64,000 bases of DNA from Halanaerobium saccharolyticum (GTDB lineage: Bacteria > Bacillota > Halanaerobiia > Halanaerobiales > Halanaerobiaceae). The stretch spans positions 1 through 64,000 of the forward strand of contig NZ_QLME01000014.1 of the NCBI RefSeq assembly GCF_003259895.1, written 5' to 3'. The position numbers and the translations under genes are program-made. The notes beneath the pieces were generated by a model, which saw only the letters and a program-made list of their open reading frames with translations, was not told where the DNA came from and did not search any database. Each line of letters begins with the position of its first letter. Position 1 is the stretch's first letter. This document shows, piece after piece, positions 1 through 64,000 of this stretch.

Positions 1-585
1 CAGTTAATCCTGACAGAACAATATTATTTTTAAATACTTTACATAATCATATGCTTTGCATAACCTTTATTATGTGAAGCTTCACATAACAAGGGCAAAA
101 TTGAAAGGTTTTACTTAACTGTTAGAAAAAGGTTTTTACCTCTTTTAACTGATGAAGATTTATCTTCCCTGGATAAGCTAAACAAGAGCTTTTTTAAATG
201 GCTGGAAAAAGATTATCACCGTAAAGTGCACTCTTCTCTAAAGATGACTCCTCTGGATAAATACATGTCCCAGATAAGTCAGGTTAAAACCTATGATGAT
301 CCTGAAAAACTTAAGCTGCTTTTTCTTAAAAGAGCACAGAGAAAAGTCAGACACGATGGAACCATATCTGTTAATTCTAAACTCTATCAGGTGCCACCTG
401 TCTATATTGGCAAAAAGGTTAAAATCCGCTTTGATCAAGAAACATATGATAATATTTATCTTTATGAAAATGGTAAATGCATTACTAAAGCTGAGCCTGT
501 GATTATGGCTGATAATGCTCATGTTAAAAGAGGTAATCCTATCTCCTTTGCTAAAATGACTGAAGGAGGTAGCAAAAATGTATAA
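1..585 (+). pseudogene. DDE transposase (TniA/IS481-like), 3' part, frameshifted
   Basis: From about 64 to 585 one frame reads through a retroviral-integrase-type end: CEASHNKGKIERFYLTVRKR carries the last catalytic Glu of the DDE triad, followed by a Mu-type C-terminal region. That frame has stops at 31 and 61. The adjacent frame is open from the window edge to about 74 and looks like the preceding stretch, so a single frameshift near 65-75 joins the two. The 5' part lies outside the window. The gene ends 8 bases inside the ATPase gene, a translational overlap usual for transposase and ATPase partners. An ATG at 226 would give only a 119-residue tail and has no good ribosome site. The copy is probably inactive, though the frameshift rests on one sequence reading. 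Confidence 0.7.
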
Positions 586-1378
586 ATCTTTTTATTCTTT
601 ATCAGATAATCCATTTAAAAAAGAAATTGAAACTAAAGATCTCTACCAGTCTGAAAACTTAAAAGAACTTTCTGCCAGACTTAATTATCTTAAAAAAACA
701 AGAGGCATTGCTGTCATTATTGGTGAACCTGGAAGTGGTAAAACTTCTGCCCTGAGATCTATGGCTGACAGTGTTAATCCATCATTATTTAAGGTCATCT
801 ATTTCCCTTTATCTACAGGCTCAGTAATGGATTTTTACAGAGGCATAGCCATTGGCCTGGGAGAAGAACCTAAATTTAGAAAGGTGGACCTTTTTAATCA
901 GGTTCAGGCTGCTATCTTAAAGTTTTACAACGAGAAAAAGATTACTCCGATTATTATCTTAGATGAAATGCAGCTTGCTCCCAACAAATTCTTAAGTGAT
1001 CTTGGTATTTTATTTAATTTTGCTATGGATTCTCAGAATCCATTTATTCTTATTTTAGCTGGTTTATCTCACTTTATGACCAAACTAAATTTAAATCATA
1101 ATCAGTCCTTAAATCAGCGAGTGATCATGAAGTATCAGCTGAACCCCTTAAACAAAGAGGAAGTCAAAGAATATGTTGAGCACCAGCTTAAACTTGCTGG
1201 AGCAAATCACCCAATATTCATACCTCAGGCTCTGGAGGCAATTGCCTTGAGATCAAGAGGACTACCCAGATTGATTAACAATATCGCAGTTAATTCTCTG
1301 CTTTTAGGGTTTCAGCTTAAAGCAGAGCAGATAAACCAGGAAATTGTCTTCAAAGCCTGCGAAAAAGATACATTTTAA
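578..1378 (+). CDS. ExeA/TniB-like AAA+ ATPase, transposition partner
   Basis: A 266-residue AAA+ ATPase of the ExeA/TniB type. Walker A is GEPGSGKT (about residues 47-54) and Walker B is PIIILDEMQ (about 126-134); a sensor-like segment ending in GLPRLINNIA lies near 225. In TniAB, Tn7 (TnsC) and Mu (MuB) elements such ATPases choose targets and activate the DDE transposase; family knowledge suggests the same here. The gene starts inside the end of the transposase gene, behind the strong site AAGGAGG. It appears intact although its partner is frameshifted. The repeated end sites just downstream fit this element class. Confidence 0.82.
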   Translation: MYKSFYSLSDNPFKKEIETKDLYQSENLKELSARLNYLKKTRGIAVIIGEPGSGKTSALRSMADSVNPSLFKVIYFPLSTGSVMDFYRGIAIGLGEEPKFRKVDLFNQVQAAILKFYNEKKITPIIILDEMQLAPNKFLSDLGILFNFAMDSQNPFILILAGLSHFMTKLNLNHNQSLNQRVIMKYQLNPLNKEEVKEYVEHQLKLAGANHPIFIPQALEAIALRSRGLPRLINNIAVNSLLLGFQLKAEQINQEIVFKACEKDTF

Positions 1379-1390
1379 AGTGAAAAATAT

Positions 1391-1546
1391 TATTCAAATT
1401 AAAGGGGCTTATTTTTAAGTCCCTTGCTAATTTAATCTGCAAAATGTTTTTGTTTTTACTAATTTAATTTGAAAATTATGCTGTAATTTTAGCTAATTTA
1501 GGCTGATTTAATCTGAATAATTTAACTGGATTAATTTGCAAAATCA
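1391..1546 (+). repeat. Transposon right end with repeated transposase-binding-like sites
   Basis: Four direct imperfect copies of a motif near TAATTTAATYTGMAAAAT lie at 1428-1445, 1460-1476, 1502-1521 and 1528-1544, and an inverted half copy (ATTCAAATTAAA) at 1392-1403. Multiple spaced sites at an element end are typical of Tn7, Mu and TniA elements. The last copy is followed by CA at 1545-1546, which would be the usual TG...CA terminus. The reading frame of the neighbouring HAD gene changes to a stop exactly here. The other end and any target duplication are outside the window. Confidence 0.6.
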
Positions 1547-1908
1547 CAATGATCTAAGTTTTCTATATACCAGTGATCATCTTGATATAAGCTGATATGT
1601 ACATCTAAATGTCTGGCTAAACTATATATATCTTTTAGATCCCTTTTGGCTATAGTTAAATTTAATAAATAATCTGAATTTTTTTCAATAACTAATGCAC
1701 CATTATATGAAATTATTGCTTGATCGATCTCCAGTTCATCCTGTAAAAACCAGATCCCCTTGGGCATCCGTGCTGATACTAAGATCACTAAGATTCCTCT
1801 TTTGACAGCCTCTTTAATCATTCTTTTAGTTTTGGAACTAATTTGATGCTCTGAATTAAGTAGTGTCCCATCAATATCTAAACATAACATCTTAAAATCA
1901 TCCATCAA
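1531..1908 (-). pseudogene. Cof-type HAD phosphatase, truncated by the transposon
   Basis: The 125 residues match the first half of Cof/YidA-type HAD hydrolases, which are usually 260-290 residues. Motif I is DIDGT (about residues 11-15) and motif II lies in ILVSARMP. The frame ends inside the cap domain: its TAA stop lies in the last transposon end repeat (TTTGCAAATTAA on the minus strand). Insertion of the element therefore seems to have removed the C-terminal half, including motifs III and IV. The 5' end is intact, with a GGAGGAA ribosome site at about 1911-1917. The product is unlikely to be an active phosphatase. Confidence 0.8.
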
Positions 1909-1950
1909 ATTCCTCCTATTTTTCTTTGTTTAGGATCAATCAAAGTGTAA

Positions 1951-2787
1951 ATTTCAATCCTTGTTGTAGTGGATTTAGTCTTCTGACGCTTAAAAAATAT
2001 AATTATCCGGGCCAGCAGCAGTAGTTTCAATCCTTGTTGTAGTGGATTTAGTCTTTTGACTCAAGCAGTGATTTAGCATTAGAGAAAATAGAAATGTTTC
2101 AATCCTTGTTGTAGTGGATTTAGTCTTTTGACATTTCCTCTCAGCCAGGGAATAAATATGGTTGGTTAGTTTCAATCCTTGTTGTAGTGGATTTAGTCTT
2201 TTGACAATGGCCTGTTTTTATTTAAATTACTTAAGGAGGAAGTTTCAATCCTTGTTGTAGTGGATTTAGTCTTTTGACCAAGTTTTTCTCAGATGATCCA
2301 TACTGGGAACTTTAGTTTCAATCCTTGTTGTAGTGGATTTAGTCTTTTGACAGGTTAATCGGAAATATTATGGGAAAGATGCTTATCGTTTCAATCCTTG
2401 TTGTAGTGGATTTAGTCTTTTGACCCCTACTTATGATGTTGTGCCACTCCCTGCAGATGTGTTTCAATCCTTGTTGTAGTGGATTTAGTCTTTTGACCTA
2501 TTAATTCAGCAAGTGGATTAATGCAGTAAGTTAGTTTCAATCCTTGTTGTAGTGGATTTAGTCTTTTGACCCCATTTACCTGATAGTAGTCCTTCATTAT
2601 AAGCTGCGTTTCAATCCTTGTTGTAGTGGATTTAGTCTTTTGACATGATAATACATTCTATTATGATTTAGAAATCGGGTTTCAATCCTTGTTGTAGTGG
2701 ATTTAGTCTTTTGACCTAGCCCCCTGCAGCTCATTATTTATTTCTTTTTCGTTTCAATCCTTGTTGTAGTGGATTTAGTCTTTTGAC
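1951..2787 (-). CRISPR. CRISPR array, 12 repeats and 11 spacers
   Basis: Twelve 37-base repeats, starting GTTTCAATCC and ending CTTTTGAC on the plus strand, lie at 1951, 2024, 2096, 2169, 2242, 2315, 2388, 2461, 2534, 2608, 2679 and 2751. Spacers are 34-37 bases and all differ. Read on the minus strand the repeat ends in ATTGAAAC, the common 5' handle of type I-A/I-B and III crRNAs, so transcription is probably on the minus strand. The repeat at 1951 is degenerate (A for G at its first base, C for T near its end), as expected of the oldest, leader-distal unit. The other eleven copies look identical. No cas gene is in the window. Confidence 0.97.
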
Positions 2788-3119
2788 CCGTCAAGCTTTA
2801 CAAATCCTATTTTAACAGCTTTCAAACCACTTTGCCTGGAACAGGTGATTAACATTTCAGACTCAAAAAACGGCTCAAAATAGCTGTTTTTAAGAAAATG
2901 CCGCGACTTTGACTATCCTGACCAAATTGCTATTTCAATAATTATCAAGGTTCAAATTTTTACTCTTAAATAATTTTGTCTCAGAATAAAATTATTTCTT
3001 AATTATATATTTAAATATAGCCCTCTTAAATCCTCTTTTTTGTCTTAAATATTTATTTTTGACTATCAAATTTATATACTAATTAAATTATAGCCGACTA
3101 TTAAAATCAGAAAATAATT
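2788..3119 (-). promoter_or_regulatory. Probable CRISPR leader
   Basis: These 332 bases hold no convincing gene. They adjoin the perfect-repeat end of the array, which is the leader side given the ATTGAAAC handle and the degenerate repeat at the opposite end. The distal part is AT-rich. A hairpin with A and T runs (AAAACGGCT with AGCTGTTTT, about 2866-2891) lies roughly 80 bases before the first repeat and could stop transcription coming from upstream. No clear promoter hexamers were assigned. Confidence 0.55.
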
Positions 3120-3695
3120 TTATTTAATCCTTTCTTTGAGAAACTGATCTAAATCCTTTTGACCGGGGATAGAGCTCTGAGCTCCCTTGATAGTTACTGA
3201 ATAGGCCGCTGCTTTAATGGCAAATTCTATAGCAGATTTTAGATTTCTTTCTCTAACAAAACTGGCTGCAAAAGATCCTGCAAATACATCTCCTGCAGCT
3301 CTTGTGCCAACTGCTTTCCGCTTGAGCCTCGGGAAATAACAGGTTAAGCTCACCTTCATTTGGCAGCAGATAATCAATTTTTGCTAAAATATGTGCCGGC
3401 AGTTTCTGAGCTGGTGCAGGATCCAGAATTATTTTTGTATTGTTTTCAGAAGCTATTTCTACAATTTTCTCAACTGCTGCCATTTTAATTTCCAGCTGCA
3501 ATAATATATTTTCAGCCTCAATAATTTTATCTTTTAACTTTCCTATTTTTTCAGAATCAAGCTCATAATTGACCCTTTTCCACCATGAATTTGTTCAAAC
3601 TTGCCTCCGATGATGGTTTCGCCTGCTTCAGGATAGCGCTCAGTTTCGACAACTAAATCCATATTAATACTCCCAATCACAAGTACTTTAGACAA
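3120..3695 (-). pseudogene. Ribokinase-type (PfkB) sugar kinase remnant
   Basis: Pieces of one ribokinase lie in different frames. A TTG start at 3695 leads into SKVLVIGSINMDLVVETE and then the GGKG motif. The frame then breaks and resumes as NYELDSEKIGKLK, missing roughly 80 residues. After ILDPAPAQKLP and LLPNEGELNLLFPEAQ another deletion and shift lead to AVGTRAAGDVFAGSFAASF, which holds the catalytic GAGD-type motif (here AAGD). The total is about 575 bases against some 920 in an intact gene. The start sits divergently opposite the keto-acid sugar operon at 4090, so it may once have served that pathway. Confidence 0.85.
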
Positions 3696-3936
3696 TTAAT
3701 TCCCCTGCTTTTGTATATATTTTTCTTAAAAATAATTGAAATCTTAAACTAATTATTTTATCAAGAAATATTTCGGAAAAATGTTGATATATATCCTCTA
3801 TCCGCAAATTACTTATGATTTAAAATAAATACAAAAACATATAATTAAAATTTTTCTGAAACTTATAAATATTGAGTAATACCTAGTATTTTAGATTTAA
3901 TATCATTTAATAGAGTTTAAGCATTCATTTGATTTC

Positions 3937-3965
3937 TTGATAAATAAAATAATTCAGTATATCAT
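3937..3965 (+). promoter_or_regulatory. Promoter of the aldolase-TRAP-isomerase operon
   Basis: TTGATA at 3937-3942 and TATCAT at 3960-3965 are 17 bases apart, a good sigma-A spacing. Transcription would begin near 3972, inside the first operator-like repeat. The rest of 3696-4089 is AT-rich and holds no gene. Confidence 0.5.
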
Positions 3966-3971
3966 TATACT

Positions 3972-4076
3972 TGATAAATCGATTACATGAGTTCCGATCG
4001 AACTTTATTGGTTTATTTCTGTCATGTCAGGCTTTTATGATAAATATTTTTTAATAATTTGATAAAACGATTACAT
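3972..4076 (+). promoter_or_regulatory. Paired LacI-type operator-like sites
   Basis: Two near-identical sites, TGATAAATCGATTACAT (3972-3988) and TGATAAAACGATTACAT (4060-4076), are 88 bases apart, about eight helical turns. The CG centre with AT-rich flanks resembles operators of LacI/GalR proteins. One site covers the expected transcription start; the other runs into the ribosome site of the first gene. A LacI-family regulator is encoded in the same operon at 8146. Between them lies a further inverted repeat, AGTTCCGATCGAACT (3990-4004). Confidence 0.6.
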
Positions 4077-4089
4077 AGGAGGAAGATAA

Positions 4090-4992
4090 ATGAAAAAACT
4101 CAATGGTGTAACTGTAGCTATGGTCACCCCTTTTGATAAAAATGGGGAAGTCAATCTGGAAGCAGTGAGAAATTTGAGCAGTTTTTTAATAGATAAAGGT
4201 GTAGATGCCTTATTCCCTTTAGGCACCACTGGCGAAATGTACAGATTAAACATTGCGGAAAGAAAAAAAATTGCCGAGGCAGTCTTAAAAGAAGCAGCCG
4301 GAAGAGTAACAGTCTATCTTCATACCGGTGCAATGAGAATGGATGAGACAATAGAACTTTCTCAGCATGCCGAAAAAATAGGAGCAGATGGTATTGGAGT
4401 GGTTACTCCTTCTTATTTTAATGTTAATGATCGAGAATTGGAAGAGTATTATACAGCAGTAGCTGAGTCTGTTTCAGAAAATTTTCCGGTTTATCTCTAT
4501 AATATACCGCAGTGCAGTGCTAATGATCTCTCAGCTGAGGTAGCAGAAAAATTATATCAAAAACATTCTAATATAGTCGGAATCAAATACAGCTATCCCG
4601 ATATTATGAAAACAAATAAATATCTAGAAATTGGAGATGGCCAATTCTCTGTGATGCACGGAACAGATAAGTTAATGCATACACTCCTGACATTAGGCTG
4701 TGCTGGTGTAGTTTCCGGGATATCTTCTGTTTATCCTGAACCCTTTGTGGCTCTTTATCAGGCTTATCAAAATAATGATCAGGAAAAAATACTAAAAGTC
4801 AAAAAAATAGCCGCAAAATTTGTAGAAACATTAAAAGCAGGCACCAATCTTGCCTATTTTAAAGCTGCCCTTAACCGGAGAGGAATTAACGCAGGTTACA
4901 TGAGGCGTCCCCAGTTAGAATTAACAGCAGCTGAAAAAGAAGAATTATATGCTAACCTTGATATTCTTGAAGATCAGCTAAAACTTTTATAA
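4090..4992 (+). CDS. NAL/DHDPS-family class I aldolase
   Basis: A 300-residue TIM-barrel aldolase of the dihydrodipicolinate synthase / N-acetylneuraminate lyase family. The phosphate-type loop GTTGE (about residues 45-49), Tyr137 in YNIP and Schiff-base Lys166 in GIKYS are present, close to the numbering of N-acetylneuraminate lyase. The YNIP motif is followed by QCS, not the GRT of true DapA, where the Arg binds the aspartate semialdehyde carboxylate. A lysine-biosynthesis role is therefore unlikely. It is first in an operon with a TRAP transporter and an L-fucose/D-arabinose isomerase, so it probably cleaves a 2-keto-3-deoxy sugar acid to pyruvate and an aldose or aldehyde. KDO is a candidate substrate by inference. 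The ribosome site is AGGAGGAAG, overlapping the second operator. Confidence 0.85.
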   Translation: MKKLNGVTVAMVTPFDKNGEVNLEAVRNLSSFLIDKGVDALFPLGTTGEMYRLNIAERKKIAEAVLKEAAGRVTVYLHTGAMRMDETIELSQHAEKIGADGIGVVTPSYFNVNDRELEEYYTAVAESVSENFPVYLYNIPQCSANDLSAEVAEKLYQKHSNIVGIKYSYPDIMKTNKYLEIGDGQFSVMHGTDKLMHTLLTLGCAGVVSGISSVYPEPFVALYQAYQNNDQEKILKVKKIAAKFVETLKAGTNLAYFKAALNRRGINAGYMRRPQLELTAAEKEELYANLDILEDQLKLL

Positions 4993-5131
4993 TGATTTTA
5001 GCTGGTTTATATCTGAAAAATATACATTTGTCGGCTTTTATCTACTAAAATATTATCAGGAAAGGAGGGATAACTCTATCTGTCTGTGATCAGGGAATTT
5101 TTTCAAAAAAATTTAAGGGGGAAGAAAACTA

Positions 5132-6160
5132 ATGATTAAGAAATTAACTGTATTGTTTTTTGCTTTAACTTTAGTATTTAGTTTAGCTTTTGCTGTTAGT
5201 GCTCAGGAAGAAGAAGTAGAACCCGATTATGTTTTAACTTATGCAGACGTTGCAAGTCCTAATCAGCCTCAAGTTAAGGCTGCCCAGACATTTGCTGCCG
5301 CTGTTAAAGAATTAACAGATGGTAAAGTAGTTATTGAAATTGCACACTCCGGAACATACGCCGATCAGACAGGACAGATTACCGGTGTAATGAGAGGTCA
5401 AATTGATATGGCTCCTGCCGGCCCTGAATGGTTTGCTGATCTGGTTCCACTTCCAGAAATCAGTGTATTAGCTTCTGCTTATGCCTATCGAGACATTGAT
5501 CATTTATATCAGGTAATGAATGGTCCTATTGGTAAGAGATACTGGAATCAGGTAAGAGAACAGGGAAATATGGTAGTCTTAGATACCTGGTACCTGGGTG
5601 CCAGACAGCTTAACTTAACAGAATCCGCTGGAGAAGTCCGCACACCTGAAGATCTAGAAGGCGTAAGATTGAGAATGCCCGGTAGTGCAGCCTGGTTAGA
5701 TGTTGGTAGAGCTCTGGGAGCTGAACCAACTCCAGTTGACTTTGGGGAACTATATACAGCTCTGGATACAGGAACTGTTGAAGGTCAGGACAATCCACTG
5801 CCCACAAATAGAGCCCAAAATTTTCATGAAGTAACCGACTCTATTGTTTTAACTGAGCATTTCTTAAGTGTTATCAACCCCACAATTAATGCAGATCTGT
5901 GGGAAGAATTGCCAGAAGATTACAAACAGGCTCTCACAAAAGCAGCCAGAATTGGCAGAATGCACATGAATTATATGGTGCTGCAGCAGGAAGCTGAATT
6001 GTTAGGATATTTCTCTGGAGAGGGTCTAAATATTATTTATCCTGATAAAGATGCTTTTATGGAAAATGTAACCGAATACTATCGCGAAAACCAGCCAGAA
6101 GAATGGTTCGAAAATTATCAAGAAATTCAGGAAGTCGGTTCAGAAATGTATTCCAAGTAA
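5132..6160 (+). CDS. dctP: TRAP transporter solute-binding protein (DctP family)
   Basis: A 342-residue periplasmic binding protein. Residues 1-24 form a signal peptide ending in VSAQ, and the rest is a DctP/SiaP fold. Arg181 in the conserved GVRLRMPGS motif corresponds to the Arg that salt-bridges the substrate carboxylate across this family, so the ligand is probably an organic acid or acid sugar. The mature protein is acidic, as is common in halophiles. Its ribosome site is AAGGGGGAAG. It lies between the aldolase and the membrane subunits, and a strong hairpin follows the stop, which may allow higher expression than the membrane genes. The ligand cannot be read from sequence alone. Confidence 0.92.
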   Translation: MIKKLTVLFFALTLVFSLAFAVSAQEEEVEPDYVLTYADVASPNQPQVKAAQTFAAAVKELTDGKVVIEIAHSGTYADQTGQITGVMRGQIDMAPAGPEWFADLVPLPEISVLASAYAYRDIDHLYQVMNGPIGKRYWNQVREQGNMVVLDTWYLGARQLNLTESAGEVRTPEDLEGVRLRMPGSAAWLDVGRALGAEPTPVDFGELYTALDTGTVEGQDNPLPTNRAQNFHEVTDSIVLTEHFLSVINPTINADLWEELPEDYKQALTKAARIGRMHMNYMVLQQEAELLGYFSGEGLNIIYPDKDAFMENVTEYYRENQPEEWFENYQEIQEVGSEMYSK

Positions 6161-6173
6161 TTAACTTTTACTG

Positions 6174-6210
6174 CCCCCTTCTCTTAAACTATAAGGCTGA
6201 GGGAAGGGGG
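6174..6210 (+). other. Intercistronic hairpin between dctP and dctQ
   Basis: CCCCCTTC at 6174-6181 pairs with GAAGGGGG at 6203-6210. No T-run follows, so this is more likely an mRNA 3'-end stabiliser or partial terminator behind the binding-protein gene than a full terminator. Confidence 0.65.
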
Positions 6211-6239
6211 AATTTAGCTAACCAAAGGGTGATAAATTA

Positions 6240-6728
6240 ATGAAAAATAATTTATTAAAAATCTACAGCTTTATTATTAATTTTATGGAAGAAACAATCC
6301 CATCTATAGCAATTCTTTTAATTATTTTAGTCTTAATTGTACAGGTGTTTATGAGAACGGTTTTCAGGATTTCTTATACTTCCCTCTATGAACTCTCACT
6401 CTGGGGATATGTCTGGCTTTTATATTTTGGAGCTTCTTATGCACGCCGCAAGGATAAACATGTGCGTCTGGATATTATTTATGAGAAGTTTCCTACAAAG
6501 GTTCAAAAAGGTCTTAACATTTTTTTCAATTTATTTGTGACAGTAGTTTTTGTAATCTTATTACCAGATATCTGGGAGTACTTAATGTTTGTCAGCAGAA
6601 TTAAAACTCACACTTTAAGATGGAGCTGGACCTATGTTTTTTCTCCATTTTTTATTTTCATGGTATTAGTTATTATTCATAATTTGGAATATATTTATAA
6701 AGATCTTAAATATATACTTGATAATTAA
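6240..6728 (+). CDS. dctQ: TRAP transporter small permease (DctQ family)
   Basis: A 162-residue membrane protein with four predicted helices (about 15-40, 50-70, 90-112 and 130-150), the DctQ layout. The positively charged loop SYARRKDKHVRLDI after the second helix is the conserved family signature. It pairs with the large permease DctM encoded 14 bases downstream. Together with DctP they form an ion-gradient-driven importer; such importers usually use sodium, which would suit a halophile. Confidence 0.92.
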   Translation: MKNNLLKIYSFIINFMEETIPSIAILLIILVLIVQVFMRTVFRISYTSLYELSLWGYVWLLYFGASYARRKDKHVRLDIIYEKFPTKVQKGLNIFFNLFVTVVFVILLPDIWEYLMFVSRIKTHTLRWSWTYVFSPFFIFMVLVIIHNLEYIYKDLKYILDN

Positions 6729-6742
6729 GGAGGAATATTTTT

Positions 6743-8035
6743 ATGTCTCTTCAGATCTGGTTTTTAACTTTTATTGCTATGTTTGCCCTGGGCTATCCAG
6801 TAGCTTTTGCCATAGCAACAAGTTCAATGTTATACATAATTTTAGAAGGTATTGATCCTGCTGTTATAGTTGATCAAATGGCTATTCACTTTCAGACCCA
6901 ATTTGTATTAGTTTCAATACCACTTTTTATCTTTGCCGGTCGGGTGATGAATGAAGGGAATATAACTTCTAAAATTTTTGGTTTTGCAAATAGCCTTGTC
7001 GGTTCTTTAAAAGGAGGACTGGCTCATGTTAACGTGGTTTCATCTCTAATTTTCTCTGGGATGACCGGTTCTGCTCTTGCTGATACTTCTGGTGTGGGTT
7101 ATATGGCAACTACAGCTATGGAAGATGAGGGTTTTGATTCTGCTTTTAGCTGTGCTGTAACAGCTGCCTCTTCGACTGTAGGTCCGATTATACCTCCCAG
7201 TATACCCATGGTTATCTATGCCAGTATTTCTGGAGCTTCAACAGGATACTTATTTTTAGGAGGTATTTTACCTGGTCTTATTCTGGGATTGGTCTTAATG
7301 GCTTATATCTGGTGGGTATCCAAAAGAAGAAATTATCCTGCAGGCGAAGCTTTTAGTCTAAAAAACATCTGGACTAAGTTTATTGCTTCTTTTCTACCTC
7401 TGCTCACTCCGGTGATTTTATTAGGAGGAATTTACAGTGGTGTTTTCACCCCGACAGAAGCTGCGGCAGCAGCCAGCTTTTATGCCCTCATCTTAACCAT
7501 GCTTGTTTATAGAGTTTTAGGTTTTAAAAAGCTGAGAAATATTTTAAAGGAAGTCACACTTTCTACCGGCTATGTGGCCTTTATAGTTGCTGCTGCCTTT
7601 TTGTTCAGTTATGTAGTGGCAAAAGAAGGAATTGCCGTTTCGGCTGCTGAGTTTGTAACTTCCTTCGAAATTATGACCAACCCGATAGTTTTGTTATTTG
7701 CAATCAACATCATGTTTTTAATTCTCGGCATGTTTTTAGATACAATGGTTGTTCTAGTTATAGTAATCCCAATATTTTTACCAATTTTACAGGCAGTTGG
7801 TATAGATTTAGTTCACTTTGGAGTAGTAGCTGTGTTTAACTTAATGATCGGTCTTTCTACACCACCTTATGGGGTTAATTTATTTATTATCAGCGGTTTA
7901 ACTGAGACTCCTTTAAGCAAGATTTTCAAAGAAATAATTCCGTTTATTAGTGTGCTGCTTATTGCCTTATTTTTAATCAGTTTTGTGCCTGATATAGTTT
8001 TAGTGCTGCCAGAGTTATTTGGTTATTTACCATAA
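6743..8035 (+). CDS. dctM: TRAP transporter large permease (DctM family)
   Basis: A 430-residue integral membrane protein with about a dozen helices. Family motifs include FAGRVMNEGNIT (about residue 65), the GSALADTSGVG segment near 115 and IIPPSIPMVIYA near 150. It carries the transport path and works with DctQ and DctP. The start follows a perfect AAGGAGG site. A 110-base AT-rich gap separates it from the LacI-type regulator gene, which has its own ribosome site. Confidence 0.94.
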   Translation: MSLQIWFLTFIAMFALGYPVAFAIATSSMLYIILEGIDPAVIVDQMAIHFQTQFVLVSIPLFIFAGRVMNEGNITSKIFGFANSLVGSLKGGLAHVNVVSSLIFSGMTGSALADTSGVGYMATTAMEDEGFDSAFSCAVTAASSTVGPIIPPSIPMVIYASISGASTGYLFLGGILPGLILGLVLMAYIWWVSKRRNYPAGEAFSLKNIWTKFIASFLPLLTPVILLGGIYSGVFTPTEAAAAASFYALILTMLVYRVLGFKKLRNILKEVTLSTGYVAFIVAAAFLFSYVVAKEGIAVSAAEFVTSFEIMTNPIVLLFAINIMFLILGMFLDTMVVLVIVIPIFLPILQAVGIDLVHFGVVAVFNLMIGLSTPPYGVNLFIISGLTETPLSKIFKEIIPFISVLLIALFLISFVPDIVLVLPELFGYLP

Positions 8036-8145
8036 TATTTTACTTTTTAGTTCTTAGATTACTTATTGTTTTTGTTTGTAATAAAACAGCTTTCTTTATA
8101 TAATTAGGTTTAAAGTAATAACTATTATTTTAAAGGAGTAAAAAA

Positions 8146-9150
8146 ATGACTAACACAACCATGAAGGATGTTGCAGAAAAAGCTGGTGTTTCTACTGCAA
8201 CAGTATCTAGAGTTATCAATAGAGCAGATAATGTAAATCCTGAGTTACGGAAAAAGGTTATGAGGGTAATTGAAGAACTCGATTATAAGCCTAACCAGCT
8301 GGCCAGAAGCTTAAAAAGTAGTGAAACTAATACTATAGCTTTTATTTCTTCCGATATGTCAAATCCCTTTTTTATTAGAATTGCCAAAAAAGTTGAAGAA
8401 GCTGTTAGGAAAAATAATTACACTATAGTTATTGGCAGTACAGAAGATAAACCTGAGATAGAATTAGAATATTTAAAATTATTATATGAAAAAAGGGTCG
8501 ATGGAATTGTCATTTCTTCGACTGGAGAAAATGAGGATTACTTAAAAGACTTAAGTAAAAAAATACCGGTTATTTGCGTTGACAGAAGACCTCAAAAAAA
8601 CAATTTAAATTCAGTTTGTGTAGATAAAGAAAAAGCTACTTATGAGGCAGTTAATTTTTTAACTGAAAGGAAGCATCAGAAAATTGCCTTAGTTACTGGA
8701 GCTAAAAAAATTATCACAAATTATGATCGATACGTGGGATATACAAAGGGAATCTATGATAATAATGTTGCTTTAAATTCAGATTATATCAAGTTTGGGC
8801 AATTTAGTTTTGAATTCGGAAAAAATTCTCTGCTGGAATTGCTTGCTTTAAAAGAAAAGCCAACCGCTGTAATCGCAGGCAACAGCTTTATTGCGGCAGG
8901 GATTTTGTTAGTTGCCAGGGAAAAAAATATTAATATTCCTGATGACCTCTCTCTTATCAGTTTTGGTAACATCTCTAATTCTCAATTAATCACTCCATCA
9001 TTGACCTATATTGATGAAAAAGTAGACGAAATTGGTGAAAAAGCTTCCAATTTACTTTTATCTAATTTAAACAATAAAAAAAGTGAAATTAAACATATTA
9101 AAATTAAAACTAAAATTAATAAGGGTAATTCAGCTGCTGTATTAGAATAA
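8146..9150 (+). CDS. LacI-family transcriptional regulator
   Basis: A 334-residue LacI/GalR protein. The N-terminal helix-turn-helix MKDVAEKAGVSTATVSRVIN (about residues 5-24) and hinge helix (QLARSLKSS) are standard, followed by a periplasmic-binding-like effector domain. It lies inside the operon it most likely controls; the paired sites at 3972 and 4060 are candidate operators. The effector is probably an intermediate of the sugar pathway. This is inferred from position only. Confidence 0.9.
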   Translation: MTNTTMKDVAEKAGVSTATVSRVINRADNVNPELRKKVMRVIEELDYKPNQLARSLKSSETNTIAFISSDMSNPFFIRIAKKVEEAVRKNNYTIVIGSTEDKPEIELEYLKLLYEKRVDGIVISSTGENEDYLKDLSKKIPVICVDRRPQKNNLNSVCVDKEKATYEAVNFLTERKHQKIALVTGAKKIITNYDRYVGYTKGIYDNNVALNSDYIKFGQFSFEFGKNSLLELLALKEKPTAVIAGNSFIAAGILLVAREKNINIPDDLSLISFGNISNSQLITPSLTYIDEKVDEIGEKASNLLLSNLNNKKSEIKHIKIKTKINKGNSAAVLE

Positions 9151-9211
9151 TAAGTTGGTTATAAGAACTATAAAATTTTATAATTATTTTTAACAGGAGG
9201 GAAATTTAATA

Positions 9212-11011
9212 ATGAGTGAATTTAACGGCAAAAAAAGGCTAATTGGTGCAATGCCCAAAATTGGTATCAGACCCACAATTGATGGTCGAGAAAGAGGAGT
9301 CAGAGAATCTCTAGAAGCTCAAACAATGGGCTTAGCTGAAAGTGTGACTGAACTGTTAGAAGAGACTTTAAGACATCCCAATGGTTTACCGGTAGAATGT
9401 GTAATAGCTGACAGCACTATTGGGGGAGTGGCAGAAGCAGCAGCGGCCGAAGAAAAGTTTCAGCGTGAGGGAGTTGGGGTTTCCCTGACTATAACTCCCG
9501 CCTGGTGTTATGGAACTGAAACAATTGACCAAAATCCTTTACGGCCAAAGGCAATCTGGGGATTTAATGGCTCCGAAAGACCGGGAGCAGTTTATCTGGC
9601 TGCAGCTGCAGCAGGACATAACCAGAAAGGACTTCCTGTTTTTAAAATCTATGGAGAAAATGTACAGGATGCAGGAACCGAAAGTATACCGGAGGATGTA
9701 AAAGAAAAAATACTCAAATTTGCTAAAGCTGGTCTGGCAGCAGCAACAATGAGAGGTAAATCCTATCTATCAATGGGCGGAGTTTCCATGGGGATAGCTG
9801 GTTCAATTGTAGACGAAGAAGTTTTTCAGGATTATTTAGGTATGAGAAATGAATATATAGATATGAGTGAGTTTACCCGTCGAATTGAAGAAGAAATTTA
9901 TGATCAGGAAGAATTCGAAAAAGCATTAGCCTGGGTTAAAGAAAATTGTAACGAAGGTCAGGACAACAATCCAGAATCAGAACAGTTCAGTCGGGAAGAG
10001 AAAAATGAGCAGTGGGAGTTTATAGTTAAAATGACTATTATAGCCAGAGATTTGCTGGTTGGTAATCCTAAACTTAAAGAAATGGGTTATGGAGAAGAAG
10101 CAAATGGTCATAATGCAATAGCAGCTGGTTTTCAGGGACAGAGGCAGTGGACAGATCATTTCCCCAATGGAGATTTTATGGAAGCAGTGCTAAATTCATC
10201 TTTTGACTGGAATGGAATTAGAGAAGCCTATATGATGGCCACAGAAAATGACAGCTTAAATGCGGTACCAATGCTTTTTAACCATCTCTTAACAAACAGA
10301 GCTCAGATCTTTTCTGATGTAAGAACCTTCTGGAGTCCTGAAGCAGTTGAGAGAGTAACTGGTAAAAAACTAACAGGTAGAGCTGAGAATGGAATAATTC
10401 ATTTAATTAACTCAGGTTCTACAACTCTTGATGGTACTGGTAAGATGAAGGATGAAGCTGGTAATTCAGTTATGAAGGAATTCTGGAATATCAGTGAAGA
10501 AGAGGTGGATGCCTGCCTTAAAGCAACAGAATGGCGCCCTGCTAATTTAGGCTACTTTAGAGGTGGAGGCTTTTCCTCACAGTTTTTATCAGAAGGTGGA
10601 ATGCCGGTCACAATGGCCAGAATGAACATAGTAAAAGGCCTGGGACCGGTATTACAGATAGCAGAAGGATACACAGTGGATATAGATCCAGAAATCCATG
10701 AAGTCTTAAATCAGAGAACAGATCCAACCTGGCCCACAACCTGGTTTGTACCAGAGCTGACAGGAGAAGGAGCTTTTAAAGATGTCTATTCAGTTATGAA
10801 CAACTGGGGCTCAAATCATGGAGCAATTAGTTTTGGCCACATAGGTGATCAGTTAATTACCTTAGCTTCAATGCTCAGAATACCGGTCAACATGCACAAC
10901 ATTGAAGAAGACAGGATATTCAGACCGGATGCCTGGAATCTATTTGGCACCAGGGATTTAGAAAGTGCTGATTACAGAGCCTGTAAGAATTTTGGGCCTC
11001 TATATAGTTAA
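9212..11011 (+). CDS. fucI: L-fucose / D-arabinose isomerase
   Basis: A 599-residue FucI, close to the length of the E. coli enzyme (591). The metal-binding residues are recognisable: Glu345 in ATENDSL, Asp369 in [10 protein letters not shown] and His536 in [10 protein letters not shown], matching the catalytic Glu, Asp and His of E. coli FucI. The enzyme interconverts L-fucose and L-fuculose and also D-arabinose and D-ribulose. No fuculokinase or fuculose-phosphate aldolase is nearby, whereas a pyruvate-type aldolase heads the operon. The D-arabinose activity is therefore the more interesting reading here. It is the last gene before a perfect terminator. Confidence 0.93.
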
Positions 11012-11040
11012 ATCATTAAAATTAAAAAATGAACAAAAAA

Positions 11041-11067
11041 TAACTAAGGAAGCTGCTTCCTTAGTTA
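11041..11067 (+). terminator. Terminator of the aldolase-fucI operon
   Basis: TAACTAAGGAAGC and GCTTCCTTAGTTA form a 13-base perfect inverted repeat around one base, followed by a short T run. AT-rich ends make it usable on both strands. Confidence 0.8.
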
Positions 11068-11145
11068 TTTAAGACTAACCTTAATTTAGTGAGCTGACTT
11101 TTTGCGGATTCTGAACTCAGAAATCTAATTTGACTTCTGCCGCGC

Positions 11146-12762
11146 TCAGCCTCTACTGCCAAATTTCTGTTTGTACATATTCCGGTCAGCCTGATTATAA
11201 CAGTTTATAATATCTTTTTCTCCACAATCAGGATTACTGCAATAGGTTGTTGCATAGCCAAGGGCGATGCTCAGCGGTTCCGGCAGCTGTTTACTGTTAT
11301 GTTTTTTGATGCTCTTTAAAATTCTGTCGGTTACTGCAGCAGCTTTCTGATTGTCAGTTTCAGGTAAAATAACTGCAAACTCGTCTCCACCAATTCGTGC
11401 CACTACATCTTCTACTCTTAAAGAATTTTTAACTGCTTCAGCTGCCATTTTAATATATCTGTCTCCCATGCTGTGACCATAATTATCATTAATCTGCTTT
11501 AAGCTATTTAAATCTCCTACAATAATGCTTACCGGGTATTTCCTGGAATTATGAAGCTTTTTTAACTCTTCATTAAAATATCTCCTATTGTAAAGGCCGG
11601 TCAGTTCATCATGATTGGAAAGATATTCAATCTTTTTGGCCGTTCTTTTTTCCCGATCAATATCAATATGCACTCCAACAACCCTTACAGCAGCTCCCTG
11701 TTCATCTCTTTCTGTAACCTTACCAATATCCCGGATCCATTTCCATTTGCCTGATTTAGATTTTAACCGGTGCTCATTAAAATATTTTTCTGTCTTGCCT
11801 GACAGATGATTATTAATATCTCTCAAAACCCTGCTTTTATCATCAGGATGAACTAAATCCAGCCAGGTGTCCAGACAGTTATCCAGCTCAGAAAGTTCGT
11901 AACCAAGCATCTGGGCCCAGTTATGATTATAATGAACTATCTCCTGCTCAACTTTCCAGTCCCAAATGCCAATATTTGCACCTTCAACCGCCAGCTCCAG
12001 TCTTTCCTTGACCTCTTTTAGTTCAAATTCTCGCTTCTTATTTTCTGTAATATCATTCAGGGCAGCATAAATTAAATTCCCGTGTTCATCATCCAGAGCT
12101 GAAAAAATATGTATATTGCAGTATTTTATTTGATCATTCACTCGATAGGCAGCATCTTCTTTCAATTTCCGACCCTGCAGAAAAAATTTCTTTTTCTGCT
12201 TAATCCTGTCCGAACTGGACACCGGAACTGCAACCTGGTTTATATTTTTATTAATCAGCTTCTCTTCAGCAACTTCAAATATCTCTTTAAATTTTTTATT
12301 AGCCTCAAGTATATTCAGATCTCTGTCAAGTAATACTATACCGGCAAGTGAGTTAGTAAACAAATTTTCAAAAATAATTTTTTGTTTTTTCAGCTGCTGT
12401 TTCTGTTTTATTTTATGAGAAATATCTATAATCTCAAACAGTATCATTCCAGCTTCTAATTCCGAATAACGAAAGTTAAGATATTTATGCTCTCCAGCAG
12501 CAGTTATAATTTTATGGGTCCTATCCGGGATATCATTTTTTATATCTGATTTAAAAATTTTTTTAACTTTTTTTCTTTTTTCTGGATTCGGAAAAACTTT
12601 CTCATACCATGTGGTTAAACTGTTTACTTCTTTTTCAGTATAGCCGGTCATTTCCTGAATAACATTATTAGCAAAAACAAACTCTCCCTTCTGGTTGACT
12701 AAAATTATTCCTATTGATAATTTATCTATTAAATCTTCTCTGAGCTCAGACTTTAAATTCAT
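11146..12762 (-). CDS. PAS-PAS-PAS-GGDEF diguanylate cyclase
   Basis: A 538-residue cytosolic signalling protein. Three PAS sensor modules lie at about 14-120, 130-240 and 255-375; the third is the PAS_3 type, with HRLKSKSGKWKWIRDIGKV at its end. A GGDEF domain follows (about 380-538). The active-site GGDEF motif near residue 455 is intact. An RVED inhibitory site sits five residues before it, so product inhibition by c-di-GMP is expected. No membrane helix is seen. It is the first of several c-di-GMP genes in this region. The start follows GGAGGTGAGC. Confidence 0.92.
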   Translation of the reverse strand: MNLKSELREDLIDKLSIGIILVNQKGEFVFANNVIQEMTGYTEKEVNSLTTWYEKVFPNPEKRKKVKKIFKSDIKNDIPDRTHKIITAAGEHKYLNFRYSELEAGMILFEIIDISHKIKQKQQLKKQKIIFENLFTNSLAGIVLLDRDLNILEANKKFKEIFEVAEEKLINKNINQVAVPVSSSDRIKQKKKFFLQGRKLKEDAAYRVNDQIKYCNIHIFSALDDEHGNLIYAALNDITENKKREFELKEVKERLELAVEGANIGIWDWKVEQEIVHYNHNWAQMLGYELSELDNCLDTWLDLVHPDDKSRVLRDINNHLSGKTEKYFNEHRLKSKSGKWKWIRDIGKVTERDEQGAAVRVVGVHIDIDREKRTAKKIEYLSNHDELTGLYNRRYFNEELKKLHNSRKYPVSIIVGDLNSLKQINDNYGHSMGDRYIKMAAEAVKNSLRVEDVVARIGGDEFAVILPETDNQKAAAVTDRILKSIKKHNSKQLPEPLSIALGYATTYCSNPDCGEKDIINCYNQADRNMYKQKFGSRG

Positions 12763-12898
12763 AAGCTCACCTCCAGAATATCATTATAATAATAATACTA
12801 ATAGTATATTTCTGTATTAATCTATGAAGTCCTGTATTTTATTTGCTTAGCTGCTCAGTTTGCTATATGAATGACAAGTTATAATTGAGCGTATAAAA

Positions 12899-12929
12899 AA
12901 CCGGTTAAAGCATTTCGCCTCAACCGGTT
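12899..12929 (-). terminator. Terminator downstream of the chemotaxis receptor and PAS remnant
   Basis: AACCGGTT at 12922-12929 and 12899-12906 pair around a 15-base loop; on the minus strand a T6 run follows. It would end transcripts coming from the receptor gene at 15116. Confidence 0.8.
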
Positions 12930-12954
12930 ATTTCAATCTCTCTTATAATCCACT

Positions 12955-13104
12955 TTAAACCTTAGAACAACTCAGGTTTGATTCATAAATAATCGAATAT
13001 AGATATTCTTTTTCTAATAATTTAATATCTGTGATTTCCATTGAAGTCAGCTGCTCTTTACTCCAACCATAAAATTCAACCACTGTTAGATATATTTCTG
13101 TCAT
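12955..13104 (-). pseudogene. PAS-domain remnant, 49 codons
   Basis: A short frame (ATG at 13104, stop at 12955) reads VVEFYGWSKEQLTSMEITDI and then LLEKEYLYSIIYE. This matches the start and the end of the last PAS domain of the protein at 40150-42333 (AAENFYGWNREKLISMKISEI and KKEYLYSIIHE), with about 35 middle residues missing. It is therefore probably the debris of a PAS-containing signalling gene and not a functional small protein. The rest of 12763-13148 holds only the terminator and AT-rich spacer. Confidence 0.65.
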
Positions 13105-13148
13105 AATCACTCACTAAAAACACTCTTTTAAGCTTTTATCAGTAAAAT

Positions 13149-15116
13149 CTATAGATTAAATTTCTTAATTACTTCTGTAAGCTCGACTGCCATATCGGTT
13201 AAATCTTCAGAGGCACTTACAATTTCTTCAGTAGAAGCAGTCTGTTCTTGACTGGCTGCTGCGACTTCTTCGGCATTGCTGGCAGCTTCCTGACTGACTG
13301 AAGCAATTTCTTTAATTGTAGCTTCCACATCTTTTCCGTTTTCACTTACTTTTTCTGATCTGTCATTAATATTCTCAATTAGATTTCTCAGGCTTAAGGC
13401 TGCTGAATTAATTTCTGCAAATGATTTGCCTGTATTTCTAATTGCATCAACACTGCCATTTACGACTTCTTCGGTAGCATCCATCCTTGTTACTGCACTT
13501 CCGACACCACTCTGAATTTCTCTGACCAGTCCTCCAATTTGATTTGTGGCAGTTTCGGATTCTTCTGCCAGCTGTCTTATCTCATCGGCAACAACAGAAA
13601 AGCCACGGCCGGCCTCCCCTGCTCTGGCTGCTTCAATAGCAGCATTTAAGGCTAAAAGATTGGTCTGAGCAGCTATATTATTGATTAAGTTTACTATCTC
13701 ACCAATTTTATTTGATAAGTCTCCTAAATTATTTATCGTATTCGATACTTCCTTAGTATTTCCCTTAACGTTTTCTATCTGATCAACAGAATTATCTATT
13801 GATTGATTACCAGCTTCAATATTATTCATCACTTTATCTGCCTGTTCCTCCATATCTCTAGACATCGAGGTCACATTATCTATTTGATCTATAAGCTCAT
13901 CAATTTTGCTGGTTGTCTCCTCTACCTGGGCCGACTGTTCTTCCGCACCGGAGGCCACCTGCTGGATAGACTGTCCCACCTGAGTGGCAGCAGTGGCTAC
14001 TTCCTCACCTGAGGCAGACAGTTCCTCACTGGAAGCAGAAAGGTTTTCGGCAATATCTGTCACTTTAGAAAGTATTTGATTTAAGTTTTCTTTCATTTTA
14101 TTTAAAGATGAAGCTAAGATACCAATTTCATCATTTCTATCTATTTCAAGATCATCAACCCCGAGGTTACCCTTTGCAATACTATCAGCCATTTTAACCG
14201 CTTTAAGAATTGGATTTGCAATATAACTGGCAATAAAATAGGTGATTATTATTCCAATAAATACTGCAATTGCTGCTATCCAGATACTCATATTTCTGGA
14301 AGTAACTAATTTTGCCAGCACATCACTTTGATCTGCTGTCATGGCCACAATCCAGCCTGCCAGGCCCACAGGAGCATATGCTAATTCTTTTTCGACTCCA
14401 TTATATGTATATTCTCCTGTTCCAGAACCACTATCCTGGGTCATCCTGTCAATAAGCTGCTGGAGTTCAGGTTGTCCTCTCTGAGCATCTGCATTACCGA
14501 TATAATCTTCGTCTGGATGAGCAATTGTTCTCTGCTGTTGATCTATAATCCAGCCATAGCCAAAACCGCCGATCTCCATATCATTTATTAGAGTCTGTAA
14601 GTATTCACTTTTTACTGTCCCACCTATCACTCCGAGCAGGTTGTTATTTTCAATTATGGGAACTGCAATAACTATCACTTTGTCTCCCGAAATTCTACTT
14701 GTCATCGGAAGAGAAATTGCTGTTTCCTGAGTTGACATTACTTCCTGAAAGTATTGGCGATCAGAAATATCAATGCTGCCTCCATTTAAGATATTACCAC
14801 TCCCGGCAGTATCAGCTATTAAAATCGATTCAATATTGGGATTACTAAATTGTAATAAAAAGTCACTCTGCTCTGACCAGTTCATTGATTTTACCCGTTT
14901 GGCATTTGCAAAATCTTCTATCTGAGTTTTTAGTCCAGAAAGCCATTCAAAAATAATCTGGGCGTTCTGCTCCGCACTATTTAAAGAACTATCAGCTGTA
15001 GAATTTTGAATAAGATCACTAATAAAATTGTTGAAGGCAATAGAACTGCCCACCATTAAAATCAAAATCATAAGTGCAATAATAAGAACCATTTTACCTT
15101 TTAAACTTTTAAACAT
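13149..15116 (-). CDS. Methyl-accepting chemotaxis protein with dCache sensor
   Basis: A 655-residue receptor. A membrane helix at about 7-29 is followed by an extracytoplasmic double-Cache domain (about 30-275), a second helix (about 280-303), a HAMP domain (about 305-355) and a long signalling domain. The hairpin tip near residue 510 reads [20 protein letters not shown], the conserved CheA/CheW contact region. The start at 15116 is chosen because AAGGGGAG lies just before it; an upstream ATG at 15179 adds 21 residues without a ribosome site. Its leader carries a c-di-GMP riboswitch followed by a terminator, so expression should follow c-di-GMP. The ligand is unknown; dCache domains often bind amino acids or small acids. 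Confidence 0.95.
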
Positions 15117-15254
15117 TTTACTCTCCCCTTGTTTATTTTTAGTTTTTAAAAAAATATTTCTACCACTTAAACAATCCAACTGATTATCTTTTTAACTAAA
15201 ATGAGAGCTATAGGTAATTAAACATTCTATAATATAATTAGTAACCTTTATTAA

Positions 15255-15296
15255 TAAAAAAATAAATACTTTAGATTTTATGCCTTAGTATTTATT
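15255..15296 (-). terminator. Riboswitch-linked terminator in the receptor leader
   Basis: On the minus strand AATAAATACT (15296-15287) pairs with AGTATTTATT (15270-15261), and the T run continues down to 15256. It lies directly after the c-di-GMP aptamer and before the receptor gene, the place of an expression platform. The stem is all A/T-rich, so it is a weak terminator by itself. Confidence 0.6.
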
Positions 15297-15314
15297 GAAT
15301 ACGATGATAATAAT

Positions 15315-15405
15315 TTATCAAAGGCAACCTGGCAGTCATAGATGCTGATACTCCTTAGACCCATAGCTTTGCGTCATCATTTTTCAATGATTTTGCTAAA
15401 TATTT
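15315..15405 (-). ncRNA. Cyclic-di-GMP-I (GEMM) riboswitch
   Basis: The minus strand carries the conserved GEMM core in order: a P1b stem (ATCATT GAAA AATGAT), GACGCAAAGC, a GGGTCTAAGG segment, then ATGACTGCCAGGTTGCC. These are the hallmarks of the class I c-di-GMP aptamer, including the tetraloop and its receptor. It precedes the chemotaxis receptor by about 200 bases with a terminator in between. The remaining gap 15406-15661 has a TATAAT-like element on the minus strand (15449-15454) and a terminator for the next gene, but no gene. Confidence 0.9.
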
Positions 15406-15613
15406 AGTTAATTTTTATTATGTTAATTGTATCACATATACAGCTAAAATTATACCACTAAATTAAGACATAATAAATCAAAATCCGACAAATTACAGCT
15501 GCTTTATAACGACTGCTGATGTTTAAGCATTAAATTTATGTTTTAGGCTCGTAATATCTTTATACAAAGTTATACACATTTCTGTAAAAATATTAATTCC
15601 CGAAGTAAAAATA

Positions 15614-15645
15614 AAACCAGCTGAATTCTTAAACCCAGCCGGTTT
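15614..15645 (-). terminator. Terminator after the Rpn-like gene
   Basis: Minus-strand AAACCGGCTG and CAGCTGGTTT form a 10-base stem with one G-T pair, followed by TATTTTTA. Confidence 0.75.
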
Positions 15646-15661
15646 GTTTACTTTCTTCAAA

Positions 15662-16559
15662 TTAATGCTTTAAAAAATCTACTAATTCTGACTCAGAATT
15701 TGTAGTTACTATTTTTTCACTTAAATCCTCAATTTTACTTAGCTCAGCCTCATTAATCAAATTACTGATTTCATTATCTAATTCACCGAACTTAGCTTTA
15801 ATTTGCCGCATCAGAATTAATCTTGCTTCTTCCTGTTTCCCTTCGATCTTGCCTTCTTCTTTTCCTTTTTTCTTGCCCTGCTCTTCTACATATTTAAAAA
15901 ATTTAACCATTTTGCGATCCCTCCATAGTTCTATCATATTTTCACTGCTTAAAAATTTATCACATAACACAATAGTTAATGCAGCCAAATTATTCTTAAA
16001 ATTTTGATCGGCATCCAGCTTATCTTCCAGTTCAATAGTTTCTTTAACCCGTTTAACCATATCCTGCTCACTATTCATCAGCGGAAGAAATATTAATTCC
16101 AAATAATTAATTTCTTCCCCTTTCTCTATTTTTTCTCTTAATTCTTTCATCTTTTCTTTTCCATCTTTATCAGACATGTTAACAACAGTTGTATTGTAGC
16201 CCAGGCTCCCAGCATTAAAAGCTGCCTCAGAGGCTGGATATCCTTTAATACATAAAATTATAGTCCGAATATTATCTCTATATCTATTATATAACTTTAA
16301 GTCATAGGAAGCAAAACGAATCAGATCATCAACAGAAACCTCTACCTCTTCTTCTAAATGCAAAATTGAACCATCTTCCAGTTTAAAATTCAAATCCATT
16401 CGTTCTGCACTGGTTTCGATCTCAGCAAATTCAGTTTCCAGATAGGAAGCAATTCCAGGCATCTCGACCTTTAAAAAATCAGATATCATTTTTAAAGAGA
16501 TTAAAAGAGTCTTCAAACACAAAATCATAGTTGTGAGCCGTCACATCAAAATGCTGCAT
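15662..16559 (-). pseudogene. Rpn/PD-(D/E)XK-type nuclease family protein, one frameshift
   Basis: The ATG at 16559 has a GGAGGAAAA site and begins MQHFDVTAHNYDFVFEDSFN, the usual N-terminus of this family, but its frame stops near 16480. The frame one base over continues with DFLKVEMPGIASYLETEF to the stop at 15662. Removing one A from a five-base A run (16489-16493) joins the two. Family features include a nuclease-like core (LHLEEEVEVSVDDLIRFASYD) and the C-terminal charged repeat GKKKGKEEGKIEGKQEEARL before a leucine-rich tail. Members are recombination-promoting nucleases or transposase relatives. It may be a real frameshift, a sequencing error, or slippage at the A run. Confidence 0.75.
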
Positions 16560-16655
16560 TAATTTTCCTCCATTTCTAATATTTATACTATATAAAGTAT
16601 ATCATAGAATAATTTGGAAATAAAGTTAAATATTAAAATAAATGAGTTTAAAAAA

Positions 16656-16683
16656 CCCTACACTTGTGTAAAATTATGTAGGG
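16656..16683 (-). terminator. Terminator of the GAF-PAS-GGDEF-HD-GYP gene
   Basis: CCCTACA and TGTAGGG (16656-16662 and 16677-16683) form a stem followed on the minus strand by a T run. Confidence 0.8.
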
Positions 16684-16795
16684 TGAGATAAAATAGAAAT
16701 ATATTTAGTTTTCTCAATCGTTGATTTCTCTAATATTACTCCAGCTCTCTTCACTCGTCAGCTACAATTGAAAAACCTCTCCAGCTTTACCAACT

Positions 16796-19120
16796 CTATA
16801 TTCCTCTTTTAAATAATTCTTTTTTCATAAATTCAAGAAAACTATCTGCCAACTCTGGAGCAAACTGACTGCCCGCACAAACCTTTATTTCTGCTAAAGC
16901 CTCTTCTTCTGAAACAGCCTTTTTATAAGGAGTATTATGAGTCATAACATCATAAGCATCTACAATGGTAATAATCCGGGCCAGATACGGAATAGCTTCC
17001 TCCTGCAGCTGGCGGGGATAACCACTACCATCCCAGCGTTCATGATGTGCATAAATATCTTCAGCTATTGTCACAAACTCTTCTGATGAAGAAGCAATTT
17101 CAAAACCTGTTTCAGGATGCTTTTTTACAACTTCCCATTCGATTTCTGTTAATTTCCCGGCTTTATTTAATATTGATTCCGGTATTGTGATCATCCCGAT
17201 ATCATGTAAAGTACCAAGCAGCGACAATCTGTGTAATTGAGAGTTATTTAAATCTAAAAACTTTCCAAATTCATAAGCCAAGCTGCTCATTCTTTCAGAA
17301 TGCTCTTTTGTTTCATTACTTTTCTCATTTAGAGTGTTCACCAGGCTTTTTACTATTTTACTTTTAGTGCTTCTACTCTCCGATAATTTATTTTGATACA
17401 TATCATTATCTGCCTGTTTTAAAATCTCTGTCAGATCAGGATCTGGGGTTACCTTTGTAGCAGTCCCCAGCGCAATCGAAACTGTTAGTTCATCATTTTC
17501 GGTGTTTTCACATTTTTCATTAATTCTGTTTATTATCTTCTGAGCATCTTCTTTGCTTGTTTGTGGTAAAATAATTGCAAATTCGTCTCCACCCTGACGG
17601 GCTAAAATATCCTCATCTCTAAGGGAAGATTTTAAAATTTCAGCTGTTTTAATTAAAAGTTCATCACCTTTTTGGTGGCCAAAACTATCATTAATTATTT
17701 TAAGCCCATTAACATCAGCCATAATGATGCTTACCGGCAGCTGCCGTCCGGTATCCAATCTTTTCATTTCTTCTTCAAAAAATCTCCGGTTATATAAATC
17801 AGTGAGAGAATCTTTGTATAGAAGATATTTAATCTGTTCTTCCTGGTGTTTTTGATCATTGATATCAAGGTGGATTCCAACCAGCCTCAGTGGATTTCCT
17901 TCCTGATCCCGCTCCACTATTTTCCCAATACCTTTTATCCATTTTAACTTCCCGGACTTAGTCTGAATTCGATGCTCGTTTTCATAAAACTCTTTTTTTC
18001 CTTCAAAATGTTCTTTTAAACTTTTGTCAATTTTCTCTTTATCTTCAGCATAAACGAGATCTCGCCAGGTTTTAACATCATTTTCTAATTCCTCTAAATC
18101 ATATTCTAACATCCTGGCCCAATTTTTATTAAAGTCAAGTTCGTCAGTTTTAAAATTCCAGTCCCAGACACCTACGTTTGCTCCTCTAATGGCCAGTTCA
18201 AGTCTTTCTTTGATTTCTTTAATTTCTTTATCTTTTTTCTTTTTAGAAGTTATATCATCATAAACCGCATAGATTCCTACTTTACCAGTCAATAATTCGA
18301 CTTTAATTACATGTAAAGAAAAATATTTGATTTTTCCAGCTCTGGTCTTTCTTTTTACTTCTGCTTCTACATTATTATTCTTTAATACCTGATTTTTATA
18401 TTTATAGAAATCTTTCTTTTCAGCTTCGGGAATTATATAATTTTCAATATTATTACCTAAAAGCTCGTCCTCAGAATAACCAAATACCTCTTCAAATTTG
18501 GGATTTGCCTTCAGCACATTATAATCCTGATCCATGAGCAGTATACCTTCCAGAGATTTATTAAATAGATTTTCAAAAAGTTTTTTCTGGTCACTTAATT
18601 CTATCTGATTAATCAGCAGCTCTAAATCTTCTTCAATAATTCTTTTAAATTCCTGCAGTAATTTTTTGTCTTTATTCTGCAGATCCATACTCTTATTATC
18701 AAGAATACAAATTGTTCCAAATGATTTTTGATCCGGCCAATTTATAGGCAGACCATAATAAGATATCATATCCAGTCCGACATCAGGATTGTCCTTCCAG
18801 ACCTTATTTTTAAGAGCATTTTTAATATAAAGCTCTTTGTTTTCTGCCAGAACAGTCTCACAGTACAATCCCTCACCTACTATGTTTTTCTCCCCGGTGG
18901 TATAGGGGTTTGACTCATTCTGGCTTTTTAGAAAAACCTCTATTGACTCCGCATTTATTTTCATTATTAAAGCAGCAGATACCTCTATCATATCGGTAAT
19001 TAAGTTTAAAATGTTCTGCCATTTACTCAAAAACTTTTCGTTTATATCCGGTTTATTAAGATCAGTAATTTCTATCCCTTTAAGTTTGTTTTTCTTTCTT
19101 GAAAACACCTGAGCTCGCAT
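16796..19120 (-). CDS. GAF-PAS-PAS-GGDEF-HD-GYP bifunctional c-di-GMP protein
   Basis: A 774-residue cytosolic protein. An N-terminal GAF-like sensor (about 30-190) is followed by two PAS domains (about 195-310 and 320-430), a GGDEF domain with GGDEF near residue 510 and an RDED inhibitory site five residues before it, and an HD-GYP domain with HDIG near 638 and HHERWDGSGYP near 695. Both catalytic signatures are intact, so it could make and degrade c-di-GMP, switched by its sensors. The PAS and GGDEF parts resemble the protein at 11146. It has its own promoter (TTGCTA, TATATA) and terminator. Confidence 0.93.
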   Translation of the reverse strand: MRAQVFSRKKNKLKGIEITDLNKPDINEKFLSKWQNILNLITDMIEVSAALIMKINAESIEVFLKSQNESNPYTTGEKNIVGEGLYCETVLAENKELYIKNALKNKVWKDNPDVGLDMISYYGLPINWPDQKSFGTICILDNKSMDLQNKDKKLLQEFKRIIEEDLELLINQIELSDQKKLFENLFNKSLEGILLMDQDYNVLKANPKFEEVFGYSEDELLGNNIENYIIPEAEKKDFYKYKNQVLKNNNVEAEVKRKTRAGKIKYFSLHVIKVELLTGKVGIYAVYDDITSKKKKDKEIKEIKERLELAIRGANVGVWDWNFKTDELDFNKNWARMLEYDLEELENDVKTWRDLVYAEDKEKIDKSLKEHFEGKKEFYENEHRIQTKSGKLKWIKGIGKIVERDQEGNPLRLVGIHLDINDQKHQEEQIKYLLYKDSLTDLYNRRFFEEEMKRLDTGRQLPVSIIMADVNGLKIINDSFGHQKGDELLIKTAEILKSSLRDEDILARQGGDEFAIILPQTSKEDAQKIINRINEKCENTENDELTVSIALGTATKVTPDPDLTEILKQADNDMYQNKLSESRSTKSKIVKSLVNTLNEKSNETKEHSERMSSLAYEFGKFLDLNNSQLHRLSLLGTLHDIGMITIPESILNKAGKLTEIEWEVVKKHPETGFEIASSSEEFVTIAEDIYAHHERWDGSGYPRQLQEEAIPYLARIITIVDAYDVMTHNTPYKKAVSEEEALAEIKVCAGSQFAPELADSFLEFMKKELFKRGI

Positions 19121-19202
19121 TTCCAGCCTCCTCTAGCCAAAATTTATGGATTATCTTCTTTATTGTAACATTTTTTTATGATTTTTGCAGTATTTGTTAC
19201 TT

Positions 19203-19231
19203 TATATAGCAATCTACTCAGCTTTTAGCAA
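19203..19231 (-). promoter_or_regulatory. Promoter of the GGDEF-HD-GYP gene
   Basis: Minus-strand TTGCTA (19231-19226) and TATATA (19208-19203) are 17 bases apart, about 80 bases before the start codon. Confidence 0.5.
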
Positions 19232-19305
19232 TAACAATAACTGTTCTAATTAAATATCACGGTAAATATCATTTGATTATCACTGTAACAAATCAAAATT
19301 TTGGC

Positions 19306-19332
19306 ATAAAAAAACACCGCTCAAAGGCGGCA
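19306..19332 (-). terminator. Terminator after the BTAD-regulator remnant
   Basis: CCGCC TTTGA GCGG on the minus strand followed by a T7 run. Confidence 0.75.
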
Positions 19333-19357
19333 TTTCAATGATAGGAGAAGTCAAATA

Positions 19358-20163
19358 TTAAATTTTTTGATAGCTGTAACTAATACTGGTTTCAGCAGGA
19401 GGAAAATTATCATTATAGATATTTCTGATCCTTTTTAGAATTTTATCCACTACTGCCGGCACTATATCTACCAGCAAAATTAAATAATAGCGGGGTTTCC
19501 AGCGGGTAATTACATCATTTTCTCTCAGATTTTTATTGACCGTATTGCGCAGTATCTTCTCTGCTTTCGTCAATTTATCGGGAGAAGGAGTCCCGTTTAT
19601 TTTAAGATGCACAAGATAAATATCTTTATTATTACGCTTACTTCTCCGTTTTTCTAGAGAATAAATACTGGAAAAGGTCATGGGTCCACACTCAAAAGTT
19701 TCACCCCGGCACAATTTGTTACTTTCCAGGATATCAGCTGGATTATCGGTTATATCCGCCTGAAAAAAATTGTTGATTTCTGTATTTAAATTTTCAGGCA
19801 TCGGTAAATTGGTGTTTTTTAGATAGAGCATAGCCTCTTCTGTCTTCGTTAAGGCCAGATCAGGCCTGCCCGATTTCTTATAGCCTTCAATTAAAAATCA
19901 ACACAGAGCGGATTAATCTGCAGAGCCTCCTCGTAAGTATCAATTGCTCTCCCATAATCTTTCTGCTCCAGCAGAATTATACCTGCCTGGGTCACAGCTT
20001 CTTTGTACAATTCCTGATATTTTTCCCGCAATTTATTGATTTTTACATTTGCCAGCTGCTGATTTTCTAAAAACTTACCTTTATATAAATTAACCGCTTC
20101 CTGATAAAAATTGAGTGAGCTGTGTTTTTCCTTAACTTCTTTTGCTTTTTTGATAGTGAACAG
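19358..20163 (-). pseudogene. BTAD-type (SARP-like) regulator remnant, frameshifted
   Basis: From 20163 the minus strand reads a bacterial transcriptional activator domain: NFYQEAVNLYKGKFLEN and then IILLEQKDYGRAIDTYEEAL followed by QINPLC, ending at a stop after VDF. One base over it continues IEGYKKSGRPDLALTKTEEA and runs into an intact 157-codon frame to 19358. That frame has a C-terminal part of the kind that follows BTAD/TPR repeats (DVITRWKPRYYLILLVDI). A one-base change in a T5 run explains the break. No DNA-binding N-terminus is present before 20163, so the gene has lost its 5' end too. The 157-residue piece has an ATG but no convincing ribosome site. Confidence 0.7.
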
Positions 20164-20228
20164 TCATTACTTACCCCCTCTGTCTTATCGAATCTAACCT
20201 TTACCCTAAAATTTTAATTGACTCAGTT

Positions 20229-20266
20229 TTATGTTAAAATATCAGAGTTATGTTAAAGTATCGGAG
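20229..20266. repeat. 19-bp tandem duplication at the end of cls
   Basis: TTATGTTAAAATATCAGAG and TTATGTTAAAGTATCGGAG are adjacent copies differing at two positions. One copy contains the stop codon of the cardiolipin synthase gene and the last codons; the other lies just downstream. Confidence 0.8.
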
Positions 20267-21671
20267 ACAGCAGCCTGGAAACAGATTCCCTGAGCTTCAT
20301 GGTCCAACCTCTATTTTCATAAAGTTCTTTTGTGATCTCCTGAGAATACTTTAAATCTTCCCCGAAAAGTTGATCATGATATTCGGCTCTTTCCCTATTA
20401 TAGATAAAGGCATTAATTTCAAAATTAAGTTTAAAGCTGCGGACATCCATATTGGTGGTTCCAATTGAGAGCACCCGGCCGTCAATACAGATTGTCTTAC
20501 TGTGGAGAAAACCCTTAGTATAATGGAAACAGCGGGCACCGGCTTCTAAAAGCTGTCCCACAAAAGAGTTATTGGCTGCATATACAAAAGGATGATCCCC
20601 GCGATCAGGAATCATTATTTTTACATCTACTCCCGAACGAGCAGCAAGCATCAAGGCTTCCAGCATTGACTGATCGGGAATAAAGTATGGGGTCTGAATA
20701 TAAATTGTCTCTTCTGCCTCATAAATCATCTTTAAAAACATGGCCTTAATTTCTTCTTCCCTGGAGTCAGGTCCACTGCTTACAATCTGCAGGGCCTCTT
20801 TACCCTGATACTTCTTTGCCGGAAAATATTTTCCCTCTGCCAGCAGATCATCACCTGAAGCAAAATTCCAGTCCAGTAAAAAACGATACTGCTGACTATC
20901 TACACTTTCTCCTTTAATTTTAAGATGAGTATCTCTCCAGTCGCCAAATCGCTTAGAACGGCCCAGATATTCGTCGCCAATATTAATTCCACCGAGATAA
21001 CCAATCTGACCATCAATAATTACATTTTTACGGTGATTTCTATAATTGATATCCAGTAAAAAAGGAGCAAAAGAAACAACCTCCCCACCAGCATCTTCTA
21101 AATTGAAAATAGCATAACGCGAAAGATTACGGCAGCCCATTTTATCATAGAGCAGCCTCACTTCAACACCTTCTGCTGCTTTGTCAGTTAAAATTCGCAT
21201 AAATTTGTTTCCCAGCTGATCGTCATTGATGATAAAATAATTGGCATGAATAAATTTTTCTGCCTTCTTTAAATCCTGAAATAGATCTTCAAACTTTTCC
21301 TGTCCATTTTGGTATATTTTAAGCTGATTATAGCCAATCTCTGCTGGCAGGTCGCTCTGAATACCGAGCCTCATAATGCTCTGCTCAAGGTGATCAAAGC
21401 CTTCCTTTTGTTCCTCAGCAGAACGCTTAAAATATTTAAGTCTATTATTTTTAAGTTCATCTGCCTGCTGTTTGCGCTGATAAACTCTTCTTTTTTTGGG
21501 AGTTAGACCAAAAAAGAGATAGAGTATAAAACCGAGCACAGGAATCAAAGTCAAAATCAAAAGCCAGGCCCAGGTTGCAGTAGGATCTTTTCTTTCGAAA
21601 AAGATCAGCAGAATAATAAAAATTATATTTAAAATTAAGATTCCAGAAGGTAAAAACGATAAAAAATTCAT
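20253..21671 (-). CDS. cls: Cardiolipin synthase (PLD family)
   Basis: A 472-residue phospholipase D superfamily enzyme. Two N-terminal membrane helices (about 5-25 and 33-55) precede two HKD catalytic motifs: HRKNVIIDG near residue 213 and HSKTICIDG near 392, each with the H-x-K-x4-D pattern. It joins two phosphatidylglycerol molecules into cardiolipin at the inner membrane. Length and layout match bacterial ClsA. It follows the HD-GYP gene by 19 bases and is likely cotranscribed with it. Confidence 0.94.
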   Translation of the reverse strand: MNFLSFLPSGILILNIIFIILLIFFERKDPTATWAWLLILTLIPVLGFILYLFFGLTPKKRRVYQRKQQADELKNNRLKYFKRSAEEQKEGFDHLEQSIMRLGIQSDLPAEIGYNQLKIYQNGQEKFEDLFQDLKKAEKFIHANYFIINDDQLGNKFMRILTDKAAEGVEVRLLYDKMGCRNLSRYAIFNLEDAGGEVVSFAPFLLDINYRNHRKNVIIDGQIGYLGGINIGDEYLGRSKRFGDWRDTHLKIKGESVDSQQYRFLLDWNFASGDDLLAEGKYFPAKKYQGKEALQIVSSGPDSREEEIKAMFLKMIYEAEETIYIQTPYFIPDQSMLEALMLAARSGVDVKIMIPDRGDHPFVYAANNSFVGQLLEAGARCFHYTKGFLHSKTICIDGRVLSIGTTNMDVRSFKLNFEINAFIYNRERAEYHDQLFGEDLKYSQEITKELYENRGWTMKLRESVSRLLSPIL

Positions 21672-21690
21672 AAAATCTCCTCAACAAAAT

Positions 21691-22764
21691 TTATTCTTTT
21701 AATTTTACAGCTTTTTCTGCTTCTTCAACATCCTTAACCAGCCTTTTTATACTCAGCTCACTTTCGTCATTGAGATCAATATAATTATCATCAACCCTGA
21801 CAATTGGCGATTCCGGATGCCGGGAGTTGATAAAAACAATAATAGCTACCTCTCCATTACTCAATTCTACCTGATCCCCGATTAAAGAATAGGGGATTTT
21901 TTCAATAAAAATTGATTTTAACTTATGGTCAAAAGAATTAAAGTCTTCTTCCAGCATTTTAACAGCGGCAAAAGGTGAAACTGATTTTTGATAGGGTCGA
22001 TCTGTAGTTACTGCATCAAAGGTATCACAGATAGCTATAATTCTACCAAAAAGAGGAATTTTTTTGCCTTTTAATCCCAGGGGATAACCACTGCCGTCAT
22101 ATCTTTCGTGATGAGTGAGAATCCCGGCCATTATACTTTTGGAAAAGCGGTTACTTTTTTTAAGCAGCTGGTAACCGTACTGGGCGTGTTTTTTTGCTTC
22201 TTCGTATTCTTCCTCTGTCAGAGGCTCTGGTTTATTTAAAATCTCTTTTTTTATTTTACTTTTACCAATATCATGCAGCAGGGCAGCTGTGGTCAGGTTA
22301 CCAATCCTGTTTTCATTTAAATGCAGCCATTTACCAAATTTATTGGCTAAAATACCAACATGTAGGGAATGGGAATATGTATAATTATCAATCTCGCGGG
22401 TCATTTTTAAAGTATCTTCTAAATCAAGATAATTAGAAATTTCCATTGCCTCTTCGGAAAGGCTCTTTACTGTTTTAAAGTCAATTTTTTTCATATAATA
22501 TGCCTTTTTATAAGTTTCCGAAAATTCTTCTAAGTTTTGCTGATATTTTTCCCTGGCAATTTTTTTCTTATTAATTGTTTCTTTTATTTCCTTTTCTGTT
22601 TTGACTTTTACTTCTTTGAGATCCATATTTTTTATCTGTTCAATTAAACGCCTGTTAAGCTCAGTCCCGGGAGGAATTAAGACTCCTCCAAACTCACTTC
22701 TTATTTCCTCATCAATTATCATTCCGTTTTCTAAATCTGCTACTCTTACTTTGTTATCAGAAAT
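21691..22764 (-). CDS. HD-GYP domain phosphodiesterase, probable ATT start
   Basis: An HD-GYP protein of about 357 residues. It has the N-terminal KVRVADLENGM segment that is common in this family, a coiled linker, and an HD-GYP domain with HDIGK near residue 163 and HHERYDGSGYP near 215. It likely hydrolyses c-di-GMP. The first ATG (22722) falls inside the conserved N-terminal segment and has no ribosome site. The only candidate start before it in frame is ATT at 22764, nine bases after AGGAG; no ATG, GTG or TTG is available there. If ATT is not used, the protein begins at 22722 with 343 residues. The promoter lies just upstream. Confidence 0.85.
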   Translation of the reverse strand: MSDNKVRVADLENGMIIDEEIRSEFGGVLIPPGTELNRRLIEQIKNMDLKEVKVKTEKEIKETINKKKIAREKYQQNLEEFSETYKKAYYMKKIDFKTVKSLSEEAMEISNYLDLEDTLKMTREIDNYTYSHSLHVGILANKFGKWLHLNENRIGNLTTAALLHDIGKSKIKKEILNKPEPLTEEEYEEAKKHAQYGYQLLKKSNRFSKSIMAGILTHHERYDGSGYPLGLKGKKIPLFGRIIAICDTFDAVTTDRPYQKSVSPFAAVKMLEEDFNSFDHKLKSIFIEKIPYSLIGDQVELSNGEVAIIVFINSRHPESPIVRVDDNYIDLNDESELSIKRLVKDVEEAEKAVKLKE

Positions 22765-22805
22765 AAAAACCCTCTCCTTTCTCAGAATTAACTAGTATAT
22801 TCAAT

Positions 22806-22834
22806 ATTATAACATTTTATTACTAAAACAACAA
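22806..22834 (-). promoter_or_regulatory. Promoter of the HD-GYP and cls genes
   Basis: Minus-strand TTGTTG (22834-22829) and TATAAT (22811-22806) are 17 bases apart and about 40 bases before the ATT start. Confidence 0.55.
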
Positions 22835-22922
22835 TAAAATGACAGATTTAAGTACTTTGCATTTCCCGAGCAAAATTGTTACTATACTATCAGAAGATTC
22901 GCAAAATAGGAGGTCAATAAAA

Positions 22923-24707
22923 ATGGATGTTGAAGATTTAGAAAATCAATCGATAAATGACTACAACTATTTAAAATTATTAAAAAAGTTTTATGATTCC
23001 TATCTTAAAGATTATAAATTAAAGTTTTTTAGTGTCCAGTTTTTACATGTCTTAATTGCCGGTTTGACTTTAATTCCTCCTCTTATCCTGCGGGAAATTA
23101 TAGATCAAGCAATCCCGGCCGGAAATATATCCCGAATTATCACTCTGGTCATCATTGTATTTGCTGTTTATCTGACCAGTTCTATTTTTCGTTATCGCAG
23201 AGTTTTTCACGGCCATAAAGTGGCTCAATTTATCACCAGAGATATGCGCAATGACCTCTATAATCATTACCAGTATCTCTCACTTAATTTTCATGATAAT
23301 AAAAAAACAGGGGAGCTGATGTCCCGGGTTATTGATGATTTAAATCGGCTGCAGGAGTTTATCCATCACGGTCCGGAGGCAATTATTGGCTCAGCTGTGC
23401 TTTTATCAGGTACAGTAATAATTATTTTTACTTTAAATGTTAAACTAACTTTAGTCACCTTATTATATGTACCCTTTTTGATTTATTTTTCTTACAAAAT
23501 TATGCAGAAAATGCACCAGGCCTTCCGGGCTACCAGAAGTGCCAAAGCCAGTTTAAGTGACCGCCTGGAAGATAATTTAGCTGGAATCAAAGTTATCAAA
23601 GCTTTTGTCAATGAAGATTTTGAGCAGGGCCGTTTTAACGAAAAAAATCAGGCTCATACAGATAATAGAATGTCTGCCGTTAAATATTTAAGTATTCTTT
23701 TCCCCGGTTCCAGAATGCTCAACAGTTTTGGAATTTTGAGTGTGATCAGCTATGGTGCTTACTTGACGGTAATTGGAGATATCACAGTTGGTACAGTTGT
23801 TGCTTTTTATACTTATTTAATCCAGTTTAGAGAACCTCTGCTCAGGATCGTCCGCATGTCAGAGGGTTTAAGCCGATTTTTTGCCAGTACAGAAAGATTC
23901 TTTTCCCATCTGGAACTTAAACCGGAAATTTTATGTAATACGGGAGATGAAAAAAGAGAGAGCCTAAAAGGAAAGGTAGAATTTGATAATGTACACCTGA
24001 CCTATGATAATCAACAGGAAATCTTAAAAGGAATTAATTTTACTGCCAATGCAGATCAGACTGTGGCTCTAGTGGGCCCCAGTGGTGCCGGTAAAACCAG
24101 TATGGTCCGCCTGATCCCCCGCCTCTACGAGGCTAATTTAGGGAAAGTAAAAGTTGACGGGATTGATGTCAGAGAATATGATTTGAAAAATCTGCGCAGC
24201 TATATTGGAATGGTGATGCAGGAAGATTTTCTCTTTTCTGATACGGTTGCTGAAAATATTGCCTACGGCCGACCTGATGCTGCCAGAGAAGAAATTATTA
24301 AGGCAGCAAAAGATGCCAATGCCCATGATTTTATTGTCGGGCTTAAGGATGGTTATGATACTTTAGTTGGCCAGCGGGGTATAAAGCTCTCTGGTGGCCA
24401 GAGGCAGCGGGTCTCTATCGCCCGCGCCTTTTTGAACAATCCTAAAATATTAATTCTGGATGAGGCTACTTCTTCGGTTGACTTAGAAACCGAACAGCTA
24501 ATCCAGGAAGCTGTAGATAAAGTCAGCCGGGGCAGAACCACCTTTATTATCGCCCACAGACTGGCAACCATTGTCAATGCCGATCAGATATTATTTGTAG
24601 AAGCTGGAAAAATTGTTGAACGCGGCAGCCACGAAAAATTAATGGCGCTGGATAATAAATACCGGGAGTTTTATGAGATGCAGTTTAAAAAAGAAGAGAT
24701 AGCTTAA
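22923..24707 (+). CDS. ABC exporter, fused membrane and ATPase domains
   Basis: A 594-residue half-transporter of the MsbA/BmrA type. Six membrane helices fill about 30-320, followed by a nucleotide-binding domain with Walker A GPSGAGKT (about 387-394), signature LSGGQ (near 490) and Walker B ILILDEA (near 512). It works as a dimer that exports lipids, drugs or peptides; the substrate is not visible. The start at 22923 is preferred because GGAGGT precedes it; an ATG at 22839 would add 28 residues without a site. Its TAA stop overlaps the TAA of the convergent rnfA at a shared TTAA. Confidence 0.92.
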   Translation: MDVEDLENQSINDYNYLKLLKKFYDSYLKDYKLKFFSVQFLHVLIAGLTLIPPLILREIIDQAIPAGNISRIITLVIIVFAVYLTSSIFRYRRVFHGHKVAQFITRDMRNDLYNHYQYLSLNFHDNKKTGELMSRVIDDLNRLQEFIHHGPEAIIGSAVLLSGTVIIIFTLNVKLTLVTLLYVPFLIYFSYKIMQKMHQAFRATRSAKASLSDRLEDNLAGIKVIKAFVNEDFEQGRFNEKNQAHTDNRMSAVKYLSILFPGSRMLNSFGILSVISYGAYLTVIGDITVGTVVAFYTYLIQFREPLLRIVRMSEGLSRFFASTERFFSHLELKPEILCNTGDEKRESLKGKVEFDNVHLTYDNQQEILKGINFTANADQTVALVGPSGAGKTSMVRLIPRLYEANLGKVKVDGIDVREYDLKNLRSYIGMVMQEDFLFSDTVAENIAYGRPDAAREEIIKAAKDANAHDFIVGLKDGYDTLVGQRGIKLSGGQRQRVSIARAFLNNPKILILDEATSSVDLETEQLIQEAVDKVSRGRTTFIIAHRLATIVNADQILFVEAGKIVERGSHEKLMALDNKYREFYEMQFKKEEIA

Positions 24708-25264
24708 ATAATCTGAATCCCAATTACGCCCAGGGCCAGCATCGCAATTGCTGCCAGCAGGGTCGAATAACTTTTAAAAACTGGGGCAGCATCGGAAACA
24801 ATAATTTCTTCTTTAATAGCAGCAATTAAAACAAACAGCAGATATCCACCCAGAATATAAGCAGTATTAGCTGTCATCATTTCTGGATAAGTATAGCTGC
24901 CTTTCTGCATTAAAAGCTGAGTTCCAAAAAAAAGTCCCAGGGCTGGTACAAATCTGGGCAGGCCAAACCACTCACCTTTAAGCTCACCCCAGTACTTCAG
25001 GACTGTAACTCCAGTGACAGTTGTCAAAAAGAAAATTGCCGGGTTAAGTGGATCCAGCCCTCCCGGTAAAATAGTGTGTAAAAACCAGCCCAGGACATTA
25101 ATTACAAAAACTGTGCTCATATATTTTAAACCTTTAATCGCTGTCTGCTTAATTGTTCCGGACTCAATCAGCATAAACAGAATCCCCAGAAAAAAAGCAA
25201 GACTCATATTTTCACTTAATAATGAATTTAAAAATAAACGAGATAACTCAGACAATTTTCTCAC
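24704..25264 (-). CDS. rnfA: RnfA-like membrane subunit
   Basis: A 186-residue membrane protein with about six helices of the RnfA/NqrE family (FLNSLLSENMSLAFFLGILF near the N-terminus, family pattern LLxxLLxENxxLxxFLG). It is divergent in sequence from well-known RnfA proteins. The GTG start at 25264 lies within the end of the preceding gene, so translation is coupled. RnfA and RnfE together form the central membrane core of the Rnf complex. It is the last gene of the operon, and no rnfB follows. Confidence 0.85.
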   Translation of the reverse strand: MRKLSELSRLFLNSLLSENMSLAFFLGILFMLIESGTIKQTAIKGLKYMSTVFVINVLGWFLHTILPGGLDPLNPAIFFLTTVTGVTVLKYWGELKGEWFGLPRFVPALGLFFGTQLLMQKGSYTYPEMMTANTAYILGGYLLFVLIAAIKEEIIVSDAAPVFKSYSTLLAAIAMLALGVIGIQII

Positions 25265-25814
25265 TTCCTTCCTGCAGGCTTGCTTTATCTTTTCTTAAAA
25301 GTTCAACCAGAAGATAAATAATACTGACTATCAAAAATGCCCCCGGAAAATCCTTAACAAAGCCCAGAGGCGGATACCCGGCTGCTGTTAACTGAATGGA
25401 AAAGATAGTTCCTTTTCCCAGAATCTCGCGCAGAGCTCCCACAAAAATCATCAAAATGAAGAAGTCTTTTTGATAGGAAAAAAATTTATTTTCGCTCCGG
25501 CTGGCTCCAATATAAATTAGAGGGGTTACTCCCAGTAAGAGCAGATAATTATTGATAAATACCTCCAGATTAGGAAATAAGTCGATAATAGCTATATAAA
25601 AAATATAGCTCAAAGTAATACCGACTCCAATTAATAAATACCAGTGGTAGTCCTCTCTTTCGGAAATAAAGCGGGCAAAAAATTTGATTAAAAGTGCAAT
25701 TAATACTGCACTGACGGCTGTTATTAAGGCCTGTTTTAAATTATTGGTGGCGCCGAGAAGGGGCAGAAGCCCCATCAGCATTACCTTTTCGAGTATTGTT
25801 AGATTTTTATCCAT
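25248..25814 (-). CDS. rnfE: RnfE-like membrane subunit
   Basis: A 188-residue membrane protein of the RnfE/NqrD family, homologous to RnfA with inverted topology. The N-terminal GLLPLLGATNNLKQALI and central FFILMIFVGALREILGKGTI match the family. The ATG at 25814 lies in ATGGATAA, overlapping the stop of rnfDG, and follows GGAGGT; the longer frame to 26000 is a shadow of rnfDG. With RnfA it forms the pore-like core of the redox pump. Confidence 0.9.
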   Translation of the reverse strand: MDKNLTILEKVMLMGLLPLLGATNNLKQALITAVSAVLIALLIKFFARFISEREDYHWYLLIGVGITLSYIFYIAIIDLFPNLEVFINNYLLLLGVTPLIYIGASRSENKFFSYQKDFFILMIFVGALREILGKGTIFSIQLTAAGYPPLGFVKDFPGAFLIVSIIYLLVELLRKDKASLQEGSEKIV

Positions 25815-27954
25815 TGGAACCTCCTTCAGCAGTATCCTCTGCAATCTCTGTTTCCAAATCTGAATCAGCTGTGCTTTCTTCTTCACTTTCTTCTGCCGGA
25901 GTGGCTGAAGAATCTGTATCTGTCTCCTCTCCATTTTCTGCAGCAGAGTCAGCATCGCTTGCCTCAGTTTGACTTTGATCAGAAGCAGCCTCCGCCTCAC
26001 TATCTAAAGCATTTTCGACTGCATTAACTGTTCCTACAGAAGAATTAGTTGCTCCGGAGACAGTATCAACTTCCAGACTCTGGTTTTCTATAATTGCTGT
26101 TTTAGTTGCTTCTACTGCATCATCACCAAGATTTGGAGTCTCGTTCTCTGACAGCACCTCTATCTCAGTGATTTCGCCAGCTTCAACTACTACCTCTAAT
26201 TCGATTGGGCCGGCATGCCCCTCAGCTGAGCCCTGATAAACACCATCCTCAATTTCAAAATCAGATTCACTGTCGGAGTCAGGTGATGCTTTAGCTATTG
26301 CTTCCTCAACCGCTTCCATAAAGGCCTCACTTGTATAAGTTGCCCCTGCAACTGTATCTAAGTCAGCACTCTGTTCTGCTAAAAGCTGTTCTTCTAACTC
26401 TTCGTAAGCTGGTTGGGCCAGATGCTCAGTCTCCTGCTCTGCTAAAATTTCTAGATCCACTATATCACCATTTTCAACGGTTATCTCTAAAACTATATCT
26501 CCCTGAACTCCTTCGGCCTGACCCTGATAGACTCCATCCTGCAGACCAGTTTCCTGTTCAGCAATTAAAAGTCTCAATCCTGCCTGGACAGCTCTGACTA
26601 CCGTCTGCGAAGAATAGGTTGCTCCACTGATCAGATCTGTCTCTGCCATTATCTGTTCAGCATCTGCAGTAGTGAATTCTCTAAACTGGTTCAGAAAATC
26701 CTGATCTTTAATTCTGGCTCCCAGGGTTGGTGATTCACTTTGATTAATAATTTTTATATTTTCTATATTTCCATCTGGCTCCAGGATGAGTAAAACCTCA
26801 ATTGGGGCCTCAAAACCATTGCGTGATATGTAGATTAGATCTTTAATTGTTTCTGCTTCGGCCCGGGCTGCAAATAAAATATCATCCTCATCTCGTTCTA
26901 TAATTTCAAAATCATCTGCGGCCGGTACGGACTGGTTCAGGTGGCTGTAGCTTAAATTGCCGGGATAAGGTGCTTCCTCATCAATTAAAGTCATTCCGAC
27001 AAGCAGAATTAAAACTGCAGCTGTGATTACAGCACTAAAATGGGCCACTTTTTTTCTGACAAATTCAACTTCTCCAAAATGGGCAGTCTCAAAAGCATTA
27101 TCCAGAAAATAGGAGGCGCCATTGATAATCAAAATAGCAAAGGTTACTCCTTCTGGATAGGGAGTATAGCGGCGAATAAAAATTGTTAAAAAACCGCCAA
27201 GAAGTCCATAAATAATTTTGGCCCATTTGGCTACCGGAGAGGTTACCATATCAGTTGCCATATAAATTGCAGCAAAAATTAGTCCTCCCGATAAGATCGT
27301 AAAAACTGGATCCTGGCCAAATATCAGGGCTGCTCCTACAGCACCTGCTGTAAAGGACAGTGGAATTTTTAAGTCAATATAATCTCTAAGATATAAATAA
27401 ACTCCACCGATTAAAAGAGCAATTACCGAAGTTTCCCCAATACTGCCCGGAATATTACCGATTATCAGCTCTGAATAGCTAAAAGCATCTGTTCCAAGCT
27501 GCAGTGGGGTGGCTGTCGAAACTCCATCCAGCGGACTGACCCACTCAATCATTAAAGCTGGATAGGATAAAAGCAGTATCGCTCTGGCAACTAAGGCCGG
27601 GTTGAAAATGTTGCTGCCCAGACCGCCAAATAAATGTTTACCGATAACTACTGTTAAAAAACCACCCAGGATGGGCAGCCACCAGGGGACAGTGGGCGGC
27701 AGAGTTAAACCAAGTAAAAGCCCGGCCAGAAAAGCACTGCCATCACCCAGGGCAGCAGTATTTTTAACAAAAGGTTTTTCAAAAACTACAGCACTTAAAG
27801 CACTGGCTAAAACTAAATAAAGTGCATATAAACCAAAAAAATAAACACCTGCGATTAAGGCAGGAATCAGAGCAATTACCACACTCCACATATTTGTTTC
27901 AATTGTTTCTGGACTCTCTATATGAGGTCCACTTGACCTAAATAAATTTGCCAT
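25807..27954 (-). CDS. rnfD: RnfD-RnfG fusion with three FMN-binding domains
   Basis: A 715-residue fusion. Residues 1 to about 300 form RnfD, with membrane helices and the flavin attachment motif DGVSTATPL near 142, where Thr carries FMN in RnfD. After a membrane helix near 305-330 comes RnfG-like sequence with an FMN_bind domain ending in LISGATYSS near 442. Two further FMN_bind domains follow, each opening DGVYQG and ending in VAGATYTS near 535 and VSGATNSS near 633. All three fit the D-x-x-[S/A]-G-A-T pattern for covalent flavinylation by ApbE. The last 65 residues are almost only Ser, Glu, Asp, Ala and Thr. The start at 27954 follows GGGGTGG; the GTG at 27966 is inside that site. Ordinary Rnf complexes have separate D and G and one FMN domain in G. 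Confidence 0.9.
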   Translation of the reverse strand: MANLFRSSGPHIESPETIETNMWSVVIALIPALIAGVYFFGLYALYLVLASALSAVVFEKPFVKNTAALGDGSAFLAGLLLGLTLPPTVPWWLPILGGFLTVVIGKHLFGGLGSNIFNPALVARAILLLSYPALMIEWVSPLDGVSTATPLQLGTDAFSYSELIIGNIPGSIGETSVIALLIGGVYLYLRDYIDLKIPLSFTAGAVGAALIFGQDPVFTILSGGLIFAAIYMATDMVTSPVAKWAKIIYGLLGGFLTIFIRRYTPYPEGVTFAILIINGASYFLDNAFETAHFGEVEFVRKKVAHFSAVITAAVLILLVGMTLIDEEAPYPGNLSYSHLNQSVPAADDFEIIERDEDDILFAARAEAETIKDLIYISRNGFEAPIEVLLILEPDGNIENIKIINQSESPTLGARIKDQDFLNQFREFTTADAEQIMAETDLISGATYSSQTVVRAVQAGLRLLIAEQETGLQDGVYQGQAEGVQGDIVLEITVENGDIVDLEILAEQETEHLAQPAYEELEEQLLAEQSADLDTVAGATYTSEAFMEAVEEAIAKASPDSDSESDFEIEDGVYQGSAEGHAGPIELEVVVEAGEITEIEVLSENETPNLGDDAVEATKTAIIENQSLEVDTVSGATNSSVGTVNAVENALDSEAEAASDQSQTEASDADSAAENGEETDTDSSATPAEESEEESTADSDLETEIAEDTAEGGSNG

Positions 27955-27971
27955 TTTGATTACCACCCCTT

Positions 27972-29300
27972 TTATTTTTCAACTGCTCTCAACTCTGCCT
28001 TTCCCCGTTTGATCCAGCGAACCAGTGGCCGTTTGGAAGGACAGATATAAGCACAGGCACCACATTCGATACAGTCTTTTAAGCCCACATCGTCTGCTCG
28101 CTCCAGCAGGCCATTATTGACAAAGGCACAGATCCGATTGGAAGCTAAATACATGGGACAAACCTCACTGCATTTGCCGCATCGAATACAGGCCCGGGTT
28201 TCACTGTCAGCATATTCTGCAGCAGTGATTAAAACTATGCCTGATGTTCCCTTAACAACAGGCATACTTTCGTCATCAATATTAATCCCGGTCATTGGCC
28301 CCCCAACAATAATCTGATAATCCTGCTGGTCTTTAGGACCTCCACAAAATTTAATTACATCTTTAATTGAAGTTCCAATCGGCACTTTTACATTTGAGGG
28401 AGTAGTTAAAGCTTCTCCACTTACTGTCAGCACCCGGTCGGTTACTGCTTCTTCAAAATCAACAGCTCTGGCAATTTTTACCGCAGTCTGAACATTGTTG
28501 ACAACCACATTCACTGCTATCGGCAGCTCACCTTTAGGCACTTCTCGATTTAGAACCGCCTTAATTAAATGTTTTTCTGCACCGTGGGGATAGCGGGTGT
28601 CCAGGGCCTGGATCTCAATTCCCGGCCAGTCGGCTGCCTTCTGCTGCAGTTTTTCTATTGCATCCTTTTTATTAACCTCAATTGCAACTATTCCTTTTTC
28701 CGCCCCAACTGCTTTTTTAATCAGTTCTAATCCTCTAAACAGATCCAGATATTCCTCCAGCAGCAGCCGGTGATCAACTGTCAAAAACGGCTCACATTCA
28801 GCTCCATTAATAATTACAGTATCAATTTTAATTCCTGCCGGTGGTTCCAGTTTAACATGGGTGGGAAAACCTGCTCCTCCCATCCCGATCACACCTGCCG
28901 CCTTGACTCTTTTTCTAATTGTTTCAATCTCTGGCAGCGCTCCTCTAGCTGACTTTTGAGCTTCTGCTTTCAGCTCCAAATCATCTTTTTTAATTAAAAT
29001 ACAGCTGTAAGTTCCCTGACCCGGTTTTTTCCGTTCAACAATTCCCTCTACTATACCGCTGATGCTGGAATGGATTCTGGCTGAAATTTTTCCCTGCAAT
29101 TCCGCTATACATTCTCCTTTTTTTACTCTATCTCCCACCTTAACAATTGGCTCAGCCGGAGCACCAATATGCTGAGATAAAGGAATAGCTACTTCTGCTG
29201 GTTCAGGCATCACTTTAATTGCCTGATCACTGGTCAGTCCCTTTTTTTCAGGTAACTGAATTCCGCCGATCGGGAATTTTTTTACTTCCTTAATTGCCAT
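27972..29300 (-). CDS. rnfC: RnfC-like NADH-binding iron-sulfur subunit
   Basis: A 442-residue RnfC, the peripheral NADH:FMN subunit. A biotinyl-lipoyl-like N-terminal domain (about 30-95) is followed by the flavin and NADH domain with GMGGAGFPTHVK near 140, a SLBB segment, and two [4Fe-4S] clusters, CIRCGKCSEVCP near 370 and CIECGACAYICP near 410. It starts behind GGAGGTG and is first in the rnfC-DG-E-A operon. In Rnf it exchanges electrons with NAD while RnfB handles ferredoxin. RnfB is missing here. Confidence 0.93.
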   Translation of the reverse strand: MAIKEVKKFPIGGIQLPEKKGLTSDQAIKVMPEPAEVAIPLSQHIGAPAEPIVKVGDRVKKGECIAELQGKISARIHSSISGIVEGIVERKKPGQGTYSCILIKKDDLELKAEAQKSARGALPEIETIRKRVKAAGVIGMGGAGFPTHVKLEPPAGIKIDTVIINGAECEPFLTVDHRLLLEEYLDLFRGLELIKKAVGAEKGIVAIEVNKKDAIEKLQQKAADWPGIEIQALDTRYPHGAEKHLIKAVLNREVPKGELPIAVNVVVNNVQTAVKIARAVDFEEAVTDRVLTVSGEALTTPSNVKVPIGTSIKDVIKFCGGPKDQQDYQIIVGGPMTGINIDDESMPVVKGTSGIVLITAAEYADSETRACIRCGKCSEVCPMYLASNRICAFVNNGLLERADDVGLKDCIECGACAYICPSKRPLVRWIKRGKAELRAVEK

Positions 29301-29367
29301 TTCGGCACCTCCGAATTAAATTAATTATCCAGGCAAATACAAATTAAAACTTTTTGAGATAAAAAAT

Positions 29368-29393
29368 GTGGATCCTTCTTAAAAGATATCCAC
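29368..29393 (-). terminator. Hairpin plus T run between lnt and rnfC
   Basis: Minus-strand GTGGAT (29393-29388) and ATCCAC (29373-29368) form a stem followed by ATTTTTTAT. It ends lnt transcripts, but it also lies downstream of the proposed rnf promoter, so it could act as an attenuator in the rnf leader. Confidence 0.65.
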
Positions 29394-29464
29394 CAGCATC
29401 TAAGCCTATATGTTCTGTTTAAAAGCTCTAAATTTTGAATTTTTTTCTAGATAAAATTAAATTT

Positions 29465-29482
29465 TTGAAAACATTTTCACAA
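29465..29482 (-). promoter_or_regulatory. Rex-like operator before rnfC
   Basis: Minus-strand TTGTGAAAATGTTTTCAA matches the Rex consensus TTGTGAA-N4-TTCACAA fully in the left half and at five of seven places in the right half. It sits at the expected transcription start, right after the -10 box. Rex is the NADH/NAD sensor of Firmicutes, so control of a redox pump would make sense. No rex gene is in the window. Confidence 0.4.
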
Positions 29483-29486
29483 CTCA

Positions 29487-29515
29487 ATTATAACAGAAAG
29501 GAACTGTGCTTGAAA
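29487..29515 (-). promoter_or_regulatory. Candidate promoter of the rnf operon
   Basis: Minus-strand TTTCAA (29515-29510) and TATAAT (29492-29487) are 17 bases apart. The -35 box is poor and the -10 box perfect. The leader to rnfC would be about 180 bases. Confidence 0.45.
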
Positions 29516-29530
29516 AGAGTTTTAGGCAAT

Positions 29531-30922
29531 TTAATTGAATTCTAATATATGATAATATTGTGAGGGATCAACTTTCTGGTATTTGCCAGAAGGATAAATA
29601 ATCCCACTCCAGGCCTGATTGCCGGTTTTAATCACAGGCTTTCGATTTTCTACCGCCCGGAGTACAGCCGCCTGCCACATTATATTCTTTAAGAGCCTGC
29701 TGTTATTAAACCAGGCTTCATTTGTCTGGTTAACTATAAAATCAACTTCAGCAGATTCGGGCTTCACATAGGAAGGATAGAGTATTTCGGAACAGAGCAC
29801 AGTTTTCCAGCTCAAATTTTTGTTTTTAAATACTTTTGGCTCTTCTCCAGCATTCAGGGAGGAAAAATGATAGGGAGTATATTTGTTTAAGAGTTCCTGA
29901 TAGGGATAGCTTTCCCCAAAGTACAGGAGTAAATTTTTATCATAGCGGGAAATAAGCTCTCCAGACTTCGAAATTAAATACGAACTATTATAGCGGCCAG
30001 CACCCGAATCTTTAGCTGCCAGGGAGCCAATTTGAATTGGAGTTTCAAATTCTGCGGCCAGCTGCTCCAAAAATTGCTGTCTCTGCTGCTGATCTGAGTG
30101 AAAATCAAAGGTGAGATTTGTCTCAGGAGCAATTATCAGTCGGGTCTGATTTAATTCTGCTGCAGCATTTAAAGTCAGTTCAATATTTTGGTCTAACTGG
30201 GCTGAAGTCCATTTTTGTTCCTGGTCGATATCTGTTGTGATAATGCCAATTTGTATTGTTCCCACTGTTCTGGCTGCAGTAAAATCTATCTGCTGGCGGG
30301 AATAAGCAAAACCAAAAATCAGGCTCAGAATTAGAGTTATTATAATAATGTTTTTGTAATTTTTCTGAAAAATAAGCTGAAAAAGCAGGCCGTTAACCAG
30401 AATTAAAATAAAGGTCAGAATCCAGATTCCTCCCAGCTCTGCCAGCTGGATAAAGCTAAAAAACTCTGTCTGAGTAGAGGCAGGATTGGCAATTGGAAAA
30501 AATCCCAGTAGATAGTGGCGGCTGAACTCAAAGAAGGTCCAACAGATAGCAAATAGCAATGGGTTAAACTCATTCTTCGCGAAAAACTTCCGCTGCAGAT
30601 AAAAGTAAAGCAATAAAAAGAGACCATAAATTAGGGAAAGTAACAAAAACAGTAAAACTAAAAGAATAATGATGATCGGCATCGGAGCTGAAGTATACAA
30701 TTTAATGGAATAATAGAGAAAATTGCCCGAAAAAAGCAAAATCCAGAAGCCCAGTTTCCAGCCGCTAAAGAAAATTTCGCGATAAGATATTTCACCATTT
30801 TTTAATATAAAAAGATAGTAGAGAATTGGCAGGAGGGCAGCCCAGCCCAAAAAATATAATTTTCCATAATAATTGGCTGCTGTAAATAATGCTGCTGATA
30901 AAAAAGCTGAAATCAAACCCAT
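29531..30922 (-). CDS. lnt: Apolipoprotein N-acyltransferase-like protein
   Basis: A 463-residue protein with about six N-terminal membrane helices (to residue 215) and a nitrilase-fold domain. The catalytic triad is visible: Glu in IAPETNL near 270, Lys in RYDKNLLLY near 330 and Cys in VLCSEILYP near 387. Lnt adds the third acyl chain to lipoproteins at the outer face of the inner membrane. It is typical of bacteria with an outer membrane and rare in ordinary Firmicutes. It lies upstream of the rnf operon in the same direction but has a terminator behind it. Confidence 0.87.
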   Translation of the reverse strand: MGLISAFLSAALFTAANYYGKLYFLGWAALLPILYYLFILKNGEISYREIFFSGWKLGFWILLFSGNFLYYSIKLYTSAPMPIIIILLVLLFLLLSLIYGLFLLLYFYLQRKFFAKNEFNPLLFAICWTFFEFSRHYLLGFFPIANPASTQTEFFSFIQLAELGGIWILTFILILVNGLLFQLIFQKNYKNIIIITLILSLIFGFAYSRQQIDFTAARTVGTIQIGIITTDIDQEQKWTSAQLDQNIELTLNAAAELNQTRLIIAPETNLTFDFHSDQQQRQQFLEQLAAEFETPIQIGSLAAKDSGAGRYNSSYLISKSGELISRYDKNLLLYFGESYPYQELLNKYTPYHFSSLNAGEEPKVFKNKNLSWKTVLCSEILYPSYVKPESAEVDFIVNQTNEAWFNNSRLLKNIMWQAAVLRAVENRKPVIKTGNQAWSGIIYPSGKYQKVDPSQYYHILEFN

Positions 30923-31112
30923 TTTTCTTCTCCTTATTTTTTATCTAAATTCCAATTTTCTGAGAACCGCTTTACTTAATCTTTTCTCTAAATTTAGCTT
31001 AGTTCCTGCTTTTTGAGGTTTAAAAAAGAGAATTCAGCCAGCTGATGACCAAATTCCCTTTTCTCAGTTTATTTATCTGGATTGTTTTTTGGACGAGATT
31101 AATGGGTTAGTC

Positions 31113-32552
31113 TTAGTACTGACTTCCCCAGACTGCAATTCCCTGATCTGAAAGCGCACTAAAGGTCATCACATCTTTTTCCAGACCTTCATCATATTGT
31201 ACTAACAATTCACCCAAATATTCAGTACCGTCAATATTGATTAGAATTGAATTATTATCTTTTAACTCCCAGCTACCTTCTACTGTTCCTTCAACATTTC
31301 CGGATTCATCCAGTCTAATTTCTTCTGAGATGTTAATAGATGCATTAATTGAATTTCCATGATTTATAAACTGATAATCTCCAGCCACTTCTGCTTTACT
31401 GTAACTGTCAGCCTGAGTCTCACCTGTATAACGGTGAGGCATAATTAAAGGCCAGCCCTGATCATTGATTAAGACCTGATGGACCCTTACTTTATGCATT
31501 TCTCCTTTGCCGGGGAAGCGGGAATGCATAATCACAAAAGTTTTATCCAGTTCTTGGTCATAAAAAGCCGAGTTATGTCCGGGTGACAGGTAACCAATCT
31601 CGCTTTTATCAAACCAGAAATTACCAATCAATCTGGCTCCATATTGGTTACTATTCATTCCAATCCGGGGCCGAGCCTCTACCATCCTGTCTCCATCAGG
31701 ATCAATAAATGGCCCATCCGGATTTTTGGAGCGGGCCACCCGAATATTATAACCGCCATCTGGAGCCAGTGTTCCAAAAGAAATCATAAAATAATAATAA
31801 TCTGCTGCTGGATGGTAAAGGATATAGGATCCCTCCATGGCAGAATGATTGCCGCCTGCTAATTTTTTGCCATAGCTATCTTGCTTGAGGGGCATGCCGG
31901 TATCAGGATTCATTTCCAGGATATAAATTCCACCAGAATAGGAACCATAGCTCATCCAGAGCTTTCCCTGCTGATCATAAAATACATGGGGATCAATGGC
32001 ATTTGGATCCTGGCGCGGATTATGGGACTCTCCTTCTCTATTTGTTTCATCTTCGTTAAATGATTTTACCACCAGCTCCTGATATTCATAAGGACCTTCA
32101 ATCTGATCGGAAACTGCCAGTCCGATTGCGGAACGAGTAGCTCCCCAGGTGCTGACACTAAAGTAAAGATGATATTTATTTCCAATTTTAACTGGACTTT
32201 TGGCCCAGGTGCTTGTGGCAGGGTCGGGCTGGGGCCACTCCAGTGCTTCCTTGAGTTCTTCTCCCGGCTTACCCTTTATAATTGGATTGGCAGCATGGAA
32301 TCCATTTGCCAGCTGCTCCCAGTCAACTAAATCTTCAGACTTTGCTGCTGCGAGATGTGAGCCAAAGAGATAATAAGTTCCATCTTCTTTAATAATCATT
32401 GGATCATGAACTGAGACACTACCAGCAGCTTGAGGGGTATAGGACATTTCCGCTGCTTCAACTGCAGCTGCCGCAGAAACGGCAGCAAAAAACATAAAAA
32501 CAATTAAGCCTGAAATTAATAATGATGATTTATTTTTCTTCAAATCTGACAC
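31113..32552 (-). CDS. Secreted GH43 arabinanase, copy 2
   Basis: A 479-residue glycoside hydrolase family 43 enzyme with a signal peptide (about 1-34, hydrophobic core LLISGLIVFMFFAAVSAAAA). The five-bladed propeller starts with VHDPMIIKEDGTYYLFGSH, whose Asp is the catalytic base; the middle DPHVFYDQQGKLWMSYGSY and the GHNSAFYD segment are typical. A C-terminal beta-barrel domain (about 380-479) is usual in endo-1,5-alpha-L-arabinanases. It probably cuts pectic arabinan outside the cytoplasm. It lies 15 bases behind a close paralogue, with near-identical ends (LSDQGIAVWGSQY). Confidence 0.88.
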   Translation of the reverse strand: MSDLKKNKSSLLISGLIVFMFFAAVSAAAAVEAAEMSYTPQAAGSVSVHDPMIIKEDGTYYLFGSHLAAAKSEDLVDWEQLANGFHAANPIIKGKPGEELKEALEWPQPDPATSTWAKSPVKIGNKYHLYFSVSTWGATRSAIGLAVSDQIEGPYEYQELVVKSFNEDETNREGESHNPRQDPNAIDPHVFYDQQGKLWMSYGSYSGGIYILEMNPDTGMPLKQDSYGKKLAGGNHSAMEGSYILYHPAADYYYFMISFGTLAPDGGYNIRVARSKNPDGPFIDPDGDRMVEARPRIGMNSNQYGARLIGNFWFDKSEIGYLSPGHNSAFYDQELDKTFVIMHSRFPGKGEMHKVRVHQVLINDQGWPLIMPHRYTGETQADSYSKAEVAGDYQFINHGNSINASINISEEIRLDESGNVEGTVEGSWELKDNNSILINIDGTEYLGELLVQYDEGLEKDVMTFSALSDQGIAVWGSQY

Positions 32553-32567
32553 ATCCTTTTTTAGTTT

Positions 32568-34049
32568 TTAATAACTGCTGCCCCAGACTGCAATTCCCTG
32601 ATCTGAGAGCCCACTAAAAGCCATAACTTCTCTATCCAAACCTCGATCATACTGTTTGATAAATGTCCCGTAATATTTTTCTCCGGCAATAGTAATTTCC
32701 GCGTAGTGGCCATCTACCAGCTGCCAGCTTCCTGCAATCTGACCGCTGATACTTCCATCTGAATTTAATTTAATTTCCTGAGAGTAATTAATATTTCCCT
32801 CCCCATTTTGAATATCCCTCCCGTGATTTACAAATTGATAATTTCCTGTTACCTGCGCTTCAGTATAAGAGGAAGTGCTTTCTCCATTGTAGCTGTGGGG
32901 AGTGATTACCGGCCAGCCTTTTTGATTGAACACTGTCTGGTGGACTCTGACCTGATGATACTCTCCCTGACCTGGATAGCGGCTGTGAAAAACCACAAAA
33001 CTTTTGCCTGTTTCCTGATCATAGAAGGCTGAATTGTGGCCGGGTGAAAGATAACCAAGTTCTGATTTTTCAAAAATAAAATTACCAATTAATTTGGCGC
33101 CATAGTTTACTGCATCTGCCCAGTCACCACTGTCATATTCCCGCATATCTTTTCCCGCTGGGTCCAGGTAAGGTCCCTCAACATTTCGGGAGCGGGCAGC
33201 TCTAATATTATAACCACCATCTGCTGCCAGAGTTCCAAAAGACATATAGAGATAATAATAATCGGTTTCCGGGTTATATAAAATATATCCACCTTCCATT
33301 GGTGAATGACTGCCACCAGCAATTTTTTTGCCATAACTGGAGCCTTCTTTTAGATAATTGGTCTCCGGATTGTATTTTTCAGGATACCCAGTTTCTTCAT
33401 CAAGTTCCAGTAAATGCAGGCCACCAGCATAAGATCCATAAAGCAGCCAGAGCTTATCATTTTTATCATAAAATACATGAGGGTCAATTACTCCAGGATG
33501 CTCTACATGCTTAAAATCTTCACCAGCTTCGTGACTGTAGTTTCCTTCTTCGTACTTTCTGATTAGAATTCTATCAAATTCGTAAGGGCCTTCTATCGTA
33601 TCTGAAACTGCCAGAGAAATTGTTGATCTTTCTGATTCCCAGTGAGCTGTGCTGAAATAGAGGTGATACTGATTGGAATTTTTAGCTTTAATTTTAACTG
33701 GACTTTTGGCCCAGGTGCTTTCTGCATCTGGTTCAGGCCATTTTAAAGCTTTTTTTAATTCTTCTTCCGGATTGGGAATAATCGGATTAGCAGAATCCCA
33801 GTCACCTGCCAGCTGCTCCCATTCAATTAAGTCATCTGATTTTGCCGCTGCCAGATGAGAGCCAAAAACATAATATCTACCATTCTCTTCTATAATCATT
33901 GGATCATGGACGGAAACACTTTCTGGATCCAGTTCGACAGCAGTTGCTGCCTCTGCTTTAATTTTTTCTGCGCCAGCGTAAGTACTAACAAATACGACTA
34001 AAAATAATGGAATTAATAAAAATACAAACTTAGCTCGTAAGTTTCTCAA
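32568..34049 (-). CDS. Secreted GH43 arabinanase, copy 1
   Basis: A 493-residue GH43 enzyme, paralogue of the downstream gene, with a signal peptide (about 1-27). The catalytic base Asp is in VHDPMIIEENGRYYVFGSH, and VIDPHVFYDKNDKLWLLYGSY and GHNSAFYD follow in order. The C-terminal barrel domain ends SDQGIAVWGSSY. The pair arose by tandem duplication and may differ in substrate length or mode. A strong promoter precedes it, so the two genes form an operon. No arabinose-utilisation genes are next to it. Confidence 0.88.
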   Translation of the reverse strand: MRNLRAKFVFLLIPLFLVVFVSTYAGAEKIKAEAATAVELDPESVSVHDPMIIEENGRYYVFGSHLAAAKSDDLIEWEQLAGDWDSANPIIPNPEEELKKALKWPEPDAESTWAKSPVKIKAKNSNQYHLYFSTAHWESERSTISLAVSDTIEGPYEFDRILIRKYEEGNYSHEAGEDFKHVEHPGVIDPHVFYDKNDKLWLLYGSYAGGLHLLELDEETGYPEKYNPETNYLKEGSSYGKKIAGGSHSPMEGGYILYNPETDYYYLYMSFGTLAADGGYNIRAARSRNVEGPYLDPAGKDMREYDSGDWADAVNYGAKLIGNFIFEKSELGYLSPGHNSAFYDQETGKSFVVFHSRYPGQGEYHQVRVHQTVFNQKGWPVITPHSYNGESTSSYTEAQVTGNYQFVNHGRDIQNGEGNINYSQEIKLNSDGSISGQIAGSWQLVDGHYAEITIAGEKYYGTFIKQYDRGLDREVMAFSGLSDQGIAVWGSSY

Positions 34050-34084
34050 AATATCACTCCCAGAAAATTTCTTTAGTTTTTTTG

Positions 34085-34150
34085 TTTAACTAAAAGTATA
34101 ATTATTTAGTTTATGTTAAAATTATATCAAGCAATATTAATAATTGTCAA
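34085..34150 (-). promoter_or_regulatory. Promoter and inverted-repeat site of the GH43 operon
   Basis: Minus-strand TTGACA (34150-34145) and TATAAT (34126-34121) are 18 bases apart, a near-consensus promoter. Just downstream, TTTAACTAAA (34085-34094) faces TTTAGTTTA (34105-34113), an inverted repeat placed where a repressor could block the start. Nothing else was seen in 34151-34341. Confidence 0.7.
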
Positions 34151-34341
34151 ATAATTTTCATTATTTAAGCCCATAGGAAAAGACCCAATCGCTAAATTAG
34201 GCCTTCAAAATGGTTTCTGATATTTTATTTTTTATTTTAATAAAAGCTAAAAGATAAATTTAAAATCAATTTCAAATTAATTTTCAACTGTCTCCAAATT
34301 ATAATATCGACCGGGATTTCTACTTCAATCCCTGCTGGCTT

Positions 34342-34770
34342 CTAGACTCTCCTCTTAAGTGAAGGAGCAACCCGCAGACTAAAAAATATTATTAAAGATG
34401 CTGCAATTGAAATATCATATAAACCATAACCTATTGCCAGACCAAGACCGGCAACTCCCCAGAGGCTGGCTGCTGTGGTCAATCCTTCAATCTTATCTTC
34501 CTGTTTCAAAATAGTACCAGCACCTAAAAAACCAATTCCGCTTACCACCTGAGCTGCCAGGCGCGCCGGGTCACCTTCCACCCCACTTAACGTTTTACCA
34601 GCCTGTGCAACTTCTACTGACAAAATCATAATCACACAGGAAATAACAGCAACAATTACATTTGTTCTGATCCCTGCCGCTTTATTCTGCTTCTCTCTAT
34701 CATATCCAATTAAAGCCGCCAATACTGCAGCTAAAATTAACCTGAAAATTCCTATCCAATTTAAAATCAA
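34342..34770 (-). CDS. MgtC/SapB family membrane protein
   Basis: A protein of 142 residues with four to five helices; ALIGYDREKQNKAAGIRTNVIV and GIGFLGAGTILK are the MgtC signatures. The start is taken as TTG at 34770, seven bases after GGAGG. The upstream ATG at 34824 has no ribosome site and adds residues that do not belong to the family. MgtC-like proteins are linked to magnesium limitation and membrane energetics; the small SapB-type form has no defined role. Confidence 0.88.
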   Translation of the reverse strand: MILNWIGIFRLILAAVLAALIGYDREKQNKAAGIRTNVIVAVISCVIMILSVEVAQAGKTLSGVEGDPARLAAQVVSGIGFLGAGTILKQEDKIEGLTTAASLWGVAGLGLAIGYGLYDISIAASLIIFFSLRVAPSLKRRV

Positions 34771-34925
34771 AAAAATCACCTCCAGAATCTTTCTATATAT
34801 AATATTCTTCGTAATTGATTCCAATCCTTTAATATTTTTATTAATAACTGCTTAACACTTTAAATTCTCAGGCTGTTGAATAAACTTCAATGGTCTTTTT
34901 TTATTTGCTCTCAATTTTAATGATT

Positions 34926-35459
34926 TTAGACAAAACTCATTATAAATTTATTATATAAACTTCTTTTTCCATCAAAATAGCTCAGAATTTCTCCCTCATC
35001 CACCAGCTCACTTTTTTCTTCTCCCAGATATATACTATAACTGCTCCAGCGATAATCTCCAGGTTTTAAGGTAAGCTTATCTTTAACTGGATTCAGATGA
35101 ATATAGCGATTAACAACTAAATTATAATAATTATTTTCTATTATTTTGGAACCATAGCGCCCCTGAAAAACATGGCCAACTGTGTTATATCGCTCATTAA
35201 AATATCTTGCATAACGCCAGTTAACTTCTCTCATAATTCTCCAGATTTCAATATCTTTTGTTTTAATTTGAAGATGAACATGGTTGGGCATCAGGCAATA
35301 AGTTAAAATACTGTAATCATGTCTTGCTTTTACTTCTTTAATTATATCTAAATAGATCAGATGATCAACAGCATCTAAAAAAATATTTTGCTTCTTATTA
35401 CCTCTGCAGATTATGTGATATTTTGCTCCCGGATACCAGACTCTTTTTTGATGGCCCAT
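34926..35459 (-). CDS. REP-associated tyrosine transposase (Y1, IS200-like)
   Basis: A 177-residue Y1 HUH single-strand transposase of the RAYT group. The HUH motif is PNHVHLQIK near residue 65, preceded by YHIICRGNKKQNIF; NRYIHLNPVKDKLTLKPGDY near 130 and WSSYSIYLG are family marks. The start at 35459 follows AAGGAAGG by six bases. RAYTs are usually single-copy, domesticated and move small REP hairpins. A repeat of phased 10-bp units lies about 130 bases upstream, with related copies at 44.6 and 51.4 kb. The gene looks intact. Confidence 0.9.
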   Translation of the reverse strand: MGHQKRVWYPGAKYHIICRGNKKQNIFLDAVDHLIYLDIIKEVKARHDYSILTYCLMPNHVHLQIKTKDIEIWRIMREVNWRYARYFNERYNTVGHVFQGRYGSKIIENNYYNLVVNRYIHLNPVKDKLTLKPGDYRWSSYSIYLGEEKSELVDEGEILSYFDGKRSLYNKFIMSFV

Positions 35460-35590
35460 GATCATCCTTCCTTTCATTATTTTACTTTAATTATATTATA
35501 TCCTTTTATTTTATTAATTTCAATTATTTTACATAATAAAATAAAAAATATTATTTCGTACGCAAAGTTTTACATAATTCGACAGGTTCA

Positions 35591-35630
35591 CGGTGCGTGT
35601 ACATAAATAAACATAAACGCACATAAACGC
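35591..35630 (+). repeat. Phased-decamer repeat, copy A
   Basis: CGGTGC is followed by 10-base units GTGTACATAA, ATAAACATAA and ACGCACATAA and a partial fourth. Related copies lie at 44645 and 51361. It sits between the RAYT gene and the pyruvate:ferredoxin oxidoreductase terminator. Confidence 0.75.
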
Positions 35631-35631
35631 A

Positions 35632-35661
35632 AAAAGACCAGCGGCGTCCCGCTGGTCTTTT
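35632..35661 (-). terminator. Terminator of pyruvate:ferredoxin oxidoreductase
   Basis: AAAAGACCAGCGG and CCGCTGGTCTTTT form a perfect 13-base stem with a CGTC loop. A and T runs on either side let it work in both directions. Confidence 0.92.
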
Positions 35662-35703
35662 ATCTTTGATCTTATTTATTTTTAAGCTGTTTTTTCTTTA
35701 GCC

Positions 35704-38700
35704 TTACTCTTCTTCAGGAGCATAAGCTGTTTCCAGTCTCTTGTAGGACTGATAGCGTTCTTCTGCATCCTTTTCTGATTTTTCAAAGAGCTCTTCAGCA
35801 ATTTCAGGGAATGTCTTCTGTAAGGAGGAGAAACGTACCTCACTGAGTAAGAAATCTCTGAAGCTTTCAGTAGGCTCTTTAGAATCCATGCTGAATGGAT
35901 TCTTGCCTTGCTCTTTAAGCTCTGGGTTGAAGCGGAATAAATGCCAGTAACCTGCTTTAACAGCATCTTTTTCCTGGCTCACACTGCAGCCCATACCAGC
36001 TTTAAGTCCATGAGAAATACATGGTGAGTAAGCAATTACGATGGAAGGTCCATCATATGCTTCAGCTTCGGCGATAGCTTTGATAGCCTGGTTCATATTA
36101 GCTCCCAGAGAAATCTGAGCTACATAAACATAGCCGTAAGTCATAGCCATCTGGCCTAAGTCTTTCTTCTTGATCTTCTTACCAGAAGCAGCAAACTTAG
36201 CAGCTGCAGCTGTTGGAGTAGCTTTAGAGGACTGTCCACCGGTATTAGAATAAACCTCTGTATCAAAGACTAATACATTTACATCATCACCAGAAGCGAT
36301 AACGTGGTCTAATCCACCATAACCGATATCATAAGCCCAGCCGTCTCCACCGAAGATCCACTGAGATTTTTTAGTAATAAATTCTTTGCGGTCTACGATC
36401 TCAGCAATTACTTCGTTTTCACTGTACTTAGCGAGTAAAGGCATCATTTTCTTCTTGATTTCTTGAGTCTTCTCGCCGTCATTATAGTTATCTAACATTT
36501 CTTTCATTAATTCAGTTAACTCTGGATCCAGGTTAAGCTCAATTGCTTCTTCCATCAGGTCAGCAATTTTAGCTCTAATCTGCTGATTAGCTAAGAACAT
36601 ACCATAACCATACTCGGCGTTATCCTCAAATAAGGAGTTAGCCCAGGCTGGTCCGTGTCCTTCTGGATTAGTAGAGTAAACAGATACAGGAGCAGATCCA
36701 CCCCAGATTGAAGAACAACCTGTAGCGTTAGCAATTAACATTCTGTCTCCGAATAACTGTGTAACTAGCTTAGCATAAGCTGTTTCTCCACATCCGGCAC
36801 AGGCACCGTGGAACTCAAGTAGTGGTTCCTGGAACTGACTACCTTTAATATTAACAGCATCCATTAAGTCATCTTTAATAGATATTTCGTCAATAGCATA
36901 ATCCCAGTTGTCTGCTTCTTTGGCTGCCATTTCTGCAAATGAAGTCATTTCTAACGCATCAACAGGACATACCTCAGCACAAACACCACAACCAGTACAG
37001 TCATAAGGACTCACCTGGATCTTGTACTGTAAACCTTCTAACTGCTTACCGCGTGCATCCAGAGTTTCAAATCCTTCTGGAGCTGCTGCAGCTTCTTCTT
37101 CATCCAGTAAGAAAGGTCTGATAACAGCATGTGGACATGCTAATGAACACTGGTTACACTGGATACACTTGTCGCTTAACCAGTTAGGTACATTAACTGC
37201 GATTCCACGTTTTTCATACTTAGATAGCCCTGGAGGGAAGTGTCCATCTTCACGGCCAACAAATGTACTAACAGGTAAATCATCACCTTTTTGTGCATTA
37301 ACAACTTTAAGTACATTTTTAACGAATTCTGGCACGTCTGCTTCCTCTTCCTCTTCTGCATCTACTGCACTTGACCATTCAGCAGGTACATCAATTTTAA
37401 CTAAGGCATCCATAGCTTTATCTACAGCTTTATTATTCATTTCAACAATCTTATCACCTTTGTGTCCATAAGATTTCTGAATAGCTTCTTTTAGATATTC
37501 AATGGCTTCATCAACAGGAATAATATCAGCTACCTCAAAGAAAGCAGTCTGCATAACCATGTTGATTCTCTGGCCTAAGCCAACTTCCTGAGCGATATCT
37601 ACAGCGTTAATTGTATAGAAATTAATATCGTGATCAGCGATATATTTCTTCATTTCTGCAGGAAGATTTTTGTCTAACTCTTCTGCTGACCAGGTACAGT
37701 TAAGAACAAAGCTTCCACCGTCTTTTAGATCCTGTACCATCTCAAATTTATCTACATAAGATTCGTTATGACAGGCTACATAGTCTGCCTCATCAATTAA
37801 GTAAGTTGACTTAATTGGCTCATTACCAAATCTTAAGTGAGATACTGTTACACCACCAGATTTTTTGGAGTCATAAGAGAAATATGCCTGAGCATACTTG
37901 TCTGTATTATCACCAATAATTTTGATAGCATTTTTGTTAGCACCAACAGTACCATCAGAACCAAGACCCCAGAATTTACAGCGAACTGTATCTGCTGGAG
38001 AAGTATTAATATGTTCATTAAGTTCAAGATTGGTATGGGTCACATCATCTTTAATACCAATAGTAAACTGATTTTTAGGCTTATCTTTTCTAAGGTTATC
38101 AAATACAGCCTTAATTTGAGTAGGTGTAGTATCCTTAGAACTTAAACCATAACGTCCACCAACAATAACAGGACGCTTTTCATGATCATAGAATAATGAT
38201 CTTACATCTTCATAAAGTGGTTCCCCTACTGCACCAGGTTCTTTAGTTCTATCTAATACAGCAATCTTCTCAGCAGTTTCTGGAAGAGCTTTCATGAAGT
38301 ATTTTTCGGAGAATGGACGATATAATCTTACTTTAATCAGACCAACTTTTTCTCCCTGATCAACTAAGTATTTAACAGTTTCTTCGATAGTATCAGTTAC
38401 AGAACCCATTGCCACAATTACATATTCAGCATCTTCTGCACCTACATAGTTAAATGGATGGTATTCTCTACCTGTTAATTCGGAAATATCCTGCATATAA
38501 TCTTCTACAATATCAGGCACTGCATCATAGAAACCGTTTGCAGCTTCGCGAGCCTGGAAGAAAATATCCGGATTTTGAGCTGTACCCATTGTTACAGGAC
38601 GCTCAGGATTTAAAGCTCTGTGTCTGAATTCGCTAACCTTACCGTAGTCAACCAATTCTGCCAGATCATCATAATCTAAAACTTCTATTTTTTGATACTC

Positions 38701-39234
38701 ATGAGATGTTCTAAAACCATCAAAGAAATGTACAAACGGAACACTTGATTTAATAGATGCCAGATGAGCAACACCAGCTAAGTCCATAACTTCCTGAACA
38801 CTACCAGCAGCAATCATAGCTGTACCTGTCTGACGGGCAGCCATTACATCAGAGTGGTCACCAAAAATTGATAGAGCATGTGTAGCAACAGTACGTGCAC
38901 TAACATGAAAAACACCAGGTAATAATTCACCGGCGATTTTGTACATATTAGGCAGCATCAGTAATAATCCCTGAGAAGCTGTAAAAGTAGTTGTCAAAGC
39001 GCCTGCCACCAAGGAACCGTGTACTGCACCAGATGCTCCTCCCTCAGACTGCATTTCAGTCAACTTCACTTCCTGGTCGAAAATGTTCTTGCGACCGTTA
39101 GCACTCCATGAGTCGACTAATTCAGCCATTGGAGATGAAGGAGTAATAGGATAGATAGCTGCTACGTCTGTAAAAGCATATGCTACATGAGCTGCAGCAG
39201 TGTTTCCATCCATGGTCTTCATTTGATTTGCCAT
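35704..39234 (-). CDS. nifJ: Pyruvate:ferredoxin (flavodoxin) oxidoreductase
   Basis: An 1176-residue single-chain POR. Domains run in the usual order: the N-terminal pyruvate domain (YPITPSSPMAELVD near residue 29), the transketolase-like domain II, the gamma domain, a two-cluster ferredoxin domain (CIQCNQCSLACP near 690 and CTGCGVCAEVCP near 745), and the TPP domain with CAGCGETAY and GDGWAYDIGYGGLDH near 970. It oxidises pyruvate to acetyl-CoA, CO2 and reduced ferredoxin, the likely electron source for Rnf and hydrogenases. It has a near-consensus promoter, a Rex-like site and a perfect terminator, so it is monocistronic. The start follows AGGAGGG. Confidence 0.97.
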   Translation of the reverse strand: MANQMKTMDGNTAAAHVAYAFTDVAAIYPITPSSPMAELVDSWSANGRKNIFDQEVKLTEMQSEGGASGAVHGSLVAGALTTTFTASQGLLLMLPNMYKIAGELLPGVFHVSARTVATHALSIFGDHSDVMAARQTGTAMIAAGSVQEVMDLAGVAHLASIKSSVPFVHFFDGFRTSHEYQKIEVLDYDDLAELVDYGKVSEFRHRALNPERPVTMGTAQNPDIFFQAREAANGFYDAVPDIVEDYMQDISELTGREYHPFNYVGAEDAEYVIVAMGSVTDTIEETVKYLVDQGEKVGLIKVRLYRPFSEKYFMKALPETAEKIAVLDRTKEPGAVGEPLYEDVRSLFYDHEKRPVIVGGRYGLSSKDTTPTQIKAVFDNLRKDKPKNQFTIGIKDDVTHTNLELNEHINTSPADTVRCKFWGLGSDGTVGANKNAIKIIGDNTDKYAQAYFSYDSKKSGGVTVSHLRFGNEPIKSTYLIDEADYVACHNESYVDKFEMVQDLKDGGSFVLNCTWSAEELDKNLPAEMKKYIADHDINFYTINAVDIAQEVGLGQRINMVMQTAFFEVADIIPVDEAIEYLKEAIQKSYGHKGDKIVEMNNKAVDKAMDALVKIDVPAEWSSAVDAEEEEEADVPEFVKNVLKVVNAQKGDDLPVSTFVGREDGHFPPGLSKYEKRGIAVNVPNWLSDKCIQCNQCSLACPHAVIRPFLLDEEEAAAAPEGFETLDARGKQLEGLQYKIQVSPYDCTGCGVCAEVCPVDALEMTSFAEMAAKEADNWDYAIDEISIKDDLMDAVNIKGSQFQEPLLEFHGACAGCGETAYAKLVTQLFGDRMLIANATGCSSIWGGSAPVSVYSTNPEGHGPAWANSLFEDNAEYGYGMFLANQQIRAKIADLMEEAIELNLDPELTELMKEMLDNYNDGEKTQEIKKKMMPLLAKYSENEVIAEIVDRKEFITKKSQWIFGGDGWAYDIGYGGLDHVIASGDDVNVLVFDTEVYSNTGGQSSKATPTAAAAKFAASGKKIKKKDLGQMAMTYGYVYVAQISLGANMNQAIKAIAEAEAYDGPSIVIAYSPCISHGLKAGMGCSVSQEKDAVKAGYWHLFRFNPELKEQGKNPFSMDSKEPTESFRDFLLSEVRFSSLQKTFPEIAEELFEKSEKDAEERYQSYKRLETAYAPEEE

Positions 39235-39288
39235 TATAACTTTCCCTCCTATTAATAAGGTAAATTTTTATTATTTATTTCCTCTTTA

Positions 39289-39328
39289 AGTATAATACTT
39301 TACAATTCTGCTGTCAAATATTTCACAA
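39289..39328 (-). promoter_or_regulatory. Promoter of POR with an overlapping Rex-like site
   Basis: Minus-strand TTGACA (39317-39312) and TATACT (39294-39289) are exactly 17 bases apart. TTGTGAAATATTTGACAG (39328-39311) covers the -35 box and matches the Rex consensus in its left half fully and in five of seven right-half bases. The promoter call is strong; the Rex call is weak. A further inverted repeat, TTCGAA-ATTA-TTCGAA, lies at 39354-39369. Confidence 0.75.
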
Positions 39329-39409
39329 CTTTTAAAGGGGATTTTTTGGTATTCGAAATTATTCGAATTCTTTAAATAACCGCACTATTATCCGGGCCTT
39401 GATTTTGCT

Positions 39410-40084
39410 TTATCCAGCAGCTTTTTTGGCAGTAATAATATAGAGTGATTTATTAAGGTATTCTGCCTCCGTTTTTAGTCCGCTTTCAGCCATCATTTCT
39501 GCCATTTTTTGCGGCTGATAAAAATTAACCGGCTCTCCTGCAATTTTTTCAAAAAAGATAATGGTTTTTGTGAAAAGTGTAGTGGGGTCAAATTCCAAAA
39601 TATAGAGTTTTCCTCCCGGTTTGAGAACTCTTGCAGCCTCATTTAAAGCTGTTTCCACCTGGCGGAAATGGTGCAGAGCATCCGAAATTGTTAAATAATC
39701 AAAAGTCTCAGCTGCAAAAGGGAGATCTGCACCATCTGCCAGCTCAAATTTTACTTCCTGACTAAATTCTTTTTTTCTGCCCTTAGCCAGCATTGCCTGA
39801 GAAGGATCGGCAACTGTTACTTTCAGATTTTTAGGGAGGTGATTTGCCAGTTCTCCGGTTCCACCTCCCAGATCAAGTAATTTTATTGATGACTTTTTCT
39901 TTTCAGACTTCTGTTCTGTTTTAAATTTTGTCTGATTTAAATTAAACGAGTTTCGATTTCCATTCGAATGTCTTTTTAGCTCATCTTTCTTAATTCTATT
40001 TCCCAGTTCAACCAGAACCTGATTGTGTCCGGAAATTTTCATTGCCAGATCAAAAACAGGAGCTGCCAGAGTAAATAAGTCCAT
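39410..40084 (-). CDS. Class I SAM-dependent methyltransferase
   Basis: A 224-residue Rossmann methyltransferase resembling UbiE/MenG. Motif I is LDLGGGTGELA near residue 72, with VTVADPSQAML next and the LKPGGKLYILEFDP motif near 155. The substrate cannot be told; no quinone genes are nearby. A 40-residue basic stretch (about 30-70, KKDELKRHSNGNRNSFN) is inserted before motif I compared with common relatives. The ATG at 40084 follows GAGGTGGGGG; the GTG at 40093 lies inside that site. Confidence 0.82.
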   Translation of the reverse strand: MDLFTLAAPVFDLAMKISGHNQVLVELGNRIKKDELKRHSNGNRNSFNLNQTKFKTEQKSEKKKSSIKLLDLGGGTGELANHLPKNLKVTVADPSQAMLAKGRKKEFSQEVKFELADGADLPFAAETFDYLTISDALHHFRQVETALNEAARVLKPGGKLYILEFDPTTLFTKTIIFFEKIAGEPVNFYQPQKMAEMMAESGLKTEAEYLNKSLYIITAKKAAG

Positions 40085-40149
40085 TTCCCCCACCTCAATT
40101 CTTCCTAATTTCGCCTGGATTAAAGCTGCTTATTTATTAAATAAAACTT

Positions 40150-42333
40150 CTAAAAACTTTCTGCCATCACTTTCGATTTTTCGTGAATAATTGAATATAA
40201 ATATTCTTTTTTGGCAAATGGAATTGGCTGGCTGTAGACTTCTACATCTTTAATTTTATCATTTGCGGTCCTGTGTTTAAAATTAAAATGATTTCTGTTT
40301 TTTTCTCTGGCCTGCTGCATTTCTTTTTTTACCTCTTCCTGATCTAAAATGTTTATTTCTGAAATTTTCATTGATATCAATTTTTCTCTGTTCCAGCCAT
40401 AAAAATTTTCGGCTGCAGGATTAGCATCAATGATTTGCCCATCAGCAGGATCAATAATCAGCATCACAACCTCTTCATTTTCGAAGAGAGCCCTGTATTT
40501 TCCGCGAGAACTGATATACTTTCTTTCTAAATTCTTGAATTCCGTAATATCCTGGTAAATAATATAATAGCCGTAATCCCCCCGGTTAAGTGAAATGGGA
40601 AAACCCTGAATCGAGACTTCAATTTTTTCCCCATTCTTTTTATGCCGAAATGAGCGGGCATTGACCCTCTCTCCATTTTCGACCATTTCCATAAAATTAT
40701 CGGTTTCTGAACTTTTTTCTGCCGGAACTACTATCTCTTTGATCTGTTTGTTTAAAATTTCATTTCTCTGATAGCCAAACATTTCTAAAAAGTGCTGATT
40801 TGATTTAACAACCCTAAAATTATTGTCCAGAATAACTATTCCTTCAGCACTCTGATCAAATAATTGTTCAAAGTAATTTTCATCAACATTACTCAGAAAA
40901 ATCTTTTCCCTGTTATTCTGCTGATTTTCCTGATCTAAATTATTATTTTTTAGCAGTTCTAAAAATGCATCTACAACCTCAGGTGCAAATTGAGATTTTT
41001 TATTATTTTTTATTTCCAACAAAGCCTTTTTTTGGCTTAAAGGATTCCTGTAGGATCGTTCAGATCTCATTGCATCCCAGGAGTCGGCCACAGAAAGTAT
41101 TTGAGCAACCAGTGGAATCTGCTCGTTTTTTAATCCTTCCGGGTATCCTTTGCCATCCCATCTTTCGTGGTGATATAAAATATATTCTGAAATATGTTTT
41201 AAAGAAGCAGAATTGGATAGAGCTTCACTGCCCCAGACGGGATGATTTTTTATTATTTCATATTCGGTGTTGTTTAATTTTCCTTTTTTATTTAAAATAT
41301 TTACCGGCACCAATAATTTTCCAATGTCATGCACCATACCTGCCCAGTAGGTATCAGTAATCAATTTCCTTGAAAGTCCCATTTTCTCAGCAATGGCGGA
41401 CGCTAACTCAGCCACATTTTCTGAATGCCCCCTGGTATAAGGATCATAAATTTCTAAAATTTTAATGATTGCAGAAATTAGTTCTCTGGTAAAACGCCCC
41501 TGTAAATCTTCGTAATGTTTAAAGGCAAAAAATGTAGAGGCTAAAGTGGCAAAAGACTCCATTACCTTCTTTGTTGTATCCCGAAATTCTCTGCTGCTGT
41601 CTGCAGCAATATCGAGAGAAATTCGCCCCCTGAGAGTTTGATTTGTCATAATATTGATATTCAGAGATTTTTTTATTGGTTTTAAAGCTTTTGCAAGTTT
41701 TTGTTCAGTTTCTGTTGAAATCCCCTCCATATTAATTAAGCAGTCCTGTGAGGTAAAGGCTTCTGATTTATTATAATTAAGCAAATTACTCTTATCGATT
41801 TTGATATTTTTTAAAATCTCAATATCATGACCTATAGCATCTATAAAATTGCAGATATCACCCTTTATTAAATATATTTTTCCATAATCAGCTTCGGGAA
41901 CTATTTTGACTGCGCTTTTTAGTAAATTTGATAAAAACTCCATTTCGTTAGTTTTGTTCTCTTCTCCCAGATCTGATACCATATTTATCATTGAAATAAA
42001 TCTTTCATTGAGCTCATTCAGTTCATCTAAAGACTGATCCAATTCTTCATTCATTGCCAGCAGCTCTTCATTATAGGCTGTCAGCTGCTCATTTAAAGCA
42101 TAAACTTCTTCTTTTGACTCTTTTAAACTGTCAACATGCCTCTTAATTAAAATGAAAAGCAGAACAGCAGTAAATAAAACATAAAAAGCTCCCTTAAAAG
42201 TCTGGAGCCGATTAAAAGTTTCTACATCATTAACTACAGTCAATAAAATCCTATCAGAGAAATAAATCCAGGCAAAACCAACAATTAAATAAATGATTAT
42301 TATCTTCTTTTCTTCTTTTAAAAAATTCAGCAT
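40150..42333 (-). CDS. Membrane HD-GYP protein with two C-terminal PAS domains
   Basis: A 727-residue protein. Two N-terminal helices (about 10-30 and 42-62) are followed by a long coiled coil (65-120, rich in Leu, Asn and Glu), a GAF-like region, an HD-GYP domain with HDIGK near 336 and HHERWDGKGYP near 388, and two PAS domains (about 470-590 and 595-715). PAS after the catalytic domain is less usual than before it. It probably degrades c-di-GMP under membrane and redox or ligand control. The last PAS shares its ends with the remnant at 12955. Confidence 0.9.
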   Translation of the reverse strand: MLNFLKEEKKIIIIYLIVGFAWIYFSDRILLTVVNDVETFNRLQTFKGAFYVLFTAVLLFILIKRHVDSLKESKEEVYALNEQLTAYNEELLAMNEELDQSLDELNELNERFISMINMVSDLGEENKTNEMEFLSNLLKSAVKIVPEADYGKIYLIKGDICNFIDAIGHDIEILKNIKIDKSNLLNYNKSEAFTSQDCLINMEGISTETEQKLAKALKPIKKSLNINIMTNQTLRGRISLDIAADSSREFRDTTKKVMESFATLASTFFAFKHYEDLQGRFTRELISAIIKILEIYDPYTRGHSENVAELASAIAEKMGLSRKLITDTYWAGMVHDIGKLLVPVNILNKKGKLNNTEYEIIKNHPVWGSEALSNSASLKHISEYILYHHERWDGKGYPEGLKNEQIPLVAQILSVADSWDAMRSERSYRNPLSQKKALLEIKNNKKSQFAPEVVDAFLELLKNNNLDQENQQNNREKIFLSNVDENYFEQLFDQSAEGIVILDNNFRVVKSNQHFLEMFGYQRNEILNKQIKEIVVPAEKSSETDNFMEMVENGERVNARSFRHKKNGEKIEVSIQGFPISLNRGDYGYYIIYQDITEFKNLERKYISSRGKYRALFENEEVVMLIIDPADGQIIDANPAAENFYGWNREKLISMKISEINILDQEEVKKEMQQAREKNRNHFNFKHRTANDKIKDVEVYSQPIPFAKKEYLYSIIHEKSKVMAESF

Positions 42334-42703
42334 AATTTATTCCTCCGTTTGGGGAAGGTATTGCTCTGGCTTGCGGCTGCTTCCGTTCTTTATAATTAAT
42401 AATACCCCTTTGTTTTATTTTTATTAACCAGGCCAAATTGCTTAAAAAAATAGTGACTGTTACTAAATATATTAGTTATTAGTTTCTAAATTCCTTTATA
42501 ATTTTGAAAATTATAAAAAATTATCTTAGAAAATAAAAAATCGACAAACTAGATTGAAACCCTGCCAATTTATCCATAGAACTGAATTTTGCTGCAGCTT
42601 TGCAAGCAATAATAAAGATGTTACAATAAATTATACTAATCATCCCAAAATGTTAAACTGATTTTTTAATTCCTTCTAACAATTTAATTAATGGAGGTTT
42701 TTT
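42334..42703. other. Intergenic spacer with palindrome and weak promoter
   Basis: No gene is seen in these 370 bases. There is a 19-base AT palindrome, TATAATTTTGAAAATTATA, at 42497-42515. A plausible plus-strand promoter for the next gene is TTGCAA (42600-42605) with TACAAT (42622-42627), 16 apart. The ribosome site ATGGAGG lies at 42691-42697. Confidence 0.45.
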
Positions 42704-43183
42704 ATGAAACTTAAATCAATAATAATAAAATTAATTATAATTTTGTTTTTAGTCTGTCCTCTGCAGGCGGCTGAATTAGAAAATTATTATATCCAGACAA
42801 GTTTTCATACTCATCATTACAGTCAAAAAGATTATCAAAACAATGAACAAAATCTGATTGGACTGGAAAAACACTACTCAGATAATGATTTATGTGGGAT
42901 TGCTTTTTTTAATAACACCTATGAGCAGGACACTTTTTATATTTATAAGGGAACAAACTATCATTTATTTTCAGTCGGCAGGACCGAAATAACGGCTAAA
43001 TTTACCTATGGCATCGTCCACGGATATGATGATGAAGACGGAAGGTATTCTACCTGGATGCATGAGATGGGAACTTTTCCGGCAGCAGTTTTTAGTTTTG
43101 GCTTAAGGCGCGAACCTTTCAGGCTGGATATTATACCTTTTGCTGACGCCGGAATTCTGGTCACTGGAGGAGTAGAATTTTAA
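42704..43183 (+). CDS. Small outer-membrane-type beta-barrel protein
   Basis: A 159-residue protein with a signal peptide (about 1-22, ending LQAAE). The rest is made of alternating short amphipathic strands (YYIQTSFHTHHYS, LIGLEKHYS, CGIAFFNNTYEQDTFYIYKG, AAVFSFGLRREPFRLDIIPF) and ends in GGVEF. A terminal Phe is the classic signal for insertion by the BAM machinery. The pattern resembles small eight-strand barrels annotated in proteobacteria near PagP. I do not recognise a firm family, so enzymatic function is open. It stands alone on the plus strand. Confidence 0.7.
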   Translation: MKLKSIIIKLIIILFLVCPLQAAELENYYIQTSFHTHHYSQKDYQNNEQNLIGLEKHYSDNDLCGIAFFNNTYEQDTFYIYKGTNYHLFSVGRTEITAKFTYGIVHGYDDEDGRYSTWMHEMGTFPAAVFSFGLRREPFRLDIIPFADAGILVTGGVEF

Positions 43184-43187
43184 AAAA

Positions 43188-43231
43188 ACCACCCGAATTT
43201 AGTCGATAAATTTCGACATAATTCGGGTGGT
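43188..43231 (-). terminator. Terminator of UDP-glucose dehydrogenase
   Basis: ACCACCCGAATT and AATTCGGGTGGT form a 12-base stem, extended inside by GTCGA/TCGAC, with a T7 run on the minus strand. Confidence 0.88.
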
Positions 43232-43260
43232 AAACGGTAAGTGCAAATTATAAGGGCACA

Positions 43261-44427
43261 TTAATTATTATTAAATAAATCTCTGGTATAAACCTTTTCC
43301 TCTACATCTTCCAGCTCAGCAGCCATTCGGTTGGCAATTATAATCTCTGATTCTGCTTTAAACTCATCTAAATCCTTAATAACTCTTGATCTATAGAATT
43401 GATCGTCTTCCAGAGCCGGCTCATAAACTACTACCTCTATTCCTTTAGCTTTGATGCGCTTCATAACTCCCTGGACAGAGGACTGTCTAAAGTTATCCGA
43501 GTTCTTCTTCATTGTTAAGCGATAAATCCCGACTTTTTCCGGCTGCTGTTTAACTATCATTTCGGCAATGTGATCTTTTCTGGTTCGATTGGCATCAACA
43601 ATCGCCTGCATAATATTGTTGGGAACATCTTCGTAATTAGCAAGCAGCTGTTTGGTATCTTTGGGAAGACAGTAGCCGCCATAGCCAAAAGAAGGATTGT
43701 TGTAGTGATCTCCAATTCGCGGATCCAGACCAACTCCTTCAATAATCTGTTTGCTGTCTAAGTCTCTAACTTCGGCATAGGTGTCCAGCTCATTAAAAAA
43801 GGCAACTCGCATGGCCAGATAGGTATTGGCAAATAACTTTATTGCCTCTGCCTCAGTCGAATCGGTAAATAAAACCTGGATATCTTCCTTTTTTGCTCCC
43901 TCTACTAAAAGGCCAGCAAACTCTTCTGCTCTTTCAGACTGTTCCCCCACAATAATCCGGGAAGGATAAAGATTATCGTAAAGAGCCTTACCCTCTCGTA
44001 AAAATTCGGGGGAAAATATGATGTTTTCTGTATCAAATTTTTCCCGTAATTCTTTAGTATAGCCAACTGGAACTGTTGATTTGATAATCATTACCGCATC
44101 TTCGTTAAAAGAAAGTACATTTGCTACAACAGCCTCAACTGTTCTGGTGTTAAAATAGTTTTGATCCGGATCATAATTTGTTGGAGTAGCGATAATCACA
44201 TAGTCCGCCTCACGATAAGCTTTTAGCGAATCAGTTGTCGCCTTTAAATCAAGCTCCTTATTGGCCAGATAGTCTTCCAGTTCCTGGTCAACAATTGGAG
44301 ACTCTCTTCGATTAATCATCTCTACCTTTTCCTCGATTACATCTACTGCAGTTACCTCATGGTTTTGAGCAAGTAAAACTGCATTGGACAGCCCCACATA
44401 TCCAGCTCCTGCTACTGTGATTTTCAT
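43261..44427 (-). CDS. ugd: UDP-glucose 6-dehydrogenase
   Basis: A 388-residue nucleotide-sugar dehydrogenase, the same length as the E. coli enzyme. The NAD-binding motif GAGYVGLS lies at 6-13, [10 protein letters not shown] near 115, PEFLREGKA near 142 and the catalytic Cys253 in [10 protein letters not shown]. It oxidises UDP-glucose to UDP-glucuronate for surface polysaccharide. The start at 44427 follows GGGAG; the ATG at 44478 would add 17 residues before the Rossmann fold. The two Wzz-like genes at 46-49 kb may belong to the same surface polymer. Confidence 0.92.
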
Positions 44428-44644
44428 ATTATCATTCTCCCTGTATGTAAATTTTATTATTAATGAATAATTTCTCAACTCTAATTTTATTACAAAAAGG
44501 GTCGAGATTCAAACCTAAAGCTCGACAATTTTTACTGTTTGAAACTTCTAATCTAAAAATAATTTGATTTTAGATGCAGGAAAAGCAATTTTGAGTTATA
44601 ATATAATATATAAGCTAATCAATCAACTTTAGCACCCTGAATCT

Positions 44645-44693
44645 ACCCGGTGCGTGAACATATGTGAACATAAATGAAAGTAAACAAACATAA
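44645..44693 (+). repeat. Phased-decamer repeat, copy B
   Basis: ACCCGGTGC is followed by units GTGAACATAT, GTGAACATAA, ATGAAAGTAA and ACAAACATAA, exactly 10 bases each. The upstream GCACC at 44631 can pair with GGTGC. It lies 25 bases before the start of the glutamate-cysteine ligase gene, probably within its leader; a TATAAT element lies upstream near 44597. Confidence 0.78.
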
Positions 44694-44717
44694 ATATCCA
44701 AAAGGAAAGGAAAGATT

Positions 44718-45977
44718 ATGGACTACCAAAAACAGATTGACACATTTGTTAGATATTTTAAAAGTGCTGAAAGCAAAAAAGAAGATCATAAAATAGGCAT
44801 GGAATTTGAACACCTAATTTTAAATGAAGACCTCACTGCTGTAGATTATTTTGGAGAGCAGGGTATAGAGTCACTGCTGCACAGTCTGGGCCAGGGAGAA
44901 TGGGAAAAAGTTTATGAAAAAGAACATTTAATTGGGCTCAAAGCTAATGAAAAAATTGTAACTCTTGAACCAGGTGGACAGCTGGAAATCAGTATTGCTC
45001 CTTTCCCCGGGCTTGAAAAAACAGAAAAAATTTACCTTGAATTTATAGAAGAACTGAAAGAGATTTTAAATAAAAGGGGTCAAAAACTAGCTGTACTGGG
45101 TTATCAGCCCAGAAGTTCAATTAAGGATATCCCGATGCTGCCCAAAAAGCGTTATGATTTTATGTACAAGTATTTTAAAAACACCGGCAAATATGCACAT
45201 CATATGATGAAAGGCACTGCCTCAGTCCAGATGAACATTGACTATATAAATGAAAAAGATTATACTAAAAAAATGCGGGTCGGCTACTTTTTATCTCCTT
45301 TAATCTATTATCTTTTTGACAATACTCCGTTTTTTGAAGGCCAGCCGGCAGCTAACTCCAGCATCAGAGAAGAAATCTGGACCAACTGTGACAGCCAGCG
45401 GTCGGGTATTATTGAAGGTATTTTCGATAAAGAATTTGGCTACAGCGATTATGCAGAATATCTTTTAAATACTCCTCCCATTATCAGAAAAAAAGAGGAG
45501 GAACTGCTCTATACTGATGATCAGCTTTTAAAAAATGTCATGGAAAATGATAAGTTAGAAGAAGTTGAACATTTTATCTCTATGGTTTTTCCAGATGTTA
45601 GAACTAAAAAATACATAGAAATCAGGTCAGCAGATGCCCTGCCATATCCTTACAATTTTGCTTTTGCTGCCCTCCTGAAATCTTTATTTTATAATCAGGA
45701 AAATCTCGATTATCTTTATCAGCTGTCTTTAAGCTACAATCAGCAGCAGTTTTTAAAGTTCAGAGAAGAAATCCTGAGAACCGAAAAAAATTCTAAAAGA
45801 GAAAAATTGATAATAGAAATATTTAAGCGCGCAGAGGCTGCATTAGATCAGCCTGATTTGAATTATTTAAAAGAACTCAAAAAACTATATTTAGATTACG
45901 GCAGATTCAAATTTAAAACTCTATCCAATCTAAAGCAGGGAAAAAAAGAGGCCCTTGACTGGTGTCTTTTAAACTAA
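44718..45977 (+). CDS. gshA: Glutamate-cysteine ligase
   Basis: A 419-residue GCS2-type ligase. The family motif IGMEFEHLIL near residue 26, ITLEPGGQLE-like VTLEPGGQLEISIAP near 85, MKGTASVQMNIDY near 160 and YIEIRSADALPYP near 305 match bacterial and plant-type gamma-glutamylcysteine synthetases. It joins glutamate and cysteine using ATP. No gshB is next to it, so the product may be gamma-glutamylcysteine itself. It would give this anaerobe a low-molecular-weight thiol. The ribosome site is AAAGGAAAGGA. Confidence 0.87.
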   Translation: MDYQKQIDTFVRYFKSAESKKEDHKIGMEFEHLILNEDLTAVDYFGEQGIESLLHSLGQGEWEKVYEKEHLIGLKANEKIVTLEPGGQLEISIAPFPGLEKTEKIYLEFIEELKEILNKRGQKLAVLGYQPRSSIKDIPMLPKKRYDFMYKYFKNTGKYAHHMMKGTASVQMNIDYINEKDYTKKMRVGYFLSPLIYYLFDNTPFFEGQPAANSSIREEIWTNCDSQRSGIIEGIFDKEFGYSDYAEYLLNTPPIIRKKEEELLYTDDQLLKNVMENDKLEEVEHFISMVFPDVRTKKYIEIRSADALPYPYNFAFAALLKSLFYNQENLDYLYQLSLSYNQQQFLKFREEILRTEKNSKREKLIIEIFKRAEAALDQPDLNYLKELKKLYLDYGRFKFKTLSNLKQGKKEALDWCLLN

Positions 45978-45984
45978 ATAATTA

Positions 45985-46051
45985 AACCCCGGCAATTTCA
46001 GCTGCTCCAGGATTTGCCTCTGGACCAGTTTTTTCGAAATCAGCCGGGGTT
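45985..46051 (+). terminator. Terminator after gshA
   Basis: AACCCCGGC and GCCGGGGTT pair around a long, partly structured loop, followed by TTCAGTTTC. It also faces the convergent Wzz-like gene. Confidence 0.7.
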
Positions 46052-46103
46052 TTCAGTTTCTATTTGATTTTTATATCATTTATATAAGAAACAATATTTT
46101 TAA

Positions 46104-46940
46104 TTATTCTTCTTTCATAAATTCTTTAAAGAAGACTATAAAAACTGCCAGCATTAAGGCCAGAACTGCTGCAATAGCAACATTCAGTTTAGTATTTGGA
46201 CTAATTGGATTTTCGGGCAAATACGGCGCGTCAAGCACTTCTAAAGGGTAAAAGTTTAATAATTTGGTCTCTTTTTCCTCAATTTCACTTCTTAATGATC
46301 TTCTAGAGTTCTGAAGAGAAGAATTTTCTTGAATTAATAAAGAAACAGTTTCTAATTCTCCTTCTTCTCTACTTTCTGAAATTAATTCCTGGTTTCGATC
46401 TATATTTGAATTAAGAGTTTTTAAATCAGCTTTTAAATCTGAAATATATTCTCTTTCATTGTCAATTTTGTTTTGAAAATATTGATTAGAGTCATTTTCA
46501 AAATTAGTAATAATTCCTTCTGTTATATCTAATGTCAATTGTGGTTCATTATTTTTTACAGTTATTGAGAGAATAGAAGTGTTACCAATCTGGTTGACAG
46601 TTAAATTATTGTTGATATAAGAATTCAATCTTGCTGCTGACATCTCAACCTCTAATTCTGACATAACCCTCTGCATTAAATCAGTACTGCTCAAAAGTTG
46701 TACTGCTGTATCTGGCTCACTATATAAACCCTCATAATTTGAAAGCTGGATTCTTGCTCTGGTTTGATAGGTCGGATCCATAACAAAGGAACTGGCTAAA
46801 TAAGCAGCAATTACAGCGACAACTGCCAATCCGATTATAAAAAATTTATTATTCCATAACAGAATTATGTATTCTCTAAGATCAATTTCGTATTCATCAT
46901 AATACATCTGCTGATTAGCACTGTCATTTTCATTTTTCAT
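46104..46940 (-). CDS. Wzz/GumC-type polysaccharide chain-length protein, short form
   Basis: A 278-residue inner-membrane protein. The N-terminal YYDEYEIDLREYIILLWNNK leads into helix 1 (about 33-52); a periplasmic coiled coil (about 55-245) is followed by helix 2 (about 250-272). This is the Wzz fold. It lacks a cytoplasmic kinase domain. The two ends are nearly identical to those of the upstream 581-residue protein, while the middle parts differ greatly in length. Such proteins set chain length or assist export of surface polysaccharide. Confidence 0.85.
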   Translation of the reverse strand: MKNENDSANQQMYYDEYEIDLREYIILLWNNKFFIIGLAVVAVIAAYLASSFVMDPTYQTRARIQLSNYEGLYSEPDTAVQLLSSTDLMQRVMSELEVEMSAARLNSYINNNLTVNQIGNTSILSITVKNNEPQLTLDITEGIITNFENDSNQYFQNKIDNEREYISDLKADLKTLNSNIDRNQELISESREEGELETVSLLIQENSSLQNSRRSLRSEIEEKETKLLNFYPLEVLDAPYLPENPISPNTKLNVAIAAVLALMLAVFIVFFKEFMKEE

Positions 46941-47059
46941 CTAAATCTCTCCTTACATAATATATTTGAACCTCCTTACTACATTTTACATTGATTTTTG
47001 ATAAAAAACAACATATTTCGACATATTATCAAAATACTATAAAGTTCATTTAAGCACAA

Positions 47060-47110
47060 AATCCCCCTTGTCGTAAATTATTTGATAATCAACTTACGAA
47101 AAGGGGGATT
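47060..47110 (-). terminator. Terminator between the Wzz-like genes
   Basis: AATCCCCCTT and AAGGGGGATT form the outer stem; CGTAA and TTACG extend it. The minus strand continues with TTTG. Confidence 0.75.
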
Positions 47111-47126
47111 AATATTATTTTGTAGT

Positions 47127-48872
47127 TTAGTTGTCTTCTTTCATAAATTCTTTAAAGAAAACTATAAATACTGCCAGCATTAATGCCAGAACTGCAGCAA
47201 TAGCTATATTAAGCTTCTTATTATTAGCTAATGGTCTTGAAGGTGTAATTGCTTCAGCATAAAATTTAACATCACTAGTTCTCTGAGCCTCAGTAATTCT
47301 TGCTTCCTCCACTCTAGAAGCAAGAGAATCATAAGTATTTTGTACATCATCAATTTTTTGTTCAAGTAAAGATTTTTTGTTTTCGCCTTCCCATAATTGA
47401 TTCTGTATTTCTTTAATCTCAGAAGTTAATTTTTTTTCATTATTTCTAGAATAAGCTAGTTCAGCATCTATTTCTTCAATTTCCAATTCTAAATTAACTT
47501 TTTTGTTTATTAATTCTTTATATTTTTGAGCATAATTATTATAAGAGTCCCGATAAACAGATAAATTATTATCAATATTATCTTTTTCTAATTTTAAAGA
47601 ATAATACTTTTTATTTAAATTTTCAAGCTTTGACTGTTCATTTGTAATCTGAGTATTATAATAATCAATTAAATTTGGTCTCTTTTCAGTAACTATAAGA
47701 TTGTCAGTTAAATTATCTTTTGCTTTTTTATAAATCGGATTAATTATTTCATTTTCAAGTTTTAACTTTTCCAATACATTAATTTCTGACTCAGAGAAAA
47801 TATTAGCCCATAAAGTATTATTATCAATACTTCTATTAACTATCCATCTATCATCTTCTTTTTCAAGTAATTTAGATAGTTCTTTATTTTCTTCTCTTAA
47901 ATCAATTAACTCATTTTCAAACTCTGAAATAGTATTTTTATATTTAATTATATTACTTCTTGCTAATTCTATTTCTTTCTGCAAAAGATCTAAATCATAT
48001 TTCTGATTAAAAGTTTTTAATTGTTGCTGATAACCAAGATATTGATCTTTAATCTTTAACAAGTTATAATTATCATCACTATATTCTTCATTATTTAACT
48101 CTCCGATCCAGACACCATTTTCTTCCATACTTTCTAACTGCTCTATTGTATTTTCATATTGAGCATTTTTAGTACCCATATTTTTTTCAAGTTCTAATAT
48201 CCTTTTATTATTCTCATTTAACGATTTCTCTTTATTATTCAAGTGTTGCCTCAATAATCCAAGTCTATTTTCTTTATTGAAAGCTAATAAATCAGATTTA
48301 AGATTATTTAATTTTTCCTCAGTATCTTCAAACTGTTCCTGAATAACTGTAGCAACCTCTAGAACTTCATTTTGTCTTATTTCTCTACTATCATTAATAA
48401 AGTTTTCTGCCCAGGCATTAGCTATATCTGCTGCTAATTCTGGTTCTTTACTTTTTACCCTCAATTCAATTAATGGGGCGTCTCCATTATCACTCTCTTC
48501 TGAGGCTAGAATTTCAATACTCATCATACTCTCTAATTGATCAGCACTATATCTTTCACCTTGTTTATTTCTTAAATCTAAATCTTCTATAATTTTTTGT
48601 CTAATTGAATCAGTAGTTGCTAAATTTCTATATGTATCTATAGAAAAAGATTCTACCTCCAGAGAGGTTGTATAGTTGGGTGTTAAAATTAATAAAGTTG
48701 ATTTAGCCTCATAAACTGGCTCAACCATAAATGTACTATAAGCAAATGCGATTATAATTGCCAGGATTACTAAACCACCAATAAAAAATTTATTATTCCA
48801 TAAAAGCATTATGTATTCTCTTAAATCTATTTCATATTCATCGTAATAATTCGGATCCGGTTCATTTTCCAT
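47127..48872 (-). CDS. Wzz/GumC-type polysaccharide protein, long coiled-coil form
   Basis: A 581-residue membrane protein with the same N-terminus (NYYDEYEIDLREYIMLLWNN) and C-terminus (IAAVLALMLAVFIVFFKEFM) as the downstream 278-residue protein. Between the helices lies about 480 residues, mostly coiled coil rich in Asn, Glu, Lys and Leu (about 170-540). GumC-type co-polymerases of exopolysaccharide systems have similar long periplasmic arms. No glycosyltransferase or Wzx/Wzy gene is present nearby. The start follows AAAGGGGGG. Confidence 0.83.
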   Translation of the reverse strand: MENEPDPNYYDEYEIDLREYIMLLWNNKFFIGGLVILAIIIAFAYSTFMVEPVYEAKSTLLILTPNYTTSLEVESFSIDTYRNLATTDSIRQKIIEDLDLRNKQGERYSADQLESMMSIEILASEESDNGDAPLIELRVKSKEPELAADIANAWAENFINDSREIRQNEVLEVATVIQEQFEDTEEKLNNLKSDLLAFNKENRLGLLRQHLNNKEKSLNENNKRILELEKNMGTKNAQYENTIEQLESMEENGVWIGELNNEEYSDDNYNLLKIKDQYLGYQQQLKTFNQKYDLDLLQKEIELARSNIIKYKNTISEFENELIDLREENKELSKLLEKEDDRWIVNRSIDNNTLWANIFSESEINVLEKLKLENEIINPIYKKAKDNLTDNLIVTEKRPNLIDYYNTQITNEQSKLENLNKKYYSLKLEKDNIDNNLSVYRDSYNNYAQKYKELINKKVNLELEIEEIDAELAYSRNNEKKLTSEIKEIQNQLWEGENKKSLLEQKIDDVQNTYDSLASRVEEARITEAQRTSDVKFYAEAITPSRPLANNKKLNIAIAAVLALMLAVFIVFFKEFMKEDN

Positions 48873-49004
48873 AAAAAACCCCCCTTTATTGTACTATTCA
48901 ACATCTTACTGACATTAATACTATTATAATATAAGCCATTTTTCAAGAAGCAAATTCCGACAAAATATTTTATGATCAGAATAGGAAACTTATGATAAAA
49001 GTTT

Positions 49005-49637
49005 TTAGTTGAAAGCAATCTCACTCACATAATCAAATTCAAGCTCAACAATCTCAGCGGCAGCCGGCCAGACAATTATTTGCTGCCCACCCAGATTTGC
49101 CTCAATATCAGAAGCATTATTGCGTCTAATTAAAAAGATATCCTCTCCACTCAGATATTCAATAGTAGTTAAATTGTTATAACTAATATTTAGGCTGCCC
49201 AGAGAAGTATTCACACTAATAGAATTATCTACTGTACTGGCCGAGAAAAAGTCTCCATTTCTTAGACTTACTGAAATCTGGGTATTATCATTAAATGCAT
49301 TACTATTAGAAAAATCAACACTGCTGATTTCTGAAGCAGCAAAAGTCTGTTCTCCTCCATTTGCCAGAAAAGTAATATCAGAAAGTAATTGGCCGCTAAA
49401 CCTATTGCTGGCAGAAGCTCTGATCACAAAATTTCCATTTGCCCTATCTATTTTATTGATATACTGGCTCTGAAGATTTAATTCGGCATAAGAAGTCTGC
49501 AGAGTTAAACTTGAATTCTGGACATCTCCCCTGAGCTGCTGTCCATTTTGAAGTTCAATCTGATCTGCAAAAACAGCCGGACTCAGCATAACTGCTATTA
49601 AAAACAGCAGGATAAAAGCAACTAAATGTTTTTTCAT
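49005..49637 (-). CDS. Secreted beta-rich protein of unknown function
   Basis: A 210-residue protein with a signal peptide (about 1-25, AVMLSPAVFADQ). The mature part is a series of short beta strands with repeated LxNGxxxxG turns (IELQNGQQLRGDVQN, SLRNGDFFSAS, ITFLANGGEQTF) and a second type of unit (LTLQTSYAELNLQSQYINKI and VNTSLGSLNISYNNLTTI), which alternate. It is rich in Asn, Ser and Gln and has no Cys after the signal. I do not recognise a named family. The start at 49637 follows GAGGGGGAG. It lies downstream of a small holin-like membrane protein and before the Wzz gene in the opposite order of reading. Confidence 0.7.
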   Translation of the reverse strand: MKKHLVAFILLFLIAVMLSPAVFADQIELQNGQQLRGDVQNSSLTLQTSYAELNLQSQYINKIDRANGNFVIRASASNRFSGQLLSDITFLANGGEQTFAASEISSVDFSNSNAFNDNTQISVSLRNGDFFSASTVDNSISVNTSLGSLNISYNNLTTIEYLSGEDIFLIRRNNASDIEANLGGQQIIVWPAAAEIVELEFDYVSEIAFN

Positions 49638-49671
49638 TTTTTTCTCCCCCTCACAAAGTTCCCTGGAAAAA

Positions 49672-50013
49672 TTATTCTTCAAACATGCTGTGTAAAATAC
49701 TGGAGACAAAACTAACAATTATCGAAGCAATTAAAGCTGAAAAGAAACCGCTGACTGCAAAACCTGGAACTAAAACAGAGGTTAAAGCCAGCATGATTGC
49801 ATTGATCACCAGTAAAAATAGGCCAAAAGTTAAGATTGTAAAAGGAATGGTCAGGATTGTAAAAATCGGTCTGATAAACCCGTTAACAAAACCCAGGACT
49901 ACTGCTGCAAAAAATCCAGCCCAGACACCGGTCACTGTAATTCCCGGCAGTAGATAAGCCGCCACTATAAGAGCCACCATTGTAGAAAATACTTTTGCAA
50001 AAAAATGAGACAT
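49672..50013 (-). CDS. Phage-holin-family / YvlD-like membrane protein
   Basis: A 113-residue membrane protein with four helices. GFVNGFIRPIFTILTIPFTI is the signature of the YvlD-like group (Pfam phage holin family 4 / superfamily IV). These are chromosomal and not phage genes; YvlD in Bacillus takes part in envelope stress. The start at 50013 follows GGAGGAA. It may be cotranscribed with the secreted protein 35 bases downstream. Confidence 0.85.
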   Translation of the reverse strand: MSHFFAKVFSTMVALIVAAYLLPGITVTGVWAGFFAAVVLGFVNGFIRPIFTILTIPFTILTFGLFLLVINAIMLALTSVLVPGFAVSGFFSALIASIIVSFVSSILHSMFEE

Positions 50014-50221
50014 AATAAATTCCTCCTTTTTGAAATTTGACAGGTTATAAGCCATCATAAATTTAATTAACTATTTAGTCTTCATTTTACTTTAGCTTTT
50101 ATTCCATTATTATTTATTTCTTTGATAATTACATTATACCTTTTTTGAAAAAAATGTCAAAGTTTTAGCGGCTGATTAATTTTATCTGGAACAACTTCTA
50201 TATTCATTTTTTATGATATAG

Positions 50222-50250
50222 TTGACAGTCTCTAAATACTATATTATAAT
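50222..50250 (+). promoter_or_regulatory. Promoter of cysK
   Basis: TTGACA (50222-50227) and TATAAT (50245-50250) are perfect consensus hexamers 17 bases apart. The leader of about 60 bases has a small hairpin, AAAGT with ACTTT (50263-50277). The rest of 50014-50221 is AT-rich spacer. Confidence 0.85.
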
Positions 50251-50316
50251 ATAAATCAAAGTAAAGTGCTCAACTTTAGAAGCTTTAACTCGGAAATGAT
50301 TTTAGGAGGTAATTTT

Positions 50317-51228
50317 ATGATTTTTGATAATGTAACTGAACTGATAGGAAATACACCTTTAGTTCGACTTAATAATTTAGTAAATGATAATTCTGCTGAG
50401 GTTGTTCTCAAACTGGAGAGCTTTAATCCCGGCGGCAGTGTAAAAGATAGAATTGCTTTTAATATGATCAGGGAAGCTGAAAAAGCTGGCAAAATTGAGC
50501 CAGGTGGAGTTTTGGTGGAACCAACCAGCGGTAATACCGGAATTGGAATTGCAATGGTAGGAGCTGCTAAAGGTTATGAAGTCGTTTTAACGATGCCCGA
50601 ATCAATGAGTCAGGAAAGAAGGCAGATGCTTAAAGCCTACGGGGCAGAATTAATTTTAACTCAGGCTTCCGAGGGTATGAAAGGTGCAATCTCTAAAGCA
50701 GAAGAAATTGCTGCTGAGAGAGATGGATTTATTCCTTCTCAGTTTACCAATCCTGCTAATCCGGATATTCACCGCAAAACTACTGCTAAAGAAATAATTA
50801 CTGAAACTCAGGGTAAAATTGATTATTTTGTGGCAGGAGTAGGAACCGGTGGTACAATTACTGGAACCGGTGAGGAACTTAAAAAAAGAATTAATAATCT
50901 TAAGGTAGTAGCAGTCGAGCCTGAAAACTCAGCTGTTATCTCTGGCGGTGAACCTGGACCACATAAGATTCAGGGTATTGGAGCTGGATTTATACCTGAG
51001 GTTTTGAATACTGAAATTATAGATCGAGTGGAAAAAATAACAAATGACGAAGCTTTTGCAGCTGCTAAAGACTTAGCAGCAAAAGAAGGTATCTTTGCCG
51101 GAATTTCAACTGGAGCTGCAGTTGCTGCCGCTCTCAGGTTAGCTGAAGAAGTAGGTAAAGATAAACGAATTGTAGTAATCGCACCTGACACAGGTGAGCG
51201 TTACCTCTCAACCGGAGTCTTCGGTTAA
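50317..51228 (+). CDS. cysK: Cysteine synthase A
   Basis: A 303-residue O-acetylserine sulfhydrylase. The PLP lysine is in NPGGSVKDR near residue 42, the substrate loop is PTSGNTG near 70 and the PLP phosphate loop is [10 protein letters not shown] near 180. It makes cysteine from O-acetylserine and sulfide. The start at 50317 follows TTAGGAGGT; the ATG at 50266 lies in the leader. CysE, which makes its substrate, is encoded separately at 58.5 kb. Confidence 0.95.
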
Positions 51229-51327
51229 AGTACCGCTGCCGTTTACGCAACCAAATTTAACCAATTTTATGTTTTTTAATAAAGTTTACCCCGATAATTT
51301 GATATAGAAGAATTTCCCCTGTGAAAG

Positions 51328-51354
51328 GCCCGGAGGACCCCCAACCTACCGGGC
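51328..51354 (+). terminator. Terminator of cysK
   Basis: GCCCGG and CCGGGC pair around 15 bases, followed by TATTTC. Confidence 0.65.
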
Positions 51355-51360
51355 TATTTC

Positions 51361-51408
51361 CATGTCTAGATATGTTTGCTTGTGTTCATTTATGTTCACG
51401 CACCGGGT
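51361..51408 (-). repeat. Phased-decamer repeat, copy C
   Basis: On the minus strand ACCCGGTGC is followed by GTGAACATAA, ATGAACACAA, GCAAACATAT and a decayed fourth unit. The first 18 bases after the lead A are identical to copy B. It lies between the cysK terminator and gene debris. Confidence 0.78.
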
Positions 51409-51446
51409 ACCTGGGCAGGCTTCATCTGGCAGTGAAAGTCTGGTAA

Positions 51447-51977
51447 ATAAGCTGGGAAAATTATTTTATCAGGCAGTGTGTCAAACACTGCCCTGTAGAT
51501 TGTATTACTATCAATGATCAGGAAAGCACAATCAATCATCAAATCTGTATTGGCTGTGGAGAATGTGTTGTTACCTGTCCCACAGATGCAATTGCTGTGG
51601 AATGGGAATCCACCAGTGAAGGAATGGAAGAACGTCAGGTAGAATTCACTTATGGTATTGTTAAAGATAGAAAGAATATCTATCTCAATTTTATCACTAA
51701 TGTTTCTCCTGACTGTGACTGTGCCGGCTGGAGTGATCGCCCGATCGTTAATGATATCGGGATTTTAGCCTCTAAAGATCCGGTTGCCCTGGAGCAGGCT
51801 TCCCTGGACCTGGTTAACAAGGCTGAACCAAAGGGAATGCTCGAAGATCGAGATTTAGAGCCTGGAGAAAATAAGTTTAAAGCAGTTCATCCCAGTACTG
51901 ATGGAGGAGTAAGGCAGATTGACTATGCTGCTGAAATCGGAATGGGCTCAAAAGAATATGAATTGATTTCTCTGTAA
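51447..51977 (+). pseudogene. DUF362-type iron-sulfur protein, 3' fragment
   Basis: From 51447 the frame reads KHCPVDCITINDQ and then CIGCGECVVTCPTDAIAVEW, a ferredoxin-like pair of cluster motifs, followed by the C-terminal half of DUF362 proteins (GIVKDRKNIYLNFITNVSPD, NDIGILASKDPVALEQASLD). The N-terminal part is absent: upstream the frame has a stop at 51444, and traces in another frame (SESLVNKLGKLFYQAV) suggest a shift near 51475. The ATG at 51597 is internal to the ferredoxin domain, so the 126-codon frame is not a full gene. The repeat element C lies at the broken end. Confidence 0.78.
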
Positions 51978-51985
51978 AATGGAAG

Positions 51986-52077
51986 AAAAAAGGGCAGGAA
52001 CCCGTGAATTTTGCAGGCAGCCGTTAAATGCTGCCAGAGCAAGATTAGACAAATCGCGCGGGAACCTGACCTTTTTT
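51986..52077. other. Structured inverted-repeat element, possible bidirectional terminator
   Basis: AAAGGGCAGGAACCCG faces CGGGAACCTGACCTTT at the outer ends with an AA/AA internal loop, and GGCAGC/GCTGCC forms an inner hairpin. A and T runs flank it on both sides. It may end the aldo/keto reductase transcript, or be a REP/MITE-like element. Confidence 0.55.
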
Positions 52078-52085
52078 ATTTTTAC

Positions 52086-53204
52086 TTACTGCATTATTTC
52101 ACTTTCTCCTAATTTATAATCGACAATTTCTAATTTGTCTTTGATATTTAAACCATATTTACAGGCTTTAAATTCAGCCGTCTTTTTTAATAAATCTGCT
52201 GCTTTTATTTCCAGCTGCTTATATCTTTTTTCCGCCAGCTTCTGATCCCCAAACCAGAAGCGCAGACGGTCACGCAGAGCATAGTCGGCAGGATTCCTGG
52301 GTCTTCCATCATACATCTGGCGGTCATAATAGCCTTCCATTCTAAATACATCTTTTATGTTTTCTCCATCTTGCCTGGATACAGTACACTCTTTACACTG
52401 ACGGCAGACATAATCGCCTAATTCTTCTGCATTTTTAAATAATTCTTCCTTCTCAACTGCAGTCATTGGCTCAAATTCTGCTGCCAGTTTGAGATCCATC
52501 TCCAGCATTTCCTGATTGTTCATCCCTGTCACAACAGTATCTATCGGCAGTGAAAAAACATAACGAAAAGCGTCTTCTACATTCTGCCACAAAAATCCGT
52601 CGGCCAGGGGCTTCATACAGAGAGTGCCAATATTTTTTTCTTTAACTAAGGGCAGCAGCTCCTGTTCTAATCTGGGAAAATTAAAGTTATCAAAATAATT
52701 AAAATGAGTCATCATCACTTCGAATTCTCCAGTTTTTAAAGCCTCAATTAAAACATCTGGCTGGCCGTGACCGGTAATTCCAATATGCTTTACTTTTCCC
52801 ATCTCTTTTGCCTTTTTGGCAGCCTCCAGTGAGCCACCGGGTTTTAAAATTTCTTTTAAATCATCCTCATCACCAACTCCGTGCATAAAAATTATGTCAA
52901 GCTGATCTGTCTGCAGATTTTTTAGACTGCGATCTATTTCCTCCATCGCTCCTTCGGCATCCCTGACCCCGGTCTTGCTGGCCAAAATAAGCTCATCTCT
53001 TCTCTGTTTTACTATTTCGCCAATTTTCTTTTCTGACTCTCCATCACCATAAGAAGCTGCTGTTTCCAGGTAATTGCCCCCACGATCTAAGTAAGTATTT
53101 AATAAACCAGCAGCTTGATCAGCCGGAATTTCTATTAAGTGAAAACCTCCAAATCCCAGCAGACTAATTTCTAAACCAGTTTTTCCAAGTTTTCTCTTCT
53201 TCAT
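52086..53204 (-). CDS. Aldo/keto reductase with Cys-rich C-terminal part
   Basis: A 372-residue TIM-barrel aldo/keto reductase. The Tyr and Lys of the catalytic set are in ETAASYGDGES near residue 53 and LASKTG near 77, and the His in IFMHGV near 104. The residue usually Asp (DTA) is Glu here (ETA). After the barrel comes CRQCKEC near 262, part of a ferredoxin-like cluster motif without the usual CP. The last 100 residues resemble the extension of reductases with a Fe-S domain. The start at 53204 follows GGGGGAA. The substrate is unknown. Confidence 0.85.
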   Translation of the reverse strand: MKKRKLGKTGLEISLLGFGGFHLIEIPADQAAGLLNTYLDRGGNYLETAASYGDGESEKKIGEIVKQRRDELILASKTGVRDAEGAMEEIDRSLKNLQTDQLDIIFMHGVGDEDDLKEILKPGGSLEAAKKAKEMGKVKHIGITGHGQPDVLIEALKTGEFEVMMTHFNYFDNFNFPRLEQELLPLVKEKNIGTLCMKPLADGFLWQNVEDAFRYVFSLPIDTVVTGMNNQEMLEMDLKLAAEFEPMTAVEKEELFKNAEELGDYVCRQCKECTVSRQDGENIKDVFRMEGYYDRQMYDGRPRNPADYALRDRLRFWFGDQKLAEKRYKQLEIKAADLLKKTAEFKACKYGLNIKDKLEIVDYKLGESEIMQ

Positions 53205-53296
53205 TTTTAATTCCCCCATGTTAAATAATTTAATTGAATATACTTTTCCAGATATTGATTTGCTAAATTAGAACATACCCATTATTTCTGGCTTAA

Positions 53297-56200
53297 TTAA
53301 TCCTCCAATTTGACTTTAAATGTTTTGATTTCATAGGGCTTTATTTCAAACTCGAAATAATAATTTTCAGCTTCAATTTCCCTGCTGTTTTCTTCAACTA
53401 AATTACATTCACTGACTTTTTTCAGCTCTCGCCCCAGATCAACTCTAACTTTTTCTCTGCGGCTGCCGTATTCATAAAATCTCAAGATCAAATCATCACT
53501 GGTTTCTGCTTTTTTAACCGTTTCTAAAATGGTACTCTCTGCCTCAACTTCTATAAATGATTTCTGCTGTGGCTGCTCACCAGATTGACTCTGAGTAATT
53601 ACTGTCTGGAGAGGATAATTTAGCTCATAGGCTTCTTTTGCAGTCTCTGCCTCAAACCAGTCACCACCATGGGGATAGATGCTGTAGGTAAAGCTGTGCG
53701 GGCCCTGATCTGCCTCTGGATCGGGATCAACCCCTGATTTAATCAGACTCAGCCGCATTGTCTGGTCTTTAATATCATGTCCATATTTACAGTCATTTAA
53801 AAGACTAACTCCATAATCTCTTTCGGAAAGATCTACCCATTTCTGGCCCACAGTTTCGAATTTAGCGTAATCCCAGCTTGTATTCCAGTGGGTGCTCCGC
53901 TCAACATTTCCAAATTGAATCTCATAAGTAGCTGTCGTACTGCGAACATCCACCGGAAAAGCAGTTTTTAGCAGAATCTGCTCTTCCTGCCAGTCTATAT
54001 CTGTTTTAAAATCTATTCGCCTCTGATTGGCATAAACAATCAGCTGCTGTGAAATTGTAGAATCCAGAAACTTCCATTCCAGATTAACAATTATTCTATC
54101 ATCTATTTTGTCTATTTTTAGCTGCTGCAGCTGGTCAACTATATATTCCTTTTCCTGATAGTAAATATCGATATCCCAGGCATTATAATTCATTGGTCGA
54201 TCCTCAAATGCCTGCAGCAGGTTGGCTTTTTTACCCTCAGGGATTATTTCTCGCTGAAACTCGCGGTCGTAAATTGAAGTAATCTGTCCCTGCTCATTTA
54301 ATTTTATCCGATAATATCTATTTTCTATCAAGTTTTTCTCTACTTCTGTTTTCAGAAGATTTCTTTTGCTGCTGGCCCCAGCCGTCTGAGCCTTACTTTT
54401 GGCAATTAAATAATTTATCTGGCTTTTTTTGAAATCAGCTTCTTTTTGAGCCTCGATTTCAGCTTCCAGTTTTAGACCTTCACTGCTTTCTACAATATTA
54501 TAGGCTTTATAACCGCTGGCAGGAACATCGTCAATCATAATTTCTCGTCCATCAAATTTGATATAATCCGAGCGCTGCCAGGGCAGAGAATTAAAAACAA
54601 CCAGCTTCTTTTCTGATCCCTTTATCTGGGCTGCAATTTTCTCTAAGCTGCTGTTTAAAAGACTTTCTGTACTTGCAAAAAGTTCTTTAAATTCTGCTGC
54701 ACTATCCTGATAGACTTCTTTGATTGAAGATCCGGGAAGAATATCATGAAATTGATTTTTAAGTAAAATTTCCCAGTTTTCCTTCAGATTTTCAGCCGGA
54801 TAATCCAGATCAGCTTCTAGAGCGGCAAAAGACCTGAACAACTCTGTGTCATGGAGTATAATTTCTGCTTTTCTATTATTTTTTTTGATTTCAGCCTGAG
54901 AGGTATAGGTACCCCGGTGATATTCCAGATAAAGCTCACCATCCCAGACGGGCAAATCCTCATTCTCACTTACTCTTTCTGCCAGCCTGGCAAAGTAAGC
55001 TTCAGCACTGCCAAATTTAATTTTAGGCAGGCCTGGAATCTGCTGCATATTTTTGCCTGCTTCAATCATTTTGCGGGTTGGACCCCCTCCACCATCACCC
55101 CAGCCGTAAGCCAGGAGAAGCTCGTCATTAATATCTTTCTGTTGATAATTATCCCAGCTGCCTTTAACAGACTCGGGATCTAAAAGTCCATTGTAAGTGT
55201 AGAAAGACTCGTCATTATTGACTTCAGGTGTTGTAATAAAATGGGTTAGAACTTCGGTGCCGTCAATTCCCCGCCAGTTAAAGGTGTCATATTCTGGCCG
55301 ATTAAACTGACTCCAGCTAATTTTAGTGGTCATAAAATACTGCATCCCGCTTTTTTTAATAATCTGGGGCAGGGCCCAGGAATATCCAAAAACATCAGGC
55401 AGCCAGAGTATATTCCACTCCAGATCAAATTCTTCTTTAAGGAATCGCTGCCCGTGTAAAAATTGTCTGACCAGAGACTCACCCGAAGTCAGATTGCAGT
55501 CAGCTTCAACCCACATTCCACCGGTAACTTCCCAGTTACCTGCTTCAATTTTTTCTTTAATCCTGGCGTATATTTCCGGATAGTCTTCTTTAATAAATTT
55601 ATATAGCTGAGGACTTGACTGGACAAAGGTGTAATCTGGATATTCATCCATTAGTTTTAAAACTGTAGAAAATGTCCGGGCAGTCTTTTCCCTTGTGTGC
55701 AGCAGCCGCCAGAGCCAGGCTACATCAATATGAGAATGTCCAACTGCTGTTAGCTGAGGCAGATTCGACTCTGACTTCAGCTCTGCCAGTGAATCTTTAA
55801 GATATTGATTGGCTTCAGCTGCCGACTGCAGAAATTTAGCTGAACCCGGTTTCCTAAAATCAATCAAATTAAAGGCCTGATTAAGTCTGTTTAAAAGTTT
55901 ATGCCGCAAATTTTCACCTGCAGCCATTGTTTCTATAGATTGACTTAAAGTCTCAGCCAATCTGTAAAACTCTTCTATGTTTTGATCTCTAAAAACTAGA
56001 GCAGCTTTTTTAAACTGCTGCTTTTCTGATCCGGGACCGCTGAAAGCTTTAACTGCTATTTCTAAGTTTTTATTTTCTAAGTCTTTTCTGCTTAACTTGA
56101 CCAGGGAGTGATTGCGGTCCAGTCCCTGTAAGGGTTTTTCGTTTAAATAAAGCAGTGATTCAGCTCCATTTAAACCTCCAGAATGGCCCCGGCCGGGGAT

Positions 56201-56464
56201 GATTTCTAAATAAATATTCCCCTGCAGTTCTTTCCAGCTATCAGGTACTTCAATCCCAGCCCTAAACCAGCAGCTTTTATCTTTCCCTCCCCAGCTTTCT
56301 CCCACCTTAAAATCTTCTCCTGCAAGTTTTGTAAAATCAGGCAGAGATTTATTCTGAAGGCTGGCTGGATATTTTTTGAATTTTTCAATTGCTATTTCTT
56401 TCTGGTTTAAGACTGATTTTAAATCTTTTAAATATCGTTCAATTTTTCCTGCTTTAAAAAACAT
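53297..56464 (-). CDS. Alpha-mannosidase, GH38
   Basis: A 1055-residue GH38 enzyme. The N-terminal domain is followed by the catalytic domain with the zinc-binding AVGHSHIDVAWLWR near residue 240 and the nucleophile Asp in GGMWVEADCNLTSGE near 320. A helical bundle and the C-terminal beta domains follow to the end. It lacks a signal peptide, so it acts in the cytoplasm on imported manno-oligosaccharides. The start at 56464 follows AAAGGAGTG; the longer frame begins 27 codons earlier in AT-rich spacer. No mannose transporter is nearby. Confidence 0.94.
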   Translation of the reverse strand: MFFKAGKIERYLKDLKSVLNQKEIAIEKFKKYPASLQNKSLPDFTKLAGEDFKVGESWGGKDKSCWFRAGIEVPDSWKELQGNIYLEIIPGRGHSGGLNGAESLLYLNEKPLQGLDRNHSLVKLSRKDLENKNLEIAVKAFSGPGSEKQQFKKAALVFRDQNIEEFYRLAETLSQSIETMAAGENLRHKLLNRLNQAFNLIDFRKPGSAKFLQSAAEANQYLKDSLAELKSESNLPQLTAVGHSHIDVAWLWRLLHTREKTARTFSTVLKLMDEYPDYTFVQSSPQLYKFIKEDYPEIYARIKEKIEAGNWEVTGGMWVEADCNLTSGESLVRQFLHGQRFLKEEFDLEWNILWLPDVFGYSWALPQIIKKSGMQYFMTTKISWSQFNRPEYDTFNWRGIDGTEVLTHFITTPEVNNDESFYTYNGLLDPESVKGSWDNYQQKDINDELLLAYGWGDGGGGPTRKMIEAGKNMQQIPGLPKIKFGSAEAYFARLAERVSENEDLPVWDGELYLEYHRGTYTSQAEIKKNNRKAEIILHDTELFRSFAALEADLDYPAENLKENWEILLKNQFHDILPGSSIKEVYQDSAAEFKELFASTESLLNSSLEKIAAQIKGSEKKLVVFNSLPWQRSDYIKFDGREIMIDDVPASGYKAYNIVESSEGLKLEAEIEAQKEADFKKSQINYLIAKSKAQTAGASSKRNLLKTEVEKNLIENRYYRIKLNEQGQITSIYDREFQREIIPEGKKANLLQAFEDRPMNYNAWDIDIYYQEKEYIVDQLQQLKIDKIDDRIIVNLEWKFLDSTISQQLIVYANQRRIDFKTDIDWQEEQILLKTAFPVDVRSTTATYEIQFGNVERSTHWNTSWDYAKFETVGQKWVDLSERDYGVSLLNDCKYGHDIKDQTMRLSLIKSGVDPDPEADQGPHSFTYSIYPHGGDWFEAETAKEAYELNYPLQTVITQSQSGEQPQQKSFIEVEAESTILETVKKAETSDDLILRFYEYGSRREKVRVDLGRELKKVSECNLVEENSREIEAENYYFEFEIKPYEIKTFKVKLED

Positions 56465-56546
56465 TATTTTCACTCCTTTAATATAATCAATATATCTATT
56501 ATTAATTGAGACATTAAAATTCTGATAAAATATTATAAAACTCAAA

Positions 56547-57074
56547 TTACATTATACTAGTAAATTTATTTAAAAAATAATTTATTGATTTATTTTTTTG
56601 AACTGCAGTTTCAATTGAAAAGATTTTTAATACTTCTCTCATAAAATCAATTCTCGAATCGTATTTAGTTGCTATCAAATCATTAAAATCTTCTTTAAAT
56701 AATTCATCAGTGTTCTTAAAACTTTTAATCCCAAGGCTATTGCTTGACTCTCCATCTAATCCTGCAAGATACCAGCTTTCAATTTCTTTTATTACCACAA
56801 TTATTCTATTAAAAGCTAGATAATCAAAAGTCTCTAAAACTTTCCGTTTCTTTTCAATAACACAATTGTTCTCATCCAAATCCCCAACAAAAAAATAATC
56901 GGCTCCCATAGAGTTTATACTAGCTATAAATTTTTTAATATTCTTATATTTTTGCTGAGCATATTGCCAGATAATTATATGATCATAATCATCTTTAAAT
57001 AGTGGTTTAATTATTTCATTAAAAAATCTTTCATCATCATTGCCTTCTACCAAAATATATAATCGCTTATACAA
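56547..57074 (-). CDS. TOPRIM-like protein, partner of the upstream ATPase
   Basis: A 175-residue protein. LYILVEGNDDERFFNE near the N-terminus supplies the acidic Glu and YFFVGDLDENN near residue 70 the DxD pair of a TOPRIM fold; RIIVVIKEIESWYLAG near 93 adds another acidic site. This layout is seen in the nuclease part of OLD-family and related defence ATPases (DUF4276/DUF4435-like), here as a separate gene. It starts 4 bases after the ATPase gene, so the two form an operon. It has no strong ribosome site of its own (the ATPase stop region GGGGGTGTAG serves). Confidence 0.72.
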   Translation of the reverse strand: MYKRLYILVEGNDDERFFNEIIKPLFKDDYDHIIIWQYAQQKYKNIKKFIASINSMGADYFFVGDLDENNCVIEKKRKVLETFDYLAFNRIIVVIKEIESWYLAGLDGESSNSLGIKSFKNTDELFKEDFNDLIATKYDSRIDFMREVLKIFSIETAVQKNKSINYFLNKFTSIM

Positions 57075-57078
57075 AAAG

Positions 57079-58356
57079 CTACACCCCCAGCAAATTTTGT
57101 ATATATAAATCGTCTATACCCATGTCATTATCTAAAAATACCTGCACTTCCTTTTTCTCTACCGGTTTTGTGATTTTAGAAAACCCGTCTGGATCACGAT
57201 GGACTAAAAAAAGATTCCGCAGATCAATATATTTAATCAGTTCTGGATTATGGGTGGTGATCAAAATTTGCTTATTTGCCGATGCATCAACAAACATATC
57301 AACTAATTTAGAAATCAAATGGGGATGAATATTTCTTTCCGGCTCCTCAATTATTGCGATTTTTTTATCTTCAAAATAAAGTGCAATCACCAGAGCAATT
57401 GTACTAATTGTTCCATCAGAAAGAATTGAAGCTGGAATATATTCTTTTTCCGAATATTCTTCTTTAAGTTTAAATAGTAAGGATTTATCAGCAAATTTTT
57501 CTATATCAATATTATTGACAAACGGCAGAATATCTTTTACAATATTAGTAAATTTCCTTGCTTTGTTCCTATTTTCTATTATATTTTTTAATACAATTGC
57601 CAGATTCTCACCATCTTCTTCTAATTCAGCTTTTCCAGTTATTGGAGTTGCTTTTTTAGATAATAGTGGATTAATATTATAAATTGAAATCCCACCTAAA
57701 ATTTCTCTGAGTGATCTCTCAATAATAAAAGCAAAGGGAGTTTCTAAAATCAATTCTTTACTAGATATTGAAATTTCTTCGACAAAGGAAGGTAAAATAT
57801 TTTCGCGATTAATTTCTATTTGATCAGTTATTAAAGTATCTTTATTTATTTTAATATCAAGATTATTATTATCTTTCAGTAATGTTAGGATTACTTCTCC
57901 CAGTTCTTTTTGGTTACTGGTTTTTTCTGCAATTTTATTCTGCTTTTCTACTTCGTAATATTTAAATTTTAAAGTTAATTGATCTTCTATAACTTTATAA
58001 TCTTCACCATTAAATTCAATTGCAAACTGATATTTGCTTTCGTAAGCTTCTCTACAGAGCAAATTATTCTCATTTTCTTTTTCAATTTTCTGTATATTGG
58101 GGCGATCAAAAATTATTTCTAGCTTAAGCGGCTGTTGATCTCCAATCTTAATATTTCTGAGATATTCTACTCCCCCCTGCATAGAAATGGCATTGCTCAA
58201 ACCACTTTGTATAATATCTCTGATAAAATCAAATACCTGAATAAAACTTGACTTCCCGGCTGCATTGGCGCCAATAAAAACATTAAATTGATTTAGTTCA
58301 ATTTCAAGTTCTCTAAAACTTTTAAAATTAGAAACTTTTATTTTTTTTATTCCCAC
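57079..58356 (-). CDS. AAA ATPase of the OLD/SMC type
   Basis: A 425-residue ABC-like ATPase. IKKIKVSNFKSFRELEIEL opens the domain, Walker A is GANAAGKSS near residue 32, the signature is LSDGTIST near 318, Walker B is IAIIEEPERNIHP near 340 and the switch His is in ILITTHNPEL near 370. A helical insert (about 100-290) lies between. With the TOPRIM-like gene that follows it makes a two-gene set like OLD-family or PARIS (AriA/AriB) defence pairs. The C-terminus has no TOPRIM domain itself. The genes are AT-rich, and both flanking genes are housekeeping. Confidence 0.82.
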   Translation of the reverse strand: MGIKKIKVSNFKSFRELEIELNQFNVFIGANAAGKSSFIQVFDFIRDIIQSGLSNAISMQGGVEYLRNIKIGDQQPLKLEIIFDRPNIQKIEKENENNLLCREAYESKYQFAIEFNGEDYKVIEDQLTLKFKYYEVEKQNKIAEKTSNQKELGEVILTLLKDNNNLDIKINKDTLITDQIEINRENILPSFVEEISISSKELILETPFAFIIERSLREILGGISIYNINPLLSKKATPITGKAELEEDGENLAIVLKNIIENRNKARKFTNIVKDILPFVNNIDIEKFADKSLLFKLKEEYSEKEYIPASILSDGTISTIALVIALYFEDKKIAIIEEPERNIHPHLISKLVDMFVDASANKQILITTHNPELIKYIDLRNLFLVHRDPDGFSKITKPVEKKEVQVFLDNDMGIDDLYIQNLLGV

Positions 58357-58454
58357 TCTAATCCCTCCTGCCTGGCAAGGCTTAATAGATACAGCAATTT
58401 TAATTATTTTAAATTATAATCTATTACCTTTATTATATCACAACAAGAAAAAAA

Positions 58455-58478
58455 TGACAGCTCCCGGAGGGACTGCCA
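58455..58478 (-). terminator. Terminator of cysE
   Basis: TGGCAGTCCC and GGGAGCTGTCA form an imperfect stem on the minus strand, followed by a T7 run. Confidence 0.8.
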
Positions 58479-58495
58479 TTAAGATTAAATCTATT

Positions 58496-59152
58496 TTAAC
58501 CTGCATCTTCAAATGAATCTTTATTTAAAATTTCCTGCTTTAATTTTGTAAATTCTTTTTCTAATTCTAAAAGTTGATCGCGAACTGGATCCGGTAAATC
58601 GGCATGAGCTAAATCTCTTTCTGGATGAACTCGGCGGCCATCACGGGTCACAACTCTACCGGGGATACCGACAACTGTAGAGTTTTCATCTACATCTTTC
58701 AAAACTACAGAACCAGCACCAATTTTTGCATCATCACCAATTGTAATGCTGCCGAGCACTTTTGCGCCAGCTCCAATAACAACATTATTGCCGATAGTGG
58801 GATGTCGTTTGCCTCTTTCTTTACCAGTTCCGCCAAGAGTGACACCCTGATAAAGGGTTACATTATCGCCAATTTCAGTGGTTTCTCCAATCACTACTCC
58901 CATCCCGTGATCAATAAAAAAACCACAGCCAATCTCTGCACCTGGATGAATTTCAATTCCCGTTAAAAAGCGGGCCAGCTGTGAAATCAAACGGGGAATG
59001 GTCCTCAGGCCTTTACTGTACAGCCAGTGTGAAAAACGATGAAACAGCAGTGCATGCAGACCTGAATAGGCTAAAATCACTTCCAACAAATTATCAGTTG
59101 CTGGATCTCTATCAAAAATTGCGTTAACATCGCATTTTAATCTTTTAAACAT
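58496..59152 (-). CDS. cysE: Serine O-acetyltransferase
   Basis: A 218-residue hexapeptide-repeat acetyltransferase. The helical N-terminal domain (about 1-60) is short as in Bacillus-type CysE; the left-handed beta helix runs from [20 protein letters not shown] near 65 with the catalytic His in this segment, and [19 protein letters not shown] near 105 is the family signature. It acetylates serine for CysK. The start at 59152 follows GGGGGTG. No T-box motif was seen in its leader of about 145 bases. Confidence 0.94.
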
Positions 59153-59189
59153 TAATTTTACACCCCCAAAGATCGACAAATAGTTAAGT

Positions 59190-59255
59190 GGTATCAGATA
59201 CCTTTCACTTTATATCGGTCGGTGTTATAAAATTCGGGGTCAGATACAATAGTTG
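59190..59255 (-). repeat. Repeated GTATCTGA elements in the cysE leader
   Basis: On the minus strand GTATCTGACCCC and GGTATCTGATACC lie 45 bases apart in the leader; the second is itself a palindrome within AAGTG...CACTT. Similar short motifs often occur in REP elements. No known riboswitch was recognised. Confidence 0.35.
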
Positions 59256-59303
59256 ATTTCGTACCGGGCCCTGTTTCTAAATCCGAGTTTTAAACTCAGC
59301 TTT

Positions 59304-59332
59304 ATTATACTAATTCAAAATGATAAATGCAA
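59304..59332 (-). promoter_or_regulatory. Promoter of cysE
   Basis: Minus-strand TTGCAT (59332-59327) and TATAAT (59309-59304) are exactly 17 bases apart, just after the purD stop codon. Confidence 0.72.
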
Positions 59333-59339
59333 GAATTAT

Positions 59340-60638
59340 TTATTCAACAGGAGCTTGGGGGACATCTGAGATAGTAAATCCGATATCAGTTCTGTAATGC
59401 ATATCCTTGAATTTCACTTCTTCGATGTAATCGTAAGCTGAATTAATAACACTCAATATCCCCTCGCCAACTACTGTCATTCCCAGTACGCGTCCACCGT
59501 CAGTAAAGTAGTTTTCGTTTTCCAGGCGGAGGCGGGTGCCGGAGTGAAATACAATTAAATCATCATGATATTTTAGATTTTCTAATCCCTGAATTTCATA
59601 ACCAGTCGAATAAGTTAAGGGATAACCTGCAGAAGCAAGAACCACGCAGACTGCGTCACTACCGTAAATTTCAATTTCCTTTTTATATTTCAATTTAACA
59701 TCATTTGTCATCTGCATCAGCTCCAGCAAATCTTCTGCTAAAAGTGGCATAACAACCTGAGTTTCGGGATCACCAAAGCGGGCATTATAGTCAATTACTT
59801 CCGGGCCATTTTCTGTTAAAATGATGCCGACATGCATGACTCCTCTGTAATCAATACCCTCACTGTTAAGAGCGTGGAGAGTAGGCCGTAAAATTTCCCG
59901 GCAGATCTGGTCCATCATTTCCTGATCTACATAAGGTGAAGGTGAATAAGACCCCATTCCACCTGTATTTGGACCTTCTTCGCCTTCAAATACAGCTTTA
60001 TGTTCTCTGGTGCTGGTCACCGGCAAAATAGTCTGACCATCTGTCAGAGCAAAGATTGAAACATCTTCTCCTTCGATGAAATCTTCAACTACAATTCTGT
60101 CACCGGCATCACCAAAGGTTTTATCTTCCATAATTCGAGCTACAGCATCCTGTGCAGCCTGGTAATTCGAAGCAACAATTACTCCCTTACCTCCTGCCAG
60201 TCCATTTGCCTTAACAACAAGCGGATATTCGGCATTCTCCAGATAAGTAAGTGCAGTGTCCGGATCAGTAAAGACCTCATACTCACCTGTGGGTATATTA
60301 TATTTATCAAGTATTTCTTTGGCAAAGGCTTTACTGCCTTCCAGCAGAGCAGCCTGTTTTTTCGGTCCGAAGATCGGTAGTCCCCGCTCGACAAAATAAT
60401 CAACAATTCCTGCTACCAGCGGTTCCTCGGGGCCAACTACAGTCATTCCGATTCCATTTTCCTGAGCAAAGTCTGCTAAAGCTTCTATATTATCTGCTTT
60501 TATATCAACTCGTTCTGCGATTTCTAACATTCCATCATTACCTGGAGCAGCAAAAATTTTATCTACATTTTCGCTCTGATAAAGCTTCCAGGCTAAGGCA
60601 TGTTCTCTGCCTCCGTCTCCTACAATTAATACCTTCAT
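59340..60638 (-). CDS. purD: Phosphoribosylamine-glycine ligase
   Basis: A 432-residue GAR synthetase with an ATP-grasp fold. The N-terminal GDGGREHALAWKL is diagnostic; KANGLAGGKGVIVA near residue 145 binds ATP and EGPNTGGMGSYSP near 225 and DYNARFGDPETQ near 290 are the catalytic and metal loops. It performs step two of purine synthesis. It lies 24 bases after purA, with which it is probably cotranscribed. Confidence 0.97.
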   Translation of the reverse strand: MKVLIVGDGGREHALAWKLYQSENVDKIFAAPGNDGMLEIAERVDIKADNIEALADFAQENGIGMTVVGPEEPLVAGIVDYFVERGLPIFGPKKQAALLEGSKAFAKEILDKYNIPTGEYEVFTDPDTALTYLENAEYPLVVKANGLAGGKGVIVASNYQAAQDAVARIMEDKTFGDAGDRIVVEDFIEGEDVSIFALTDGQTILPVTSTREHKAVFEGEEGPNTGGMGSYSPSPYVDQEMMDQICREILRPTLHALNSEGIDYRGVMHVGIILTENGPEVIDYNARFGDPETQVVMPLLAEDLLELMQMTNDVKLKYKKEIEIYGSDAVCVVLASAGYPLTYSTGYEIQGLENLKYHDDLIVFHSGTRLRLENENYFTDGGRVLGMTVVGEGILSVINSAYDYIEEVKFKDMHYRTDIGFTISDVPQAPVE

Positions 60639-60661
60639 AACCGATCCTCCTCATCGTATAT

Positions 60662-61933
<1,272 letters not shown>

Positions 61934-62230
61934 TTAATTTCTCTCCTCACATATTCTTTGATTTAAAACTTCTCAATTCTACTTCTTAAAATCAGTTTAT
62001 ATTTTGAAAATAGTGTAAGCTATTTGAAATAAATCTGTCAGCAATTCACTCTGAATAAATAATTTAATTTTTAGCTGTACATTTCTTAGCTCTTAACTAT
62101 AGTTTAACAAATATTTACCAGAAGTGCATCCTTTAATTTAATCTGCACCTGTTTAAGCGGCTTAAAACTAGTTAATTCTCAACCAATTAATACCCAGCCA
62201 ACAACATACTTTATCTAAAATCAGCCTCTT
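61934..62230. other. Spacer between purB and purA
   Basis: About 300 AT-rich bases without a gene. A purine riboswitch core was looked for and not seen. No strong promoter hexamers or clear terminator were assigned. Confidence 0.5.
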
Positions 62231-63526
62231 TTAGAGCAGACCGGTCCGTTTAAAAATCTGATCAATATTTTTTAAATAGGCCTGCCAGTCAAAAATCTGA
62301 TCAAGTTCTGCTTCAGTTAGATATTCACTTATTTCCTCATCTGCTGAAATCAGCTTTCTGTAATCTGTCTTTTCTTCCCAGGCTGTCATCGCATTTCGCT
62401 GGGCCAGCTCATAAGCTTCTTCCCGGCGCAGTCCTTTTTCTACCAGGGCCAGCATCAGACGCTGAGAAAAGGTGAGACCCAGTGTTTTTTCGAGATTGAG
62501 CTGCATATTATCCTCATTAACTACCAGTTCTTCCATTACTCCTTTAAATTTATGCAGCATATAATCCAGCAGAACTGCACTGTCAGGCAAAATTACCCTC
62601 TCAACTGAAGAATGGGTTAAATCCCTTTCATGCCAGAGACATACATTTTCTAAAGCAGGAACTACATTGCCGCGGATTACCCGGGCCAGCCCGCTTAAGC
62701 GCTCACAGACAATTGGATTCTTTTTATGAGGCATGGCTGAAGAACCCTTCTGTCCCTTGCGGAATCCCTCTTCTACCTCTAAAATGTCAGTCCGCTGCAG
62801 GTTTCTAATTTCAGTTGCAAACTTTTCTATAGAAGCAGCTGCCAGAGCAATTCGCTCAATAAAATCTGCATGGCGGTCCCGCTGCAGAATCTGGGAGCTG
62901 ACCTTTGCGTTTTTAAGTCCCAGCAGTTCACAAACTCTTTTTTCTACTTCCGGATCAATGGTGGCAAAAGTACCGACAGCACCGGAAATCTGACCGACAG
63001 CGACAACTTCCTCCAGCTGCTCAAAACGAGTAATCTGCCTCTCTATTTCCTGATACCAGTTTAATATTTTCAGGCCCCAGGTAATCGGCTCAGCGTGAAC
63101 TCCATGGGTCCGGCCGACCATAATTGTATCTTTAGCAGCCAGGGCTTTCTGGCCCAGAGTCTGCTTTAATTTCTTCAGATCTTTCAGAATCAGCTGACAG
63201 GCCTGCTGCATCTGCATGGCCCGGGCGGTATCCTTAATATCAGATGAGGTCACTCCTTCGTGGATAAAACGCGACTCAGCTCCCAAATTTTCCGAAATCC
63301 CCTCAATAAAGGCAATCATATCATGACGGGTTTTGGCTTCTATTTCCTTAATCCGCTTTAGGTCTACCTTCGCTTCCTGCTCAACTTTCTCAGCTGCACT
63401 GACTGGAATCTCTCCCAGCTCTGCTCTGGCTTTTAAAATAGCAATTTCAATCTCAAGCCAGTTCTCATATTTTCTCTCCTCACTCCAGACATTTTCCATC
63501 TCTGCCCGGCTGTATCTTGAAAGCAT
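62231..63526 (-). CDS. purB: Adenylosuccinate lyase
   Basis: A 431-residue fumarase-superfamily lyase. GRTHGVHAEPITWG near residue 138 carries the catalytic His, and the signature loop GSSAMPHKKNP near 262 the catalytic Ser. It acts twice in purine synthesis, on SAICAR and on adenylosuccinate. The start follows GGGAG. It precedes purA and purD in the same direction. Confidence 0.97.
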   Translation of the reverse strand: MLSRYSRAEMENVWSEERKYENWLEIEIAILKARAELGEIPVSAAEKVEQEAKVDLKRIKEIEAKTRHDMIAFIEGISENLGAESRFIHEGVTSSDIKDTARAMQMQQACQLILKDLKKLKQTLGQKALAAKDTIMVGRTHGVHAEPITWGLKILNWYQEIERQITRFEQLEEVVAVGQISGAVGTFATIDPEVEKRVCELLGLKNAKVSSQILQRDRHADFIERIALAAASIEKFATEIRNLQRTDILEVEEGFRKGQKGSSAMPHKKNPIVCERLSGLARVIRGNVVPALENVCLWHERDLTHSSVERVILPDSAVLLDYMLHKFKGVMEELVVNEDNMQLNLEKTLGLTFSQRLMLALVEKGLRREEAYELAQRNAMTAWEEKTDYRKLISADEEISEYLTEAELDQIFDWQAYLKNIDQIFKRTGLL

Positions 63527-63585
63527 AAATAATCTCCCTCTCTTTTTTCCTTAATTAGATTAATTTTCTTTAATAATAAATATTA

Positions 63586-63618
63586 GGCTTATTTCAGCAG
63601 TTTAGCTGCTGATAGGCC
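63586..63618 (-). other. Hairpin in the purB leader
   Basis: CAGCAG/CTGCTG with outer TAT/ATA and GGC/GCC pairs forms a long hairpin about 60-90 bases before the purB start. No T run follows on the minus strand, so it may be a leader structure and not a terminator. Confidence 0.45.
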
Positions 63619-64000
63619 GATAATTTTGATATTCTCTTTTTTTCAGTTTAATATTAGCAGATGCAGTGGGTGCTGTCAAGATAAGTCTCCGGGCTTACTG
63701 TTGAATTTTGATGCAATAACACGTATAATTATTAACTGCAGTTGAGAAATTTATTGGATTTTTTCTTAAAAAATCTCTGAAATCTGATATAATAAAAATA
63801 TGTACTAAATTTTGAAAGGTTAATTTCCTATTTAAATAAAATATTTGGATGGAGTTTCTAACTAATTCATATAGATTAAAGTTAAATGACATCCCCCCTC
63901 TAGTAAAAGGGTAGTATCATAGTATAATATCAATTGCAGAAGTAAAGAGTATATATAATTTAATTCTAATTAATGCATGCCCCACATTGAACTTTCTGAT
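63619..64000. other. Terminal spacer without recognised gene
   Basis: The last 380 bases are AT-rich. A 65-codon minus-strand frame (63695-63892) has no ribosome site and no recognisable family, so it is not called. A TATAAT-like element is at 63788-63793. Confidence 0.5.

Follow-up and report, generated by a model that had tools for sequence, protein, structure and literature searches.

A stand-alone OLD-family ATPase–TOPRIM gene pair beside cysE in Halanaerobium saccharolyticum, a probable anti-phage module

The coupling of an OLD-family ATPase to a TOPRIM protein has been described in several systems. In PARIS, for example, the separate TOPRIM protein AriB is held by the ABC ATPase AriA; a phage protein sets AriB free, and tRNA cleavage follows (PMC12409363). 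By the published rule, this system is recognised from an ATPase matching AAA_15 (32 bits) or AAA_21 (27 bits) and an adjacent DUF4435 protein (27 bits) (PMC9122126). In class 1 OLD proteins, both domains are found on a single chain, and related OLD TOPRIMs and GajA, the class 2 protein of Gabija, cut DNA (PMC10568477). Another example is HEC-01, a defence candidate catalogued by PADLOC, in which an AAA ATPase is accompanied by a small TOPRIM/DUF4276 protein; no experimental study of HEC-01, nor any useful paper on DUF4276, was found in the literature searched. OLD-ABC dyads whose nuclease is a TOPRIM protein or of another type have been presented as backup effectors in a BREX survey of 2026 (PMC12839542). 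Outside this context, the OLD-family protein Cran1 of the Sulfolobales has been reported as an essential protein with a link to the cell cycle (PMC12796447).

A gene pair that most likely belongs to this known theme of OLD ATPase–TOPRIM dyads, as kin of candidates already catalogued, is present in Halanaerobium saccharolyticum (Table 1). It lies within the window, that is, the whole stretch of 64,000 nucleotides that was analysed (contig NZ_QLME01000014.1). The initial annotation had reported two ORFs four bases apart between unrelated metabolic genes, and both are located there. The TTG start of the downstream TOPRIM gene follows the ATPase stop after 4 bases, a start and an adjacency also kept in the Halanaerobium orthologues. 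One flank holds cysE and purD, and the other a mannosidase-like gene together with one for an aldo-keto reductase. The pair had also been described as an AT-rich insert. Its AT-richness is clear, with a GC content of 0.25 and 0.29 in its two genes against 0.40–0.46 in the neighbours, and a GC3 of 0.19 and 0.21 for the pair against 0.28–0.44; a recent insertion is contradicted by the sharing of the site within a clade and by a dS of about 1, like that of cysE. When the two intact Halanaerobium copies were compared, dN/dS was 0.08 for the ATPase and 0.10 for the TOPRIM gene, so both genes are real and were held by selection where intact.

Table 1. Features of the gene pair and its flanks in window positions; motif coordinates (Walker A) are arithmetic from the ORF coordinates.
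Feature	Position	Strand	Remarks
cysE (serine O-acetyltransferase)	58496..59179	-	upstream neighbour, left flank
Promoter-like site CTGTCA-17-TATAAT, TG before second hexamer	58432..58460	-	after cysE 3' end; consensus match only
OLD/SMC-type ABC ATPase	57079..58356	-	425 aa, GTG start, no TOPRIM of its own
Walker A GANAAGKS, residues 29-36 (GANAAGKSS 29-37)	58249..58272	-	G29, N31, G34, K35, S36 invariant, 10-row alignment
ABC signature SDGT, residues 313-316	57409..57420	-	invariant, 10-row alignment
Walker B and catalytic Glu, IAIIEE, residues 333-338	57343..57360	-	E337, E338 invariant, 10-row alignment
Switch-His TTH, residues 367-369	57250..57258	-	invariant, 10-row alignment
ATPase C-terminal tail FLDNDMGIDDLYIQNLL, residues 407-423	57088..57138	-	conserved in alignment
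Small TOPRIM-like protein	56547..57074	-	175 aa, TTG start; partner, presumed nuclease effector
TOPRIM Glu10 (LVEG)	57045..57047	-	invariant, 8-row alignment
TOPRIM DxD, Asp65-Leu-Asp67	56874..56882	-	invariant, 8-row alignment
Family motif KEIESWYLAG, residues 96-105	56760..56789	-	K96, E97, E99, S100, W101, Y102, L103, A104, G105 invariant, 8 rows
Alpha-mannosidase-like gene	53297..56545	-	downstream neighbour, right flank; mannosylglycerate hydrolase model, below its cut-off

The TATAAT-containing sequence that follows cysE is also found at the empty site of another Halanaerobium genome (G008). The promoter-like site was therefore not carried in by the pair, which appears to have been inserted into the leader of the downstream gene. 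An sbrA match at 58448-58528 falls under the Rfam gathering threshold and was treated as chance, and no Rfam match at that threshold was obtained for the locus. Defence-island neighbours had been proposed as a check; none of the genes next to the pair was recognised as a defence gene, and the site is no defence island. Elsewhere in the window, two ORFs near cysK (51597-51977, 126 aa, and 49005-49718, 237 aa) gave no NCBIfam match.

The ATPase matches AAA_21 (4.3e-27, 96.4 bits) and AAA_15 (2e-20, 74.2 bits) of Pfam, and the full set of Walker, signature and switch-His motifs first noticed in it is conserved in 10 relatives. Its structure model reached a pLDDT of 69.5 and a pTM of 0.73, and the 50 best solved folds listed for it all come from immune proteins (GajA, PtuA, OLD and retron ATPases). 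The conserved C-terminal tail occupies the position of the linker that precedes the TOPRIM domain in single-chain OLD proteins, and it may serve as a docking element for the TOPRIM subunit.

The TOPRIM-like Glu and DxD originally pointed out in the small protein hold up well, Glu10, Asp65 and Asp67 being invariant in all eight members of an alignment of relatives at 35–70% identity. In the same members, the motif KE(I/M)ESWYLAG is nearly invariant. The small protein passes the cut-off of the Pfam family OLD-like_TOPRIM (PF20469; 25.6 bits for a cut-off of 23.2, and 26.5 bits in the genome search), and it weakly matches DUF3226 and DUF4276. The score for the latter (PF14103) is 16.3 bits for a cut-off of 30.2, so DUF4276 was not adopted as a formal label. 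Moreover, the TOPRIM profile alone found OLD TOPRIMs at an E value of 0.0022, against 0.16–0.88 for the controls. The lack of a TOPRIM fold had been named as a possible refutation. The TOPRIM assignment is favoured by these sequence tests; the AlphaFold2 model, built from a four-row alignment, is of low confidence (pLDDT 55), and its predicted order of strands and helices is TOPRIM-like, with the Glu after strand 1 and the DxD after strand 3. Foldseek searches with this model gave no significant match, with OLD TOPRIM domains at ranks 43 and 47, and phmmer and profile searches of the PDB gave no credible relative.

The relation between both genes and OLD nucleases was addressed by joining the ATPase and TOPRIM alignments and scoring them against OLD proteins in which both domains share one chain, drawn from related genomes. 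The ATPase profile alone scored 156.2, and the ATPase followed by the real TOPRIM 176.1, whereas controls with the TOPRIM placed first, reversed or with its columns shuffled eight times remained at 155.5–156.7. The joined alignment runs continuously through Walker B, switch-His, linker, gene junction, Glu and DxD. Since the score increases with the real TOPRIM only, the pair is laid out like an OLD nuclease divided into two genes. The reading as a split OLD nuclease, suggested in the initial annotation and apparently cut at the ATPase/TOPRIM boundary, is thus well supported by sequence comparison.

Among catalogued systems, the closest kin of the pair is HEC-01. The best PADLOC models for both proteins are those of this candidate, HEC-01A for the ATPase (2.8e-51, 172.8 bits, residues 3-410) and HEC-01B for the small protein (7.8e-9, 33.8 bits, residues 43-172, a score read without PADLOC's own thresholds). 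Gene order and size range are also alike, and Glu10, Asp65, Glu99 and Trp101 are common to the window protein and to the Escherichia coli and Meiothermus partners. In contrast, the two models give 602 and 331 bits for a canonical member encoded in a BREX operon on an E. coli plasmid; the window pair stands alone, with DUF4276 under the cut-off. It looks like a divergent branch near HEC-01, and strict membership is not claimed. With PARIS, in which the ATPase holding the TOPRIM subunits is a hexamer, the pair shares the combination of an ABC ATPase and a separate TOPRIM protein, and its AAA_15 and AAA_21 scores pass the published thresholds; however, the small protein is shorter than AriB, and DUF4435 is not among its matches up to an E value of 1, nor among those of the eight family members up to 0.1. 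The PADLOC AriB model matches two of these eight members (best 2.1e-5). The early comparison with PARIS consequently stands for the layout and perhaps for the mechanism, and membership is rejected for want of DUF4435. The pair agrees with class 1 OLD proteins in its domains and their order, and is collinear with them across the junction, although two ORFs replace the single chain. GajA is among the nearest ATPase folds and has the same domain order; Gabija was discarded because no UvrD-like GajB helicase is adjacent, the neighbours being cysE and the mannosidase-like gene. A retron (OLD class 3) was likewise discarded, with no reverse transcriptase among the neighbours and no Rfam match at the gathering threshold. 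The best NCBIfam match of the ATPase is MAD3 of MADS (2.1e-44), and mad4 weakly matches the small protein; MADS membership was rejected, as MAD3 scores 152.3 bits for a cut-off of 420 and no other MADS genes were seen nearby. Finally, the PADLOC candidate PDC-M07 combines a related ATPase with a small partner gene, the partner being PIN-like (by a weak Pfam match) and not TOPRIM; in this swap, a related sensor carries another effector.

The cysE site was compared in 12 Halanaerobium genomes, with the window as G000. The pair is sporadic, being intact in two of them (G000 and G004), damaged in three (G001, G003 and G009) and absent from seven, against the possibility, previously raised as a refutation, of a housekeeping pair conserved at this site in all relatives. 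Empty sites were seen in G008 and G005; the gene right after cysE is that of the mannosidase in the former and the aldo-keto reductase gene in the latter. In G003 and G009 the ATPase is intact, and the TOPRIM gene has lost about residues 23-87, with a shift of frame. In G001, only blocks of both genes remain after several clean internal deletions; the surviving blocks (L047, 2280-2820, in the cysE-forward orientation) are still near the intact copy, which argues for decay by deletion and not by point mutation. The tree and a dS close to 1 between clade copies, as for cysE, indicate that the clade of G000, G001, G003, G004 and G009 acquired the pair once, long ago, or retained it, and that decay followed. 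Selection on the ATPase after loss of the effector was considered from the comparison of G003 with G009 (3 nonsynonymous and 8 synonymous codon changes, a constrained pattern at first sight) and was not used as evidence; the differences are clustered in one tract, with none in the TOPRIM remnant, which suggests recombination.

Outside Halanaerobium, the pair was found in two genomes of the same order and in one WOR-3 MAG, and a sample of 398 genomes of the phylum gave full-length TOPRIM matches in three further genomes, two of which, from one genus, share a site; the other settings differ. The gene order is the same in distant genomes despite unrelated contexts, and ATPase and TOPRIM distances across eight pairs are strongly correlated (Mantel r 0.94; 1 of 5000 permutations). 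In the WOR-3 MAG (L028:7235-7700) the ATPase is open. Its TOPRIM partner seems truncated by a frame-shifting deletion within the gene, the tail motif KNDSFRYF lying in another frame, although an assembly error is possible. A further copy sits on an IMG/VR phage contig of 40.6 kb, between ssb and other phage genes; at an E value of 1e-5, no TOPRIM relatives were obtained from plasmids or reference phages. More distantly related ATPases, each with a small partner of the DUF4276 type, are placed between pglX and pglZ in an E. coli plasmid BREX operon, next to type I restriction genes in Meiothermus, in an SNF2-methyltransferase cluster of Aeromonas and on a small Acinetobacter plasmid. On an Acinetobacter plasmid (L100:3167-4988), a related ATPase is accompanied by a PIN-like partner (PDC-M07B) instead of a TOPRIM. 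In another genome of the phylum, inspection by eye suggested an AbiEii-like nucleotidyltransferase some 5 kb upstream of the pair (L071:670-1329).

The pair is probably (at roughly 0.7) a stand-alone two-gene immune module, in which an OLD-family ABC ATPase gates a minimal TOPRIM nuclease against phages, probably by abortive infection. The putative anti-phage role initially suggested draws support from the family, the structural neighbours of the ATPase, carriage by a phage and the defence-operon contexts of more distant relatives; the lack of a defence island at the site counts against it. In the proposed mechanism, the ATPase would oligomerise, bind the TOPRIM subunit and keep it inactive or aimed, until a phage cue alters the ATPase. 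The TOPRIM subunit would then cut nucleic acid by two-metal chemistry via Glu10 and Asp65/Asp67, the putative substrate being tRNA, as for AriB of PARIS, or DNA, as for OLD/GajA, and the phage would be blocked, probably through arrest or death of the infected cell. Lesions restricted to the effector fit a costly effector, though in only two independent cases, one of them from a MAG. On the other hand, persistence at one site throughout a clade (dS about 1) makes the pair less volatile than many defence genes and counts against a defence role, as do the poor fold model of the TOPRIM, the candidate status of HEC-01 itself and the 33.8 bits of the small protein with HEC-01B.

Within the defence reading, the collinearity with single-chain OLD, the OLD-like family as best Pfam match of the TOPRIM and the DNA cleavage by related TOPRIMs (PMC10568477) could point to a GajA/OLD-like nuclease that nicks or degrades the DNA of both phage and host and is controlled by nucleotides, and not to a released tRNA nuclease. 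This alternative, which concerns the mechanism and not the role, is tentative, since the two-gene layout is that of PARIS, the AriB model finds some family members and the helicase partner of Gabija is absent. It is doubtful that the pair constitutes a distinct, minimal and widely scattered system with its own substrate or trigger, apart from PARIS, Gabija and canonical HEC-01 and carried also by phages against rivals.

An addiction module resembling toxin-antitoxin systems, in which the ATPase restrains a toxic TOPRIM and selfish persistence needs no specific phage trigger, would agree with lesions that hit the effector alone and leave the ATPase open, as in G003/G009 and, it seems, WOR-3, and with the occurrence of related pairs next to VapBC or RelE/ParE genes on small plasmids; it is unlikely as the primary role, given that the ATPase is built like immune ATPases and that distant relatives occur within BREX and restriction operons, and both roles are not mutually exclusive. 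The small size of the TOPRIM-like protein, well below that of AriB, and its weak fold model would also suit a catalytically dead regulator of the ATPase, which is distinctly improbable with Glu10, Asp65 and Asp67 invariant in eight of eight members and a dN/dS of 0.10. Cellular roles can exist for OLD-family proteins, as the precedent of Cran1 suggests (PMC12796447), and this too counts against defence; a function in DNA repair or the cell cycle would accord with the low dN/dS and the clade-wide persistence at one site, but it is very unlikely for a pair absent or damaged in 10 of 12 Halanaerobium genomes (7 and 3, respectively), rare in the phylum sample and borne by a phage.

As an immune module, the pair would be a very small two-gene form of the OLD ATPase–TOPRIM theme, simple enough for reconstitution, and it favours the idea of a single family, made up of PARIS-like dyads, HEC-01, MADS3/4 and single-chain OLD nucleases, whose effector can be split off or swapped. 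The roles of both parts are directly testable with the natural copies in which a broken TOPRIM accompanies an intact ATPase and with the phage-borne copy. About 3 kb downstream of the latter, the phage contig encodes a 315-aa protein (L045:8380-9327) with an N-terminus that by eye is TIR/nucleoside-deoxyribosyltransferase-like, possibly a second defence gene.
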